Source: Cantharellus purpuraceus (taxonomy: Eukaryota > Basidiomycota > Agaricomycetes > Cantharellales > Hydnaceae). Taken from it: DNA of 64,000 nucleotides. The DNA is taken from positions 1 to 64,000 of the forward strand of contig JALBUN010000040.1 of NCBI GenBank assembly GCA_025174535.1, written 5' to 3'. Both the position numbers and the translations under genes were made by a program. The notes below the pieces were generated by a model. The model saw only the letters and a program-made list of their open reading frames with translations, searched no databases and was not told the DNA's origin. This document shows positions 1 to 64,000 of the stretch, one piece after another; positions within the stretch are counted from its first letter, which is position 1; each line of letters opens with the position of its first letter.

Positions 1-458
1 AAAGATTTCGGATGTGTGAAATTTTCATAAATATAAACATATATTCTATATTTTAATAAACTTTAAAAGATAAGATATTTGGTTGAGATGAACATAATCA
101 TTTACATGGATATAATAGGAATGTATGTATTAATATAATTGGTATTATATAGGGTATTTAGATATACAAATACCAGGTGGGGATTAAAGATAGTTCAAAT
201 TATGTTACAAGTATTGTATAAGAAAGAATCAATGGTATTTGGATGTTCCCTCAAGAGAGTTGCCACCACTAAATGGGGAAAAAACAGTTATTTTTGAGAA
301 TTATGCCAAAATATCACAATATGTTTTAATCTAGTATATTGTGTAAAATTTGAGAATCACATTGAAATATGAAAATAAGTTTTAATCTAAGTGTATTGTG
401 TAAAATTTGAGGAAAATAGGTTGTATATACGTATTTGTTGTATTTCTGAATAAGCGTC
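1..458 (+). repeat. Left terminal direct repeat (5' part cut off by window)
   Basis: AT-rich sequence that looks identical to 6564-7021. It ends in AATAAGCGTC, followed by TTA (459-461), exactly as the right copy does. By comparison with the right copy, the first 107 bases are missing before the window. It contains an internal short repeat, 'gtgtaaaatttgag', near 351 and 398. No ORF of note; it may carry the element's promoter. Confidence 0.9.
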
Positions 459-992
459 TTAGGAAAGTCTTGGAAACAAACACCTTTAATGCAGTGAAGC
501 TATTTTTAAAACAAAGTAACTTAGTTAGGGCATAGTGGTAGATAATCTTGTTCTAACATAAGACTGTATGACTATCCCTCGTACTTTAGGGTGCAATACC
601 ATCAGATTTTCCATCCAAAGTGGTGGAAAATAATGATCCTGCTCCATACTAGTATATAACTCTGTTAATTTCTGTTCCAGAAGTGTGCCATCAGTACATC
701 TGTATAAAGTCAGTGATTGGAACCTTGATATTTATAAAGGAACTTACCTCAGAAACAAATCATGGAGGGATCCTATCCGAGATATATACCAATCATTAAC
801 TCTTCTATCAAACTCTATCTTGCATTGAAGCATAAAAGAGAGCATCTTCATAATGCTTATAACATAAAAACATAATAATCATTTTATTAAGAAAGCAAGA
901 TGTATATATCTACTGCCTATACAAAATATCAAATGTTCAGAAAAAAATGATTTTTATATTTTTTCATTTCTGTTTTATAAGCAGAGAGGGAT
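459..992. other. Leader region of the element, no clear gene
   Basis: This stretch between the left repeat and the first ORF has no long reading frame. Bases 521-607 look vaguely like a tRNA-derived module: a box-A-like TAGGGCATAGTGGTAGA and a box-B-like GGGTGCAATACC about 50 bases later. The cloverleaf cannot be folded convincingly, so I do not call a tRNA. A small inverted pair, TTTTCCA/TGGAAAA, sits near 607-630. The rest is AT-rich and presumably 5' untranslated or promoter sequence for the coiled-coil ORF at 993. Confidence 0.4.
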
Positions 993-2066
993 TTGAAAAT
1001 GCCACAAATCTTTGAAGATATAAAAGCAATCAAAGGCTGGATAAGTGACAATGATGCACTGATAAAAGCTATGGCAAGTCAAATGGAAGTAAAAGATGAA
1101 TTAATATCTGATCTTATAAATGTCAAGTCTTGGATGAGTGAAAAGGATAGGCAGATCACTATGCTTGAACAACAGGTTAATTCCCAGAGTCAGGAAATTC
1201 AGGTGCTTAAGAAACAGGTTGAGGAAAAAAATACAATTATAACTACTTTGACAGACAGGAAAGAGAATTTAGATGAATGGATGAGTGAAATGAATGATAT
1301 TGTATCAGGATTTGGAACAGATATTCATAAACTTCAGAGACAGGTTAATAGGTGTGTTGCCACAATATCAGACCATGGAACAGATATTCATCAACAGGTC
1401 AATACACATAATGCAGAGAATCCTATATTGGACCATAGAACAGATATTCATAAACTTCAGAAACAGGTTAATAGATGTATTGCAACAATATCAGACATTG
1501 TGGAATGGAAATCTGAAGTGCATGAGTGGATTGTAGAAACAGATGATACTGTAGTGGAACTTGGAACAGACATTAATAAACTTCAGAAACAGGGTGATAA
1601 ATATAAAGCAATAATATCTGAGATTGTTGACTGGAAATTTGATATGAATCACTGGGCTGGAAAACAAGAACAGGAGGTAACAAGGTTACAGGAAAATGGT
1701 ACCAGAAAGGTGACATTTAAGATAGTGAAAAGAGGTGTAGACTATATACTTATAGACTCAGATCAGTCTTGTAGACTAAATAGAATGGAATTATTCATAA
1801 ATGGTGAGCCTAGAAAACTATCTACAATATATACTAGGAAGAATGAAATGTCATCATATGACGTAGATGGTAATAGGATTAATTTTCAAACATGGAAGCA
1901 AGGAATGACTCAAGGTTCAAGGCATCAAGAAAAAAGGTCTAACGAACAATCTCAAACTCCTAGTTCAAGGCATCAAGAAAAAAGGTCTAAGGAACGATCT
2001 GATTCAGACTCTGATCAATCTCAAATTCCTAGTTCAAGAAAAAGATGTAGAGGGAGAACCCAGTAA
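993..2066 (+). CDS. Coiled-coil protein with internal repeats and basic tail
   Basis: A 357-residue ORF of no recognised family. Residues 1-230 are predicted-looking coiled coil, rich in Glu, Lys, Gln and Ile with heptad spacing. A unit of the form GTDIHKLQ(K/R)QVNRC-(V/I)ATISD recurs about four times between residues 105 and 205, so the coiled coil grew by tandem duplication. Residues 235-300 look globular (KVTFKIVKRGVDYILIDSD). The last 50 residues are basic and Ser/Arg-rich, with a repeated SSRHQEKRS motif suggestive of a nuclear localisation or nucleic-acid-binding tail. It is the first ORF of the element and reads in the same direction as the transposase. By analogy it could be an accessory DNA-binding or structural (gag-like) protein; that is inference only. 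Confidence 0.7.
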   Translation: MKMPQIFEDIKAIKGWISDNDALIKAMASQMEVKDELISDLINVKSWMSEKDRQITMLEQQVNSQSQEIQVLKKQVEEKNTIITTLTDRKENLDEWMSEMNDIVSGFGTDIHKLQRQVNRCVATISDHGTDIHQQVNTHNAENPILDHRTDIHKLQKQVNRCIATISDIVEWKSEVHEWIVETDDTVVELGTDINKLQKQGDKYKAIISEIVDWKFDMNHWAGKQEQEVTRLQENGTRKVTFKIVKRGVDYILIDSDQSCRLNRMELFINGEPRKLSTIYTRKNEMSSYDVDGNRINFQTWKQGMTQGSRHQEKRSNEQSQTPSSRHQEKRSKERSDSDSDQSQIPSSRKRCRGRTQ

Positions 2067-2102
2067 TGTAAGCCTCCGAAGACATAGGATACAAGGCATT
2101 CC

Positions 2103-2330
2103 ATGCTTCTGACAAGGTCACCTTGGAGTGAATGGCTGTCCATGAGCACTTGGATCACATCATTAGACTGCTCAAGGACAACGATTCAATTATCTGGTAC
2201 ACCGTGCCGCTGCAAAGTCTCACCTACTGTCTGCTCAGTAAGTGCATCATTATCAACCCTCACAGCCAAAAGGCTGTCCTTTGATAATGTGATCAAACTG
2301 CTCCTGACAAGGTGACCTTCCATCCGATGT
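2103..2330. other. GC-richer structured segment with hairpin
   Basis: This segment is noticeably less AT-rich than the rest of the element. It is bracketed by near-palindromes: TGACAAGGTCACCTTGG near 2110-2126 and TGACAAGGTGACCTTCC near 2304-2320. Inside, 2248-2289 can fold as a hairpin: outer stem CATTATCAA/TTGATAATG, inner stem ACAGCC/GGCTGT, loop AAAA. A 70-codon ORF (2103-2315) crosses it but has no recognisable feature and is probably incidental. The segment could be a cis-acting site, a structured RNA or a small insertion. It lies just after the coiled-coil ORF stop. Confidence 0.45.
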
Positions 2331-2626
2331 CATTATCATGATATGATAATATCCAATCGGCTGGTACACCTATTTAGCTATGCAGCAAAGAATTTGGAAT
2401 GAAAGACTGGCAAGATAGGAAACAAGGAACTGGTGAAAGGACAGGAAATTCTGTATGGGACTTTGTTGTAGTATTCAGAACGAGTGCATGCATCTGGCTA
2501 TTGACAACTTTAGAAAATATATATAATTCAATTTATAAATATTAGATAAAAATATGGACATTCTGCTCTTCAGAACTATGCACATATCTAGTAAATAAAT
2601 TTTATATATCCTTCTTTATTGACATC

Positions 2627-3118
2627 ATGGGTAAAGATAAGAAGTGCAATGATTGGAGTTCTCATGATCTTTGGGATTATGGTATAATGGTTGACACACA
2701 ATGGACTAAACAGTTTTTTGAGACAGATTTTAGAGATATTACTTTAGATACTGATGATGAGATCCTCAGTTTTGATTACAAAAAAGATGATGTGAAATGT
2801 TTAAAGGAGTCTTCAAGAAAATTTTTACATACTTAGATAAGGAAGAATAAGGGAAAAAGTGCTTTAGAGGAAATGACAATACCTTGCATTCAAACATCGA
2901 GAAAAGTCCCCCAGTTTTACCTAGTAACTGTTACAAGAGAGCTTGATCATGCTATCACAGAAGGGTTGTTTTCAGAAGTGATAACAAATGTAAGGTGTTG
3001 TTTTCCTGTAACAGTAACAGGTATGAAACATATTAATAGTAGAAAGAATGTTCTACAGTGTTTTGAAGCATTTAAGAAGTTTGTAGATATACTTGATAGG
3101 AAATTAGATGAGAAATAA
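2627..3118 (+). pseudogene. Small unknown ORF interrupted by in-frame TAG
   Basis: Two ORFs in the same frame, 2627-2836 (69 residues, acidic, Trp/Asp-rich N-terminus) and 2873-3118 (81 residues), are separated only by TAG at 2834-2836. Read through, they make about 163 residues. I do not recognise the family. The second half has hydrophobic/aromatic periodicity (QFYLVTVTRELDHAI) and a C-terminal helix (CFEAFKKFVDILDRKLDEK). It may be one broken gene, two small genes, or one gene with a stop-containing intron, but no good GT-AG pair brackets the stop. AT-rich codon use matches the other ORFs of the element. Confidence 0.4.
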
Positions 3119-3156
3119 TGAGTTTTGAAAATTAATATATAATAACCAGAGACACC

Positions 3157-3336
3157 ATGTTGAATATACCCGAGATTGGTGATAAGGTATCATTTATCAA
3201 TGCAAGAACACAAATGACAGTGACAGGTATTGTTACATTAGTAACTGGCACTTTGTCAGATGACACTTTGCTAATAACTGTTACTTATGATGACAATGAG
3301 ATTCAGCTACCACTACGTGCACTACAACAAGTATAA
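3157..3336 (+). CDS. Tiny beta-rich protein, unknown
   Basis: A 59-codon ORF beginning ATGTTGAATATACCC. The product starts MLNIPEIGDKVSF and continues with alternating Val/Thr/Ile stretches, resembling a small SH3- or KOW-like beta barrel (GDKVSFINA...VTGIVTLV). The family is not identified and the barrel idea is only from the residue pattern. It lies 38 bases after the previous ORF on the same strand, inside the mobile element. A start 20 bases after a TATAATA-like string is compatible with expression but proves nothing. Confidence 0.4.
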   Translation: MLNIPEIGDKVSFINARTQMTVTGIVTLVTGTLSDDTLLITVTYDDNEIQLPLRALQQV

Positions 3337-3401
3337 GATAAATCAGATAAGTGAATATGCAATATTTTTATTCACTCAAATGAAGGCATGTGTGGTGATA
3401 G

Positions 3402-3611
3402 TGAAAAATTCAAATTACTTGGAAGTGCAATCATATAACTACTACATCTGTAGTTACAGATTGTAAGGATATTAAATGTCCTAAGAGCTCTGAACATTCA
3501 AAAAATACTCATCATGATACTAATGGTACTTATTGTTGTGTGAACAAAAGTTCAAATCTTGAAATTATCCAAGTGAAAATAGATGAAAAATGTTGTGAGT
3601 GTAGAAACTAG
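3402..3611 (+). other. Cys-rich open frame without a start codon
   Basis: An open frame of about 69 codons ending TAG at 3609-3611. It encodes a Cys-rich stretch (WKC..., DCKDIKC, YCCV, KCCEC) with two His-rich spots, as in small zinc-binding domains. There is no ATG near its beginning. It could be a downstream exon, although no splice from the 3157 ORF keeps the frame, or a decayed fragment. It ends 19 bases before the stop of the oppositely oriented gene at 3630. Confidence 0.25.
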
Positions 3612-3629
3612 GACTTTTAAATCAACTCC

Positions 3630-4265
3630 TTATGAGGATTCTTTGAACATCTGATTTCTTATACTTTGGAATATAATGTCAATAGCATTAGAACACTCTT
3701 CAAACTGAGCTTCTATGCTGTATCCAGAGGAAGGATATACAACAATTGAAACACCCTGATTGTTATTGGTGGTTTCATATAATTTTAACCTACCATCCTT
3801 AGTTATGATCATACCATAGATTGTGATTTTACTTTTCTTGAAAACTCTCTGCTGTTGTTTCAATGCAACAACCATTGATGTAACCAAATTGTTATACACA
3901 TCACAGTTCTTACAAGTTTCTCCAGCAATAGAAATATCACACTTCTTGCCAGTTTCTCTAGCAATAGAAATATTACAACTAGGCAGATTATCCTGTTGCA
4001 TGGTTTGCAGACTTGACATACAATGATTTTGTTGAATCCAGGTTGAATTACTTATTTCATTGCCCTTTTCAATCATCTTATTGTACAGTGCTTCTGGTGT
4101 TTTATCTCTTTCCTGAGAAACCGATCCAGCTGGAAAGAAGTCCTTTGGGGGATTTCTTAATCTGAATTTTATGTAGATGGTGTCAGAGTCTATATACAAA
4201 GGATTTTCATCATCCTCTGGTTCTTTTTTAACAAAGACAGTAGATATTTTACGAACAGACAACAT
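3630..4265 (-). CDS. Divergently transcribed unknown protein of the element
   Basis: A 211-residue ORF on the strand opposite the transposase, not recognised. The N-terminus (MLSVRKISTVFVKKEPEDDE) has an acidic patch with a sumoylation-like VKKEPED context. Residues 90-125 hold a duplicated Cys unit (C-NISIARETGKK-C-DISIAGETCKN-C). The C-terminal 80 residues look folded (KITIYGMIITKDGRLKLYE, then GVSIVVYPSSGYSIEAQFEE). It shares a 96-base intergenic space with the transposase start at 4362, so the two are probably driven by one bidirectional promoter. A second ORF partnering the transposase is typical of PIF/Harbinger elements, where it is a Myb-like protein, but I see no Myb/SANT pattern here. 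Confidence 0.65.
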   Translation of the reverse strand: MLSVRKISTVFVKKEPEDDENPLYIDSDTIYIKFRLRNPPKDFFPAGSVSQERDKTPEALYNKMIEKGNEISNSTWIQQNHCMSSLQTMQQDNLPSCNISIARETGKKCDISIAGETCKNCDVYNNLVTSMVVALKQQQRVFKKSKITIYGMIITKDGRLKLYETTNNNQGVSIVVYPSSGYSIEAQFEECSNAIDIIFQSIRNQMFKESS

Positions 4266-4361
4266 AGCTTCATAGAATAAATATTATTTAATTTAAAATT
4301 CAATTATCAAAAAAATGAACATATTTTTGTTTTACTGTAATATAAGAGTATCTTAGTCAAA
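4266..4361. promoter_or_regulatory. Putative bidirectional promoter
   Basis: A 96-base AT-rich gap between the start codons of the divergent ORFs at 4265 (-) and 4362 (+). TATTATTTAATTT and TAATATAAGAG occur inside and could act as TATA-like elements on either strand. Assignment rests on gene orientation and composition only. Confidence 0.4.
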
Positions 4362-5696
4362 ATGCCCTCAGACCAGCAAAAACGCACAAAGGAGCAAAAA
4401 GAGAAAGAAGAAAAAGAGCTTCAGCAACTTAAAATGTGGAATGATCAAAGGGACAGAGCATATAATAAGTTGATGGACAATCATTGGAATTTTCTATACA
4501 CAAAGTGGCCTGTCTTAGAACACAAAAAATATCATAGAACAAAACTAAAAGATATGAATGATATGGATGATGTAAAAAAAGTAGTATATAACAAGCTTGG
4601 ACCAATACCAGTATTTTTCTTTCTTGTGGTATTGTTTTCAGTTGAAGAACATTCTACACCTTATAGAGAGATAGAAAAAGGCTTGTTAGTACTATATCAT
4701 CTACTCAAAGGTCCTACTTATGAAGAAATAGGAAATTTCATGCCATCAAGTAGCTTTTATGATGTTCATAAGGAATTTTATGGTCGTCTGCATCATCTTA
4801 ACTTTGATCTAGATAAACAAGTTACTGATTCACTGCGTACAATGTTCTCAAATATAATAATAAGGATATTATCAGCTCTTATAAAGAATCCTCCAAAAAT
4901 GGAATCAGTGACATTACTTCTTGATGGTCATGATACAAGAGGAATTTTGATTGGATCGGCATCTGAAGAGGGGTACTCATATAAATTTAAAAAGGCAGGA
5001 TTTCGTACTCAAGTATGCATTGACATTAATCAAATGGTTCTATTCACCTCACCTTCATTGGCATGTAAACTAAATCCTGATGCAAAAATGTTTGTAGAGA
5101 TGGCTGTATGGAATAAAATAGATAAGAATGATCAGATAGGTTTTGATGGAGCTTATCCATCTGCTATTCTAGAAGTAGTAAAGGCAAGTATATTAAAGCC
5201 TAAGAACTTCTTTTATCCTTTTCGGAAGCCAAAAATTGTTGAACTTAAACCTGAAGAAAAGATTTTTAATAAGAAGTTTGGTGCCTTTCGTTCAACAGTA
5301 GAAGCATTCTTTGGAGGGTTTGCAAGATTGTTTGAAAAATTTGATAATAAGAGATCTATTAGAACTACAAATCCTGCTGTCTTTAATCTGGAATTAAAGG
5401 TAGCATGTCTATTATGGAATATTAAGAAATTTGTAGAACTACGTAAGATCAAACCATCCCCTTATCATGAAAAATGGTGTGAACAATATTTTGATTACCC
5501 TGAGGAAGAGGACCCAGATATTGAGCCACCCAGATCATTACTGGAAAGAGCAGAAGATGTTGACAAGATGACTCAATCTCAACAACGACTATTAGAAAGA
5601 TGTGAGTATGATGTGGAGATGCATTATGAGACTGAAAATGAAGTAGAACAAATAATAAGGCAAAGAAAAAGGAAAGTACGTAGAATATTTAGTTAA
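4362..5696 (+). CDS. DDE transposase, DDE_4 (PIF/Harbinger-like)
   Basis: A 444-residue ORF. After a Lys/Glu-rich N-terminus, residues about 115-145 form a helix-turn-helix-like stretch (PTYEEIGNFMPSSSFYDVHK). The catalytic core follows: LLLDGHDTR with Asp188, IGFDGAYPSA with Asp262, and FRSTVEAFFGGFARLF with Glu314. The D-D-E spacing (74 and 52 residues) and the E-FFG-F-RLF end match the DDE_4/IS5-like nucleases of PIF/Harbinger transposons, which make 3-bp target duplications. That agrees with the 3-bp duplication of the related short element at 40899. The annotated frame ends inside a chromodomain that continues in the +1 frame. Expected job: cutting and joining the inverted ends of the element. 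The family call rests on motifs; an alignment could move it to a neighbouring DDE family. Confidence 0.8.
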   Translation: MPSDQQKRTKEQKEKEEKELQQLKMWNDQRDRAYNKLMDNHWNFLYTKWPVLEHKKYHRTKLKDMNDMDDVKKVVYNKLGPIPVFFFLVVLFSVEEHSTPYREIEKGLLVLYHLLKGPTYEEIGNFMPSSSFYDVHKEFYGRLHHLNFDLDKQVTDSLRTMFSNIIIRILSALIKNPPKMESVTLLLDGHDTRGILIGSASEEGYSYKFKKAGFRTQVCIDINQMVLFTSPSLACKLNPDAKMFVEMAVWNKIDKNDQIGFDGAYPSAILEVVKASILKPKNFFYPFRKPKIVELKPEEKIFNKKFGAFRSTVEAFFGGFARLFEKFDNKRSIRTTNPAVFNLELKVACLLWNIKKFVELRKIKPSPYHEKWCEQYFDYPEEEDPDIEPPRSLLERAEDVDKMTQSQQRLLERCEYDVEMHYETENEVEQIIRQRKRKVRRIFS

Positions 5697-5823
5697 ATGG
5701 AAATGTTATGCAGAGAAAACTTGGGAAGCAACATCAAGCTTTAAATCTACAGAATGTATTAAAGAGTATTGGAAAGACAATAGTAATAATATTATTGTAT
5801 ACCTATGCTACATTCAACTGTAA
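5674..5823 (+). other. Chromodomain continuation in the +1 frame
   Basis: The transposase tail (EVEQIIRQRKRK) is the first strand of a chromodomain. The remainder reads in the +1 frame from 5674: KYVEYLVKWKCYAEKTWEA, then SSF and IKEYW, with the expected aromatic cage positions Tyr, Trp and Trp. The switch falls in the A-rich run AAGAAAAAGGAAAG (5663-5676). It may be a disabling indel, a sequencing error or programmed frameshifting. The frame then stops at 5821-5823, unless a 77-nt intron (5797-5873, GTATAC...TATAG) is removed, which would join it in frame to the ORF starting at 5880. Chromodomains target integrases of chromoviruses to heterochromatin; a similar role here is inference. Confidence 0.7.
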
Positions 5824-5879
5824 ATTTTTTTTCCCAGAATAAAATTGAATATTTGTATGTTTTATACTTATAGGTATCT

Positions 5880-6377
5880 ATGGAGACTGATCCATTACTG
5901 AAACAGCGTCTCAATCAACAGTTTTACCAAAAGCCTTTTCACAGCAATCCACACCAGCTAGCTAATTGTACAACGTGTGACTGGTACCCCTTTGGGCAGT
6001 ATCTGGACCGTTCATATGCTGAAGGTGAAGTGTTCCAGCTTTCAAAGTATCCTCATATCAAATATGTATTTCTTGGTCTACAACCTGATAAAATAGGCTA
6101 TAATGAAAGTGATCCTATTTTTGTAGCAGAATTTGCAGGTTTTCTGAATAAAACCAACAGATTTGTAAGTGGTTCTGATCCAACCTCTGGATATGCACAC
6201 ATTATAACCACACATGTGAATCAGGCGTTTGTTAGACAGCCAGGCCCAGATATAAATAGGCAGAAACTATATCTTGGCCGTACAGTGCACATGATCTACA
6301 TAACTAGTATTGGTATACTATTGGCTTTGCTGTGTTGGACAGTGTCCAGACATACCAATGAAGATAAGAATTCATAA
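5880..6377 (+). CDS. Unknown ORF with C-terminal membrane segment
   Basis: A 165-residue ORF, not recognised. Residues 20-45 include Cys/His spacing (PHQLANCTTCDWYPFGQYL), the centre is mixed alpha/beta, and residues 138-158 form one strong transmembrane helix (MIYITSIGILLALLCWTVS) followed by a short charged tail, a tail-anchor topology. It may be a separate gene or the last exon of the transposase. Splicing 5797-5873 joins the chromodomain frame to ...VSMETDPLL with no stop. A tail anchor on a transposase would be odd, so a separate protein remains the simpler reading. It ends 79 bases before the right terminal repeat. Confidence 0.55.
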   Translation: METDPLLKQRLNQQFYQKPFHSNPHQLANCTTCDWYPFGQYLDRSYAEGEVFQLSKYPHIKYVFLGLQPDKIGYNESDPIFVAEFAGFLNKTNRFVSGSDPTSGYAHIITTHVNQAFVRQPGPDINRQKLYLGRTVHMIYITSIGILLALLCWTVSRHTNEDKNS

Positions 6378-6456
6378 TGGCATGTCTAAATCTATGGAGA
6401 AAGAAGCTTGTTGATGATATAAGGTGATGATTTTTGTTTTTAAAATGACCCCCCTA

Positions 6457-7021
6457 GACGCTTGTTCGGAATCATGTCAGTATACAATATTCTGATGTAT
6501 AGGAGATATACATCAGGATTTCAATGATACATAAAGCCAGGGAGTTACAATTTGGATATCTTAAAAGATTTCGGATGTGTGAAATTTTCATAAATATAAA
6601 CATATATTCTATATTTTAATAAACTTTAAAAGATAAGATATTTGGTTGAGATGAACATAATCATTTACATGGATATAATAGGAATGTATGTATTAATATA
6701 ATTGGTATTATATAGGGTATTTAGATATACAAATACCAGGTGGGGATTAAAGATAGTTCAAATTATGTTACAAGTATTGTATAAGAAAGAATCAATGGTA
6801 TTTGGATGTTCCCTCAAGAGAGTTGCCACCACTAAATGGGGAAAAAACAGTTATTTTTGAGAATTATGCCAAAATATCACAATATGTTTTAATCTAGTAT
6901 ATTGTGTAAAATTTGAGAATCACATTGAAATATGAAAATAAGTTTTAATCTAAGTGTATTGTGTAAAATTTGAGGAAAATAGGTTGTATATACGTATTTG
7001 TTGTATTTCTGAATAAGCGTC
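6457..7021 (+). repeat. Right terminal direct repeat with inverted ends
   Basis: A complete 565-bp unit beginning GACGCTTGTTCGGAA and ending TTCTGAATAAGCGTC, so it has its own imperfect inverted ends. It is flanked by CTA on the inner side and TTA on the outer side. The last 458 bases match 1-458 without visible difference. A diverged inverted copy (527 bp) lies alone at 40899-41425, showing that this unit can move as a short non-autonomous element. Confidence 0.9.
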
Positions 7022-7024
7022 TTA

Positions 7025-8066
7025 TTGTTGAATGTAAAGTGAACGGACACACCACTAAGGCTTTATTAGATAGCAGTTCCCTATCAGTTTCATTTCCACT
7101 ACATTAGTAGATCAATTAAAATTAAAATCTGCTCACCTTGCAAAGCCAATTACTTGTCAAATGGTGGCTTCAGGATCACATACAATGATCACCAGTTCAG
7201 TCAAACCTCTCTTTGCCTATCAGAGTATAGAGGAAATATGGCATTTTGACATGATTAATCTGGAAAATCACAATGTCATACTAGGGACACCATTCCTGTC
7301 GCAACATAAAATTATATTAGCATTCAACCCAGCTAAGATAGCTGTTGGAAGCCAAAAAGCCTTACCGATAAGTGGTGAAGGCATTGCAAAAATTTCCAGT
7401 CTCATAGCAGACCTATTAGAAGAAGGGTTACAGACTTTGCATGAACAACTTAGAATGGAGTCAATGGACCTTTGTGCTGCTGCTGAAGACATGCTGTTAC
7501 CACCACTGCATGCAATCAATCATAAGATTCCAATTATGTATAAGAAAAAGGTATACTCTTACCATCCCTCATGATGCCCGGAAGCACTTAAACCCCTGTG
7601 GAGGGCAAAAAGAGATAAATACCTTAAATCTGGACATTGGGAATATGCTGTGGGACACAACACTATTCCCATGTTGCTCATTAATAAAAAACTGGCACCT
7701 GATGGAACTCCACATTTGAGAACTGTTTTTGATGATAGGGAGCATAATGTGAATATGAAGAAAATGGCTAGTCCATTACCAGGTCAGCAAGCCATTTCAA
7801 TGAATGTTTGTAGGCACCCTTACCGATCTCTCATAGATAGAAAGGACACCTATGAATCATGCTGAGTAGACCCTGGTGATGTTTGGAAAACATTATTTAA
7901 CAAAGCAGATGGAACAATGATTAGCAATGTGATGCAGCAAGGTGATTGCAATGCACCAATTACATACCAAACATTAATGAACCACCTTTTCAGCGCATAC
8001 ATTGGTGTGTTCATGGACGTCTACCTGGATGATATCGTTATCTACTCAGATACAATAAAAGATCAC
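7025..8066 (+). pseudogene. Ty3/Gypsy pol fragment: protease and reverse transcriptase
   Basis: A decayed gypsy polyprotein read across frames. Retropepsin: VNGHTTKALLDSSS near 7035-7070 (the family has LLDSGS), then DMINLENHNVILGTPFLSQHK near 7250-7310. Reverse transcriptase: TPHLRTVFDDREHNVNMKKMASPLP near 7710-7790, SLIDRKDTYE near 7830, VMQQGDCNAPITYQ near 7930 and the catalytic FMDVYLDDIVIYSD near 8010-8050. Stops or frameshifts occur near 7105, 7572 and 7863. The reading ends abruptly at 8067, where another LTR element begins. The upstream gag is hidden behind the insertion of the element at 1-7024. Nonfunctional. Confidence 0.85.
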
Positions 8067-8571
8067 TGTTACACACTAGGTCCGATTGGGGGTCAGAGAT
8101 TGGGTCAGAGGTTTGGTCAGAGTTGGAGAAGGAGTCAGGGTATGTCGTGGGGGTCTGAACAGACTTGGCTTCAGCTTATGTGCTGCACCCTCACTAATAC
8201 TGGTGTCTGAGATTTTGGAGACTGAGTACAACTTAAAGAGTTAGGATTGGACTTAGGAACTAGGTGTGATTTGATATTCAAACTGGGGAATGAAGTCCCC
8301 AGTCAGGCAACTTAAATACATATTTGAAATCTAATAATAATTACTCTGGGGATAGGTCTCCAAGGCTGACGGCCTTACATGAGTATGTCTGGGTTCCTAT
8401 GGTGATGCTGATGCATTAATTGGAACCAGAGACAGATGGGCAGAATTGGCAGTGACAATCGGACAGGTAAATGGAGACGTGACGGTTTCCAAATGGAGTA
8501 TAGATTTCATATGCGTGGGGATCTGAGTGGATTGGACAGGGATCAGGGCGTTAATGAATATAGTCATAACA
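8067..8571 (+). repeat. LTR, family 1 (5' LTR of an element inserted in gypsy RT)
   Basis: About 505 bp running from TGTTACACACTAGGTCCG to AATATAGTCATAACA, with TGTTA/CATAACA inverted ends. The same LTR occurs inverted at 16274-16554 (truncated), 40233-40725 and 43132-43731. It interrupts the gypsy RT right after the YLDD region. The five bases before it, ATCAC, would be the target duplication, but the matching copy is not found downstream because the 3' side is rearranged. Immediately after it, GTATCTCTCCATTTAAGG is shared with the copy at 40233 and is probably the primer-binding region. Confidence 0.8.
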
Positions 8572-8688
8572 GTATCTCTCCATTTAAGGCCAAGCCCCTG
8601 AGGCCTCATGTCTGTGGATTGAATAGGTGAGACAGTTGGGTGCAGTCAGAGTTATACTGGGGGTCTGGAGACATATAAAAGGAGGGGC

Positions 8689-10031
8689 ATGATTGAGGTC
8701 TTATCCCTAACAATGTCAAACCCTTTGGCAAGCATGAGTGTGGCTGAGCTTGAGCAGTTGCTCTTGGCCCAATGGAAGGAAGAGGAAGAGGAGCGGAGAT
8801 GGAAAGAGGAGGAGGCAGAACGGAGACAGAAGGAGGAGGAGGCGAAATGGAGATGGAAGGAGGAGGAGGAGTGGAGACAAAAGGAGGAGGAGGAGCAGAG
8901 ACGGAAGGAGGAGGAGGAGGAGCGGAGACGGAAGGAGGAGGAGGAGGAGGAGGAGCAGAGACAGAAGGAGGAGGAGGAGGATCAGAGACGGAAGAAGGAG
9001 GAGGAGGAGCAGAGATGGAAGGAGGTGGCTGAGATGGAATGGAGAAGGAAGGAGGAGGAAGTGAAAGCCAAGAGGGCCTGCAGACTGAAGGAAGTGGAGG
9101 AGCAGGCACATGAGCTAGAAGCTGCCATGGAGGTAGAGGAGGAGGTGACTGGGGCAGGGGCGACCAGTCACCCAGGAAGTCCGAGTGTGCCAATACAGGC
9201 AGGGACCCCCGAGGTCACCATCATCTCCATTACATGGATGGAGTCAACCCATCCGACAACTGTCCTTATGGGGACTCACCATCACATCTGTGGTCATGGC
9301 TGTTATTTGCGGTGGGTGCAGCTGAGGAAGATGAAATGGCAGAGATGGAGAGGGCAGAGGTGGAAGCAGATCCCGATGCCAATATGGAGCTTGATGCAAA
9401 TGTGGAGCCTGAGGCGGGTGTGGATGTCAGGATGGATGCGGAGCTGGATCCGAATTGCTACGAGGAGATGGCTTGGGTAGCCGTGGTTGAAGTTCAAAAA
9501 AGGGTGGAGCTTTATGCTGCTACCACCAAGAAAAACCTCAAGGTCATGGTTTTTTCATTGAAGGTGCACCTGAGTGCTGATATGGAGAAGCAGGAGAAGG
9601 AGGAGGAGAGGGAACACTTGGAGGCCACATTAAGAAGGAGTGGACCACCCAAGGCTCTGGCTCCAATGGAGCCATTTGGCGGGCCCGGTCTAATTTGCAA
9701 CTTGTGTCGTGACACAGGCGTGGAGTGGGTGTGGCCTACCAGCCCAACTCACCACCTTTGGTCCTGCAATTGTTGTTGGGGTTGGAAAGGAGGGTGTAGG
9801 ATTGATGGAAAGTTTGATCCCCGGAGTCAGAGTGTCAAGCCCAGGCTAGTGGTACAAGGAGGGGTGGAGAAAGAATCAGAAGGTCATCTGACCAAAAAGT
9901 GGCGGACGGAGACGGGTGCTGTGGCAGCCAGGGGTAGCGGTGTCAGGTCAGAAGGAGCAACGACCAGCGCAGGTATGGGTGCGTTGTATGGGAACTGGTT
10001 ATCCCTTAAAAGATCTTGTTTAAAGTCCTGA
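8689..10031 (+). pseudogene. Glu-rich gag-like ORF with Cys cluster, frameshifted
   Basis: Starting at ATG 8689, the ORF reads MIEVLSLTMSNPLASMSVAELEQLL, then about 130 residues of Glu/Arg/Lys repeats of the type KEEEE-(Q/R)RRK, encoded by a GGAGGAGGA microsatellite (8780-9060). Near 9240-9300 the sense reading passes to another frame (ORF 9234-10031). That frame includes a Cys cluster, ICNLCRDTG then CNCCWGWKGGC, resembling a Zn2Cys6-like motif found in many Agaricomycete repeat proteins. A diverged copy of the first 55 codons is at 44130-44240. The coiled-coil plus zinc pattern suggests a gag-like nucleic-acid-binding protein; that function is inference. Opposite-strand Pro/Leu-rich ORFs here are shadows of the microsatellite. 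Confidence 0.55.
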
Positions 10032-10059
10032 AACTGTACAATTTCGCTTCATGGCCTCT

Positions 10060-10205
10060 AAATATCAGCATATATGTGCTGCTTTCTCTTGATTCAGGGC
10101 CATTCAAATATTCTCTAATTTTTCATATTTTTTGGGAATTTTCCATGCAGAAATGAGTCCACAACCTTGTTGTTCTGCTGGGTGCAGTTTTGGGACCCAC
10201 ATGGA
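10060..10205 (-). repeat. Diverged LTR family 2 fragment
   Basis: The stretch CTAAATATCAGCATATAT...TTTTTTGGGAATTTTCCATGCAGAA...GGGACCCACATGG is recognisably related to 42290-42460 and, inverted, to 16050-16200, the end part of LTR family 2. It is older and more diverged than the other copies. It sits between the Glu-rich ORF and the DIRS-like fragment. Confidence 0.5.
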
Positions 10206-10372
10206 CCCACAAACCTTCACAGATGTCAGCAGCTTTAAAGTCAGCTGGAGTTACCACTCATTTTCGATCACATGACTGAATCGAACAATGCGTTGGTCGG
10301 CTTCTCTGGAGAAGGCACATGACCCCAATATTTGTGCCACAGTAGCCACTCTCCCACTCATCCACTCCACAC

Positions 10373-12036
10373 ATGGACCACTTCAATTTACTATATATAC
10401 TGTACTCCTACATGTCTCTTCCTTGCATCTCTTCTCTCTCACAGCTTGCGCTCAAAGTCACTAAACTTTCAACCACTCGCCCATTTCACACCCAACATGC
10501 TCAGACCGCTACTCCATCTGATCAAACAGCATCCTCTTCTTGTCTCCCACCATCAAAAATCAGGACCCACTCCACTATGCAAACTACTCCCCTCACTCCT
10601 ACTGTTCCAACTCCTGCCACCCCTACTGCTGGCACCACCCTTATCACTATACCCACCCTTCATACAACTGCCACAGCTACTCTTGCTGACACGGCACCTT
10701 CTAGCAGCATGGAACCACCCACTAACCCAATGCCTAATCCCGCTCTCCCTGACCAGAACAGCACCAGCTCCATTCAACCCCCTCCACAACCACCTAGCAC
10801 GCATGCACCCTCTACAAACCCAACAGAAGCCCTGCACGTCCTCTCCCAATTTTTGAGCCAAATCATCCAAGGCCAACATGCCCAGCAAGCCGCTATGCAA
10901 AATCAATTTCAGCAGCTCTCAGCACAGCTCAGTGCCATACCTACTCCTGCCATACCTAACAACTCTGGCCCCTTGCCTAGCCAAGGCCTTACTACACCAT
11001 CGGCCTCCAATTTATTTGTCCCACCATCTACTACCAATGCTGGCGCTGGTACGTCTTTGCCCTCTCTCTTTCCAGACATAGATGAAGTTACATTGCTGGT
11101 GATTGGGCAGCACACCTTCAAACCTGGCCATATCTCGAAACTTGATACTCGCATCAAAGACAAAGTCACATCAACTGTCCTTGACTTTGAAAATGGAGCA
11201 TTGATCCACCGAGAGTGTGAACCATCCACAAAAGAATACTCATCATGGCTTTCCCTGTACAACCCACTTGTCCTCTATTTTTCTATCCTGCAAGTCCATG
11301 TGTCCTCCTCTGGCAACATCCCTGCTATTTGGCAAGTGATCATTGGCTGCAATGAGTACCTATGCACACTCTACGACCTCTACATTGAATATGATTGGAC
11401 AGCATTACTCAACTATCACTTTGCTTTCCATGCCAGGCGCCTAACTGATATGGCACAAGGTGACTACTCATGCTGGGGAGACATTGATGGTGCCCTCCAG
11501 ACTCGCTTCTTGATTGGGCACCCTTGCACCTGCACCATCAAAGATAAGGCCACATCTTCTCATCCAGTACAAGAGATCTCCAAGCAAACTTGTAAGGACT
11601 TCAACTACAGAGCCTGCACTCACATAAAATGCCCTCGGATCCATAAGTGTAAAAACTGTGATAGCATGGAGCATGGCCAAGCATCATGCCCCAACAAAAG
11701 CAAATCCACTTGAGATGCCGGCAGGACGGGAGAACCCCTTGCCTCATTTAACCCTTGTCCTAGCCTGCAGGATGAGCATCTGGCCTCCTTGACACTTTCT
11801 ATCACACCTCAAGCACACATCCTTGATCCATTCCCTCCAGGCCCTCCACCTCCACAATGGCCAAACTCTGACCCTCATTGCAACACTGCACTGGGGACAA
11901 CCTCAGGACTGCCTGGAGTTCACTCCTCACTCACAAAAGACGCTTGGGAATTCTACCTCCTAGGTTATCCAGACAGACCATTCATTAAGTCATTGTTACA
12001 CATAATAGATTATGGTGCTTCCCTTGGCTTTATTGG
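10373..12036 (+). pseudogene. DIRS/Ngaro-like gag and start of reverse transcriptase
   Basis: A 446-codon ORF (10373-11713) has a Pro/Thr-rich N-terminus, a 'HTFKPGHISKLDTRIKD' core, a W...Y...LYNPL...W...I.GCNEY...YDWTALLNYHFAFHAR core and a C-terminal Cys/His cluster (DFNYRAC...C..IHKCKNCDSMEHGQASC). After the stop, another frame (11789-12036) continues with KDAWEFYLLGYPDRPFIKSLLHII and GASLGFIGP. That order (Cys/His gag, then W..L..YPD..F...LL..I..G..IGF.GP) is the region ahead of the RT palm in fungal DIRS/Ngaro-type elements. The element is cut off at about 12036, so RT palm, RNase H and tyrosine recombinase are missing. Nonfunctional. The class call is from motif memory, not alignment. 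Confidence 0.55.
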
Positions 12037-12075
12037 CCCATGTGCTGTGCCCTCACTAATACTGGTGTCCGAGAT
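12037..12075 (+). repeat. Short LTR family 1 fragment at a junction
   Basis: About 37 bases (TGTGCTGTGCCCTCACTAATACTGGTGTCCGAGATTT) match the inner part of LTR family 1 at 8172-8213. They lie exactly where the DIRS-like frame breaks and before gypsy sequence resumes, marking a recombination or deletion junction. Confidence 0.5.
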
Positions 12076-13949
12076 TTATACAGAACTATGGAGATGATGC
12101 GACAACGCGTCAAAGCACACAGGTCCATACACATCATGTATAAGATGAAGGCACTGCAGGAGTTGCAGTGCTGCCAATGAGTGAAACTGCATGAGTGTGA
12201 GTGATGGAAGAAAAAGCACAATGGCCACAGAAATCAGTACCATGCAAAAAGACACAGAAAAATGAAACATATGATGTGACAGGTAGTCACAGATGCAAGA
12301 AACCATGTGCACATGACATACTACTTGATCATGATGGAACTGATTAACACAACGATGAAATAGACACACATCAATATGAACATGTTGATACAAGCACTAG
12401 CCCTGCAGATGAGCATCCAATTATCCCTGTGCTTAATACTGTATATCAAATGCTGAATTTTGGAGACATTGTCTCTATGATGAACCTGGCAATTAATTTC
12501 CCTAGCTGTTTAAAGTCTGTATACATGTCTGATCAGTTCTTTAAGAGAATTTCTGAAGAGCCAGGTGGCTATCCAGGCTTTCCTGTATGCAATGGGTTGT
12601 ATTACTTAAATGAACAAGGGGTTGAAGTCTTGTGCGTCCCTGATGCAAAGATTGATGATGTTTCTATCCAGGAAACACTCATCTCTCATGCACATTCACT
12701 CCTGGCACATTTATCAGGAAGAAAAACATTCCACTATCTGAGAGGACATGTTTGGTGGCCGGGAATGCATTAGAAACATTTCACAGAGCAAATGGATAGC
12801 TCGCTGTTGAGCACAAGTATTGAACGTACCCATCTCGACATCATAGACTATTGCCAATCATGCCATATTTGCACTACAAATAAGGCAAGTAATTAAAGGC
12901 CGATGGAAAAGTTAAAACCACTACCAGTACCACACAGACGTTGGCAACAAGTTATTGTGGGACCATTACCAGGCTCATCAAACTGACATGACAAATTCGA
13001 TATGATTTGTGTCATCATCGATCACCTATTGTCAATGGTACACCTTGTGCCCTTGCATAGCACATTCTGTGCTAGAGATATTGCAGAACTCATGGTCGAG
13101 AATGTATACAAGCTACATGGACCTCCCAAAATCATTGTCAGTGATAGAGATTCTCTATTCACCAGTGGTTATTGGGACTATGTGCATAAAATGCTGTGGA
13201 CACAGTTATGTATGTCCACTGCATTTTATCCTCAAACCAATGGTGCTACTGAATGTGCCAGTAGAACTATTACACAGATGCTTCGAATTGCAGTATCTCC
13301 TGACCAAAAAGACTGGGTACACATGTTACCAGGCATTGAATTTGGATTTAATCATGCACACTCCAAAATAATGGGGTACTCTCCTTTCTTTTTAAATTAC
13401 AGAAGTATCCCTGCTCCTTTTCTATGGGGACCGTCCTTAGACATATTACCAGGAGTCAAACACTTTATGCAACGGTTGCATGATGGTCTTGTTTGTGCTC
13501 ATGATGCAATTATAATGCAATGTACTAAACAAACTTTCTATGCCAATAAACAACGCCATGATGTTCCTTTTCAAGTAGGAGACTTGGTTTATCTCTCCAT
13601 AGAGAACCTCAGCCTTGCAAAAGGGAGAGCATGAAAATTAGTTCCCAAATATATTGGGCCATACCACATACTAAGTGAAGTAGTGCCTAAGACTATGTTT
13701 AGATTGGCCTTACCCCCTGGATTGCTAAGCAGAGGGGTTTGTGATGTATTTCATGCCAGTCTTCTCCAAATTCACATTCCAAATGATGACTATTGCTTTC
13801 CAGGACAATCTTATCAACAAGTAACAGACTTAGGCAACATACAGACAGAGCACCAAAGCAGGCATATTATATCCCACTTTGAGAGAGGTCGACATGCGTG
13901 GTTCAAAGTAGAATGGGTATCAGGAGATAAGTCCTGGCTACCTTATTGA
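12076..13949 (+). pseudogene. Ty3/Gypsy pol fragment: integrase and chromodomain-like end
   Basis: The downstream half of a gypsy polyprotein, broken by several stops. The zinc-binding H-H-C-C region is visible (ISHAHSLLAHLSGRKTFHYL, WWPGMH, then DYCQSCHIC near 12845-12880). The DDE integrase core follows in ORF 13002-13634: FDMICVIIDHLLSMVHL (first Asp), IIVSDRDSLFTS (second Asp) and STAFYPQTNGATECASR (catalytic Glu). After a stop at about 13635 comes a GPY/F-like module (KYIGPYHILSE, then GVCDVFHASLLQIH) and a chromodomain-like tail (FKVEWVSGDKSWLPY). RT thumb and RNase H are missing, so the insertion at 8067-12075 is accompanied by a deletion. Nonfunctional. Confidence 0.85.
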
Positions 13950-13961
13950 GACATTAAATGC

Positions 13962-14402
13962 TTGACAGCGTTGGAAGCTTACTTAGAAAATCTTGGTCCT
14001 ACAGATATCAACAAGCTGCCAAGTGGAACAGGTTTACCACTGAATGAGGTACTTAATCAGGTGGATTTTCCTGAGCTGCTGATTGATTCAGATGAGTGGG
14101 AATACACAGATATAGCAACTATGTGCCTTATGAAGCATGACTGCCCAAACTTAAGAAATCATTTTGCAAGATGTTGCAATCAATCGTATTTCACACATAT
14201 GGCCTTCTTATGGGTTACAACAAACTGCCATCTATTATATTACTTAGTATTAGTTTGGACTTTGGTCCAAACTCTGAACTCCTTTCCATGTTGTACTCCA
14301 TATCCATCTTATTGTTCTATTGCTTTTAGTTTTATCATTCAATTCTCTACATACTTATATGGGCTATTCTGTGTATGTTACAGTAGTTCATATATCAACT
14401 AA
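13962..14402 (+). pseudogene. ORF after gypsy integrase
   Basis: A 146-codon frame downstream of the integrase. Its first half (ALEAYLENLGPTDINKLPSG) looks like the extension that follows the chromodomain in basidiomycete gypsy polyproteins. The second half is Tyr/Leu/Phe-rich and probably non-coding. It ends 150 bases before the 3' LTR and shares the AT-rich composition of the retroelement. No independent function is suggested. Confidence 0.35.
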
Positions 14403-14552
14403 GATTGCCTCGTCAACTTCTTGGTTGCTAGCTTCTTGACAAGTCCCTTCTTGACAAGTCAAACTCTGGATCCTTGATCCAACGCTGTACCTCTGAACTT
14501 TGAAATATTGGACTGATAATCCAAGGGTGTTTTGGAACCTACAAAATTATGG

Positions 14553-16273
14553 TGTTAGGGCAAACTCTAAATCACCACAATTCCATGAATGAACAGCTGA
14601 GAAGAATATCAAACCCTGCTGCAGCACAACTCCAGAAACAATTTAATATTTGTACTTTGGTTACAATCCCTTGTATTGGTCAATGCAGACTATATGCAGA
14701 AAAGTAATACATTTCTTAGCAGCAAGAAATGAATAAGACTTCCAGAGTCTAGAGTTCATGGACACTTAGGGGTCCAGATATTCCAAAATGAGGGGAATGC
14801 ACTTAGAGGCTAAAGAAAGTAGGTGGATGAATCCAACCATCTAACCAGTGACACTCTGAAGTGGGTAACAGCGATGTGTGAGTAACTGCTTCACACAAGT
14901 TTAAGCTTCTAATGCTCTACAAAGGCAGTACACACTAGTAACTTAAACAAAGAGCACTAATGGCAGGACTATTCACAGACAATCTCACCCTGTAGATTCG
15001 TAGTCACGTGAGGCAGATGCTACACTCATGCCCAAAGCAGGAATATCACTACTTTGAGTGCAATCAAGTACAGTCACACAACTGTAAAAGATCCTTGAAC
15101 TGGTAATCAACAGTTACTGAGATATAGAGGATAACACTGTATGTCACTCTAGTCACACTGGTGTGCAGAAGATGGGTAGGATATGATGAATATGTTAGAG
15201 GCAGAATGACCTCCTTATATATTGTATTTACAGGGGCTGACTAATGGTTCTGGAATATTCTACCTATTAATAAATGGAAACTACTGGAAGGTAGTGGAAG
15301 GTGGAAGAAAGGGGTAGAATATTCCAAGCCAATCACAGGTTCTGATCACACTAATCAGGAGCTGAATAATGGTTCTGGAATGTTCTATCTAATAATAGAA
15401 GGAAACAGTTAGAATGTTATGGAAAGGGGTAGAATATTCCAAGGCAATCACCTGATTTGATCTCTGAACTAGGCACTGATCAGGCAAAAAGAAGGGTGTC
15501 CACCCTGTTTTCTGCACTGGTTTGGACAGCCATGGATAGCCATATCTCATGTGATGATCTGCATGGAAAATAGTGCCCTGAGAGGCTGTGTGAGGGCGAC
15601 GCTGATGACGAGGCCACAACAACAAGATACTCAATAAGTGAGAGCCGATAAGAAATAATGCCAGCTGGTACAGCGGATATCCTCAGTCTATACAGCTGTT
15701 TCTGATAAATACATGGGACTTACCTGGTACAGCGGATATCCTCAGAGATCAAGCTGAGGGGATCAAGGCGAGTCTTTATACTAAATGATGGAGACGGATA
15801 GGAGAACCAAGATAGGGGAGGAAAGATAGGGGAAGTGATAGGGGCAATGAAATAGGAAAGACGCACCCTGACAGGCTGCGCTGATAGGGGTGTCAAGAGA
15901 AAATACTAAAAATAGAATATGACTTATTTGAACCCTGACAGGCTGTGGTTGTCAAGTTACAGAATATTTATTGATCAGAGACATCTGAGCTTGAATTCAG
16001 GCCAAATGCCTGGTCTAAAGGTGGATAGCCAGCTGTGCGAAGGTTTGTGGGTGCCTATGGGTCCACAACTGTAGCACAGCAGAATAAATGATTCTGGGCC
16101 AAGTTCTGCATGGAATATTCCTGGAAAAATATGGAAAAATAGAGAATATTTGAATAAGTCCATTCCAGGTACAAGCATCAAATATATGCTGATATTTAGG
16201 AATGGAAAAGCAAAGAATAGCACATTGGTGCTGCATAAATGGAATTTGATAGGGAAAAGGTGGTTCCCATACA
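14553..16273 (+). repeat. LTR family 2, 3' LTR of the gypsy copy, with nested insert
   Basis: Begins TGTTAGGGCAAACTC directly after the purine-rich AAAATTATGG and ends CCCATACA, giving imperfect inverted ends TGTTAGGG/TGTATGGG. A full inverted copy is at 42217-44048. Compared with that copy, 15513-16047 is an insertion of about 535 bp. Without it this LTR is about 1.19 kb, against about 1.23 kb for the other copy once its own insert is removed. It lies 150 bp after the gypsy ORFs on the same strand, as a 3' LTR should. The 5' LTR would be beyond the left window edge. Confidence 0.7.
15513..16047 (+). repeat. Repeat family 3 inserted in LTR family 2
   Basis: A sequence absent from the other LTR 2 copy. 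From 15589 (TGTGAGGGCGACGCTGATGA) to about 15925 it is related to 41714-41940 and, inverted, to 39794-39889 (AACCAAGATAGGGG, CTGATAGGGG). It contains the internal repeat ACAGCGGATATCCTCAG at about 15671 and 15730 and repeated CCCTGACAGGCTG motifs. Probably part of another LTR family; ends and target duplication are not clear. Confidence 0.5.
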
Positions 16274-16554
16274 TCTGTACTCCATTTGGAAATTGTCATG
16301 TCACCATTAGTCTGTCCAATCATCACCACTATTTCTGCCCATCCATCTCTAGTTCTGTTGATGCATTAGCATCATCATAGGAACCTGGACACCCATCTCC
16401 ATTGGACATACTCACATAAGACTGTCAGCCTCAGAGATCCCTCACTGGAGTAATTATTATTAGATTCCAAAATATGTATTTAAATCACTCCAACTTTGAC
16501 TCTGACCCAAATCTGACCTCAACTCTGACCTTCTATCAGACCTAGTGCATAACA
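16274..16554 (-). repeat. LTR family 1, truncated, inverted
   Basis: Homologous to the last 280 bases of the solo LTR at 43132-43731 on the same strand: TCTGTACTCCATTTGGAAAT through CAGACCTAGTGCATAACA. The missing part would lie beyond the 5' LTR of the adjacent gypsy, suggesting that the gypsy inserted into this older LTR. Confidence 0.6.
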
Positions 16555-16627
16555 GTAACTATCAATCAAAACCACCAAATCAGGCAGGTGGTGACTGGTC
16601 TAACAACATTACTAGTCTGTTAATGTT

Positions 16628-16812
16628 GTAGACTCTGGAAGTCATATTCATTCCCTGCTGCTAAGAAACATATTACCTTCCTGCATATCATCTGCATTGA
16701 CCATTACAAAGGATTGTAACCAAGCACAACCATTAAGTCATTTCTGGATTTTGCTGCAGTAGGATTTGATATTCTTCTTGACCTGACACCATAATTTTGC
16801 AGGTTCTAAAAC
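16628..16812 (-). repeat. LTR family 2 end fragment, inverted
   Basis: From GTAGACTCTGGAAGTC to CCATAATTTTGCAGGTTCTAAAAC, this parallels 43848-44072. It includes the inner polypurine-side sequence (in inverse), so it is the start of an LTR 2 with 24 bases of internal DNA. More diverged than the 42217 copy. Confidence 0.55.
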
Positions 16813-17902
16813 AAAGGCATTGCTAGGGGTAGACATTATATGTTTGAACACAGTTGACACTGTGCTGTGCACTACCCAATTGTGAGAGCAAGCCATAGCT
16901 AGGGAATAACCTTCCTGGCTGTAAGATACTGTGGGGTGGTTCTGACAGCAGAATATTTCATGCTGTGAGATGTCTGAAGGTCTGTCTTGTTACTGTACTT
17001 TCTATTTCATTCTTTCTACTGTATTTCATCTGATCAGAGAGGGAGCAGCACATGTGGCACTGTCAATAGGTGGATCAGGAACTGAGAGAACATGCAACAA
17101 GTTCTGGGGCAGCCAGATGTAAGAAGCAATGTTGCACTGAGAGTGTAGAGACACAAGCTTCTGCCATGAATGGACAGAGCTGAGATGATAGAGAGAGATC
17201 CCCCTTCCTTCTATTTGTTTATCAAAGCAGTTCTTATATACAATGACAGTGGCACACAAACAAATAGTCTCCAACTAGAGAGTGTAGCTCTCTTACCACA
17301 TGTACATCTTGACCCCAAGGGATACAAGCTGAAAATTTATTCAGTTCTGAAGCAAGTGTGGTTTTCCTACCCTTTTCGCTGAGCCAACGGATAAAATGAA
17401 AGACAGCCCTGCATGCCGACACGCAAACTGTATGATTGTGTCAGTACCATTAGTGACTTCTTGAACTGGGTCATCATGACGAGACGGATCACCCGGCCGT
17501 GGGCACCCGTGGAAGTGACCACAGCTGAGACTACGTGAGAGTTGAGGTGGTTGTTGTGGGAATGCATGCGGGTGTACATCTGGAGACACGTGGATGGCGC
17601 GGCTGACGTACGGCCGCGATTTCCAGCTGTCCGGAAGGGACATTGACAAGTGCGGACAGATGGACTGGGTGGGCGCCTAAGTGAGATGCAGATGGAAGTG
17701 CGGACAGATGCGCGGGGTGCGCTGAAAGAATGTGGAGCATTGGATGCGGCATGACGGCGGCCGAGTGAGGTGGCAGCCGTGCATTGCTGCCAAGCAAAAG
17801 CGGCTGAAAGAAAGGCGACGGGTGCCGAGTTTGAGTGTCCGACAGATACGGGCGCTCCTGGGAGGAAGGGAATACTTGACATTGACCACGACGGTGCGCA
17901 GG
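16813..17902. other. Region upstream of the KRE6-like gene
   Basis: From 16813 to about 17390 I see no repeat or gene I can name. Composition changes sharply near 17400-17480, from AT-rich repeat-like DNA to GC-rich host DNA. Bases 17480-17902 are GC-rich and should hold the promoter and 5' leader of the gene at 17903. An upstream in-frame ATG at 17732 extends that ORF by 57 codons of basic, non-conserved sequence, probably not translated. Long minus-strand ORFs at 17367-18131 are shadows of the GC-rich coding exon. Confidence 0.5.
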
Positions 17903-20900
17903 ATGATGACGGGCGCAGCGACTGACCCGTTTGCGTCGCGATCGACGACGCCGCACAGCACGGAGAGCGAGCCGAGCCGGAGCAACAGCACGGGGAGTGG
18001 GAGCAGCAGCCATGTACTCCAGTCCGATTCCCACACGCACCCCGCCCACGCCACGCCCACGCCAGCGTCGCCCACGGCGGCGGCGAACGTGCATGAGCCG
18101 CTGCTGGCGTCAAGCTCCCGCCACCCGTCATACTATGTGTCGTCCCCGCTCAACCCCAACGTCACCAGCCGCCCCGAGTCTCGCGGGAGCATGTCTCGCA
18201 TCGCGTCAGACGAGTCGTACACGCCCCTGGGCGTAGGGGCGGGGGGCTACCCGCTCATGGGCCAGCGAGACACCCTCTCCAGCCAGCGTGGCAGCATGCT
18301 CCTCTACCGCCTCGCATCAGACGCCGATCCATGGGACGACGACATGTCCCCGCCCACCCGCTTCCCCCCCCCAGACAATAACCACCACCACCACCACCCA
18401 CCCCACCCCCACCCCCGCTTCAGCCTCGCGTCAGACTCGGGCCAGTCCGCGTTCAGTATTGGCTCCGACTCAAAATACCCCGTCGCCAACGAAAAGCCAG
18501 GCATGGGCAAGGGCGCCTTTTTGCCCTATGCCTACGACCCCACCTCCGACCAGTCCAGCCCCCCCGATGCAGACGACATTCTCCACGACCCCAGCACCCT
18601 CGACCACGACGAGGGGCGGGTCTCTGGCCTCAACCTCCGCGGCATCGTCAACGTCTTTGTCGTCTGCCTCGTCATCTTTGGCGTCATCTGTCTCTTCACC
18701 CTCTACCCCATCCTCACCTTTATCCACAACAACTCACGCAATCTCGCCATTGACAATAATGTCCAGGTCAACGGCACGGGCCAGGTCGCCGTCCTCCCCA
18801 ACCTGCCCCTCCTCATAGACAAGGACACCCCTGATAACGTCAAGTCCCGCACGGGCTGGGACGGCAACGACTATGAGCTCGTCTTTTCCGACGAATTCAC
18901 AACAGAAGGCCGCTCGTTTTACCCCGGCGACGACCCCTTTTGGGAAGCCGTCGACCTCTGGTACGGCGCCACAGAAGACATGGAGTGGTATGATCCCGGT
19001 ACGCACGCCGCAGTGTCTCTGGGCCTGCGCTCATTTGCCCCCCACAGGCCAGATCACCACGACCAATGGCAGTCTCCGGATCCGCATTGAGCAGGCTGAT
19101 CCAGCGAGCAACCACGGCCTGAATTACAAGTCGGGCATGCTGCAGAGCTGGAACAAGTTTTGCTTTACGGGGGGCTATATCGAAGGTGCGTGTGTGCATG
19201 CCGTGTCGCGCACGGCGTGGTCACTGAGGCTGGGGCTCAGCGTCCGTGTCGTTCCCTGGGTCGAGCAGCAACGTTGCCGGCTACGTGAGTATGGCACTGC
19301 TGGCTCGTGTTATGCACTAACGGGTATCTAGTGGCCTGGGGTGTGGCTGATGGGCAATCTGGGACGACCGGGGTATGGCGCGTCTACGGATGGCTTGTGG
19401 CCATACTCGTGCGTCGATCGTCGTTCTTGCCGTGTGGTCATGCTCATGTGCGTGAATTAGGTACACGGCGTGCGATACGGGCACGTTTCCCAATCAGACC
19501 ACCAAGGACAAACAGGGCCCCGCGGCGGCGTTGCATACCGATTGGGGACGGTCAAAGTATAATTTCGAGTTGAGCTGGCTTCCGGGACAGAGAGCATCGT
19601 GAGTGTTTTATCATTGGCGGCTGCACGCTATGCTATGCTGCTACGCTATACTATGCCTCCCTGCTGCCAACGCTCACCCCTTGCGCTTCCCGCAGCGCCT
19701 GCACATGCCCCAACAATGAACACCCTGGCCCCTCCGTCGCGGTAGGCCGCGGCGCGCCCGAGATCGACGTTTTAGAAGCACAAAAGAACAAGCTGGGCAC
19801 GGGCGGCAAGGTCTCGCAGAGTGCGCAGTTTGCGCCGTTTAACCATGACTATGTGTCCCAGAATGGGACAAACGACGTGACGTTTTTTAATCCGGCGATT
19901 ACGGCGCAGAATACGTATCAAGGGAGTGCGTTGTGAGTGGATATTTGTTCGCCCTGATGTCGGTTGTGTCATTGGGTGTGTTGGGTGGACAGGCAGCAGG
20001 CTGTGACGGCGTTGACGACGGTTCCTGATCGTGCGTATGCGGGTACCGGCAGGGAGTATATCTCCTTTGGTGTGTGGTGTTTCTCTCGTGTTCTCTTGGG
20101 TGTTTTACTCACATTGGTGCGTCCTGCGTTTGCGTTACGTGTCTGCGTCCCGCGTGGTAGGCTTTGAGTATTTCGGGGACCCCAACGACGCATCAAAAGG
20201 GTATATTACATGGCAGGTGGACGGGACGCCGAGTTATGCTGTCAAGGCGTCGGCTGTGCCGCCTGATCCTGCCGTGGGGATTTCTCAGCGCTTGATTTCT
20301 GTAGAGCCGATGGTGCGTGTATAAAGAAAATTTGTGGTGTGGCGTGGCGTTGTGCGAGGGTGTTGGTGTTGCCGTCGGGCGTGTGTGTCTGTGCTGGAGG
20401 TTTTTCGCATTGCCTTTTTTTTTTTTGCGTTGCTGCGGCCTGGGAGTGTGGGATTGATGCTGATGGAAATGTTTTATTTTTGTGGGGGGTGTAGTCGATT
20501 ATTTTGAACTTGGGAATGTCGCGTGAGTGTTTATCCGTAACGTCCTGTTTCCCAAGACACACATTCACCACTGATGTGTGCATTTTGTGCAGAGAGTTTC
20601 CAGCCGGTGGACTTGACAGCGATGACGTTTCCGGCGGATTTGATGATCGACTATGTGCGGGTGTATCAGCAGGTGGGGAAGAAGAATTTTGGGTGTGATC
20701 CGGCGGGGTATCCGACGTCGGATTATATCAAGAGTCATCTTGAGGCGTATACGAGTGCGTGGGGAGCCCCTTTTGGTGTGCTGTGGTATGAGCTGACTGG
20801 GGCGTGTGTGTGTTTAGATCCTAATTTGACACGGTGGAGTGGGGATACGGGTACGGGGACGAATGCGGGGTTTTCGTGGCCCAAGAATTCGTTGGTGCGT

Positions 20901-20979
20901 TGTGTTGTGCTGAATATGATTATTATTTTGTTTTTTTTTTCTGATGTGGGTTTTTTTTTTATAGTATGACGGATGCTAG
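17903..20979 (+). CDS. KRE6/SKN1-type GH16 protein, beta-1,6-glucan synthesis
   Basis: A type II membrane protein of the secretory pathway/plasma membrane needed for beta-1,6-glucan in fungal walls (family knowledge). Exon 1 encodes a low-complexity Ser/Pro/His-rich cytoplasmic part, including a run of His near codon 160, then one transmembrane helix ([25 protein letters not shown]). The GH16 domain starts at YELVFSDEF and runs across about ten short exons. Recognised pieces include [35 protein letters not shown] and [13 protein letters not shown]; the GH16 catalytic motif ExDxxE is seen as EIDVLE in [28 protein letters not shown] and a terminal WPKNSL-YDGC follow. Examples of introns: 18999-19047 and 20895-20964. 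The last exon is five codons (YDGC and stop). Start chosen at MMTGAATDP; 17732 is an alternative. Confidence 0.93.
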
Positions 20980-21468
20980 TCTGGGCGTGTTGTGTAGATA
21001 GATGAGGATGAGCGGGACGAGGGCGAGGGGCGGGAGAGCGAGGGGACGGATAGGGGACTGTCATCTGGACTTGTTTGACCCGGCTGCGCGTATTCTTTCT
21101 TTTCTTTTTCTTTTTTTTTCTTTAATTTTTTTTTTTTTTTTGCTGTTATGGAGAGGGTGTTTTAGGGTGTTTTAGGCCATGGACATTTTGAAGAGCATCA
21201 TCCGTCTTGCATCTGCATATATATATATATATGGCATGGGCATTATGGGCATGGATGGCGTTGGTGTGGCGCGCATTTGGGTACACGCTCGTTTGACTTT
21301 ATAGTTTTTTTTTTAGTTTTTTAGTTTTTTTTTTTTTTCTTCGTGCGTCTCCCCCCCCTCCCAACCCTTAGTCCTTACTCTCACCCGGCCGCTCACTCCT
21401 CGCCCCTCGCTCCTCGCTCCTACTCGGCGCCTATTCCATCGTGCTTTCGGTGGCTTTACAATCCTCGT

Positions 21469-21499
<31 letters not shown>

Positions 21500-22300
21500 G
21501 CCCATCGTATCGTATCTAGTTTCATTGGATGCATGCACGGATACCCAACGCACGGGACACCCACGCACACGCATGCATACCCCGCCCATCCCCGCTCATC
21601 CCGTCATTGCAACCGGCATGGCCCTTTGCATGCATGCACCCCCGGCCGGCGGTATGTGACCCGCTGTCTGTGTGCCCTGGTCGGTGCCTGGTTGGTGCCT
21701 GTTATTGTCTGGTTATGTGTGTTATGTATCTGTCATTCTGCGATTTGAGTGGAGTCGAGGTTCAGCTTCTTTTATATATATGTTTTTTTTTCAGTCGTTC
21801 TTTTTTTTTTTTTTTTTCTTTTCCTTACAGACGTACGGACGGGAAAGACAGACGCTGCTTCTTATTAGTTGCTTTTTTAGTGCGCTCTTTTTCTGTTGTT
21901 TTTTTTTTTTTTTCTTCTTTGGTGTGTGTAGCGATGCGATATAAAAGGAAAACGTGTTGGTTTTTGAATTCGAGCTAGTGGGTGCGTGGGTGCGTGGGAT
22001 GCGATGGCGTTATGAGTGCGTGGAGAAATAGAGGGTGGTGAATGCGTTTCTTTCTCCATTTAGTGTGTGAATTTTGTTTTTTTTTTTGTGGATTTTGCTG
22101 CTGAGTGGTGCAACGAAATATATATATATATTTACTCTCCATCTTTTTTACTCTTTCAAGGTGTGTACAAGTGAGCGATGATGGCATGTCTGGAATCGAG
22201 TCGTGATTCAAAAAGCTTAGTGAGAGGCGAGTGGCTGTCAAGTGCGGCATGTCACATACTACACACACACACTACCTTGGAAAATAAAACATATTTTGCA
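20980..22300. other. Intergenic, poly-T tracts and simple repeats
   Basis: 3' flank of the KRE6-like gene. It carries many T tracts of 9-16 (about 21108-21140, 21303-21340, 21783-21818, 21899-21913, 22076-22088), TA microsatellites (21217-21230, 22120-22130) and (TCATCG)n near 21473-21498. Short plus-strand ORFs are low-complexity artefacts. Poly(A) signals of the upstream gene and T-rich promoter tracts are likely but not individually identifiable. Confidence 0.6.
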
Positions 22301-25048
22301 TGTCATATGCCTGTTTGTGGTTTAGAGCGATATGGGGCTTTGAGGGAGGAGCGGTGTCCCCGTCACCGTGGGCTGACTGGGACTCCACGGTAGCGCCGTT
22401 CCACTGCGTTCACTTTGGCTTGTATATCTTCCACGTTGAAATACGAGTATACATGTTACAGCCATTCGTTCTCAGACCGTCGCGCTTGGTTGCTCGTTTT
22501 CTTTTGTGCGCCATAGCCGCCATGCCCCATCGGCGTGGAGCTGGGGCTGGGCAGGACGATGGAGCAGTCGTTCAGGGAATAGCGCGATGGGGTAGAGGAC
22601 GGACTGATGGACAGAGGCGTCGCACGGGACTCACTGTATCTCATGTAACGTGCCCGGATCCGTCGTTTGATGATATCTTTTTCGTAGAGTTGTGTGCCAT
22701 TCCCGTTCATACAAGGTGGTATGTTTCATGGATGGGACTGTCTTTCCCGAGGGCAGTGTATGCCGTCATCCAGGTTCACTTCTCCCATTCTAAACTCGCG
22801 TATATCGCTACACAATGCACAGGCGTCTTCCTGACCTGTGGCGCAGAAAACGTGAAGTACCTGGAGGGGTGCGGACTCACCTCTCAGACCGATCGCCACA
22901 AAACCGATATCGGTCATGTCATGGGTTGCATCTTGAGCGCGCCGACATTAAATCACCTGTCTCTATTGGGCCTTGTACTTGGGAAATTACGCGGTGTTCG
23001 TGAGAAACAGAACGTGGAGAAGCTGGGATGAAATAACGCGCCTGGTTCCTATTGCATCCCGTGATCAAATAGCATAAATGGAAGGAGTTACGCCGATAAC
23101 GAACCTGTGTACGGATGTCTCTTTTCGGTGAAGTTTCGAAGTGCCTGGCACGCCTGCAGCTTCGAAGCCCCGTATCGTCTTCATCACAGGGCCCTCTGAC
23201 GCGTCACATTAATGTATCGAAGGGAGGTGAGTTTGAATAAGCGCAACCAGGCGCAGCCTTGTTACTGGTTATGGTCATCCTTCCATGCAATGTGTGATTA
23301 GATTCTGAATTGGTCAGAGACGGTGTCACGAGCAGGGAAGCAAACGATTCAGGCGATAAGCGTTGTGACAGATGTCGAGCAGCGACTCGAGTGGGGTGAA
23401 TACAGTATACAGTGAAGAGCGCGAGGGTTCCTAGAACCAGCAGTGGTGGGTGCCAAGCCATGACTGTCACGTAGGAACCTGGCCAGGGGAAATCACCAAG
23501 GCTTTCTCTAGAAAATTTCGTATGCCGCGCGAGGCGTGATGGGAGAACGGGAATTGGCGGGATAGTGGGAATGTGGATAGGGCCCAGGTGCGTGTGTCTA
23601 TGAGGATGGATTCCAGGTGAAGTGTAAAAAAAAAAAATCTCTGGGACGTGCCAGTAGCATCGGAGACGACAAAAAAAGAATTCTCCGCTATAATGATCGT
23701 CAGATATGGGCATAGTTTGATTGGGTGAAGGTATAAATAAAGCGGTCTGGTAAGGGTATTGGACATCACATTCTCAGCTTGGCATGCTCTCAAAACTTTT
23801 ACAGCACAAGACTCATTCGGCCCATAAATTTCGATCGATGTCCGAAGCATACTCTAAATTTACAGGCCGACTATCAGTTATGTGTATGTGGTGTAGCACT
23901 AGTGACCTTTTTATGAAAAAAAATTTGGCAGATCTTCGGAATGGTAAACCCACCTTTCACCAATGATGTGACGAAAATCAAGGGATGGCCTATTCTTTCA
24001 TACTCCTTCCGCTTCCTGGCCATACAACTTTCAGCACACGATGGCTCCCAAGGTGGCCAATAGAAGGCTAGGCCAGCTCCCGCCACCGCCAGCGGGGCCT
24101 AAATTTCTTTGAGTATAGTATAGCTTGCCGCTTGCAGTTTGCTGTACCATATACGGTTTGAGTCATGCGTGGAAGCCCGATGTTTTTTCTTTAGTGGCTG
24201 TGAGACTCGACATATTAGGACATCCAGGTTCGGCCGTGTTATATTTTTGTCTGTGGGGGGTCCAGGGAGTCCTATAAGTGACCAGGAGTATCAGCGAAAC
24301 TCTGCCTGATCTATTCATCTAATTAACATTAACGTTTATCATTTCTGTACCGCGATATAGCTAAAACATACGCCCCCGACACCTATCCACGACAGTGGAA
24401 GTGTATTCAGAAATGTTTCATGCTGGACTCGGATGTTGGATCAGTCAGACAGGAGGGGTCGATTGGGCCACGCCGAAATGAATCAAGGCGGGCATCCTAT
24501 AGGATCACTAAGCAGTCAAAGACTAGCACGATCTAGTACGTACAAGGAGATTATGGAGAAAATATATGCTCCTCCTGTTCGAACAGCATCTGTTTAGCAC
24601 CACAGCACCGATCCCCTCGCGCCCTTGATACACACATGCAAGACACAAAGTGGTTAGGTGCATATAACCTCTCAAACGCTTATTCCAAACCCAGCCTATA
24701 TTAAACATAAAGCACATTCATTGATTCAGTTGTTTGTTGGGACAAAATACATGTTTCGAGGTATTCCAGGAGACCAAAAACAAGAGTAAGGGGAAGGCCG
24801 AGGAACAGAAGGCTGAAGATAGAACTTGAAGGTTGGGAGCGGAGGAAAAAGTCCAATAGGAATGTGTGTCAAGGAAAGGCAGCGTCGGCGGGAAAGCCGT
24901 AGTGTTGTTGCCAGTGTGTATGAAGGTGTTGCAACTTGAAATGACAAGAAAACGTTATTTCTGACCTTGAAATAGTGAAAGTCCCGACGACGACGACCAA
25001 GACGACGATGAAAGACAGACATGCAAAGAGCAAACGGACGAATGCACT
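22301..25048. other. Gene-poor stretch with weak coding hints
   Basis: No family recognised. A 243-codon plus ORF (22300-23031) has no domain and mixed composition. On the minus strand 22456-22710 (ending ...QARRSENEWL) and 22726-22917 (GFVAIGLRGE...) read like protein and might be exons of one small unknown gene, with a possible intron 22836-22880, but the frame cannot be carried through. Bases 24540-25048 lie downstream of the zinc-finger gene. Confidence 0.35.
23204..23461 (-). CDS. Possible small secreted protein
   Basis: An 85-residue ORF. It begins MAWHPPLLVLGTLALFTVYC, which has the form of a signal peptide (h-region of about 14 hydrophobic residues), followed by a polar Ser/Thr-rich mature part with one further Cys. 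The longer frame from 23713 has no conserved look, so the internal Met at 23461 is preferred. No family recognised; it may be chance. Confidence 0.25.
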   Translation of the reverse strand: MAWHPPLLVLGTLALFTVYCIHPTRVAARHLSQRLSPESFASLLVTPSLTNSESNHTLHGRMTITSNKAAPGCAYSNSPPFDTLM

Positions 25049-26299
25049 TTACAAATCCATCTCCATCTCCATCCCATCCCACTCCTCCTCCTTCCCAGCA
25101 TCTTTCCCATTCCTATTCCCTTCCTCCTCCCCCTCCGCGACAACAATAACCCCATCCTCTCCTTCCTCATCGTCACTCTCGCCACCCCTCACACTACTCT
25201 TCGGTAAACTCCACCCCCGCTCCGAGCTCGAATACGACATGGACATTGAAAACGGCCCTGATGTTGACGAATATGGCGTATGCACCCAAGATGCACCCCC
25301 AGACGCCGATGTATCCTCCCATCCAGGTACAGGCACTGGCGCTGACCGCATCGCTTGCGCCTGCGTCGCTGGGACACTTGTAGGCGCCAGCGGGGTTGGA
25401 TTGGGATGCCCCAAGAGTCCTGGCCGGAATTGTGTGAGCGTGGGACGCCCGGTACCTTCACGCTCGCGGTCCTGCTCGTCTTCACTCGTGCTCATGTCTC
25501 CAGACTCGGCTGAAGTGACGGTAGCACGCTGTTCGGGAAAATGGGCGCCGTTGGGAAGCGGGAGAAGCCCCCCAGAGAGATATGAGGGCCAGAGGGAGCG
25601 ATCCTCAGGGAGGGAGGTACCGCCCCCGGACTCAGTGGGGGAGAGGTGCGAGAGAATCGCTGCCGCCTCGGGAAAGGTCAGGTGGGATAGCAGAGGACTA
25701 GCGATGAGAAGTACCTCGAGAAGCTGAACCTGCTGATGCTTGGACAGCAGGAACTTGCTGGCTTCGCGCCAGTGAGGGGAGTGTTCCCATCTGTGCTTAA
25801 CGAGGCAGCTAGGATGCCTGTACACCTACGTGCAGCAAGCACAAAGTACAATGCCCTTTAGTTAGCGGCCCAAGCGCCCAGAACATTGACTTACCTTGGC
25901 GCAGCTCTCGCACCTGAAAATTGTGCCCTTCTTCCTTGTGCTAGGCTGTGTCGACTCCTCCTTCATCCCATCCATAGGTGCTGACTTGGAGACCAACCCT
26001 TGGGGGACACCTGGGGGTGATAGGGAGAGCGAGATCTGAAGGCGGGACGACGCAGCCCTATCGCGGTCCTCAGCATAATTCATGAGAGGATCACGAGCAT
26101 CACTAAGGCGTCGTTTGCGGTTCTGGCTAAAGGAGCTACGACGGCGCTGTTTGATGGGAATGGGCGCAGCGGCAAGCGGTGAGACTTGCTGGTGCTGGGG
26201 CTGGTGCTGCACGGGAATATGATGCGCGGAGGCTGCTGCGTCTGAGAGGGAGAGGAGGGAGGGAGGAGGGTTTGAGAATTGCCTAGCAGCAGAGGTCAT
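25049..26299 (-). CDS. Single C2H2 zinc-finger protein
   Basis: Two exons: 25895-26299 and 25049-25825, joined over a 69-nt intron (GTAAGT...ACGTAG). The splice completes a classical finger, FRCESCAK|VYRHPSCLVKHRWEH, i.e. C-x2-C-x12-H-x3-H, about residues 130-155. It is followed by a conserved-looking WREASKFLLSKHQQVQLLE helix and FPEAAAILSHLSP. The N-terminus is low complexity with a basic stretch (KQRRRSSFSQNRKRRLSD) likely to be a nuclear signal. The C-terminus is acidic (ESDDEEGEDG, then Glu/Lys-rich). Total about 393 residues. The pattern fits a basidiomycete nuclear DNA-binding protein of unknown target. No gene name is justified. Confidence 0.85.
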
Positions 26300-29200
26300 G
26301 ATGGGTGGAATGACAAGTGAAAAAGGGAGAATAGAGGATCGTCAAAAAAGGGGCGTGTAATTTAGCAGGCGCACATCCGTTGCTTTCACAATACTACAAA
26401 TGGGGGAGGTGCGGACAGCGGATGCGGGGTAGAATACAATGGCGGGAAGTATTTAGAGGGCCATAGTTAGGATGGTGGTGGTTAGAGCTAAAAGAGAAAT
26501 TTCAGATTGGGAAAGTAATGTGAGGCTGTAAAAATTGAAGGTCCGCCCAAAAATACAGCTAAGAGACCCCTAACAAGCAACGTGTTGGGTGCTCGGAAAA
26601 TGCCGGTCTCTGTGACAGGTTAGTCACACTCCTAGGCACTGGTTGCCATGAGAAGCTGACGGTCTTGTACGGCGGCTGCTAGAATTTACGAGGAATGGTC
26701 ACACAACAGAATCTGGACCCTGAGAATCTTCCTTATCTTTAGCCGAGCACTCTTGTTCTCAATTGTCGCTGTCATCTGTCTCCCAAAAGATATCCCAAGA
26801 GTTGCGACGCAGTCGCTTGTCAGCAGTTGTGCGGGGGGACTGACCCACCGATTGTCAAAAACAACCAGCGTCACCAAACATCTGGGCTGGCGCGAAATTT
26901 TTCGAACTGAGTTGCACTACCTATAGTCATCCCAGGCGAAGGTACCGATCGCTCTTTTCCGCAGTTACCAAAAATAAAGCAAAAATAGTAAATGTTCAGT
27001 TGATCATCATCGACTTGTACCAGAGTCCAAGGGGCGATGAAAGAGTTTCGAGGGTTCACACGGATCGGTATGAAAGAAGGGTATTTCCATACTAGTAATA
27101 CAAGTGAAGCGCTATCAAGCGTCTGGGGCGCAAGCCATTTGTATTTGGCCGTACCCGAAACGTAGTGTGTGTGACCTCACAGGAACAGAACGCCCAGGTC
27201 TCTGAGAACAAGGCATTATTAGGCCAGCGGAAAGCGTGTAATTTATCGATGGGAACTCAAGCAAGCAAGTAAGCAAGCAAATGTTTGATCAAAAGTGTCC
27301 ACGGTCTCGTCCCCTTCCAAAGTTTGCTAGGGCCCCGTATATAGGGTAGGTACCTTGGAAGAGACTGTTGTGTCAGCCACCAATTGTGGGTTTTTTGTCG
27401 AGTACAAATGAGCCGAGCAACTACGGCACAATTGGAAGAAGCTGCGCAGGTGGTAGAAGTGAAAGTGTAAGGGTGGGGTAAAGGACTCAAGCGGAGCGCT
27501 ACCAGAGAAAATAACCAAGGGTACGACTGTACACTATTTTAGTCAATCGCCCGCGGTTAAACGAATGGTCTGTGCACGATCGTCGTCGTCTTAAAAGCAC
27601 GGCCTCCACATTCTTGTTTTCCTCATACTTACCTTGATGGCGCGACTGCTTTCACGTCTCTGTGTTCGCGGGCCTCGGGAACTGGCCATAGCACGGCGAC
27701 GCATTTGTCCTTTGTTAGCTCCTGCGGTTTGTATGTGGCTTTTATGCTGCATGCATCGTCTAAATATTTTCCTGTCCTGGTTCGCTCCTCGGAGCGGCCG
27801 GGCTTTTTTTTTTGGTTTGTTTCACCTGCTAACCCTAACCCTAGTTGGTGAGGTAATTGGCACAAAAATAATTCTGTATCATGTAAGATTAGTAGTTGGG
27901 ATATCACTTAAAGGCAGAAAGGACTGATCGGGCTTGCTCTATGGAAGAACATGTATTTTACTGCCTCCCTGTTGTCTCAGTTCGAAGGGACTACCGTATC
28001 AGTCACCAGTGTATCGACACTGATGTTTGCCTACAGGTTGATTGCTAAGAAGATACATAATCCTTTTTTGCTGAGCGGTCCAAATGGCATGAGTAATCAA
28101 TGCCATTAGCAACCCAGACGCGTCTTCAGCTAATTAGTTAGTCTGTGTAGGGTGAATATATATCGCCAATCCGGATCAGCAACATACCAGATTAGCAACA
28201 TATGTATATTCTCTAATGGCTCACCAGTACGTAACCACGGGGCACGGTACCCACTGTCCACTTAGTAATGGTGTGGATACCTTCAAATGCTGTCCGATTC
28301 TGAGGTCGTTAGGTTTACTCCACCCGTTTCCCTGTCCTCATCCAACCTGTTTGCGGGGGCCTGTTTGCGGGGGGGGGGAGGGGACTGAGCAGAACTGATG
28401 TCGGTATGCGCAGTCTTTTTGACAAGATGTGTTGACCAGCCACCAAGCAGCTTTGCAAGTGGGAGGCTTCAGCGAGCTTGGTACCGGCTCCTTAACGGGT
28501 TCGCCCACTCACAGAATCAAAACCGTATGCGAGGTGCGAGACACCAAACGGCTTGCCACTCTGTGGGCTGGCCAACGAGCGGGAGAATTTGAATGATCTT
28601 AGAATTGTGCAACACCCTCACAATGTTCGGATCTGCCGACTTCGGGAGCTGGCCTCCTTGGTCTGTATGGGGTTTGACAGCTTATTCCCTGTTTTCATCT
28701 GTTTCCCGCATTGCCTAGCTCTTAGGAGCGGGAAGGCACACTTTTTTTCGACTTTTTCTGTCTTGATAATATGTTAGTGATTGGCGAAGGTACTTTGAGG
28801 ATCAGCAAGTTTTAAGCATTGCACCTAGCTGAACTTGAACAAACCTGTGTATTTCCTGTCAGCTTCAACATACTGTTATTGCGCAAGGGTCGGGAGATAT
28901 GATAAGAACATGCCTTTGTGGACTCTCAAGAGTGCTCAATCATATCATGATAACAGCAAGAGAGACATAGGTTCGATCTTACATAATTATTACTACGTCA
29001 TGGTTGAAGCACAGGGTGTAGAGTCGTGCACCGTATCATGATCTGCACAATAATATTAAACAAAATAAGACAATTGGAGATGGGAGGGAGTATATAGTTC
29101 ATTCTTGTCAATCCATAATGTTCAGGGACGTCCGTGCATTAGTTTGAAAAAGAAGTGAGGATCCATGTCGTTGTATAAGTGGCAAGCCAAATTAGCACAC

Positions 29201-29824
29201 AGGAGGTGCCTGAATGATAAATGAATCTGAATAAAGAAGACTGTGTGAGATTAGCGATTGTAAAAGTATAACGACTAAACCAGGTCACTTCCACGGTTTA
29301 ATGACCATGATATGACGTACATTGAAAAGGGGAATGATGAGAATAACATAAGAGCATTGGTCCTGGGAGTGGTTTCAATTGGGCTGTGGACCGACGTTGA
29401 ATCTGTCATTCGACTTCACCGGCCCATCGACAGCTTCTTCTGACGTTGCCTAATGATCACTGTGAAATGCCTGCTAGTCGATAGAGGACAGGAGCGGGCT
29501 TTGGACCACATTAGGGTGATATATCCGGGTCAGTTTGAAGGGCTGATGAAAAGATAGACACGGAGAAGCCAAAAGCAGGGGTAGCAGCCATGAGGCTCTG
29601 TGTGAATCCTCCCTATGGATGAATCTCCATGGATCTGAAACCTCAATGCGATATCTTTGAGCGTAGATCTCGAAGATGCTCATCACCTGGCATCTCAACT
29701 CTGATCGGTAATCACCCGCAAAATGATCGAGTATTATGTAATTTTTACGGGCGCCTAGGTACTATGATGTCCCTGTTCTCGACCTCGGCCTCAGCTTGCT
29801 TTCCATCTCATTGACACTCTTTGC
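26300..29824. other. 3.5-kb intergenic region, no gene recognised
   Basis: The region lies between the divergent starts of the zinc-finger gene (-) and the BEACH gene (+). All ORFs are under 100 codons and show no motif. Notable bits are (AAGC)n-like repeats at 27253-27281, a telomere-like CTAACCCTAACCCTAG at 27829-27844 and a G run near 28369-28384. A GC shift or coding periodicity is not obvious by eye. Long non-coding RNA or species-specific genes cannot be excluded. Confidence 0.5.
27829..27844. repeat. Short interstitial telomere-like motif
   Basis: CTAACCCTAACCCTAG contains two CCCTAA units, the fungal telomere unit. Too short to show a fusion; it may be a binding site for a telomere-repeat-binding factor or chance. 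Confidence 0.3.
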
Positions 29825-37398
<7,574 letters not shown>

Positions 37399-37717
37399 AT
37401 TCAAATTATCCTTCAATGTACTACGCATATATCATGTTGTTATTCTTATTTTGCATGATGTTATATTGTATACGATGTTCTGTTTGTGTCTCCTCGATGA
37501 GTCATACGAGATTTTAAACTTGATTCGCCCCCATGCTTGCTTGCGCCTTACTGCAAGTTGCTGTATAATATGCCGGCGACCGGCGGTCAGTATTACATAA
37601 CATGGTCATCTGTCAATGCTTTAATTGGTAACTCAGTGCGTTTGACTACGACACCATTGGATATAGTCAGTGAACATACTCTTCACCATCACGGGTTTTT
37701 GTTGATTTATATATAGA

Positions 37718-39079
37718 ATGTCGGACGGCTACCCAAATGCCACGCTAGTTGTGCCCCGCCCCTCATCTGGTCAAGACCCTTACAATGCTGTACTGGCCCA
37801 TTCCACAATACCAAAACCACTCCCAGGCAATCATATTGTTGTCCGTGTTGATAGATTTAGCTTTTCGTCCAACAACATTACCTACCAAGCACTAGGAGAA
37901 GAGCCACATTTTCGGTGAGTGAACTCCGTCATGTGATCACTAGAAAACCATATTGAAACGGCTTTTCAGATATTTTGATTTCCACTCTGCGCCAAACACA
38001 CCAACTGTGCACGGTGTCATTCCAGTCTGGGGATTCGGCACTATTGTTGCATCAAACGTGTCCATGATCCAAGTAAATGAGCGTGTGTTTGGATACCTCG
38101 GGATGGCACGCTATCTCTCACTGCCTGTGGATGTATGCGAAAGCAATGAATTTAACTTCTACGTTCCCAGACCACATCTACCTCCAGGTAGGAGCATGAG
38201 AGGCGTTATCATTTGATCTTCTAATACCGCCCAGATCGTCGACCATACAATCAATTGACGCGTTGTTCGCGTGACAAGTTATACCATGCCAAGGAGGAGG
38301 ACCTCTCCATGCTCTATCGTCCACTCTTCTGGACATCGTTCTGGGCGGAGGACTGGCTTTTTACTGCGCCTGAAAAGCCTTACAACGGTGCTACGACCAT
38401 CCTTATATCCAGTGCAAGCGCGAAAACAGCTTTTTGCCTCGCCTACGTTATAAAGAAGCGCGATAACCCCGGTGTCAAAGTCATCGGACTTACTTCCAAA
38501 AAGAATCTCGATTTCACAAGAGGTTTAGGATTATATAGTTCTGTGTTCATGTATAGCGATGTTGAAGGTGGCCTCGGTGAGTTCAACGGTACATGGATCT
38601 ACGTTGATGTCGCAGGCAACGATGCCATCAACTCCCGTGTGTGGAAGACGCTCGGTTCGCGCGTTGTGCGAAGCGTCAGTCTCGGTGTCACTAATATCAG
38701 TCCATCCGTTAAAAGCACCTATGTCATGCCTGCGAGCGGCATCACCAAGTCGCCTACTACAAGGGCTCCCGCTGCAAGCAGTCTCGTCGAATTTTTCTTC
38801 ATGCCTGAATGGCTTGCGGAGCGTCGTCGTTCCTTTACGGCATCAGACATTTTCAAGATGCAGCAGGCAGCATGGACAGAACTCATGAGAGACTGTAGAG
38901 CATGGGTTGTGATTGAGAGGACCTGGGGCGCAGAGGAGGTGCGGCGAGCATATTCAGAGACAGTCAAGGGGCTGGTGGGTCCTGAGAAGGGGATGGTGTG
39001 GAGTCTTTGGGATGAATTGGAAGGTTCGCGCTGGGAGCAGGAACTGCTCACAAGCGAGTCAGTATTAGGGAAGCTGTGA
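37718..39079 (+). CDS. DUF2855 family protein
   Basis: Three exons: 37718-37914, 37970-38187 and 38235-39079, with introns of 55 and 47 nt (GTGAGT...TTTCAG and GTAGGA...CCCAG). The product is about 419 residues. The N-terminus IPGNH-type segment (LPGNHIVVRVDRFSFSSNNITYQALG) and VIPVWGFGTIVAS match the DUF2855 pattern, which resembles the GroES-like start of medium-chain reductases. The middle (ILISSASAKTAFCLAYVIKKR, VKVIGLTSKKNLDFTRGLGLY) looks like the nucleotide-binding half. The C-terminus has the usual FFMPEWLAERR segment. Function is unknown; a quinone-reductase-like oxidoreductase is inferred. It follows the BEACH gene on the same strand after 319 bases. Confidence 0.9.
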
Positions 39080-39903
39080 CATATTTTTCAAGTAAATTTC
39101 CTCTGGCTTAAGAGACTGAAAGAATTCTAGGGATATTCTGAGACAGCACTGAGACATATTCCAAAGCATATCCAAAGTAATATCCTGGAAAGCACTCTTG
39201 CACTTTGTCATGTACTGGGTCCATTTGGTCAGAGCTTCAGAGGCAGAGTTGGAGTCAGTGTCATGGTGTCAGGGTTCATATTGTTGTAAGATTAAGTAGA
39301 TGGGTAGCAGACAGTAGAATAAGAGCATAGAATTCCAATATATAATTGGAATCTTAGAGATAAAAGGCAGTGAGTCACAGAAAAGTACAACTCTGATTGA
39401 CTAGATAATTGCATATTGGTAGTACACATACTTATACATCTGAGAACAGACTTGGCACCTGGAACATACATGAGTTATGAGAGACACATGACCAAAAGAT
39501 AGAACAAAAAATAGACTGTGTTTGTAAGTGATTTGTGAACAGATATGTACAAATGTAATAGGAATTGGATATGAGGATCAGGTGTTTTACAAGTAAACTG
39601 AAGATAAAATTTGGCATATGTATTTATTACTCCTAAATGTATGTAATGATTGGTTAGTTTGTCTGTGCAATGGTAACATGATCATGTCTTGTGAGAGTAT
39701 AGACATGATCTGGAGATTGGATATGATCCAGAAGTATGGAGCCTAGGTTGAGTGATCAGCAGGTGAGTACATTTCTCAACACATATGACTCAGTTTCTAT
39801 TTTTAGTACCTTTCTTATCGCCCCTATCAGCACAGCCTGTTAGGGTGTGCTCTCCTATCTCTCCCCGATTGTTCCCCTATCTTGGTTCCGCTATTGTTAA
39901 TGT
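39080..39903. other. AT-rich repeat remnants after DUF2855
   Basis: 39080-39790 is AT-rich with no gene. Phrases such as GGTCAGAGCTTCAGAGGCAGAGTTGGAGTCAG recall LTR family 1 but are too short to assign. 39794-39889 is an inverted fragment of repeat family 3 (CCCCTATCTTGGTT, CCCCTATCAGCACAGCCTG; compare 15800-15920). Confidence 0.5.
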
Positions 39904-40155
39904 GTGTCTTAGTTCATACCATTGCACAGAACTCAATTAAGTGTATTGGTTGGGCAATGTTATACAGTGTGGTAGTTAACTAAGTTCTATCTACTATAAG
40001 TGGACTCACATGTGTACTGGGTCCACTGGCTTACATAATAACTATACATATACACTCTATAGGTGCATACATCTACCAAGAGGACAACATTCTTAAGGGA
40101 ATGCTGCATATATCAATTATACTTATATACTATAATAAGCAAGTGCCTTGGGTAC
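39904..40155 (-). repeat. Left arm of a 250-bp inverted repeat
   Basis: GTGTCTTAGTTCATACC...CTTGGGTAC. Its reverse complement matches 41945-42199 with only about a dozen differences and a few short gaps. The arms are 1.79 kb apart and flank an LTR, a gypsy gag remnant and a MITE. Confidence 0.8.
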
Positions 40156-40232
40156 TTACATATGCCCAGCTATCTCAGCTATTCAGTTTATAGACATGAG
40201 GCCTCAAGAGCTCAGTCTTAATGGAGAGATAC

Positions 40233-40725
40233 TGTTGTGCTTATATTAACACCCAGATCCCCATACATACAAAATCTATATTTCATTTAAAAATTGTCAT
40301 ATCTCCATTAGTCTGTCTGATTAACACCATTGTTTCCACCCATCTGTCTCCAGTTTCATTGATCATCAGCATCATCATATGAACTTGGACATCCATTCCC
40401 ATTGGACTCAGACATACTTATGTAAGGCCATCAGTCTAGAGACACATCACCAGAGTAATTATTATTAGAATATGTATTTAAGTTGCATTGCTGGGGACTT
40501 CATTCCTTAGTTTGAATATTGAATCATGTCTAGGTCCTAAGTCTGATCTGAAACTAGCTAAAGTCTCGCTTCATCTCTGAAATCTCAGACATCAGTATTA
40601 GTGAGGGTGCAGCACATAAGCTGAAGCCAAGTCCATTTCATCAAAACCAAGTCTGTTCTAATTTTCATGATCCACTTTAACTCTGACCCTAAACTCCAAC
40701 CCTGCATCAGATCAAGTGCATAACA
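40233..40725 (-). repeat. LTR family 1, inverted, with adjacent primer-binding region
   Basis: TGTTGTGCTTATATTAACACCC to AGATCAAGTGCATAACA, 493 bp. Just outside its left end, AATGGAGAGATAC and TGAGGCCTC are the reverse complement of the sequence that follows the LTR at 8571, so this is the 5' LTR of a minus-strand element whose internal part is mostly lost. Confidence 0.7.
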
Positions 40726-41713
40726 TCAAGTGGCATTATCATGTGACTTACATACTTGTTTAGATTGTTCACTACGTTATGAATGGTCCTTTGATTCTGC
40801 ACCACAGAGTCAAACTTATTTGACACATGATGATGTGTCAATATGTGTAGGAATCTATGCTGCAATCCTTGTGTTGCAGTCTCTAGGGTCCAGTCTTGGA
40901 TGCTTGTTCAGAAATACATCAAATATATATATACAACCTGTTTCCTCAAATTTTACAATATGCTTATATTAAAACATATTTTGATATTTTGACATGATTC
41001 TCAAAAATAATTCTTTTTTTTCATTTACTGGTGGCAACTCTGTCAAGGGAATATTCTACTCCTGCTACACTTAATTTCTTTCACTCATTCTTTCTTATAC
41101 TATACTGGTTAAATAATTTAATGTACCTTGAATCCTTATCTGGTATTTGTATATCTAAATATTCTATATTGTACCAATAATATTAATATATGCATTACTG
41201 TTATATTAATATAAATAATTATGTTTCATCCATAACAAGCATCTTATCTTTTAAAGTTTATCAAAATATAATATATATATTTATATTTATAAAAATTTAG
41301 GATATCCAAAATCTTTAAAGATATCCAGATTGTAACTCCCTATTTTTATTATCATTATTAAAATTCTGATGTACATCTCATATACATCAGAATATTACAT
41401 AATAGCATCATTTCAAACAAGTATCTTGGACTGCCCTATCATAGTGTTCTACATCCCTATAGAACCATTTCTTAGCCTCACCTTCAAGATGAGTGTCTAA
41501 GTACAATAGTTGAAACTTTGTACTAGATGGTCCAAGAAGATTATTCATCTTTCAACTATCGTAGCATCTCTGCTACAAAGATCTCAAACTCTTTGAGATC
41601 TGTGCCTCCTGAGTATTGTTCAGGGGATGATGTTTTTATGCCAGCTTTAGCAAGTACAGACTTCTCTGGGTCTGTATCTTTATTATCAACTATGGCTACT
41701 CATACCATATGAG
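40726..41713 (-). pseudogene. Ty3/Gypsy gag fragment split by a MITE
   Basis: Read on the minus strand, 41713 to 41429 gives SVLAKAGIKTSSPEQYSGG, a DLKEFEIFVAEMLR block, LEGEAKKWFYRDVEHYDRAVQ. After the MITE, 40895 to 40726 continues in the same frame with DWTLETATQGLQHRFLHIL, THHHVSNKFD and NNLNKYVSHMI. This is the capsid-type gag of basidiomycete gypsy elements. The reading has a frameshift near 41550. Removing 40899-41425 and one copy of the 3-bp duplication restores VQDW without loss. Truncated on both sides. Confidence 0.75.
40899..41425 (-). mobile_element. MITE-like solo copy of the terminal repeat
   Basis: A 527-bp non-coding element, the diverged reverse complement of 6457-7021. Ends are GATGCTTGTTCAGAAA and, inverted from the right, GATACTTGTTTGAAA. 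It is flanked by TTG at 40896-40898 and 41426-41428, a 3-bp target duplication inside a gypsy gag frame. A 3-bp duplication is the PIF/Harbinger signature; the usual consensus is TWA, so TTG/CAA is slightly off. Likely mobilised in trans by a transposase like that at 4362. Confidence 0.85.
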
Positions 41714-41940
41714 TGTGAGGGCTATGCTGAATGATGAGGTCACAGCAACAAGATAATTAAAAGATGAGAGCTGATAAGAGATAATGCCAGCTGATACAGC
41801 AGATATCCTCAGTCTATACACCTGTCACTGATAAATACATGGGACTCACCTAATACAGCAGATATCCTCAGAGATTAAGCTGAGAAAACCGCCATGCTGC
41901 ACCAGGTGAGGTCTTTATACTGGATGATACAAGGAATAGA
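41714..41940 (+). repeat. Repeat family 3 fragment
   Basis: TGTGAGGGCTATGCTGAATGATGAGG onward is related to 15589-15790, including the duplicated CAGATATCCTCAG and a 'TCTTTATACT' end. It stops where the right arm of the inverted repeat begins, so that repeat seems to have inserted into family 3. Confidence 0.6.
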
Positions 41941-41944
41941 TGTA

Positions 41945-42199
41945 TGTACCCAAGATACTTACTTACTATAGTATATAAGTATAATTGATATATGCAGCAT
42001 TCCCTTAAGAATGTTGTCCTCTTGGTAGATGTATGCACCTATAGGGTGTATATGTATAGTTATTATGTAAGCCAGTGGACCCAGTACACATGTGAGTCCA
42101 CTTATAATAGATAGAACTTAGTTAACTACCACACTGTACAACACATTGCCCAACCAATACACTTAATTGAGTTCTGTGCAACAGTGTGAACTAAGACAC
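41945..42199 (+). repeat. Right arm of the 250-bp inverted repeat
   Basis: GTACCCAAGATACTTAC...GAACTAAGACAC, the partner of 39904-40155. Both arms are bordered by pieces of repeat family 3, on opposite sides, as expected if two copies of one small element or solo LTR sat in two oppositely oriented family 3 copies. Confidence 0.8.
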
Positions 42200-43131
42200 C
42201 CTTTTACAGTATAGTCTGTATGGGAACCACCTTTTCCCTATCAAATCCTATTTATGCAGCACCAATCTGCTATACTTTGCTTTTCCATTCCTAAATATCA
42301 GCATATATTTGATGCTTGTATCTGAAATAGACTTATTTAAATATTCTCTATTTTTCCATATTTTTTTGGGAATACTCCATGCAGAACTCAGCCCAGAATA
42401 GTTTATTTTTGCTGTGCTACAGTTGTGGACCCATAGGCACCCAAGAAAACAGGGTGGATACCCTTCTTTTTCTGATCAGTGTCTAGTTCAGAGATCAGAG
42501 CAGGTGATTGATGATCAGATCAAGTGATTGCCTTGGAATATTCTACCCCTTTCTATAACATTCTAGCTGCTTCCTTCTATTATTAGATAGAACATTCCAG
42601 AGTCATTATTCAGCTCCTGATCAGTATTAGTGCAGTGATTAGAACCTATGATTGGCTTGGAATATTCTACCCCTTTCTTCCACCTTCCACAACCTTCCAG
42701 TAGTTTCCATCTTAATAGATAGAATATTCCAGAACTATTACTCAGCCCCTATAAATACAATATATAAGGAGGCCATTCTGCCTCTGAAATAGTAATATAT
42801 TCTACCACTTCTACCCATCTTCTGCACACCAGTGTGACTAGAGTGACATGCAGTGTCATCCTCTATCTCAGTAACTGTTGATTACCAGTTCAAGGATCTT
42901 TTACAGTTGTATAACTATACTTCATTGCACTCAAAGTAGTGATATTCCTGCTTTGGGCATGAGTGTAGTATCTGTCTCATATGACTACAAATCTACAGTG
43001 TAAGATTGCCTGTCAATAGTCCTGCCATTAGTGCTCTTGTTTAAGTAACTAGTGTGTGCAGCCTTTGCAGAGCATTAGGATCTTGAACTCATGTGAAGCA
43101 GTTGCTAGACTACTTCACACATTGCTGTTAC

Positions 43132-43731
43132 TGTTATGACTATATTCATTAACACCCAGATCCCCGTCCGATCCACTCAGATCCCCGCACATATAAAATC
43201 TATACTCCATTTGGAAACTGCTACATCTCCATTTTCCTGTCCGATTGTCACCGCCGATTCCGCCCATCCATCTCTGGTTCCGATTGATGCATCAGCATCA
43301 CCATAGGAACCCAGACATCCGTCCCCGTTGGACTCAGACATACTCACGTAAGGCCGTCGGCCTCAGAGACCCATCACCGGAGTAATTATTATTAGATTTC
43401 AAATATGTATTCAAGTTGCCTGACTAGGGACTTCATTCCCCAGTTCAAATATCGAATCATGCCTAGCTCCTAAGTCCGATCCTAACTCTCTAAGTCGTAC
43501 TCCATCTCCAAAATCTCGGACACTGGTATTAGTGAGGGTGCAGCACATAAGCTGAAGCCAAGTCCGTTCTGACCCCCACGACGTACTCCGACCCTGACCC
43601 AACCTCCAACCCAACCTCCAACCCAACCTCCAACCCAACCTCCAACCCAACCTCCAACCCAACCTCCAACCCAACCTCTGACCTGACCTCCGATCCAATC
43701 TCCGACCCCCAATCGGACCTAGTGCATAACA
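43132..43731 (-). mobile_element. Solo LTR (family 1) with 5-bp target duplication
   Basis: A 600-bp unit running from TGTTATGACTATATTC to CCTAGTGCATAACA, flanked by GTTAC at 43127-43131 and 43732-43736. The uninterrupted LTR 2 at 14860-14885 (inverted) shows the empty site GCTGTTACCCACTTC. No internal region is present, so the element was lost by LTR-LTR recombination. Confidence 0.92.
43597..43680. repeat. 12-bp minisatellite inside the solo LTR
   Basis: Seven tandem copies of ACCCAACCTCCA, the last one imperfect. The other family 1 LTRs have only one or two related units here, which accounts for most of the extra length of this copy (600 versus about 500 bp). Confidence 0.9.
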
Positions 43732-44072
43732 GTTACCCACTTCAGAATGTCACTGGTTGGACGGTTGGATTCATCCACCTACTTCCTTTAGCCTCTAAGT
43801 GCATTCCCCTCATTTCGGAATATCTGGACCCCTAAGCGTCCGTGAACTCTAGACTCTGGAAGTCTTATTCATTTCTTGCTGCTAAGAAATGTATTACTTT
43901 TCTGCATATAGTCTGCATTGACCAATACAAAGAATTGTAACCAAAGTACAAACATTAAATCGTTTCTGGAGTTGTGCTGCATCAGGGTTTGATATTCTTC
44001 TCAGCTGTTCATTAATGGAATTGTGGTGATTTAGAGTTTGCCCTAACACCATAATTTTGTGGGTTCCAAAAC

Positions 44073-44240
44073 ATAGTCAGAGTTATACTGGAGGTCTGGG
44101 GACATATAAAAGGAGGGGCAGGTTGAGGTCTTATCCTCAATGATATTGAATCCCTTTGCACATGAGTGTAGTGGAGCTCAAGCAGTTGCTCCTGGTCCAA
44201 TGGAAAGAAGAGGAGGAAGAATGGAAGTGAAAGGAGGAAA
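44073..44240 (+). pseudogene. Fragment of the family 1 element: leader and gag start
   Basis: GTCAGAGTTATACTGG...ACATATAAAAGGAGGGGCA and the following ORF start match 8653-8800, including the VELKQLLLVQWKEEEEE start of the Glu-rich protein. TATAAAAGG looks like a TATA box for the element. Truncated after about 40 codons. Confidence 0.65.
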
Positions 44241-44584
44241 GTTCCCAATGTGATCAGATTGTGGAATGAAACTTAGTCTGACTTATCATACAAGGTCCCA
44301 TTTCATTGGAGTTATCAGATAAACTCAGATGTAGTCCAACCTCATCAATGTCATTTCACACTGGGCTTGAACCATGACCATGTCAATTTTGACTAGGGTG
44401 CTCAACTGTAGTACCACCGGTGTGGGCGCATATGTGACTCATCAGGACGATCCCAACATAGTACGCATGCTCCTGCTGAGCTGTGCACTTTAGAAGACGC
44501 AGCCTAGTCCATTAGCCTATGCTGCCTGTCCTGCAGGCTCAGACAACCCATCTCTTGATATTCTGGCTGCTGTAGCACTCTAGG
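44241..44584. other. Upstream region of the F-box gene
   Basis: The boundary between the repeat nest and host DNA lies near 44250. The rest is presumed promoter; no motif stands out. Confidence 0.4.
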
Positions 44585-46063
44585 ATGTCTTCCCCAAACA
44601 CCCCCGTCTATAAAAGACTTCCAAACCCTGCAATTCACCTGGTTCCTATTCACAGAATCCCGCAGGATGTTCTTCGTCTCATTTTTCATGCCTTTCTGTC
44701 TGCTGAGTGACCAGATGTTGACCAAACCAGGTCTTCCCTTCGTCTTTTGCATGTGTGCAAACAATGGCGTGTGGTGGCCCAGAGTGACACTCTCCTCTGG
44801 AGATCAGTGGTGATTGATTCTGACACCGTGAACCTGCCCAGTTACAGCCTTGACAGGAGCAGAAATACACCGATCTATATGACTGTCACAATACCTCCTC
44901 CAGACAATGGGAACTTTGGTGCCAGCCCTTCTATGCAGTTACTTCAGGACCACCTCCATCGTCTCAAGTCTCTTGTCATTGAGATGGATCCTGAGGGGTT
45001 GCTACACACCCTCAGCCTTTTGCCAGCTTTGACAAGCTGTGTTACCCAGCTACTGTCTCAGCTCCATATCCACTCACAAGACAGTGTCGATGGCAACGAT
45101 TTGGTTGATCAGATAACGAGTCTACCCTTGTTTGCGAATCCATCCCCTCAGGTGTTTGATATTGCCTTTTCGTTCCTGGCACCCGCGGTGTCTTCTCCCA
45201 TATGGGATGGCATACGTCAGCTCAAACTCAGTAGTTTGATGAAACCACCGGACGATTATTTCAACATTATTATGCGCTCGCCGTTGCTAGAATACCTGGT
45301 CATCACTGGTCGCGTGGAAACCGAAGATTTGGATTTATTATCTACACCTAACATCACGGCGACTAAACTCAAAGTTCTAAGACTCACAGATTGGTTTGAC
45401 AGCACCGTTGAATTATTCCTTGACAAGGTCTCAATGCCCAACCTGGAGGAAGCCCAATTTGATATCCATCCTTCTAGTGAGATGTCTTTCTTCGACCTAT
45501 TCTCCAAGCCATATATTGGTTTCGAGCTCTTCAGCCATATACGGAGTCTTAAAGTATTTCCGATGACGGAGGATCCAGATGAAGACGACGTAGATATAGC
45601 GTATGTGTTGGAAGGATGGGGATACGGCGCACCCTTGGAGGGCAAGTATCTCTTTGAAAGCACTTTACGTTTTTATCATCCCGACATTCTTTCTGGTGTC
45701 CTATTGCTTTTCCCTGGCTTACTATCTTTTACCATCGTGCGTCCCGGTGGCGGTCTGAGCTGGGACCTGGGAAGGTCACCAACCACCCGAACATTATGTA
45801 TCGAAGGAAGGGGCACGGATGCGCTACCTGCAGACCTAAATGAGCTGATTGAGCGACAATGTCTACCACGTTTAGATCGCGTCGAACTCTTTGAGTTCGC
45901 ATGCTCACAACGTGTCCGATGCCGACTTTGTCTGCTCATCGTTGCGCTTGTAAGGGATTCGGATGCATCGTCTGTATCACTGGTACGGCCACAGGGTCTC
46001 GACCCGGAAGATCTGCTGCCATTGGAGCGTTCGGGGATCAGTGTTGAATGGTACGATGATTAG
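44585..46063 (+). pseudogene. F-box protein gene with in-frame TGA
   Basis: From ATG 44585 the frame reads MSSPNTPVYKRLPN, then an F-box (HRIPQDVLRLIFHAFLSAE). It hits TGA at 44708-44710 and continues in the same frame with the second half of the F-box (SSLRLLHVCKQWRVVAQ, LLWRSVVI) and a 400-residue leucine-rich-type domain to 46063. The open part alone (44747-46063, 438 codons) lacks the first F-box helix that binds Skp1. Either this is a recent pseudogene, the TGA is a sequencing error or polymorphism, or translation starts at 44747 with no functional F-box. F-box proteins are substrate receptors of SCF ubiquitin ligases and expand freely in Agaricomycetes. It sits next to the repeat nest. 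Confidence 0.75.
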
Positions 46064-46683
46064 AGAAGGTGGGTAGTCTTATAGAATCTCTGCCGTTATA
46101 CGGTTGCTCACGCACACGGGATCTGGAAAGTCGTCTGATATGCTTTGATCGCGAGATAAAATGCCATGGTCTAAGCAGGATATCCTTACTGTACTGTCGA
46201 TCTTTCTTGAGCATGGAGTGGATTACACGGTAGTCTGAGTGGGCCGAACCAAGCGAGGTCCGAGTGACAGGACTAGAAAAAAAATCAAGTATTGGGGCTT
46301 CCATCACAGACCAGGCAATCATCGTCGAGCTAGGGAAATCACAGATATGACCGCCAACACTCAGGGCCTTTTGGCTATCGATTTTGTTGCCATTACTCCC
46401 CATTCACCCATCATCGGCGACACTGCCTTTGACTTGATTACGGACCGCTTCTGCAGATATCAACGAAGCTAGACAGATGTGGTGACTATACGAGATTCAA
46501 TTACACCTCATCGAAAATAGAAACAACCGGAGGGAAGCGAAGGTGAATAATTGGAATCGAGACGGTGAATTGTGCGCTCTGTTCAGCCCCTCTCCCAACA
46601 ACGTTTAAATGTACAATATCGGATGTTAGAAGAAGAGAAAGTCGAGTGGTCGGGTCGGGTTGCCATCAACTCAGTGCTATGGA
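46064..46683. other. Space between convergent F-box genes
   Basis: Both flanking genes end here. A 121-codon minus ORF (46038-46403) and a 77-codon plus ORF show no motif. Presumably 3' ends only. Confidence 0.5.
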
Positions 46684-47694
46684 CTAGACGGGGATCACGT
46701 AGACTGCGACCGATGGCATAACTGCCCGAAGGTCTTCGATGAGCGTCGAAGAAACACTAGCTTTGTCGCCTCCCATGCCTTCTAGTTGGAGACAACGCAG
46801 ATGAGGAAATTCCTCTTCCATAAATGCAGGGAGGACCTCTCTAGGCACCGATTCTGTTGCAATTTCGAGGAAGTTAATGCCATGGCCGACGAGGGACAAT
46901 ACGATTCCAAATCCTTCCTTTACACCCAAAGTAACGTCCTCTAGAGACCTACGTAACGAAATGAGAGCTTGCTTGCATGCGAATGTAAGTTGTGGAAGCT
47001 CCTCTGAAAGAGAACTGTACATGAACGTAGGGAAGTCCAAATAGATGTGGAGGCTAGTAAGGTGCCGCATTGACGTGTGGGGGATCCATTCAAGGATGGG
47101 GATGGCGATTTGAAAGTTTGAGCGGAGCACCAGCTCCTGAAGGTGATGAGGATGTATTGCAGACATCGCAAAATCCAGGGAGGCGGCCCAATGTTCCAGG
47201 GTCATACTCGTGCACACGGGTAAAATTCCAGACATGTCAGAGTAGTCCGACAAGCAAGGGAGTGGGTACGTGCTTGAAAAATGGGCCTTCTGGATATTTT
47301 TCATTGACAATACGAACCGGAAAAATGAGGGTACATGGTCCCTGTTTCCGCTGAAAGTCCATCTGAGGGTCCGGACGAATGAGGCCAAATGGGGATGCGT
47401 TTCCAGGGTTCCAAGGATGCCACATTGAGAAGACTGCAAGTCCTTACAGTGATAGGAAGACTTGCGTGTCCTAGGTTGCTGCAGGTCGATATCAGAGTAC
47501 AAAATCGGGATAGCGACCTCGCTGCAGTGTCGTGATACCAGGGCAAATGAACATATATCCTTCTTTCTGAGGAAGTGCATAATAAGATATATTTGAATGT
47601 CTTTAACCAATGTTTCGAAGGAAGGTCCAGAGTTTGAGTGGTTTATCAGCTCGTGCAGCGCGCAGGAGAGTGCCATGATGAATAGAAAATACAA
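46684..47694 (-). CDS. F-box/LRR-like protein
   Basis: A single-exon ORF of 336 residues. The N-terminal part holds an F-box-like segment (IQIYLIMHFLRKKDICSFALVSRHCSEVAIPILYSDIDL), with the typical 'LVS+' and 'P.LY..I.L' features. Next comes a block of Leu-rich strands (HLQELVLRSNF, MRHLTSLHIYLDF, FPHLRCLQLEGMG) spaced as in the degenerate LRR domains of fungal F-box proteins. The start could also be the second Met (MALSCALHELINHS), seven codons in. Likely an SCF substrate receptor. It is convergent with the neighbouring F-box gene at 44585, but the two do not look closely similar, so a recent tandem duplication is not supported. Confidence 0.8.
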   Translation of the reverse strand: MYFLFIMALSCALHELINHSNSGPSFETLVKDIQIYLIMHFLRKKDICSFALVSRHCSEVAIPILYSDIDLQQPRTRKSSYHCKDLQSSQCGILGTLETHPHLASFVRTLRWTFSGNRDHVPSFFRFVLSMKNIQKAHFSSTYPLPCLSDYSDMSGILPVCTSMTLEHWAASLDFAMSAIHPHHLQELVLRSNFQIAIPILEWIPHTSMRHLTSLHIYLDFPTFMYSSLSEELPQLTFACKQALISLRRSLEDVTLGVKEGFGIVLSLVGHGINFLEIATESVPREVLPAFMEEEFPHLRCLQLEGMGGDKASVSSTLIEDLRAVMPSVAVYVIPV

Positions 47695-48416
47695 ATTTCG
47701 TGGCTTCTATGGAAGTATCAGGAAAGTCCCGCTAGATGAGATCAACACATCTGAGTGTTCAACTCACCACGTCGACTGTCAATGAGTGCTGTTTGAAAGC
47801 TGCTAATTAGCTGCTAGTCGCGCACGTAAGAACTTCGAGACAACAAGGGTTTGGTATACAATGTGGTTTGTGCTCAGAAAAATTTCACAGAAGCGTACAT
47901 ACGTTCTTAACTTGCCCGAGAAATACATCGACCTGCATACTTACCATCCATGTCTAAGGGAACGGCTTACTTAAGCGAACTATGACTATGAAAAAAATGT
48001 CCGAACGTGAGAATCAAGGTATAAATATATCAGACAACTTGCCCGTGATCGTCCACTTGAGAAATGGCCCCCGGTACCCCTTGGACGGGCCATACTGTAC
48101 GTCCTCTTGAATTATTTTTGGAGCGCCAAGGTTTCATTGTCCTCAAGTCGCCCCTGACATCCCTGCTAGTAGTGCGCTTTACTAAATATGATGGTCATCG
48201 TCTCGTTATCTTACAGAGGCCTAGGTCACATTGGGTAGTAAGTCACGATAAAGACAAGAACACAAGAGGAAGGTAAACGATGGTATCCGACCCTAATTCG
48301 CTCCATAGCCTATAGAGATCCCTTATTAGCACAATCTTTGAGCCATATTTGATACAGATCACCCGATAAACCCAACATATGGGTGAAACACGAAATGCAC
48401 TCCCGATCGTTGCAAT
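47695..48416. other. Intergenic between F-box and PhyH-like genes
   Basis: It holds the promoter of the F-box gene (-) and the 3' end of the PhyH-like gene (-). A 70-codon plus ORF (48064-48276) starts MAPGTPWTGHTVRPLELF and has no recognised domain. GGTATAAATATATCAG at 48019 is a TATA-like string 45 bases before that ORF, so a small gene is possible. Confidence 0.4.
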
Positions 48417-49933
48417 TCAATTTCCCTTAAACCCATTGTATTCCGCAATACCATCCGCATGTATACTATCCACAACCCCCCCAGTCTTTGCCGCATGGTC
48501 CCTGAGCCGCTGGAGCTCCAATGGTAAACGGGAGTCTTTCTTCGCGTTATTTGCAGGTATGAAGCGCGCCCGCTGTCCAGTGATCGTCCAGTCTGGGAGG
48601 GACGGGACGCCGAGCTCGCGTAGGGTTTTCTGCTCGACGAGACTCTTTGCATGGGGTTGGGAAATAATCAGGGGGCGAAGAGAAGGGGAAGGCGAATAGA
48701 CACACATAGTCCTGGGGATTCTCGCGATTATAGTTGAATGGCTCCTTCAAGACTATCTTGGGGCTTGTAATAAATCTGGAAAAGAGGATTGAATCATGAG
48801 GGTCTGCAGGAGTGATAATAATCACCTTGGTATGCGCAGGTGATTCTTCGATGCTGAGTGCGGCTGCGAAATGAAAATGAAAGGTTTCGGTAAATCTGCA
48901 GAATCACGATGATGGACTGGAGAACTATCCTAAAAGGCGATCAAGAGTTGACGTACCATGAATCCGTGACAAATGAAGATGTCACCTGCTTCACCGGTCA
49001 CCTACCCCACGTCATACTGAGTAATGTCAACAATGCTTGCAAAGGTTAAGCAGGCATACCTCAACGAACTTGTTGCAGTGTTGAATAGCATCGAGGGCGC
49101 TTCTCCCGTCCGGGTCTACCAGTTTCTGGCTCGCGCCTTGTGGTCGGTCATGTAACCTTGATATTGTCCCCAGTGGGCAGTTCAGCGGGGCCAGCACAGA
49201 AGTAATTGATATACATTACCATTTCGTAATGTGAGTGAGGCCATCTTCGCAGAGAAAAGTCCCTCCTGCACGTGGGAAAATGTCGTTGAAGAGGAGAACG
49301 CACAGAAGGGACTGCTCGGAGGAGTCGAGAAAGTGGGTAAACCAATTACCATCGCTACGTAGATCAGCTACACGTGAGTTGCGAAGACTTAATAGACGTC
49401 TCCATGCATGGAATACGTACATGTGCCAGTTCCCAAGATCCTTCGGTGCTATTGTTCTCTAAAGTCGAAAAGAATCAGTTAGCTGCACCCATGGCGTTGA
49501 ATTCTCCACGACAGAGAAGGCGCTCACGTCTCTCCACTCCCCCGTTCCAAAGTTGGCAATGAGGCTGTCCCCAACCTTGTCAAAAATGGTCGAGTCAATG
49601 CGGTCTTCACCGCCCACCATCTCACCTACGGCACACACTCGCTGTCACCCTTGCGTACAAAGGCCAACTAAGGACATGCTCACAAATGGCACCCCACGCC
49701 TTTGGTGCAAAGTCTCGCCACGGCATTTCCTTCTGCCTTGGCATACGGAACTTCTCCTCTTCCCATGTGCTGGGATCGTCCTTATCATACCCAAGCCGAA
49801 TCCATACGTCGACGGTGAAGCGTGCAATGTTCTCTGAAGGGATAGCCTTGGGCATACGTACCCACCCGTGCTCAAGAAAATGCATGCGTTGTTCGGGAGA
49901 TAGGTAGGTCTTGTCCAGCGTGGCCACTGGCAT
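48417..49933 (-). CDS. PhyH-like Fe(II)/2-oxoglutarate dioxygenase
   Basis: Read by splicing across about seven exons. Exon 1 starts MPVATLDKTYLSPEQRMHFL and ends FAPKAWGAIC|EMVGGEDRID (donor GTGAGC). The iron-binding HxD lies in NWHIDGNWFTHFLDS, split by an intron within the Ile codon. The second half includes LLFNDIFPRAGGTFLCEDG and TGEAGDIFICHGFM, whose His is the likely distal iron ligand. The C-terminal exons give NYNRENPQDY|SLVEQKTLRELG, then a basic tail. HxD...H with a jelly-roll pattern identifies the phytanoyl-CoA dioxygenase superfamily; substrate unknown. The Arg that would bind 2-oxoglutarate is not located with certainty. It reads as an intact host gene. Confidence 0.8.
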
Positions 49934-51114
49934 GATGGAGAGAAGCAGGATGTGGTGCCGGTAGAAGAACGCCTCTGCCTATCTATTTGCACCCACAGAA
50001 GGAGAAAACAATCAGGATCAGATAATCGCAAACAGGTTAGATCCACATGGGCACTGTCTCGTGACGAGTACTAGTCTCATAGAAGGCTTACGTCACGAGT
50101 TCCAGTGACGACGCGTCTTCCTCTTCCCGGCGCAAAGACGAAGCACGCTCCGATTTGAATTTTATGGGTTTAGTCCGTGTTGCTCAGGCGCTACCGGATA
50201 TGCGCGTTCAGCTACAAACACCACAGTGGTTGTACCTCTGTCCCATCCGAGTTTCTTCCGACCGTGACAGTCCGGACTCAGACAAAGGCTCCTCAGGTAC
50301 TTTAGCTTTCAAACCTCAATATAGACCAGAAAGCCAGCTGTCCAAATCTGGATGCAGGACAGAACTCTTGGACTCAACCATATAGGCTATCATATTGATT
50401 ACGCTTGTCGTGAGCCTCGTGAGCAGTGTGTTTAGCACACATCTGAAGGTATGTGTTCAGAGAAGTCCTGTGAACAGCGTCAGATGCTTTGAGAAGAGTG
50501 ATAGATAATGTCAGTCTGTCGGGCGTAGTCAGGGTCGCTGAATCTATTGCCCATCTGTTGAGATTTCCCAGCGTCAAATCTTCATTGGTAAGTGACCAGT
50601 GCATGCTGGTGTACCGATAACGCAGCGCTTGGAAGAGACTTGGAGAAACCATTGTCTCCACGGTGAACGCATATACTACCTTGGATGCTCCTGCTTCTCT
50701 TCAGCAATGGCTTCCGCCTTTACGCTTCACCCCATCTCGTACTTGCCCGCCGTCAGTCATGTTGGAACGTCGGCGCTGTCAAGCTTGAAACTGAGATACC
50801 CATGGCCGTGGCTTTGCTGAGATTGTAAGAGTCTGAATTGCAGATTGGCAGGTCCAAATCCTTTTCCCCACTTCTTCACAGGATGACTCTACCCATGTAG
50901 AATCACACTGATAATTCCGACACAGTATCAGTAGCAGCGTATTGACAAAAGGTTACAGTGTATTGACAAAAGGTTACAGTGTATTGACAAAAGGTTACAG
51001 TGTATTGACAAAAGGTTACAGTGTATTGACAAAAGGTTACAGTGTATTAGCAAGTCCTCTCGAACTGTTTAATTCACGCAATCGAGACACTTCTCTAAGA
51101 CAGCACAGATGGCT
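49934..51114. other. Intergenic, with tandem repeat
   Basis: Upstream of the PhyH-like gene and downstream of the S33 gene. A 95-codon minus ORF (50374-50661) is not recognised. The 21-bp tandem repeat at 50939-51042 is listed separately. Confidence 0.5.
50939..51042. repeat. 21-bp tandem repeat, five copies
   Basis: Five consecutive identical copies of the unit TGTATTGACAAAAGGTTACAG (the first lacks its leading bases). They are followed by TGTATTAGC, a broken sixth. The unit length is a multiple of three, so it reads TKGYSVL repeatedly in one frame, but no gene context supports translation. It lies 70 bases beyond the stop of the S33 peptidase gene. Confidence 0.95.
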
Positions 51115-53919
51115 TCAACCCAATGCCGGCCCGGGAAATATTAATGTGCGGTTTGGAGGAAACAAAGCCTGATCAGTTGTGCACACTTTGCCACCCCGAG
51201 GCAGCTGTAGTACTGACTGGTTGAAGAGCTATGTGATGTTACAAGTACAATTCACGTACCGTTCCATGCAAGAGGTAGGCCCCAACAGTCTTCTGGGTAC
51301 AATCGGAATTCTCAACAAGGGATGTATGCTATATGGACATTCAGAAGTTCAGAAACATCATTACATGATAGCAATAGGTGGCTCACACCGATGCCATCTT
51401 GCTCAAGAAGACGAGCGCTGCTGCCCAGTATGGCTGCAATCTTCTGGGCGTTTGCAAGAGGCGTCGTAGGATCCAGCTGTGCGGGATGTGATTGAAAATT
51501 AGATACGTCATCAACTGGAAGCATTACCTTATTTCCCAGCACAATAATCGGATTGGCAAGTTTGTGATCAAAGGGGCCGACAAATCTCTCCACAGCGCGC
51601 ACTGGAAACCGGTGGCAGAAAAGCTGACGCTACAAAGACGACCCTCATTGTGAGCAAGGTAGTTTCCCTTTCGAATGTAAATGACGTACAATAGCAGTGC
51701 TGACCTCGCCAACTTCCTCACGACATGAGACAGATCAACTCTGTGGATGAATGCAGTATAAGAGAAACGTACAGGTCGGCGACTCTTCATGAGTCAGACG
51801 AACAATCTCCTCAAACACTTGCTGTGTCGTGACATTCTCCTGATCGATGCTATCCACACACGAAATGACGACATCGCTAGATAGATACGGGCATCAGCTA
51901 TGCCCCCATAGTCATAAACGGAACAAACGCGGGAGTGGCGGGAGCCTGTTCCACAGGTGCTAACATGTTCATGTTCTGGCGGCCTTTCAATTCACGACTA
52001 CGTGTACCCTGCGTTTGTGGAGCTGGAGCCCTTGACGGAGTATTGTTGACACTTTTTGAGAACATTTCTTTCCATGCAAGTAGCTGTGGAACAAGGATCG
52101 CGTCCCAAGTGGTAGGGGTATGAAGCATAGTATACAGGAAATCTGAATTGATTTCAGCGTCTGTGAAGTTCTGAATGTGCATGGTTTGCTTCGCATACCT
52201 CGTATCTCAAAGGAAGCGGTGGAGGTATTGCCTGCTTTGTGTGCGTCGTACGCCGCCTAACAGCGTGATGAGATGACACAATACATGAGGGCAGTCAAAG
52301 GAACAACTCACATCAATCAGCTGCATTATTTCTTGAGAAAGAGAGGTGGCGGTAGAGCCCTCCTGAGCAATCGAACAGTTTTGTGGCCCTGCATCAAGAC
52401 ATTCATTTATAAACCCAGCAAGGGCAGACTCTGCCGATGCGAGAGTGCCTAGAAAGCACCAATGTATCACTGTGATGCGTAAACAACTCCACGAAGATGC
52501 TTACTGCCGAATATCTAGGGTGAGGGATATCAATCGCCAGGAACGGCAATTAGAAACACACACCGTGTACGCACCTTGAAAGACGGCTCTGTTGCCCATC
52601 TGAAAAATGACCGGAATGGTAAGGTTGAAGGTCACACACTAGGATTGTGTACGTGCAATATGCTGTCAACCACGCCATCGAGAACCACCCTCCCAACTCT
52701 CTAAGTTAGGGTAAGTTTGAACAAGAAGGTAGGACGACGTTGATGTCACTTTCCTCTGGGAACACTGATCATTCAAAATTATTGTAAGACTTGCAGGATT
52801 GTCATTGAAATAAACTTACTGTTAACGAAGTAATTGCCAATCACAGTACCATAGCTGAAACGGAAATGTTGATTGGCATGTTCACGGGAATGGGTGGCGT
52901 GATTGCACACCTAAGGCCCCAATAATTTACTTTTTTTTCTGGCCCTTCAATACAATCCGAGAGAGATACCAAATCGTTCGCAACAGCTGTCTGAGCACCG
53001 CTGGTGAGCGCCCATTATCTTGAGGAGACTCGATAGTCAGACTCACTGTTCCCATATACTTGAGAAAGGCCCCATCTGAGTCTACACATATCTTTCCTGC
53101 CTCAACGAGGGTATCGTCCGTTGAATTTACCATAGAGTAAAATGAGTCTAGGTCGAACTGGTTTGTAAAGTTGCCGCGGGCCTCGATCCCCATTCCTGGG
53201 ACTGTGTTTGCGAAGAATTGATCTAATGCACTAGTTGTGTTAAACCCGCAGGTGATTCGTGGTCTGTTGTATTGCTGTGAAATTGCCCTCTATATATTTA
53301 GAGAATTGAGGAGACTCACTGGGATTGATTGACGCCTCGAGGATCCCAGCCTCACAGGCGAAATTTTATGAACATGGAAGGACGCATGATACTCGTGAAT
53401 ACGCACTAACGATATCGTATTGATGGTTTGAGATATTGCTGAGAACTCTGCCACCTCTGTTGATAAGGAAGGCAACACCACTTTGTCCTGGACCACCTGA
53501 ATAGTCATGTGAAATTGCTTTAGTTTTGAGAAGCGCCATTCTTGCGTACCAGGGTTCGCAAAGAGGGTGCCAAGCCTAGGTTTGTTTGTAGCTTTGAATC
53601 TGACGACCGCCAGTGTTGCGTTCCCAGCGGTGAGGTCTGCATAGCTCAGCGGAACCTAAGAAACAATGTGTGTGAGTAGATGGGCATGAATACGAGGTTA
53701 GCGGCGTATTACCTGTAAACTTCCACAATCAAACTGCGATGCCCCTGGGCATGGAGACCAAATTATCCGGGAACAACTTGACGACTGCAGGTGCATTTGG
53801 GTAGAAGGCAAGTATTTGATATGAGAATCATCACGTACAGTTCGGCTTCTGGTAGAATAAACCCCAGAGATCGACAAGAGCAGAACAACTGTGATGTAGC
53901 TTTGGATGGGGGAGAGCAT
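51115..53919 (-). CDS. Secreted S33 serine peptidase (tripeptidyl aminopeptidase-like)
   Basis: A multi-exon alpha/beta hydrolase. MLSPIQSYITVVLLLSISGV is a signal peptide. WSPCPGASQFDCGSLQVPL begins the mature domain. The oxyanion hole GGPGQSGV is followed by YDIVSWDPRGVNQS after a splice. The nucleophile elbow is (G)YSYGTVIGNYFVN near 52850, split by an intron. The C-terminal TAP-like part has NPIIVLGNK, then LDPTTPLANAQKIA with the catalytic Asp, and GIG|HTSLVENSDCTQKTV with the catalytic His, joined by donor GTGAGC. The end reads LPRGGKVCTTDQALFPPN. Expected to trim peptides outside the cell. The exon between 51600 and 52500 (lid) is less certain; several tiny exons are likely. All three catalytic residues appear present. 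Confidence 0.85.
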
Positions 53920-55653
53920 GGTGAGACTTCAAATCTTCAAATTATGGGCAACATTAGTTGGTATGGATAAGGCTTTATAGATCTAATAGGGCACAGCTGC
54001 ATAAGGTTATAAACTCCGGGGTCTCATGGGTGTCATGCTGTGTGGGAGAGGAAGAATGTACCGGTTTATCGTCGATCATCGGAAACTCCTCCATCCAGTC
54101 TCTACGCAGTTGAGAGTCGCCAACCTGTGCTTCAGCAATTACAAAGAGGCAGTGTACTGCGACAATAAGTATTGGTGTTCGCGACGACCCACATGGGTTT
54201 TTCCTAGACTCCACTGGCATTTGTTCCTCTCCTGATATAGCCCCAGTACTGTCTACTGTGTGTCATGAGCTTGGAAGCTAAAAATAAATCCTGGTGCATC
54301 GCATAAATGAGGAATGGTTCAATCGTGCAGTCACAAAATCGGATGGGTTCTGTCCATGCATACAATGGAACTTCTGAGCTCACTCCTGTGCTGAAGCATG
54401 TTTTCAGATTATTGGTCAAATTCGGTTCAGTGCAAACTACCCACTTAGTTTGTCTTTCCGACAGAACTCTCCGTTCAAACTGACTCTGAATCCCGTTTCG
54501 AGTTTCTCAGGTGCTGTGGTGTCATGACCCTTTCGACAAGCACGACAACCTACTGTCGACCCACGTCCTTTCCATGCCAAATCATTTAATTTCAACCCAG
54601 CTACACTCCCGCTACGACTTCAGGTTAGAAATGCACTGCCTTGCTCCGCCTCTGACACAATGATGTACTATGGAAACTTCTGATGAACGTCCAAATTGAC
54701 ATCTCTATGGCTCACATTGGACAGCCACTCTCTTCGCTACGCGTGGGCCGACTCCTCCAAGAACCAGACTGATGTCTACAATGAGAGTGGAGGATATGGA
54801 CGCGAAGAGGGACTAGATATATAAACTTCAGTTGTGCGGGGAGCAATCAACTGTAGATTCAGTAGCTACCTAGATATATAACTACAGAGCTCACGGTTAA
54901 TGTAGTTAGACATGTGAGAATGAAATGGAATGTACACTTCAGTTGTGCGGGGAGCAATCAACTGAAGTGTCCAATAGAACGATATTGAACTTATATACTA
55001 CCAAGTCAGGTGGGCAAAATAAAATGAGTATCGCCGCACTCGACCGCTATGCGTATGTATTTGCGCCTGTTGAACTTTGTGGTACCTCAACTATGCTTCC
55101 GTGTTCGTCGGCCTCGATACTCCAACAGAGAGGTGGTAGATATTGGATCCAGTTTTCCAGCGCTACACCGGCTAGGAACACCCACCTATATATGGGTCTG
55201 TGGCAAAGGAGGTGTAGTGCTTAGATAATCTCCTGCAGACATGCATGTTGTTTGTCGAACTGGATAGCATCAATGCGAGAAAGCAAGAAATCAGCGCCTA
55301 ATTAACGCATTGGTTGCCGTGCGTGGGCCAGCTAGATCAGGATTTCATCTTAGCCATCCGTTACCGTATAGGAACTACAGGTTGTTTGCACGGCTACTCT
55401 CAGCCAGCGCATTGATACAAGACAATTGGCCGCTTGATTACAACATTATGTGATCAGACTCCACGAAAGCTCTACAATACTAAAACATGAGAAAGTGGCG
55501 ATTAGCCGGCAGTCTTGCTAAATTCCAATTTCTGTTTCTGCTACTTCGAAGAAAACTCGCAACAATAACCACGTCCGGGATACAACCGACATTACACTGG
55601 AAACAATTGTCTCCGAATCTGTTTCCAAAGGCATTTTGAAATATACTACAGCA
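53920..55653. other. Intergenic with duplicated hairpins
   Basis: Promoter side of the S33 gene and 3' side of the membrane-protein gene. ORFs up to 99 codons lack motifs. Two related hairpins lie at 54825-54970. Confidence 0.5.
54825..54970. repeat. Duplicated inverted-repeat (hairpin) motif
   Basis: CTTCAGTTGTGCGGGGAGCAATCAACTG occurs at 54826-54853 and 54937-54964. The second copy forms a perfect 12-bp stem, ACACTTCAGTTG/CAACTGAAGTGT, around a 13-base loop; the first keeps only the inner 6 bp (CAGTTG/CAACTG). CTAGATATATA is also repeated at 54813 and 54870. Confidence 0.85.
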
Positions 55654-58195
55654 TTAATACGAGACACGCCGGGTGTCTGGGATGCTGATTGCCAGCTTCG
55701 GTGGACGCTGCACAGTTGAAACCTGTATTGGTGTGACGTAGGAGGGAAAGCCGTTGCTGGCGACCGAAGCAAAAGAATGTGTTTGGCCCGGAAGTAGACT
55801 CAGAGGTGATGACTTTGGGAAAGGTTCCGTATTCACACCACCGCGATAGAGTGTTTTACTGACGTTGGTATGGAGACCGGGAGGAAGGGATCCAAGGTCA
55901 CATCCTCCTGATGACAGGGAAGTTGCGCTGTCCCGTGTGTGTTGATGGCCAGGCGTGTAATCAGTGTCTTCATGAGAAGTAACCTGAGAGCGAAGCGTGT
56001 CTGGCATAATGGACAAACGTCCGATTATCAGTAAAGGCTCGCCATTGTACAATGTCGACAAATATATACCTTGGGAATTGGACACACGAAACGTCGTCTG
56101 TGAGACACGTGAACTGAGCGATGCCGGCGGTGGAGAATGGATAGGCGTCGGCGGAAGCTCTGCCGCATCGCCATTTTTGTGCTGATACCGCAAGCTTACT
56201 TTCTTCACGACCGCTTTCCCTTCTATATCCCACGGCAACGTCTCCCCCCGATCATCCGCTTCTCCCTCCTCACCCTTAGCCACCTTGCGTACGCTTACGA
56301 ATGACCCTCGCTCAATATACACGGGCGTAAAATTGCATTCCTCCAGCACTTCCTGGACCTGCAAAAAATGTGCCAAGCCACGCCCGAAAAAGTAGCGGCA
56401 CACTAGAGCCATGAGGAACGTCATTATGACGAGAATGTACGCCACGACGGTAATTGTGCCAAAGAAGGACCATGTGCTGAATGTGACGCGGTAGACAGGG
56501 GAAATAAATATCCCTGTCTGCGTGACTATTAGGAGGACTGAGGTGACAAGGAAGATGGTCATTGTGCGGCGTTGTTCGCGGCGGACTGCGGTCCAACCCT
56601 GAACCATACTGAAGTGAACAAACGGCTGGTATGGCACAGAAATCGCATAGACAAACCATGTAAAGCCATGGAAGGATAACCTGCGCATCATCATAAGTTT
56701 GTCGTCATTTTGGAAGGAAACTAGTATGTTGGCACGTACAATAACAGTGACAATGAACCTGCCCAAGAATACTACCTGATGACTTTCAGGTAAGGACGCG
56801 ATTGGACCATGAAAGAGCTGTTCGATCCACAGAACGAGGCTGGCGATGAGAAAGAACGTGGTGAGTTGGAGGCTAACGAAAAGAACAAGCACTAGCTAAA
56901 TTGACTGTTAGTGATGGTACAGAATTCGAAGGCAGCGTGATGAGGCGTACTAGATAGAGGTGATGTATTCTCCGGGATCCGCCGACTCGAGTAAAGGATT
57001 GAGCACCAAATTGCTTATGATGGGAATGAGAACGGGAAAATCACCGTGAGGGGAATATAACACACCTTGCACAGCTTTCTTGACAAAATACTAGATGCGA
57101 CGAGAGAAGCTACATTGAGAACCAAGATAGGAATCTGACAAGTGCCAGCATGAAGCCATTTTGGTTTGAAAGATATCCGTTGACATACCTGGTTGTTTTG
57201 CGTATCCCTCCAGTACGTTGGCATGAAGTCAACATTATGGCACGCAAGATCCACGACTAGGTCCCGGTAATGCTCTTCCACGTACTGAGTGTGCGCTATC
57301 TGGAAGGCTGCCCACACCGTGGAGAGAATGTGTGTCACGAGAGCAGCCACTCTGATCCTCGTAGTCAGTTCAATCATAATATTGGCATGAGGATTGTACT
57401 GACACATGGGGAATTGACTCAGTTAAAATGGCGACGATGGAGATGCCGAAGAGCCATATTTGGAATACTACTGTTGCTATGGCTTCGCGCTTGGCTTGAG
57501 AGACACTACTTATAGGTAAATCATATGTCCACGAAGTTGACAGGCACGCGTACATCTGAGCTGGCCATGCAAGTACTTGACTGCACGTGTCATCGACTTC
57601 AACAACACCAGGAGACCCATTGGGGAGTCTTGATCTGTCGACGACAGATTGACGAGTCCCCAGCTGAATGGGTTGCCTGAGCCAGTTGACCAATACATAG
57701 TAAGAATAATATACTGACATTGAGAATCACAGACATAGTATTGCGAATATCTTCGCCTGGGAGTGTTCTTTTTCCAAGGTTTTCTATACTTTCCTGCATG
57801 CTCATAGAAGTATTCGTAGGGGAGATATTCAGCCCTGGAAACCGTTTACAAGGGTGCGGATCCGATGACTGTCCAGGGATTGCATTACAGAGCACAATGA
57901 AATCATGCGAGTCTAGGATGGCAAATTTCGCTGTCATGTTCCCGACATCGATGACATTGCGTAGAGCCATGGATTGAGTGCCATCGATGGCATGCCCTCT
58001 GACCTGCAGCACAATCTGAACTATGCAATGCACAAGGGTGAGAGCAAAGTAGGCCGTGACAAGGTGCGATAGCGCGAAACGATTGTACTGATGAGTGCAG
58101 TCAGAGAAGAGCTAAGAATGAGTAACAAGGAGGCTCACGACAAGCCCTAGTTTAGCAGGAAGAACCTCACGATGCCAGACATACTTGAACTGCAT
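55654..58195 (-). CDS. Multi-pass membrane protein, Agaricomycete family of unknown function
   Basis: Start MQFKYVWHREVLPAKLGLV at 58195. Exons include YNRFALSHLVTAYFALTLVHCIVQI (TM), a luminal loop with Asn-Thr sites and several Cys, and a TM near 57690 (ILNVSILFLLCIGQL or an alternative frame). IRVAALVTHILSTVWAAFQIA and PILVLNVASLVASSIL (TMs) follow, then an AQSFTRVGGSRRIHHLYL loop. A 1.24-kb last exon (to 55654) has about four more TM helices (FLIASLVLWIEQLF, TIFLVTSVLLIVTQTGIF, TITVVAYILVIMTFLMALVCRYFFGRGL) and a long Ser/Pro-rich cytoplasmic tail. About 7-8 membrane spans in total. The layout is one I associate with a common, unnamed mushroom membrane-protein family; the role is unknown. 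Confidence 0.8.
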
Positions 58196-61100
58196 GCTTG
58201 CAAGGAGTATTAGAGGTCAAAAGAACAGGCGAGTAAGGAAGGCTGCGAGAAGACCCAGCTCTCGAGAAGGGTAGAGAGAGAACGAACTGCGAAGGACGAG
58301 ACGAAGGGAAGAAAGAGTGGCTGTAGATATAAGGGGAATGCATGTCAATATGCTTGCGGAGTTGACAATTGAGAACTCTGGGAATGTGGGCGCTGGCAAC
58401 CAAGGCGAGAATATGTTGGGATACACAAGCTCAAACGTTGTATAAATCACGTGATATGGTCGCTCTGGTCTCCGATTGGTTTGCACCAGTTTGAAATGGA
58501 TTTACAATGAAGGTGTGTTTATTGACGATTGATTGGCCATCATATCTTCAACACAATTCCCCCCGCCTCCAATTTTAGCTTCTGTCAAAATAATGATATT
58601 ACTCTTCTGCGTCTACCTTTTTTTTTCTAGAATTTCTCTTAATTTAACAGCATTGGCAACACCCCTCGGTCGTGATCGTGAGTCAGATTTAATATCACTA
58701 AGTGAGCATGCATCATCCAGAAGACAGCTTCACGTGCAACATTCTTATATGAAATCGTCGGACTCGCGGGTCACTGAAGACCGAAGGAACATCTCGGAGC
58801 ATTATCTACATGTATCTACATATTGCCACACGTACGCTTGATATGTTGCTATTCATATCACTGTCCACGTCACTGCTATTCCACACAGAGTCCCGTCCGA
58901 AATCATGCATAGGCTCGACGGCAACAATAACGCGTCCTCCGTTGTGGCCCACTTGCCAAACATCAATCTTTGCTTGATAACGCATCCAACCTTTTCAGCA
59001 CACCCAAACGTAATTTCATATAACTCTTTATGGTTATCCGAAAGTTCATTTGTGGAAGACCCGTTCCTTGATACAACCTCTGTCATGTCCGCCGGGAGGC
59101 GCACCTATCCCATCGAACTTGCCTCTGATGGATAAACGGACCATCTAAGACAGATCCGCGCTATAGATCAATCTCCATGATATCACTGCCGTCGTTGTGG
59201 ACAACACCTACCCCTCTAGTTGTGCAACTACCTCTTGACACGGCCGGAAGAAGCCGGTCCCTCTACTGTGCATGGGGGGGGGGGTAATGGAGACCAGCCT
59301 GTTCCACTTCCTAACCGATAAGGCAGGAAGATAAGAGCAACTCCCGGTTTTTGCTCCTGAATTTTGCTCCTGGATTCTGCACTTTTCGAAGCTTGGGTAT
59401 CTCGTGACAAGTAACATTTTTAGAGTGCCAGTGGAGATTCGCAACGATGATCGACCCCTAATACGATGTCCGTTTTTTTTTTTTTTGTTTGTTCAGGTGC
59501 AGCATCGGGAGATAGTATCTGGGCTTCATGAAAAGCAACATGATTGTTGTGCAGAAGCATCTGGGACACTTTCTGGCTTTACGACCGTCTCAACACGTGA
59601 TGTATGAAATGTTGGGCCAGTGCCATGGCGCTCTGGATGCCATCCATCCGTGATATCATCGAAGCTCTGAAACACGTATGTGTGCAACAAAACTGCCATA
59701 TATAAGGGATGGTTGTCCCGCAACACTGGTGTCCAGCCATCCGAAGCGTGGACAGCCAAAACGTGGACTTACTAGGACTTCCATTTGTTCGGGTATTGAA
59801 AGGCTGCGTTAGTTTCAGAGTAGGGCGCATCACTGATAGCCAGTAAGCTTCTCCGTGTCAAAAATTCTTCGATACAGAATGAGACGGCCTCAACCACCCG
59901 ACTGTGTGTTGGTCCCCGGTGTCATGGTCATGCATTGCCATCACTGTGACAACCAACCGTAAGGATCTCCCGGCACTGGCGGGATCTTCAAGCGTGTGTT
60001 CCCCACACCTACCACAGCCATGGCACCTGTCACTCGCAAAGCACATTCATACATACCTACCCCTAGAAGCCATGCCAAACTCTCAAAGGACAGTGGTACA
60101 TCCTACCAGTATCGATCCATACCCGTCCCTAAGCCCTATACTATTACCAACTCTGAGAGGTAAAGAACGCTGGATCCTACAACATAATAACACTCTCGCC
60201 TCGTGCGTGATGAATAACGAATCGCAGTGTCATTCCAATGGCCTTCCAATGTGGCTTTGTTTTGGAAGACATCATCGTGATGAATGCGGATGGAAGCTTT
60301 GCTTTGATATGGTTAATACTTCTTCCAACGACAGCTTGGTTATATAAAGTTTTAATGACGCTCTATGTTGCCATCTATCACCAGAGGACGGCTCCGCACG
60401 TTGCGATCATCTGTGAAGAAGCCTTGCAGTTGCGACCTTGCGCGGAACTGTTCATAACTGAAGAACCTGATTTCAACAGGACTGGATGCCTTTCAGCCGG
60501 ATCATCCACCCACATACGTCCTTCCACGAGTTCATTGGAGTTGACGACTATGAGGTGCTACGAATAATTGCAGAGACTGGAGACCCACAGATCCAGATAC
60601 GGAGGTATGTATCTTCCACTGGTCTCACCATTCATTCCTCCGTGTCATACATGTTTCCATGACCGTGCGCGCAATGCTGACCTCCTGTTTACACTGTGAA
60701 TAATCAGTAATGCCGCTGGCAAATCCAGTACTTCTAGTCTTTGGCTTGCGTATGCACCCACAATGGGAGCCTCAGAGTCCCAGGTGTTTTGCGGCTTAAT
60801 CCCTTGAATGGCACAGTAAACATTGCATGCGTGCATTCAGAATATTGAGTCTGTCAAACTCACAATCAACGCCTTGCGGATGATTTGTCCTTCATCTCTT
60901 GGCTGCTCAAACATGATGGCTTCGCTCAGTCTTCAACTTGGATCAAAGGTGGCGGGACCATTCCCTTCAGTCACGGTCGCTAGCTTTGGCAGGTCATGAG
61001 GTTTCCGTCTGAAAATACCATAGGCAAGATCGAGAAGCTCTCCTATCTACACCCTCAAAACAAGCAAGCAAGAGCTCTTACAAGTTGTCACTGGAGAATA

Positions 61101-61807
61101 AAATGGCACGACCTGGGTGGGTTTAGGGACGTGCTAGATTTGTGACAGCAATATCTGCTGTGAAATGTCGTGTTCACTTCTACGTGTGCCAACACGATTT
61201 CCAGTCCGTCATGCTATGCTCTGGCGGCAGTGTATCCAGTGCGCTGCGATCAATTTCTCCGTCACTGTTTTCAATCCTAGAGTGTCTGTCCTGTCCATGT
61301 CTTGTCAGCGCTTGTTTATTGTATCGACGCTGGGATTGCATGGTATCTGAATGCCCGACACCACCTATGCCACACACTGACAGGCAATGCTTCCTTCCAT
61401 CTTACTGTATCAATCCAAACATGACCCTTTTATAAATCCCAAGTGTAGCATTCTTGTGTAGACTGGACAATAAAACTAATATCTGACAAGGCGGCCACAA
61501 ACGCCGCCTTGCGACACATTATGAAGCCATATTGCAAAGTCATATACAAGTATAGCAGTCGTACCGTAGCGTCCCGTAGCCCATCATGCAAGAGTAGAAA
61601 GAAGATGAGGCACAAAAGGAAAGAAAAAAAGAACAGAAAGCAGGAGAGAGCAACCGGGCCGTATTGGCGTAAATACAGAATGAGATGAACAAGCAATAGA
61701 TCATGGACGGATTAATAGTAAAATTGTATGTTGTGCATGTGAGGAGCATGATGCAAATATCCATGTGAAAGAAAAGGGCATGAAAAGATTAAAAACATGA
61801 AGCATGC
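58196..61807. other. 3.6-kb region with scattered coding hints
   Basis: No gene could be assembled. Protein-like stretches are: plus 60480-60603, reading QDWMPFSRIIHPHTSFHEF and GVDDYEVLRIIAETGDPQI before a GTATGT donor; minus 59526-59759 (SDGWTPVLRDNHPLYMAVLL, then ERHGTGPTFHTSRVE); and minus 60645-60920 (MFEQPRDEGQIIRKALI, then after a possible intron KPQNTWDSEAPIVGAYASQ). These may be exons of one or two species-specific or decaying genes on both strands. A G run (59274-59285) and a poly-T run (59473-59486) occur. Confidence 0.35.
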
Positions 61808-63023
61808 TCACGCTTTCCCGACCATAAGCTCCTCCAGCCGCTCCTCTAGCCCCTTTCCGAATCCTTCACGCTCCCATTCGCCGCCTATATCATCCTTCAA
61901 ACGTTTCCCTACACCTTGCTGCTCCTCTCCCAATCCTCCTCCTCGGCCACCGCCGCCGCTCAAACTAAACCCGCCGCTAGTGCCGATGGAATATGTACTG
62001 AGTGGACGACTGGGTGCGCCCTGACTCTGTGCTGATGACAGCGATGAGGAAATGGTAGCTGCTGCAGAGACGGCGGGAAGATGAGGTGGGGGCACACCAC
62101 TATGCGGTGAAGTGAGCGAAGAGAGGGGTAAGGAAGTAATGGGTGTGCTGGATAGGAGGTCGGAATAGGAAATAAAAGAGAGGCGTTTGGAATGGAAGGA
62201 TGGAGTAGTGTGCAGAGATGATGTTGCATCTGATGCTGATGCCGGAAGTGGAGGAGGAAGAGGCGAGATGGCTGCAGTGGGGGACGGAATCGGGGACTGA
62301 GACTGGGCCGTGGTAGGTGTGGTGGCCAAGAATGCTCCAGGAGGAAGAGGCCCGGTGGAAGTCCGTCTTGGTGTGATATGTGGGCGTGCCGGAGATCCAT
62401 TGACACTTGGACCACTCGAGCTTGTAGATGGGGGAGGAAGCGTAGCTTTGCGGCTGGGTGGACTCGGTGAGGGGCTCCGACTGTGCGTGGGCGGGCTTCT
62501 GCTACCAACACTGCCTGCTTGCGAAAATGTGAGGGGCGCAGGAACGGGCGCAATGATAGAGATGTCAGAGCTGTCGTTAGAGGCTGCGAGGGCGCTAGCT
62601 GCCTCTGCGAGCACGCTAGGTACAGATTGTTCCATTTGTTCAGTGGCCTTGGAACGAGGGGTGCGATGTGGATTTGGGGGGTGGTGCGAAGAGAGATGTG
62701 GTGATGGAATAACGTTAGGAAGGGCTTCAATGTCGCGCTCAAAGATAGCCGATGATGAAGAGCGACTGGTGAGGGATTAGGGGAATGTTTTGCATAGGAA
62801 AGGAGAAAACAACGCACATGGAGGTTGGTGAGGAGGGGATGGATGCAGGAGACCTCGAGCCTGGTCTGTTTGGGGAAAGGGAGTTCATAAACTGGGAATG
62901 ACGAGAAGGGGAAGGTGGTAGCAGAGTGGGCTGAGAGGCCACATGCCGTAGGTCGCTCGCTGGAGTTGGTGTGGAAAACATAGTTTCAGGTTGGGCAGCG
63001 GTGTCGGGTGATATTGCAGACAT
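61808..63023 (-). CDS. Ser/Pro-rich protein with conserved SAIFERDIE motif
   Basis: Two exons, 62818-63023 and 61808-62765, with a 52-nt intron (GTGCGT...CACCAG). Total 387 residues. Start chosen at MSAISPDTAAQPETMF; an upstream in-frame Met at 63143 adds unlikely sequence. The N-terminal 70 residues are Ser/Pro-rich. The splice creates SIRSSSSAIFERDIEALPNVIP, a block that looks conserved and may be a docking motif. The remainder is low complexity (Ser, Pro, Ala, Thr) with several SP/TP sites. A Gly-rich patch leads to a charged C-terminal helix (GKGLEERLEELMVGKA). Probably a disordered phosphoprotein; function unknown. The plus-strand ORF 62310-62780 is its shadow. Confidence 0.8.
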
Positions 63024-64000
63024 GGAGGAGAGAAAGAAAGAGGGGTAGATTGGATGATGGTCGTCGTCCGCAAATCCCACGACACTGTGGACTCTTGTGG
63101 GTACAAGGCGGTTTTCCACCACCGCCGCACGGGTCTCTGACACTGTCTTGGTCAGCCTCTGTCACTGCGTACATCCTAACTCGTGCCTTCCTGTGTACCC
63201 CATTTCTTCCTCAGTGCCATGCCACAGAATCCACTGCGATGCGATGCCTTTGATGGCCCCTATAATTTTCTGTGGCTTAAAAGAACGACTGCGTCCACCA
63301 GCTTGGTGTACGCTCGATGCCCCATCCTTCTTCATACCTGCTTTCTAGATGACCATTCCGTTATACTACGTATTGACATAGGGTATATCAAAGACTGTGA
63401 TTGTATTAAATAGACTTGTACAAATATGGCCCACTCGGAGCTAGGCTGAAACGCCTGAAACGCCTAGCAGTATCCTCAATTTGGCATTCACTGCAACTTG
63501 CCTGAAGCCTATTTATGACTGCTGTGGATTAAATGCTAAGCCCACTCCTAGAGCGGTGTGTTAAAATGTGGGTATTTTCTGCATAGCCTCTGTAGCAGGT
63601 TTTGGCTAAGGGAGCACACTGCAAGTGCAGGTGGTTTGTTCCATGATCTTCTCTGTGATCTTCTATATGAGAAGGAAGGCCATGAGTTGAATCTTGAGTG
63701 ACCTAACGGTTCTGAGACCACGCGAGCTCTGCAATATGTATCGGGAGTTTGAACTGCTGCGACATGTATCAACTCAACGCTAGAAGCTTAAAGCTTAAAG
63801 GTTTCAGAGGCGAATATGTCAGCTATGTGACCACAGAATGAATGATTTGGGACTCTGTTGCCGCCCTTCTGGAGCTTCTCGTAGGCACATAGCCTTCCTT
63901 CTTGATCCACGAGGCATTGTCTACCTCAGGTTGTGGACGGATAAGCCGCGGCAAACACTACTCATTGGCATATAAAGAGCAGCGCCTACCCAAGGCACCA
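63024..64000. other. Right end, no gene recognised
   Basis: Promoter of the Ser/Pro-rich gene, then about 700 bases without a recognisable ORF or repeat. GAAACGCCTGAAACGCCTAG at 63448 is a short tandem duplication. Confidence 0.5.

Follow-up and report, generated by a model that had tools for sequence, protein, structure and literature searches.

The element at the beginning of the analysed DNA of Cantharellus purpuraceus (64,000 nucleotides, here called the window) is a DNA transposon of composite-like build. Its units have the structure R-INT-R, where R is a 565-bp direct repeat and INT is the interior that carries the transposase gene. R is a mobile unit in its own right, with inverted ends of about 15 bp. 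Judged by sequence comparison, the interior and R have different histories, and the interior appears to insert into various R elements, doubling whichever one it enters. All comparisons of copies were made within one fungal genome.

The borders of the repeat were determined by direct comparison. The first-pass annotation had described 461 visible repeat bases, identical and 6563 bp apart, and this was confirmed: window positions 1-461 are the same as 6564-7024, at an offset of 6563 bp. The direct repeats are real, but their unit is 565 bp, not 461 bp, and the last ~107 bases assigned to the interior (6455-6561) are also repeated ahead of other 5′ copies and thus belong to R. The complete 3′ R (GACGCTTGTTCGG...CTGAAYAAGCGTC) lies at 6457-7021 of the forward strand. 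Its termini are GAC...GTC, and its terminal inverted repeats (15 bp, 87%) occupy 6457-6471 and 7007-7021 on the same strand. The 5′ R (1-458, forward strand) lacks its first 107 bases because base 1 of contig C40 (64,317 bases) is also the first base of the window. The beginning of C40 overlaps at 100% with the terminal part of contig C9 (locus L027), which provides both the missing part of R and the left flank. There, a TTA matches the right target site duplication (TSD), TTA, at 7022-7024 (forward strand). The target is a decayed gypsy-type retroelement with protease (RVP_2) and reverse transcriptase (RVT_1) sequences at 7025-8210 of the forward strand, outside the element; its upstream portion is found at the end of C9. 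A 3-bp TSD surrounds 22 of the 23 solo R copies that were read (chance per site 0.016), which indicates that R itself is mobile. The TNA pattern was seen in 10 of these 22 TSDs.

The R-INT-R arrangement is present at a minimum of 32 places, i.e., at least 27 pairs among the 40 + 40 junction matches listed and five further units read at both ends. Exact R|interior junctions number 58 genome-wide, and a control pattern gave none. The exact R-TTA junction is found at 56 of 58 exact interior starts, with exceptions on C8 and C36; in the window, this TTA is located at 459-461, and the junction from the interior to the 3′ R is CTA at 6454-6456 (both forward strand). Of the eight units with both ends read, seven have matching outer TSDs (chance per site 0.016), four of the seven have TNA, and an empty site was found for three of the seven among the loci examined. 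Solo R and whole units share a flanking preference, and both are bordered by 3-bp TSDs. In arrays (C44, C45:1742k-1757k and C38), adjacent units have one R in common. The proposal of an LTR-like DDE transposon, present in multiple copies that have a repeat at either end, is thus upheld: copies are many, 56 of the 58 exact interior starts meet R at one and the same position, and no reverse transcriptase (RT) was detected in the interior ORFs scanned.

The interior extends from 462 to 6453 on the forward strand and measures 6-7 kb among units. The first look gave 73 candidates for its left half and 647 for a right-half query that included the ~107 bases of R, and 40 of each were scored. ORF1 (981-2066, forward) codes for a coiled-coil-like protein with an internal tandem repeat of ~60 bp. 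ORF2 (2546-3118, forward) is interrupted in the window copy (96 + 93 aa); copies L014-L016 have 279 bp extra in this region, and in L014 the frame is open over 267 aa, or 256 aa when counted from the ATG. Six ORF2 relatives were found, the one named being from the mushroom Ephemerocybe angulata. The reverse strand holds an ORF of 217 aa from stop to stop (3630-4271; 222 aa in sister copies), and neither this ORF nor ORF1 matched a Pfam family above the cut-off. The DDE transposase (444 aa) is encoded at 4362-5696 of the forward strand. Its residues D188 and D262 are invariant and E314 is nearly invariant among 34 sequences, and its AlphaFold2 model has a mean pLDDT of 87. With PF13359 (Pfam cut-off 24.8 bits), the window copy scored 20.0 bits, a sister copy 23.0 bits, and the four scanned relatives (36-52% identity) 32.9-40.0 bits. 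The enzyme is related to chromodomain transposases of Mucoromycota. A stretch that would code for a chromodomain (5659-5805, forward; PF00385, 24.5 bits against a cut-off of 25.1) is in a different frame from the transposase ORF, an arrangement unchanged in all eight distinct copies read. The last ORF (5874-6377, forward) specifies 167 aa with a hydrophobic stretch near the C-terminus, read by eye, and has no homologue at E ≤ 0.001. As the first-pass annotation had stated, the seven interior ORFs scanned contain one DDE transposase and no RT, RNase H or recombinase. No Pfam nuclease family was matched in these ORFs, several of which have no match of any kind.

The comparison of R with INT was based on the 8 of at least 32 units in which both R were read. 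In six of them, the two R are identical. The pair in the C3 unit differs by one substitution and three single-base gaps, and that in the C45 unit, the only one without a matching TSD, by nine substitutions. Between units, R differs by 2.3-2.4% and INT by 0.45% (5′ 1.55 kb, seven units) or 0.33% (3′ 3.1 kb, eight rows). Among 40,320 pairings of R, none but the true one has so low a within-unit difference, so the expectation that repeats are more alike within than between copies proved correct. With C40 left out, 25/550 sites vary in R versus 18/1547 in INT, and 26/565 in R versus 22/3074 in INT; the figure for non-coding INT is 7/499. The step in divergence is located at the R-INT junction. C40 and C45 differ at 1/1554 sites in INT and at 17/565 in R, and the R of C40 groups with a solo R, apart from the other composites (99/88). 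Rank correlations of R and INT distances were 0.18 (p 0.43) and 0.43 (p 0.02), which is poor agreement. This discordance, together with diverse R and near-uniform INT, suggests that R is not merely carried along by the interior, and in this respect the earlier idea of copying or homogenisation at each jump does not hold as it was put. One R clade takes in 19 of 21 composite R rows, which shows that R and INT are to some degree linked. A faster clock in R was rejected as the cause of its diversity, since it would make the two R within a unit differ as well.

A further difference concerns length. In C3, C37 and two C1 units (perhaps also C26), the 5′ R is one homopolymer A shorter than the 3′ R; for C3 (both R), C37 (5′ R) and one C1 unit (5′ R) this was read from the letters, and otherwise from match length. 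Against one query R, the two R of a unit scored the same in C11 and in C1:1081k. Their scores lay within 1 bit of each other in C24 and C1:1095k and were unequal in C26 as well as in the two A-shorter C1 units.

We consider it rather probable that the best explanation is a composite-like transposon whose transposase moves R and sometimes the whole unit, with INT mostly copied into resident R. The earlier suggestion of two MITE-like units around a cargo is supported. The transposase would move R alone and, at times, R-INT-R, and INT would gain new sites mostly by recombination-type copying into R elements already in place. For example, repair of a cut at a resident R might copy INT out of a different unit and take the second R from the locus that was cut. 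A single R would become R-INT-R, in which both repeats have the sequence of the resident R, and R-R recombination may undo the doubling and leave a solo R. The inner junctions, TTA and CTA, are not a fresh 3-bp duplication, which counts against a cointegrate made purely by the transposase. The group with the shorter 5′ R counts against the copying explanation and points to whole-unit movement without renewed homogenising, or to repeated slippage. As to INT itself, opinion could fall evenly on either side of the view that it is a homing-like passenger which, rather than bringing its terminal repeats along, copies into a resident solo R and doubles that 565-bp element.

Two other routes rely on movement of the interior together with R. 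The whole unit could move from its outer ends, by cut-and-paste or replicatively, and gene conversion could then equalise its R pair after insertion. Outer TSDs and empty sites agree with this, as do the four or five units that retain the 5′/3′ length difference and the pairs C5/C7, C6/C9b and C1d/C3, whose R and INT distances are similar in size. However, R would in that case be expected to match INT roughly in its uniformity between units, and it is ~3-7 times more diverse; the C45 unit, lacking a matching TSD, kept two different R, so conversion was not fast there. We regard this route as unlikely. Somewhat more doubtful is a circle of one R and INT, formed by R-R recombination and integrated replicatively like an IS26 translocatable unit, to give two identical R and a TSD. 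It accounts for identical pairs, outer TSDs, solo R and tandem arrays with a common R, but R would again travel with INT and like diversity would be expected, unlike the data, unless circles often exchange R. In the pseudo-composite transposons of bacterial IS26 (IS6 family), a segment similarly lies between two directly repeated mobile elements, and the likely intermediate is a circle of one element and the segment; there, the transposase is within the repeat, whereas the fungal unit has it in the middle.

A non-autonomous LTR retrotransposon that acquired a transposon gene and is copied by RT in trans would share with the element direct repeats identical within copies, and solo repeats. LTR retrotransposons have TSDs of 4-6 bp and TG...CA ends, whereas here the TSD is 3 bp and the inverted ends are ~15 bp, one ORF is antisense, the scanned interior ORFs show no RT domain, and R and INT are discordant. 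This origin is very improbable. We give still less credence to repeats made alike by assembly or polishing. The window copy is indeed split across two contigs, and the C44 array runs to the contig end; however, the identity is copy-specific, both R of a unit carrying the same differences (C7 versus C5, C6 versus C9b), and polishing would draw copies to one consensus.

PIF/Harbinger elements classically have a 3-bp TSD of the form TNA and a second protein with a Myb/SANT domain. The assignment of the DDE transposase stands, and it shares with this superfamily a weak PF13359 match and the 3-bp TSD. Its membership, as DDE_4-type, is only a candidate assignment: the match is below the cut-off, TSDs go beyond TNA, no Myb/SANT protein was recognised by Pfam in the other interior ORFs scanned, and the fungal element has terminal direct repeats.

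The build is already known from KolobokP, animal DNA transposons of the Kolobok lineage described by Kojima and Bao 2022 (PMC9587614). According to that account, they have direct repeats of about 450 or 660 bp, each bounded by short inverted ends, and a DDE transposase in the internal region; the repeat also occurs solo, flanked by short TSDs (3-5 bp), and tandem units have a common repeat. Long terminal direct repeats around a transposase region (at least 32 units), inverted ends of the repeat (15 bp, 87% in the window copy), solo repeats with TSDs (22/23) and tandem units with a common repeat are likewise found here. KolobokP encodes a Kolobok transposase, in most cases alongside a His-Me nuclease, and occurs in seven animal phyla; its superfamily has a C/DxxH motif between the second D and the last E (PMC9587614). 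Here, the host is a fungus, the transposase has a weak PF13359 match, no nuclease was recognised, and C/DxxH is absent between D262 and E314 of the window transposase. The element was first thought unusual; its build has this animal precedent, and here it occurs with another transposase family and in a fungus. It also adds evidence on the origin of the repeat pair; the parts of the account consulted (PMC9587614) contain no comparison of repeats within versus between copies.

A second case, with another transposase and in another kingdom, would mean that this build arose more than once and calls for a general explanation. Diverse repeats around a near-uniform interior make the regain of two identical repeats testable by comparison of strains. 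If the homing-like reading is true, an older and diverse population of mini-transposons would provide the docking sites for a young, near-uniform transposase unit.

The assembly comprises 40.15 Mb in 50 contigs; contig C40 has 64,317 bases, the first 64,000 of which form the window. The first-pass annotation had described a DDE transposon with identical direct repeats at its ends, and the repeats were indeed identical, with no differences between window 1-461 and 6564-7024. Its border between repeat and interior was misplaced, since in the compared copies the repeat reaches about 107 bases further left. The repeat (R) thus occupies window 6457-7021 (565 bp) and is bounded by inverted repeats of about 15 bp. 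The left end and flank of the window unit were taken from the end of contig C9, where the sequence overlaps the C40 start at 100%. The target of this unit was ...CCAAAAGCAG[TTA]TTGTTGAATG..., located inside a decayed gypsy-type element. This element is adjoined by a 27-bp tandem repeat (8774-9059) coding for a Glu/Arg/Lys-rich stretch, and a second tandem array (50935-51048) has 5.4 copies of a 21-bp unit with 98% matches. Two host-like genes were also noted, one for an SKN1/KRE6 glucan-synthesis family protein (17726-19087), consistent with a fungus, and one of the DUF2855 family (38225-39076).

R also occurs alone. With its 461 visible bases as the query, 680 first-look candidates were obtained, and with the whole R from four units 689-690, the best 40 being scored each time. 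Among the extracted loci, 23 solo R could be recognised at both ends, and 22 of them had a perfect 3-bp target-site duplication (TSD); this count left out copies whose ends were truncated or more diverged, and the solo R were sampled by similarity to the R of the window. The base preceding the TSD was C in 15 of these 22, and the base following it was G in 15 of 22. One solo R (C45:1386535) shares its right flank with the unit on C6, the flank meeting R at the same base in both; the left flanks differ, and the two R are 19 substitutions apart.

The annotation had proposed a search for further copies with a repeat at both ends, and at least 32 units consisting of R, the interior (INT) and a second R were found. 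They comprise 27 of the 40 listed left junctions, which pair with a listed right junction on the same strand 6.2-7.5 kb away, and five more units read at both ends. The junction was intact in all of the best 40 of 645 and the best 40 of 654 candidates scored with the two junction queries. An exact R-TTA junction was present at 56 of the 58 exact interior starts in the genome, the remaining two lying on C8 and C36. Arrays in which neighbouring units have one R in common were seen on C44, C45 and C38. Contig C44 (19.1 kb) is mostly such an array, with three interior starts; the contig stops before the last is complete.

Within units, R was compared by pairwise alignment over R alone. Both R were identical in C40, C7, C9b (another unit, on C9), C6 and C47 (565-566 bp) and in C5 (473 bp read); those of C3 differed by one substitution and three single-base gaps over 472, and those of C45, the unit whose outer TSDs do not match, by nine substitutions over 473. 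The mean R difference between units was 2.28%. Repeats were therefore more alike within than between copies, a pattern that the annotation had named as support; the true pairing was the sole one of 40,320 with so low a value. The R of C7 and C5 differed at two sites and those of C9b and C6 at three, in each case at matching positions in both R of the unit. For further units, the two R were scored against one query R only, so that an equal score is not proof of identity: scores were equal in C11 and C1:1081k, at most 1 bit apart in C24 and C1:1095k, and unequal in C26, C1:3226k and C1:3849k. In the C44 array the R were not identical; the second and third differed by two substitutions and a gap, and the first scored lower. 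Four units, and perhaps a fifth, form a group with a common one-A homopolymer difference between 5' and 3' R.

INT was far more uniform between units than R: 0.45% over 1.55 kb in seven units versus 2.4% for R in the same units, and 0.33% over 3.1 kb in eight rows, two from one array, versus 2.3%. INT and R distances were weakly correlated. With p-values that assume independent sites, variable sites without C40 numbered 18/1547 in INT versus 25/550 in R (p 1e-5) and 22/3074 versus 26/565 (p 5e-10). For the first 500 bp of INT, before ORF1, the counts were 7/499 versus 25/550 (p 0.003) without C40, and 7/499 versus 35/550 (p 3e-5) with it. The step in divergence was located at the R/INT junction. 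At the 5' junction, columns -6, -11 and -36 varied on the R side and none of the first 60 in INT; at the 3' junction, INT column -6 alone varied, and R columns varied from +37 onward. The R tree (44 rows), a picture biased by the choice of solo R, placed 19 of 21 composite rows and two solo R in one clade, and both C40 R grouped with a solo R (99/88) outside this main composite clade. Among the matches listed, R outside known units were among the nearest relatives of the C7 and C47 R.

In the transposase, D188 and D262 were invariant and E314 nearly so across 34 aligned sequences, and the predicted structure (mean pLDDT 87) resembles DDE transposases. PF13359 and the chromodomain PF00385 occurred together in 52 of the 78 relatives found, those with an organism name being from Apophysomyces, Circinella, Rhizomucor, Mortierella, Actinomortierella and Thamnidium. 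In contrast to these same-protein chromodomains, the chromodomain stretch here (5659-5805; the same in loci L020-L026) follows the stop codon of the transposase immediately, in a different frame, in all eight distinct copies read, a fixed loss or a recoding. ORF2 is open in one sister copy (L014:3693-4460) and has six relatives, the one named being from Ephemerocybe angulata. It is interrupted in the window copy (2546-3118), which lacks 279 bp that are present in L014-L016 and keep the frame open. Among the listed interior matches covering this point, 27 were without these 279 bp and 10 had extra sequence there; the 27 indicate continued spread of copies whose ORF2 is not open.

Of the eight units with both ends read, seven had matching outer TSDs (C40/C9 TTA, C7 TTA, C9b TAA, C6 ATA, C47 TAT, C5 TAA, C3 TTT), the exception being C45:161k (ATA versus TAA). 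Facts on Harbinger TSDs were drawn from PMC12477816 and PMC12730594. When the joined flanks of the seven matching units were compared with the extracted loci, three units (C6, C7 and C3) had an empty site, each in a further copy of the repeat that the unit had entered, at 83-97% identity. Movement of the unit as a whole would account for these TSDs and empty sites, but it leaves unexplained how the two R of a unit can be identical when R diversity between units is several times that of INT. Both features are accounted for if INT enters a resident R and doubles it, as we infer.

KolobokP of animals (PMC9587614) has the same build, and the authors of that study propose, as one route, a repeat-interior circle that integrates into a solo repeat. 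Our literature search, with Repbase Reports and most subscription papers outside its coverage, turned up no paper that describes such a build for fungi or for Harbinger-like elements. For the putative entry of INT, recombination is favoured: the inner borders (TTA, CTA) are inherited and not newly made, which speaks against a cointegrate formed by the transposase. Entry into a resident R and movement of whole units may both occur in this genome, as the four, perhaps five, units with the common one-A difference suggest.
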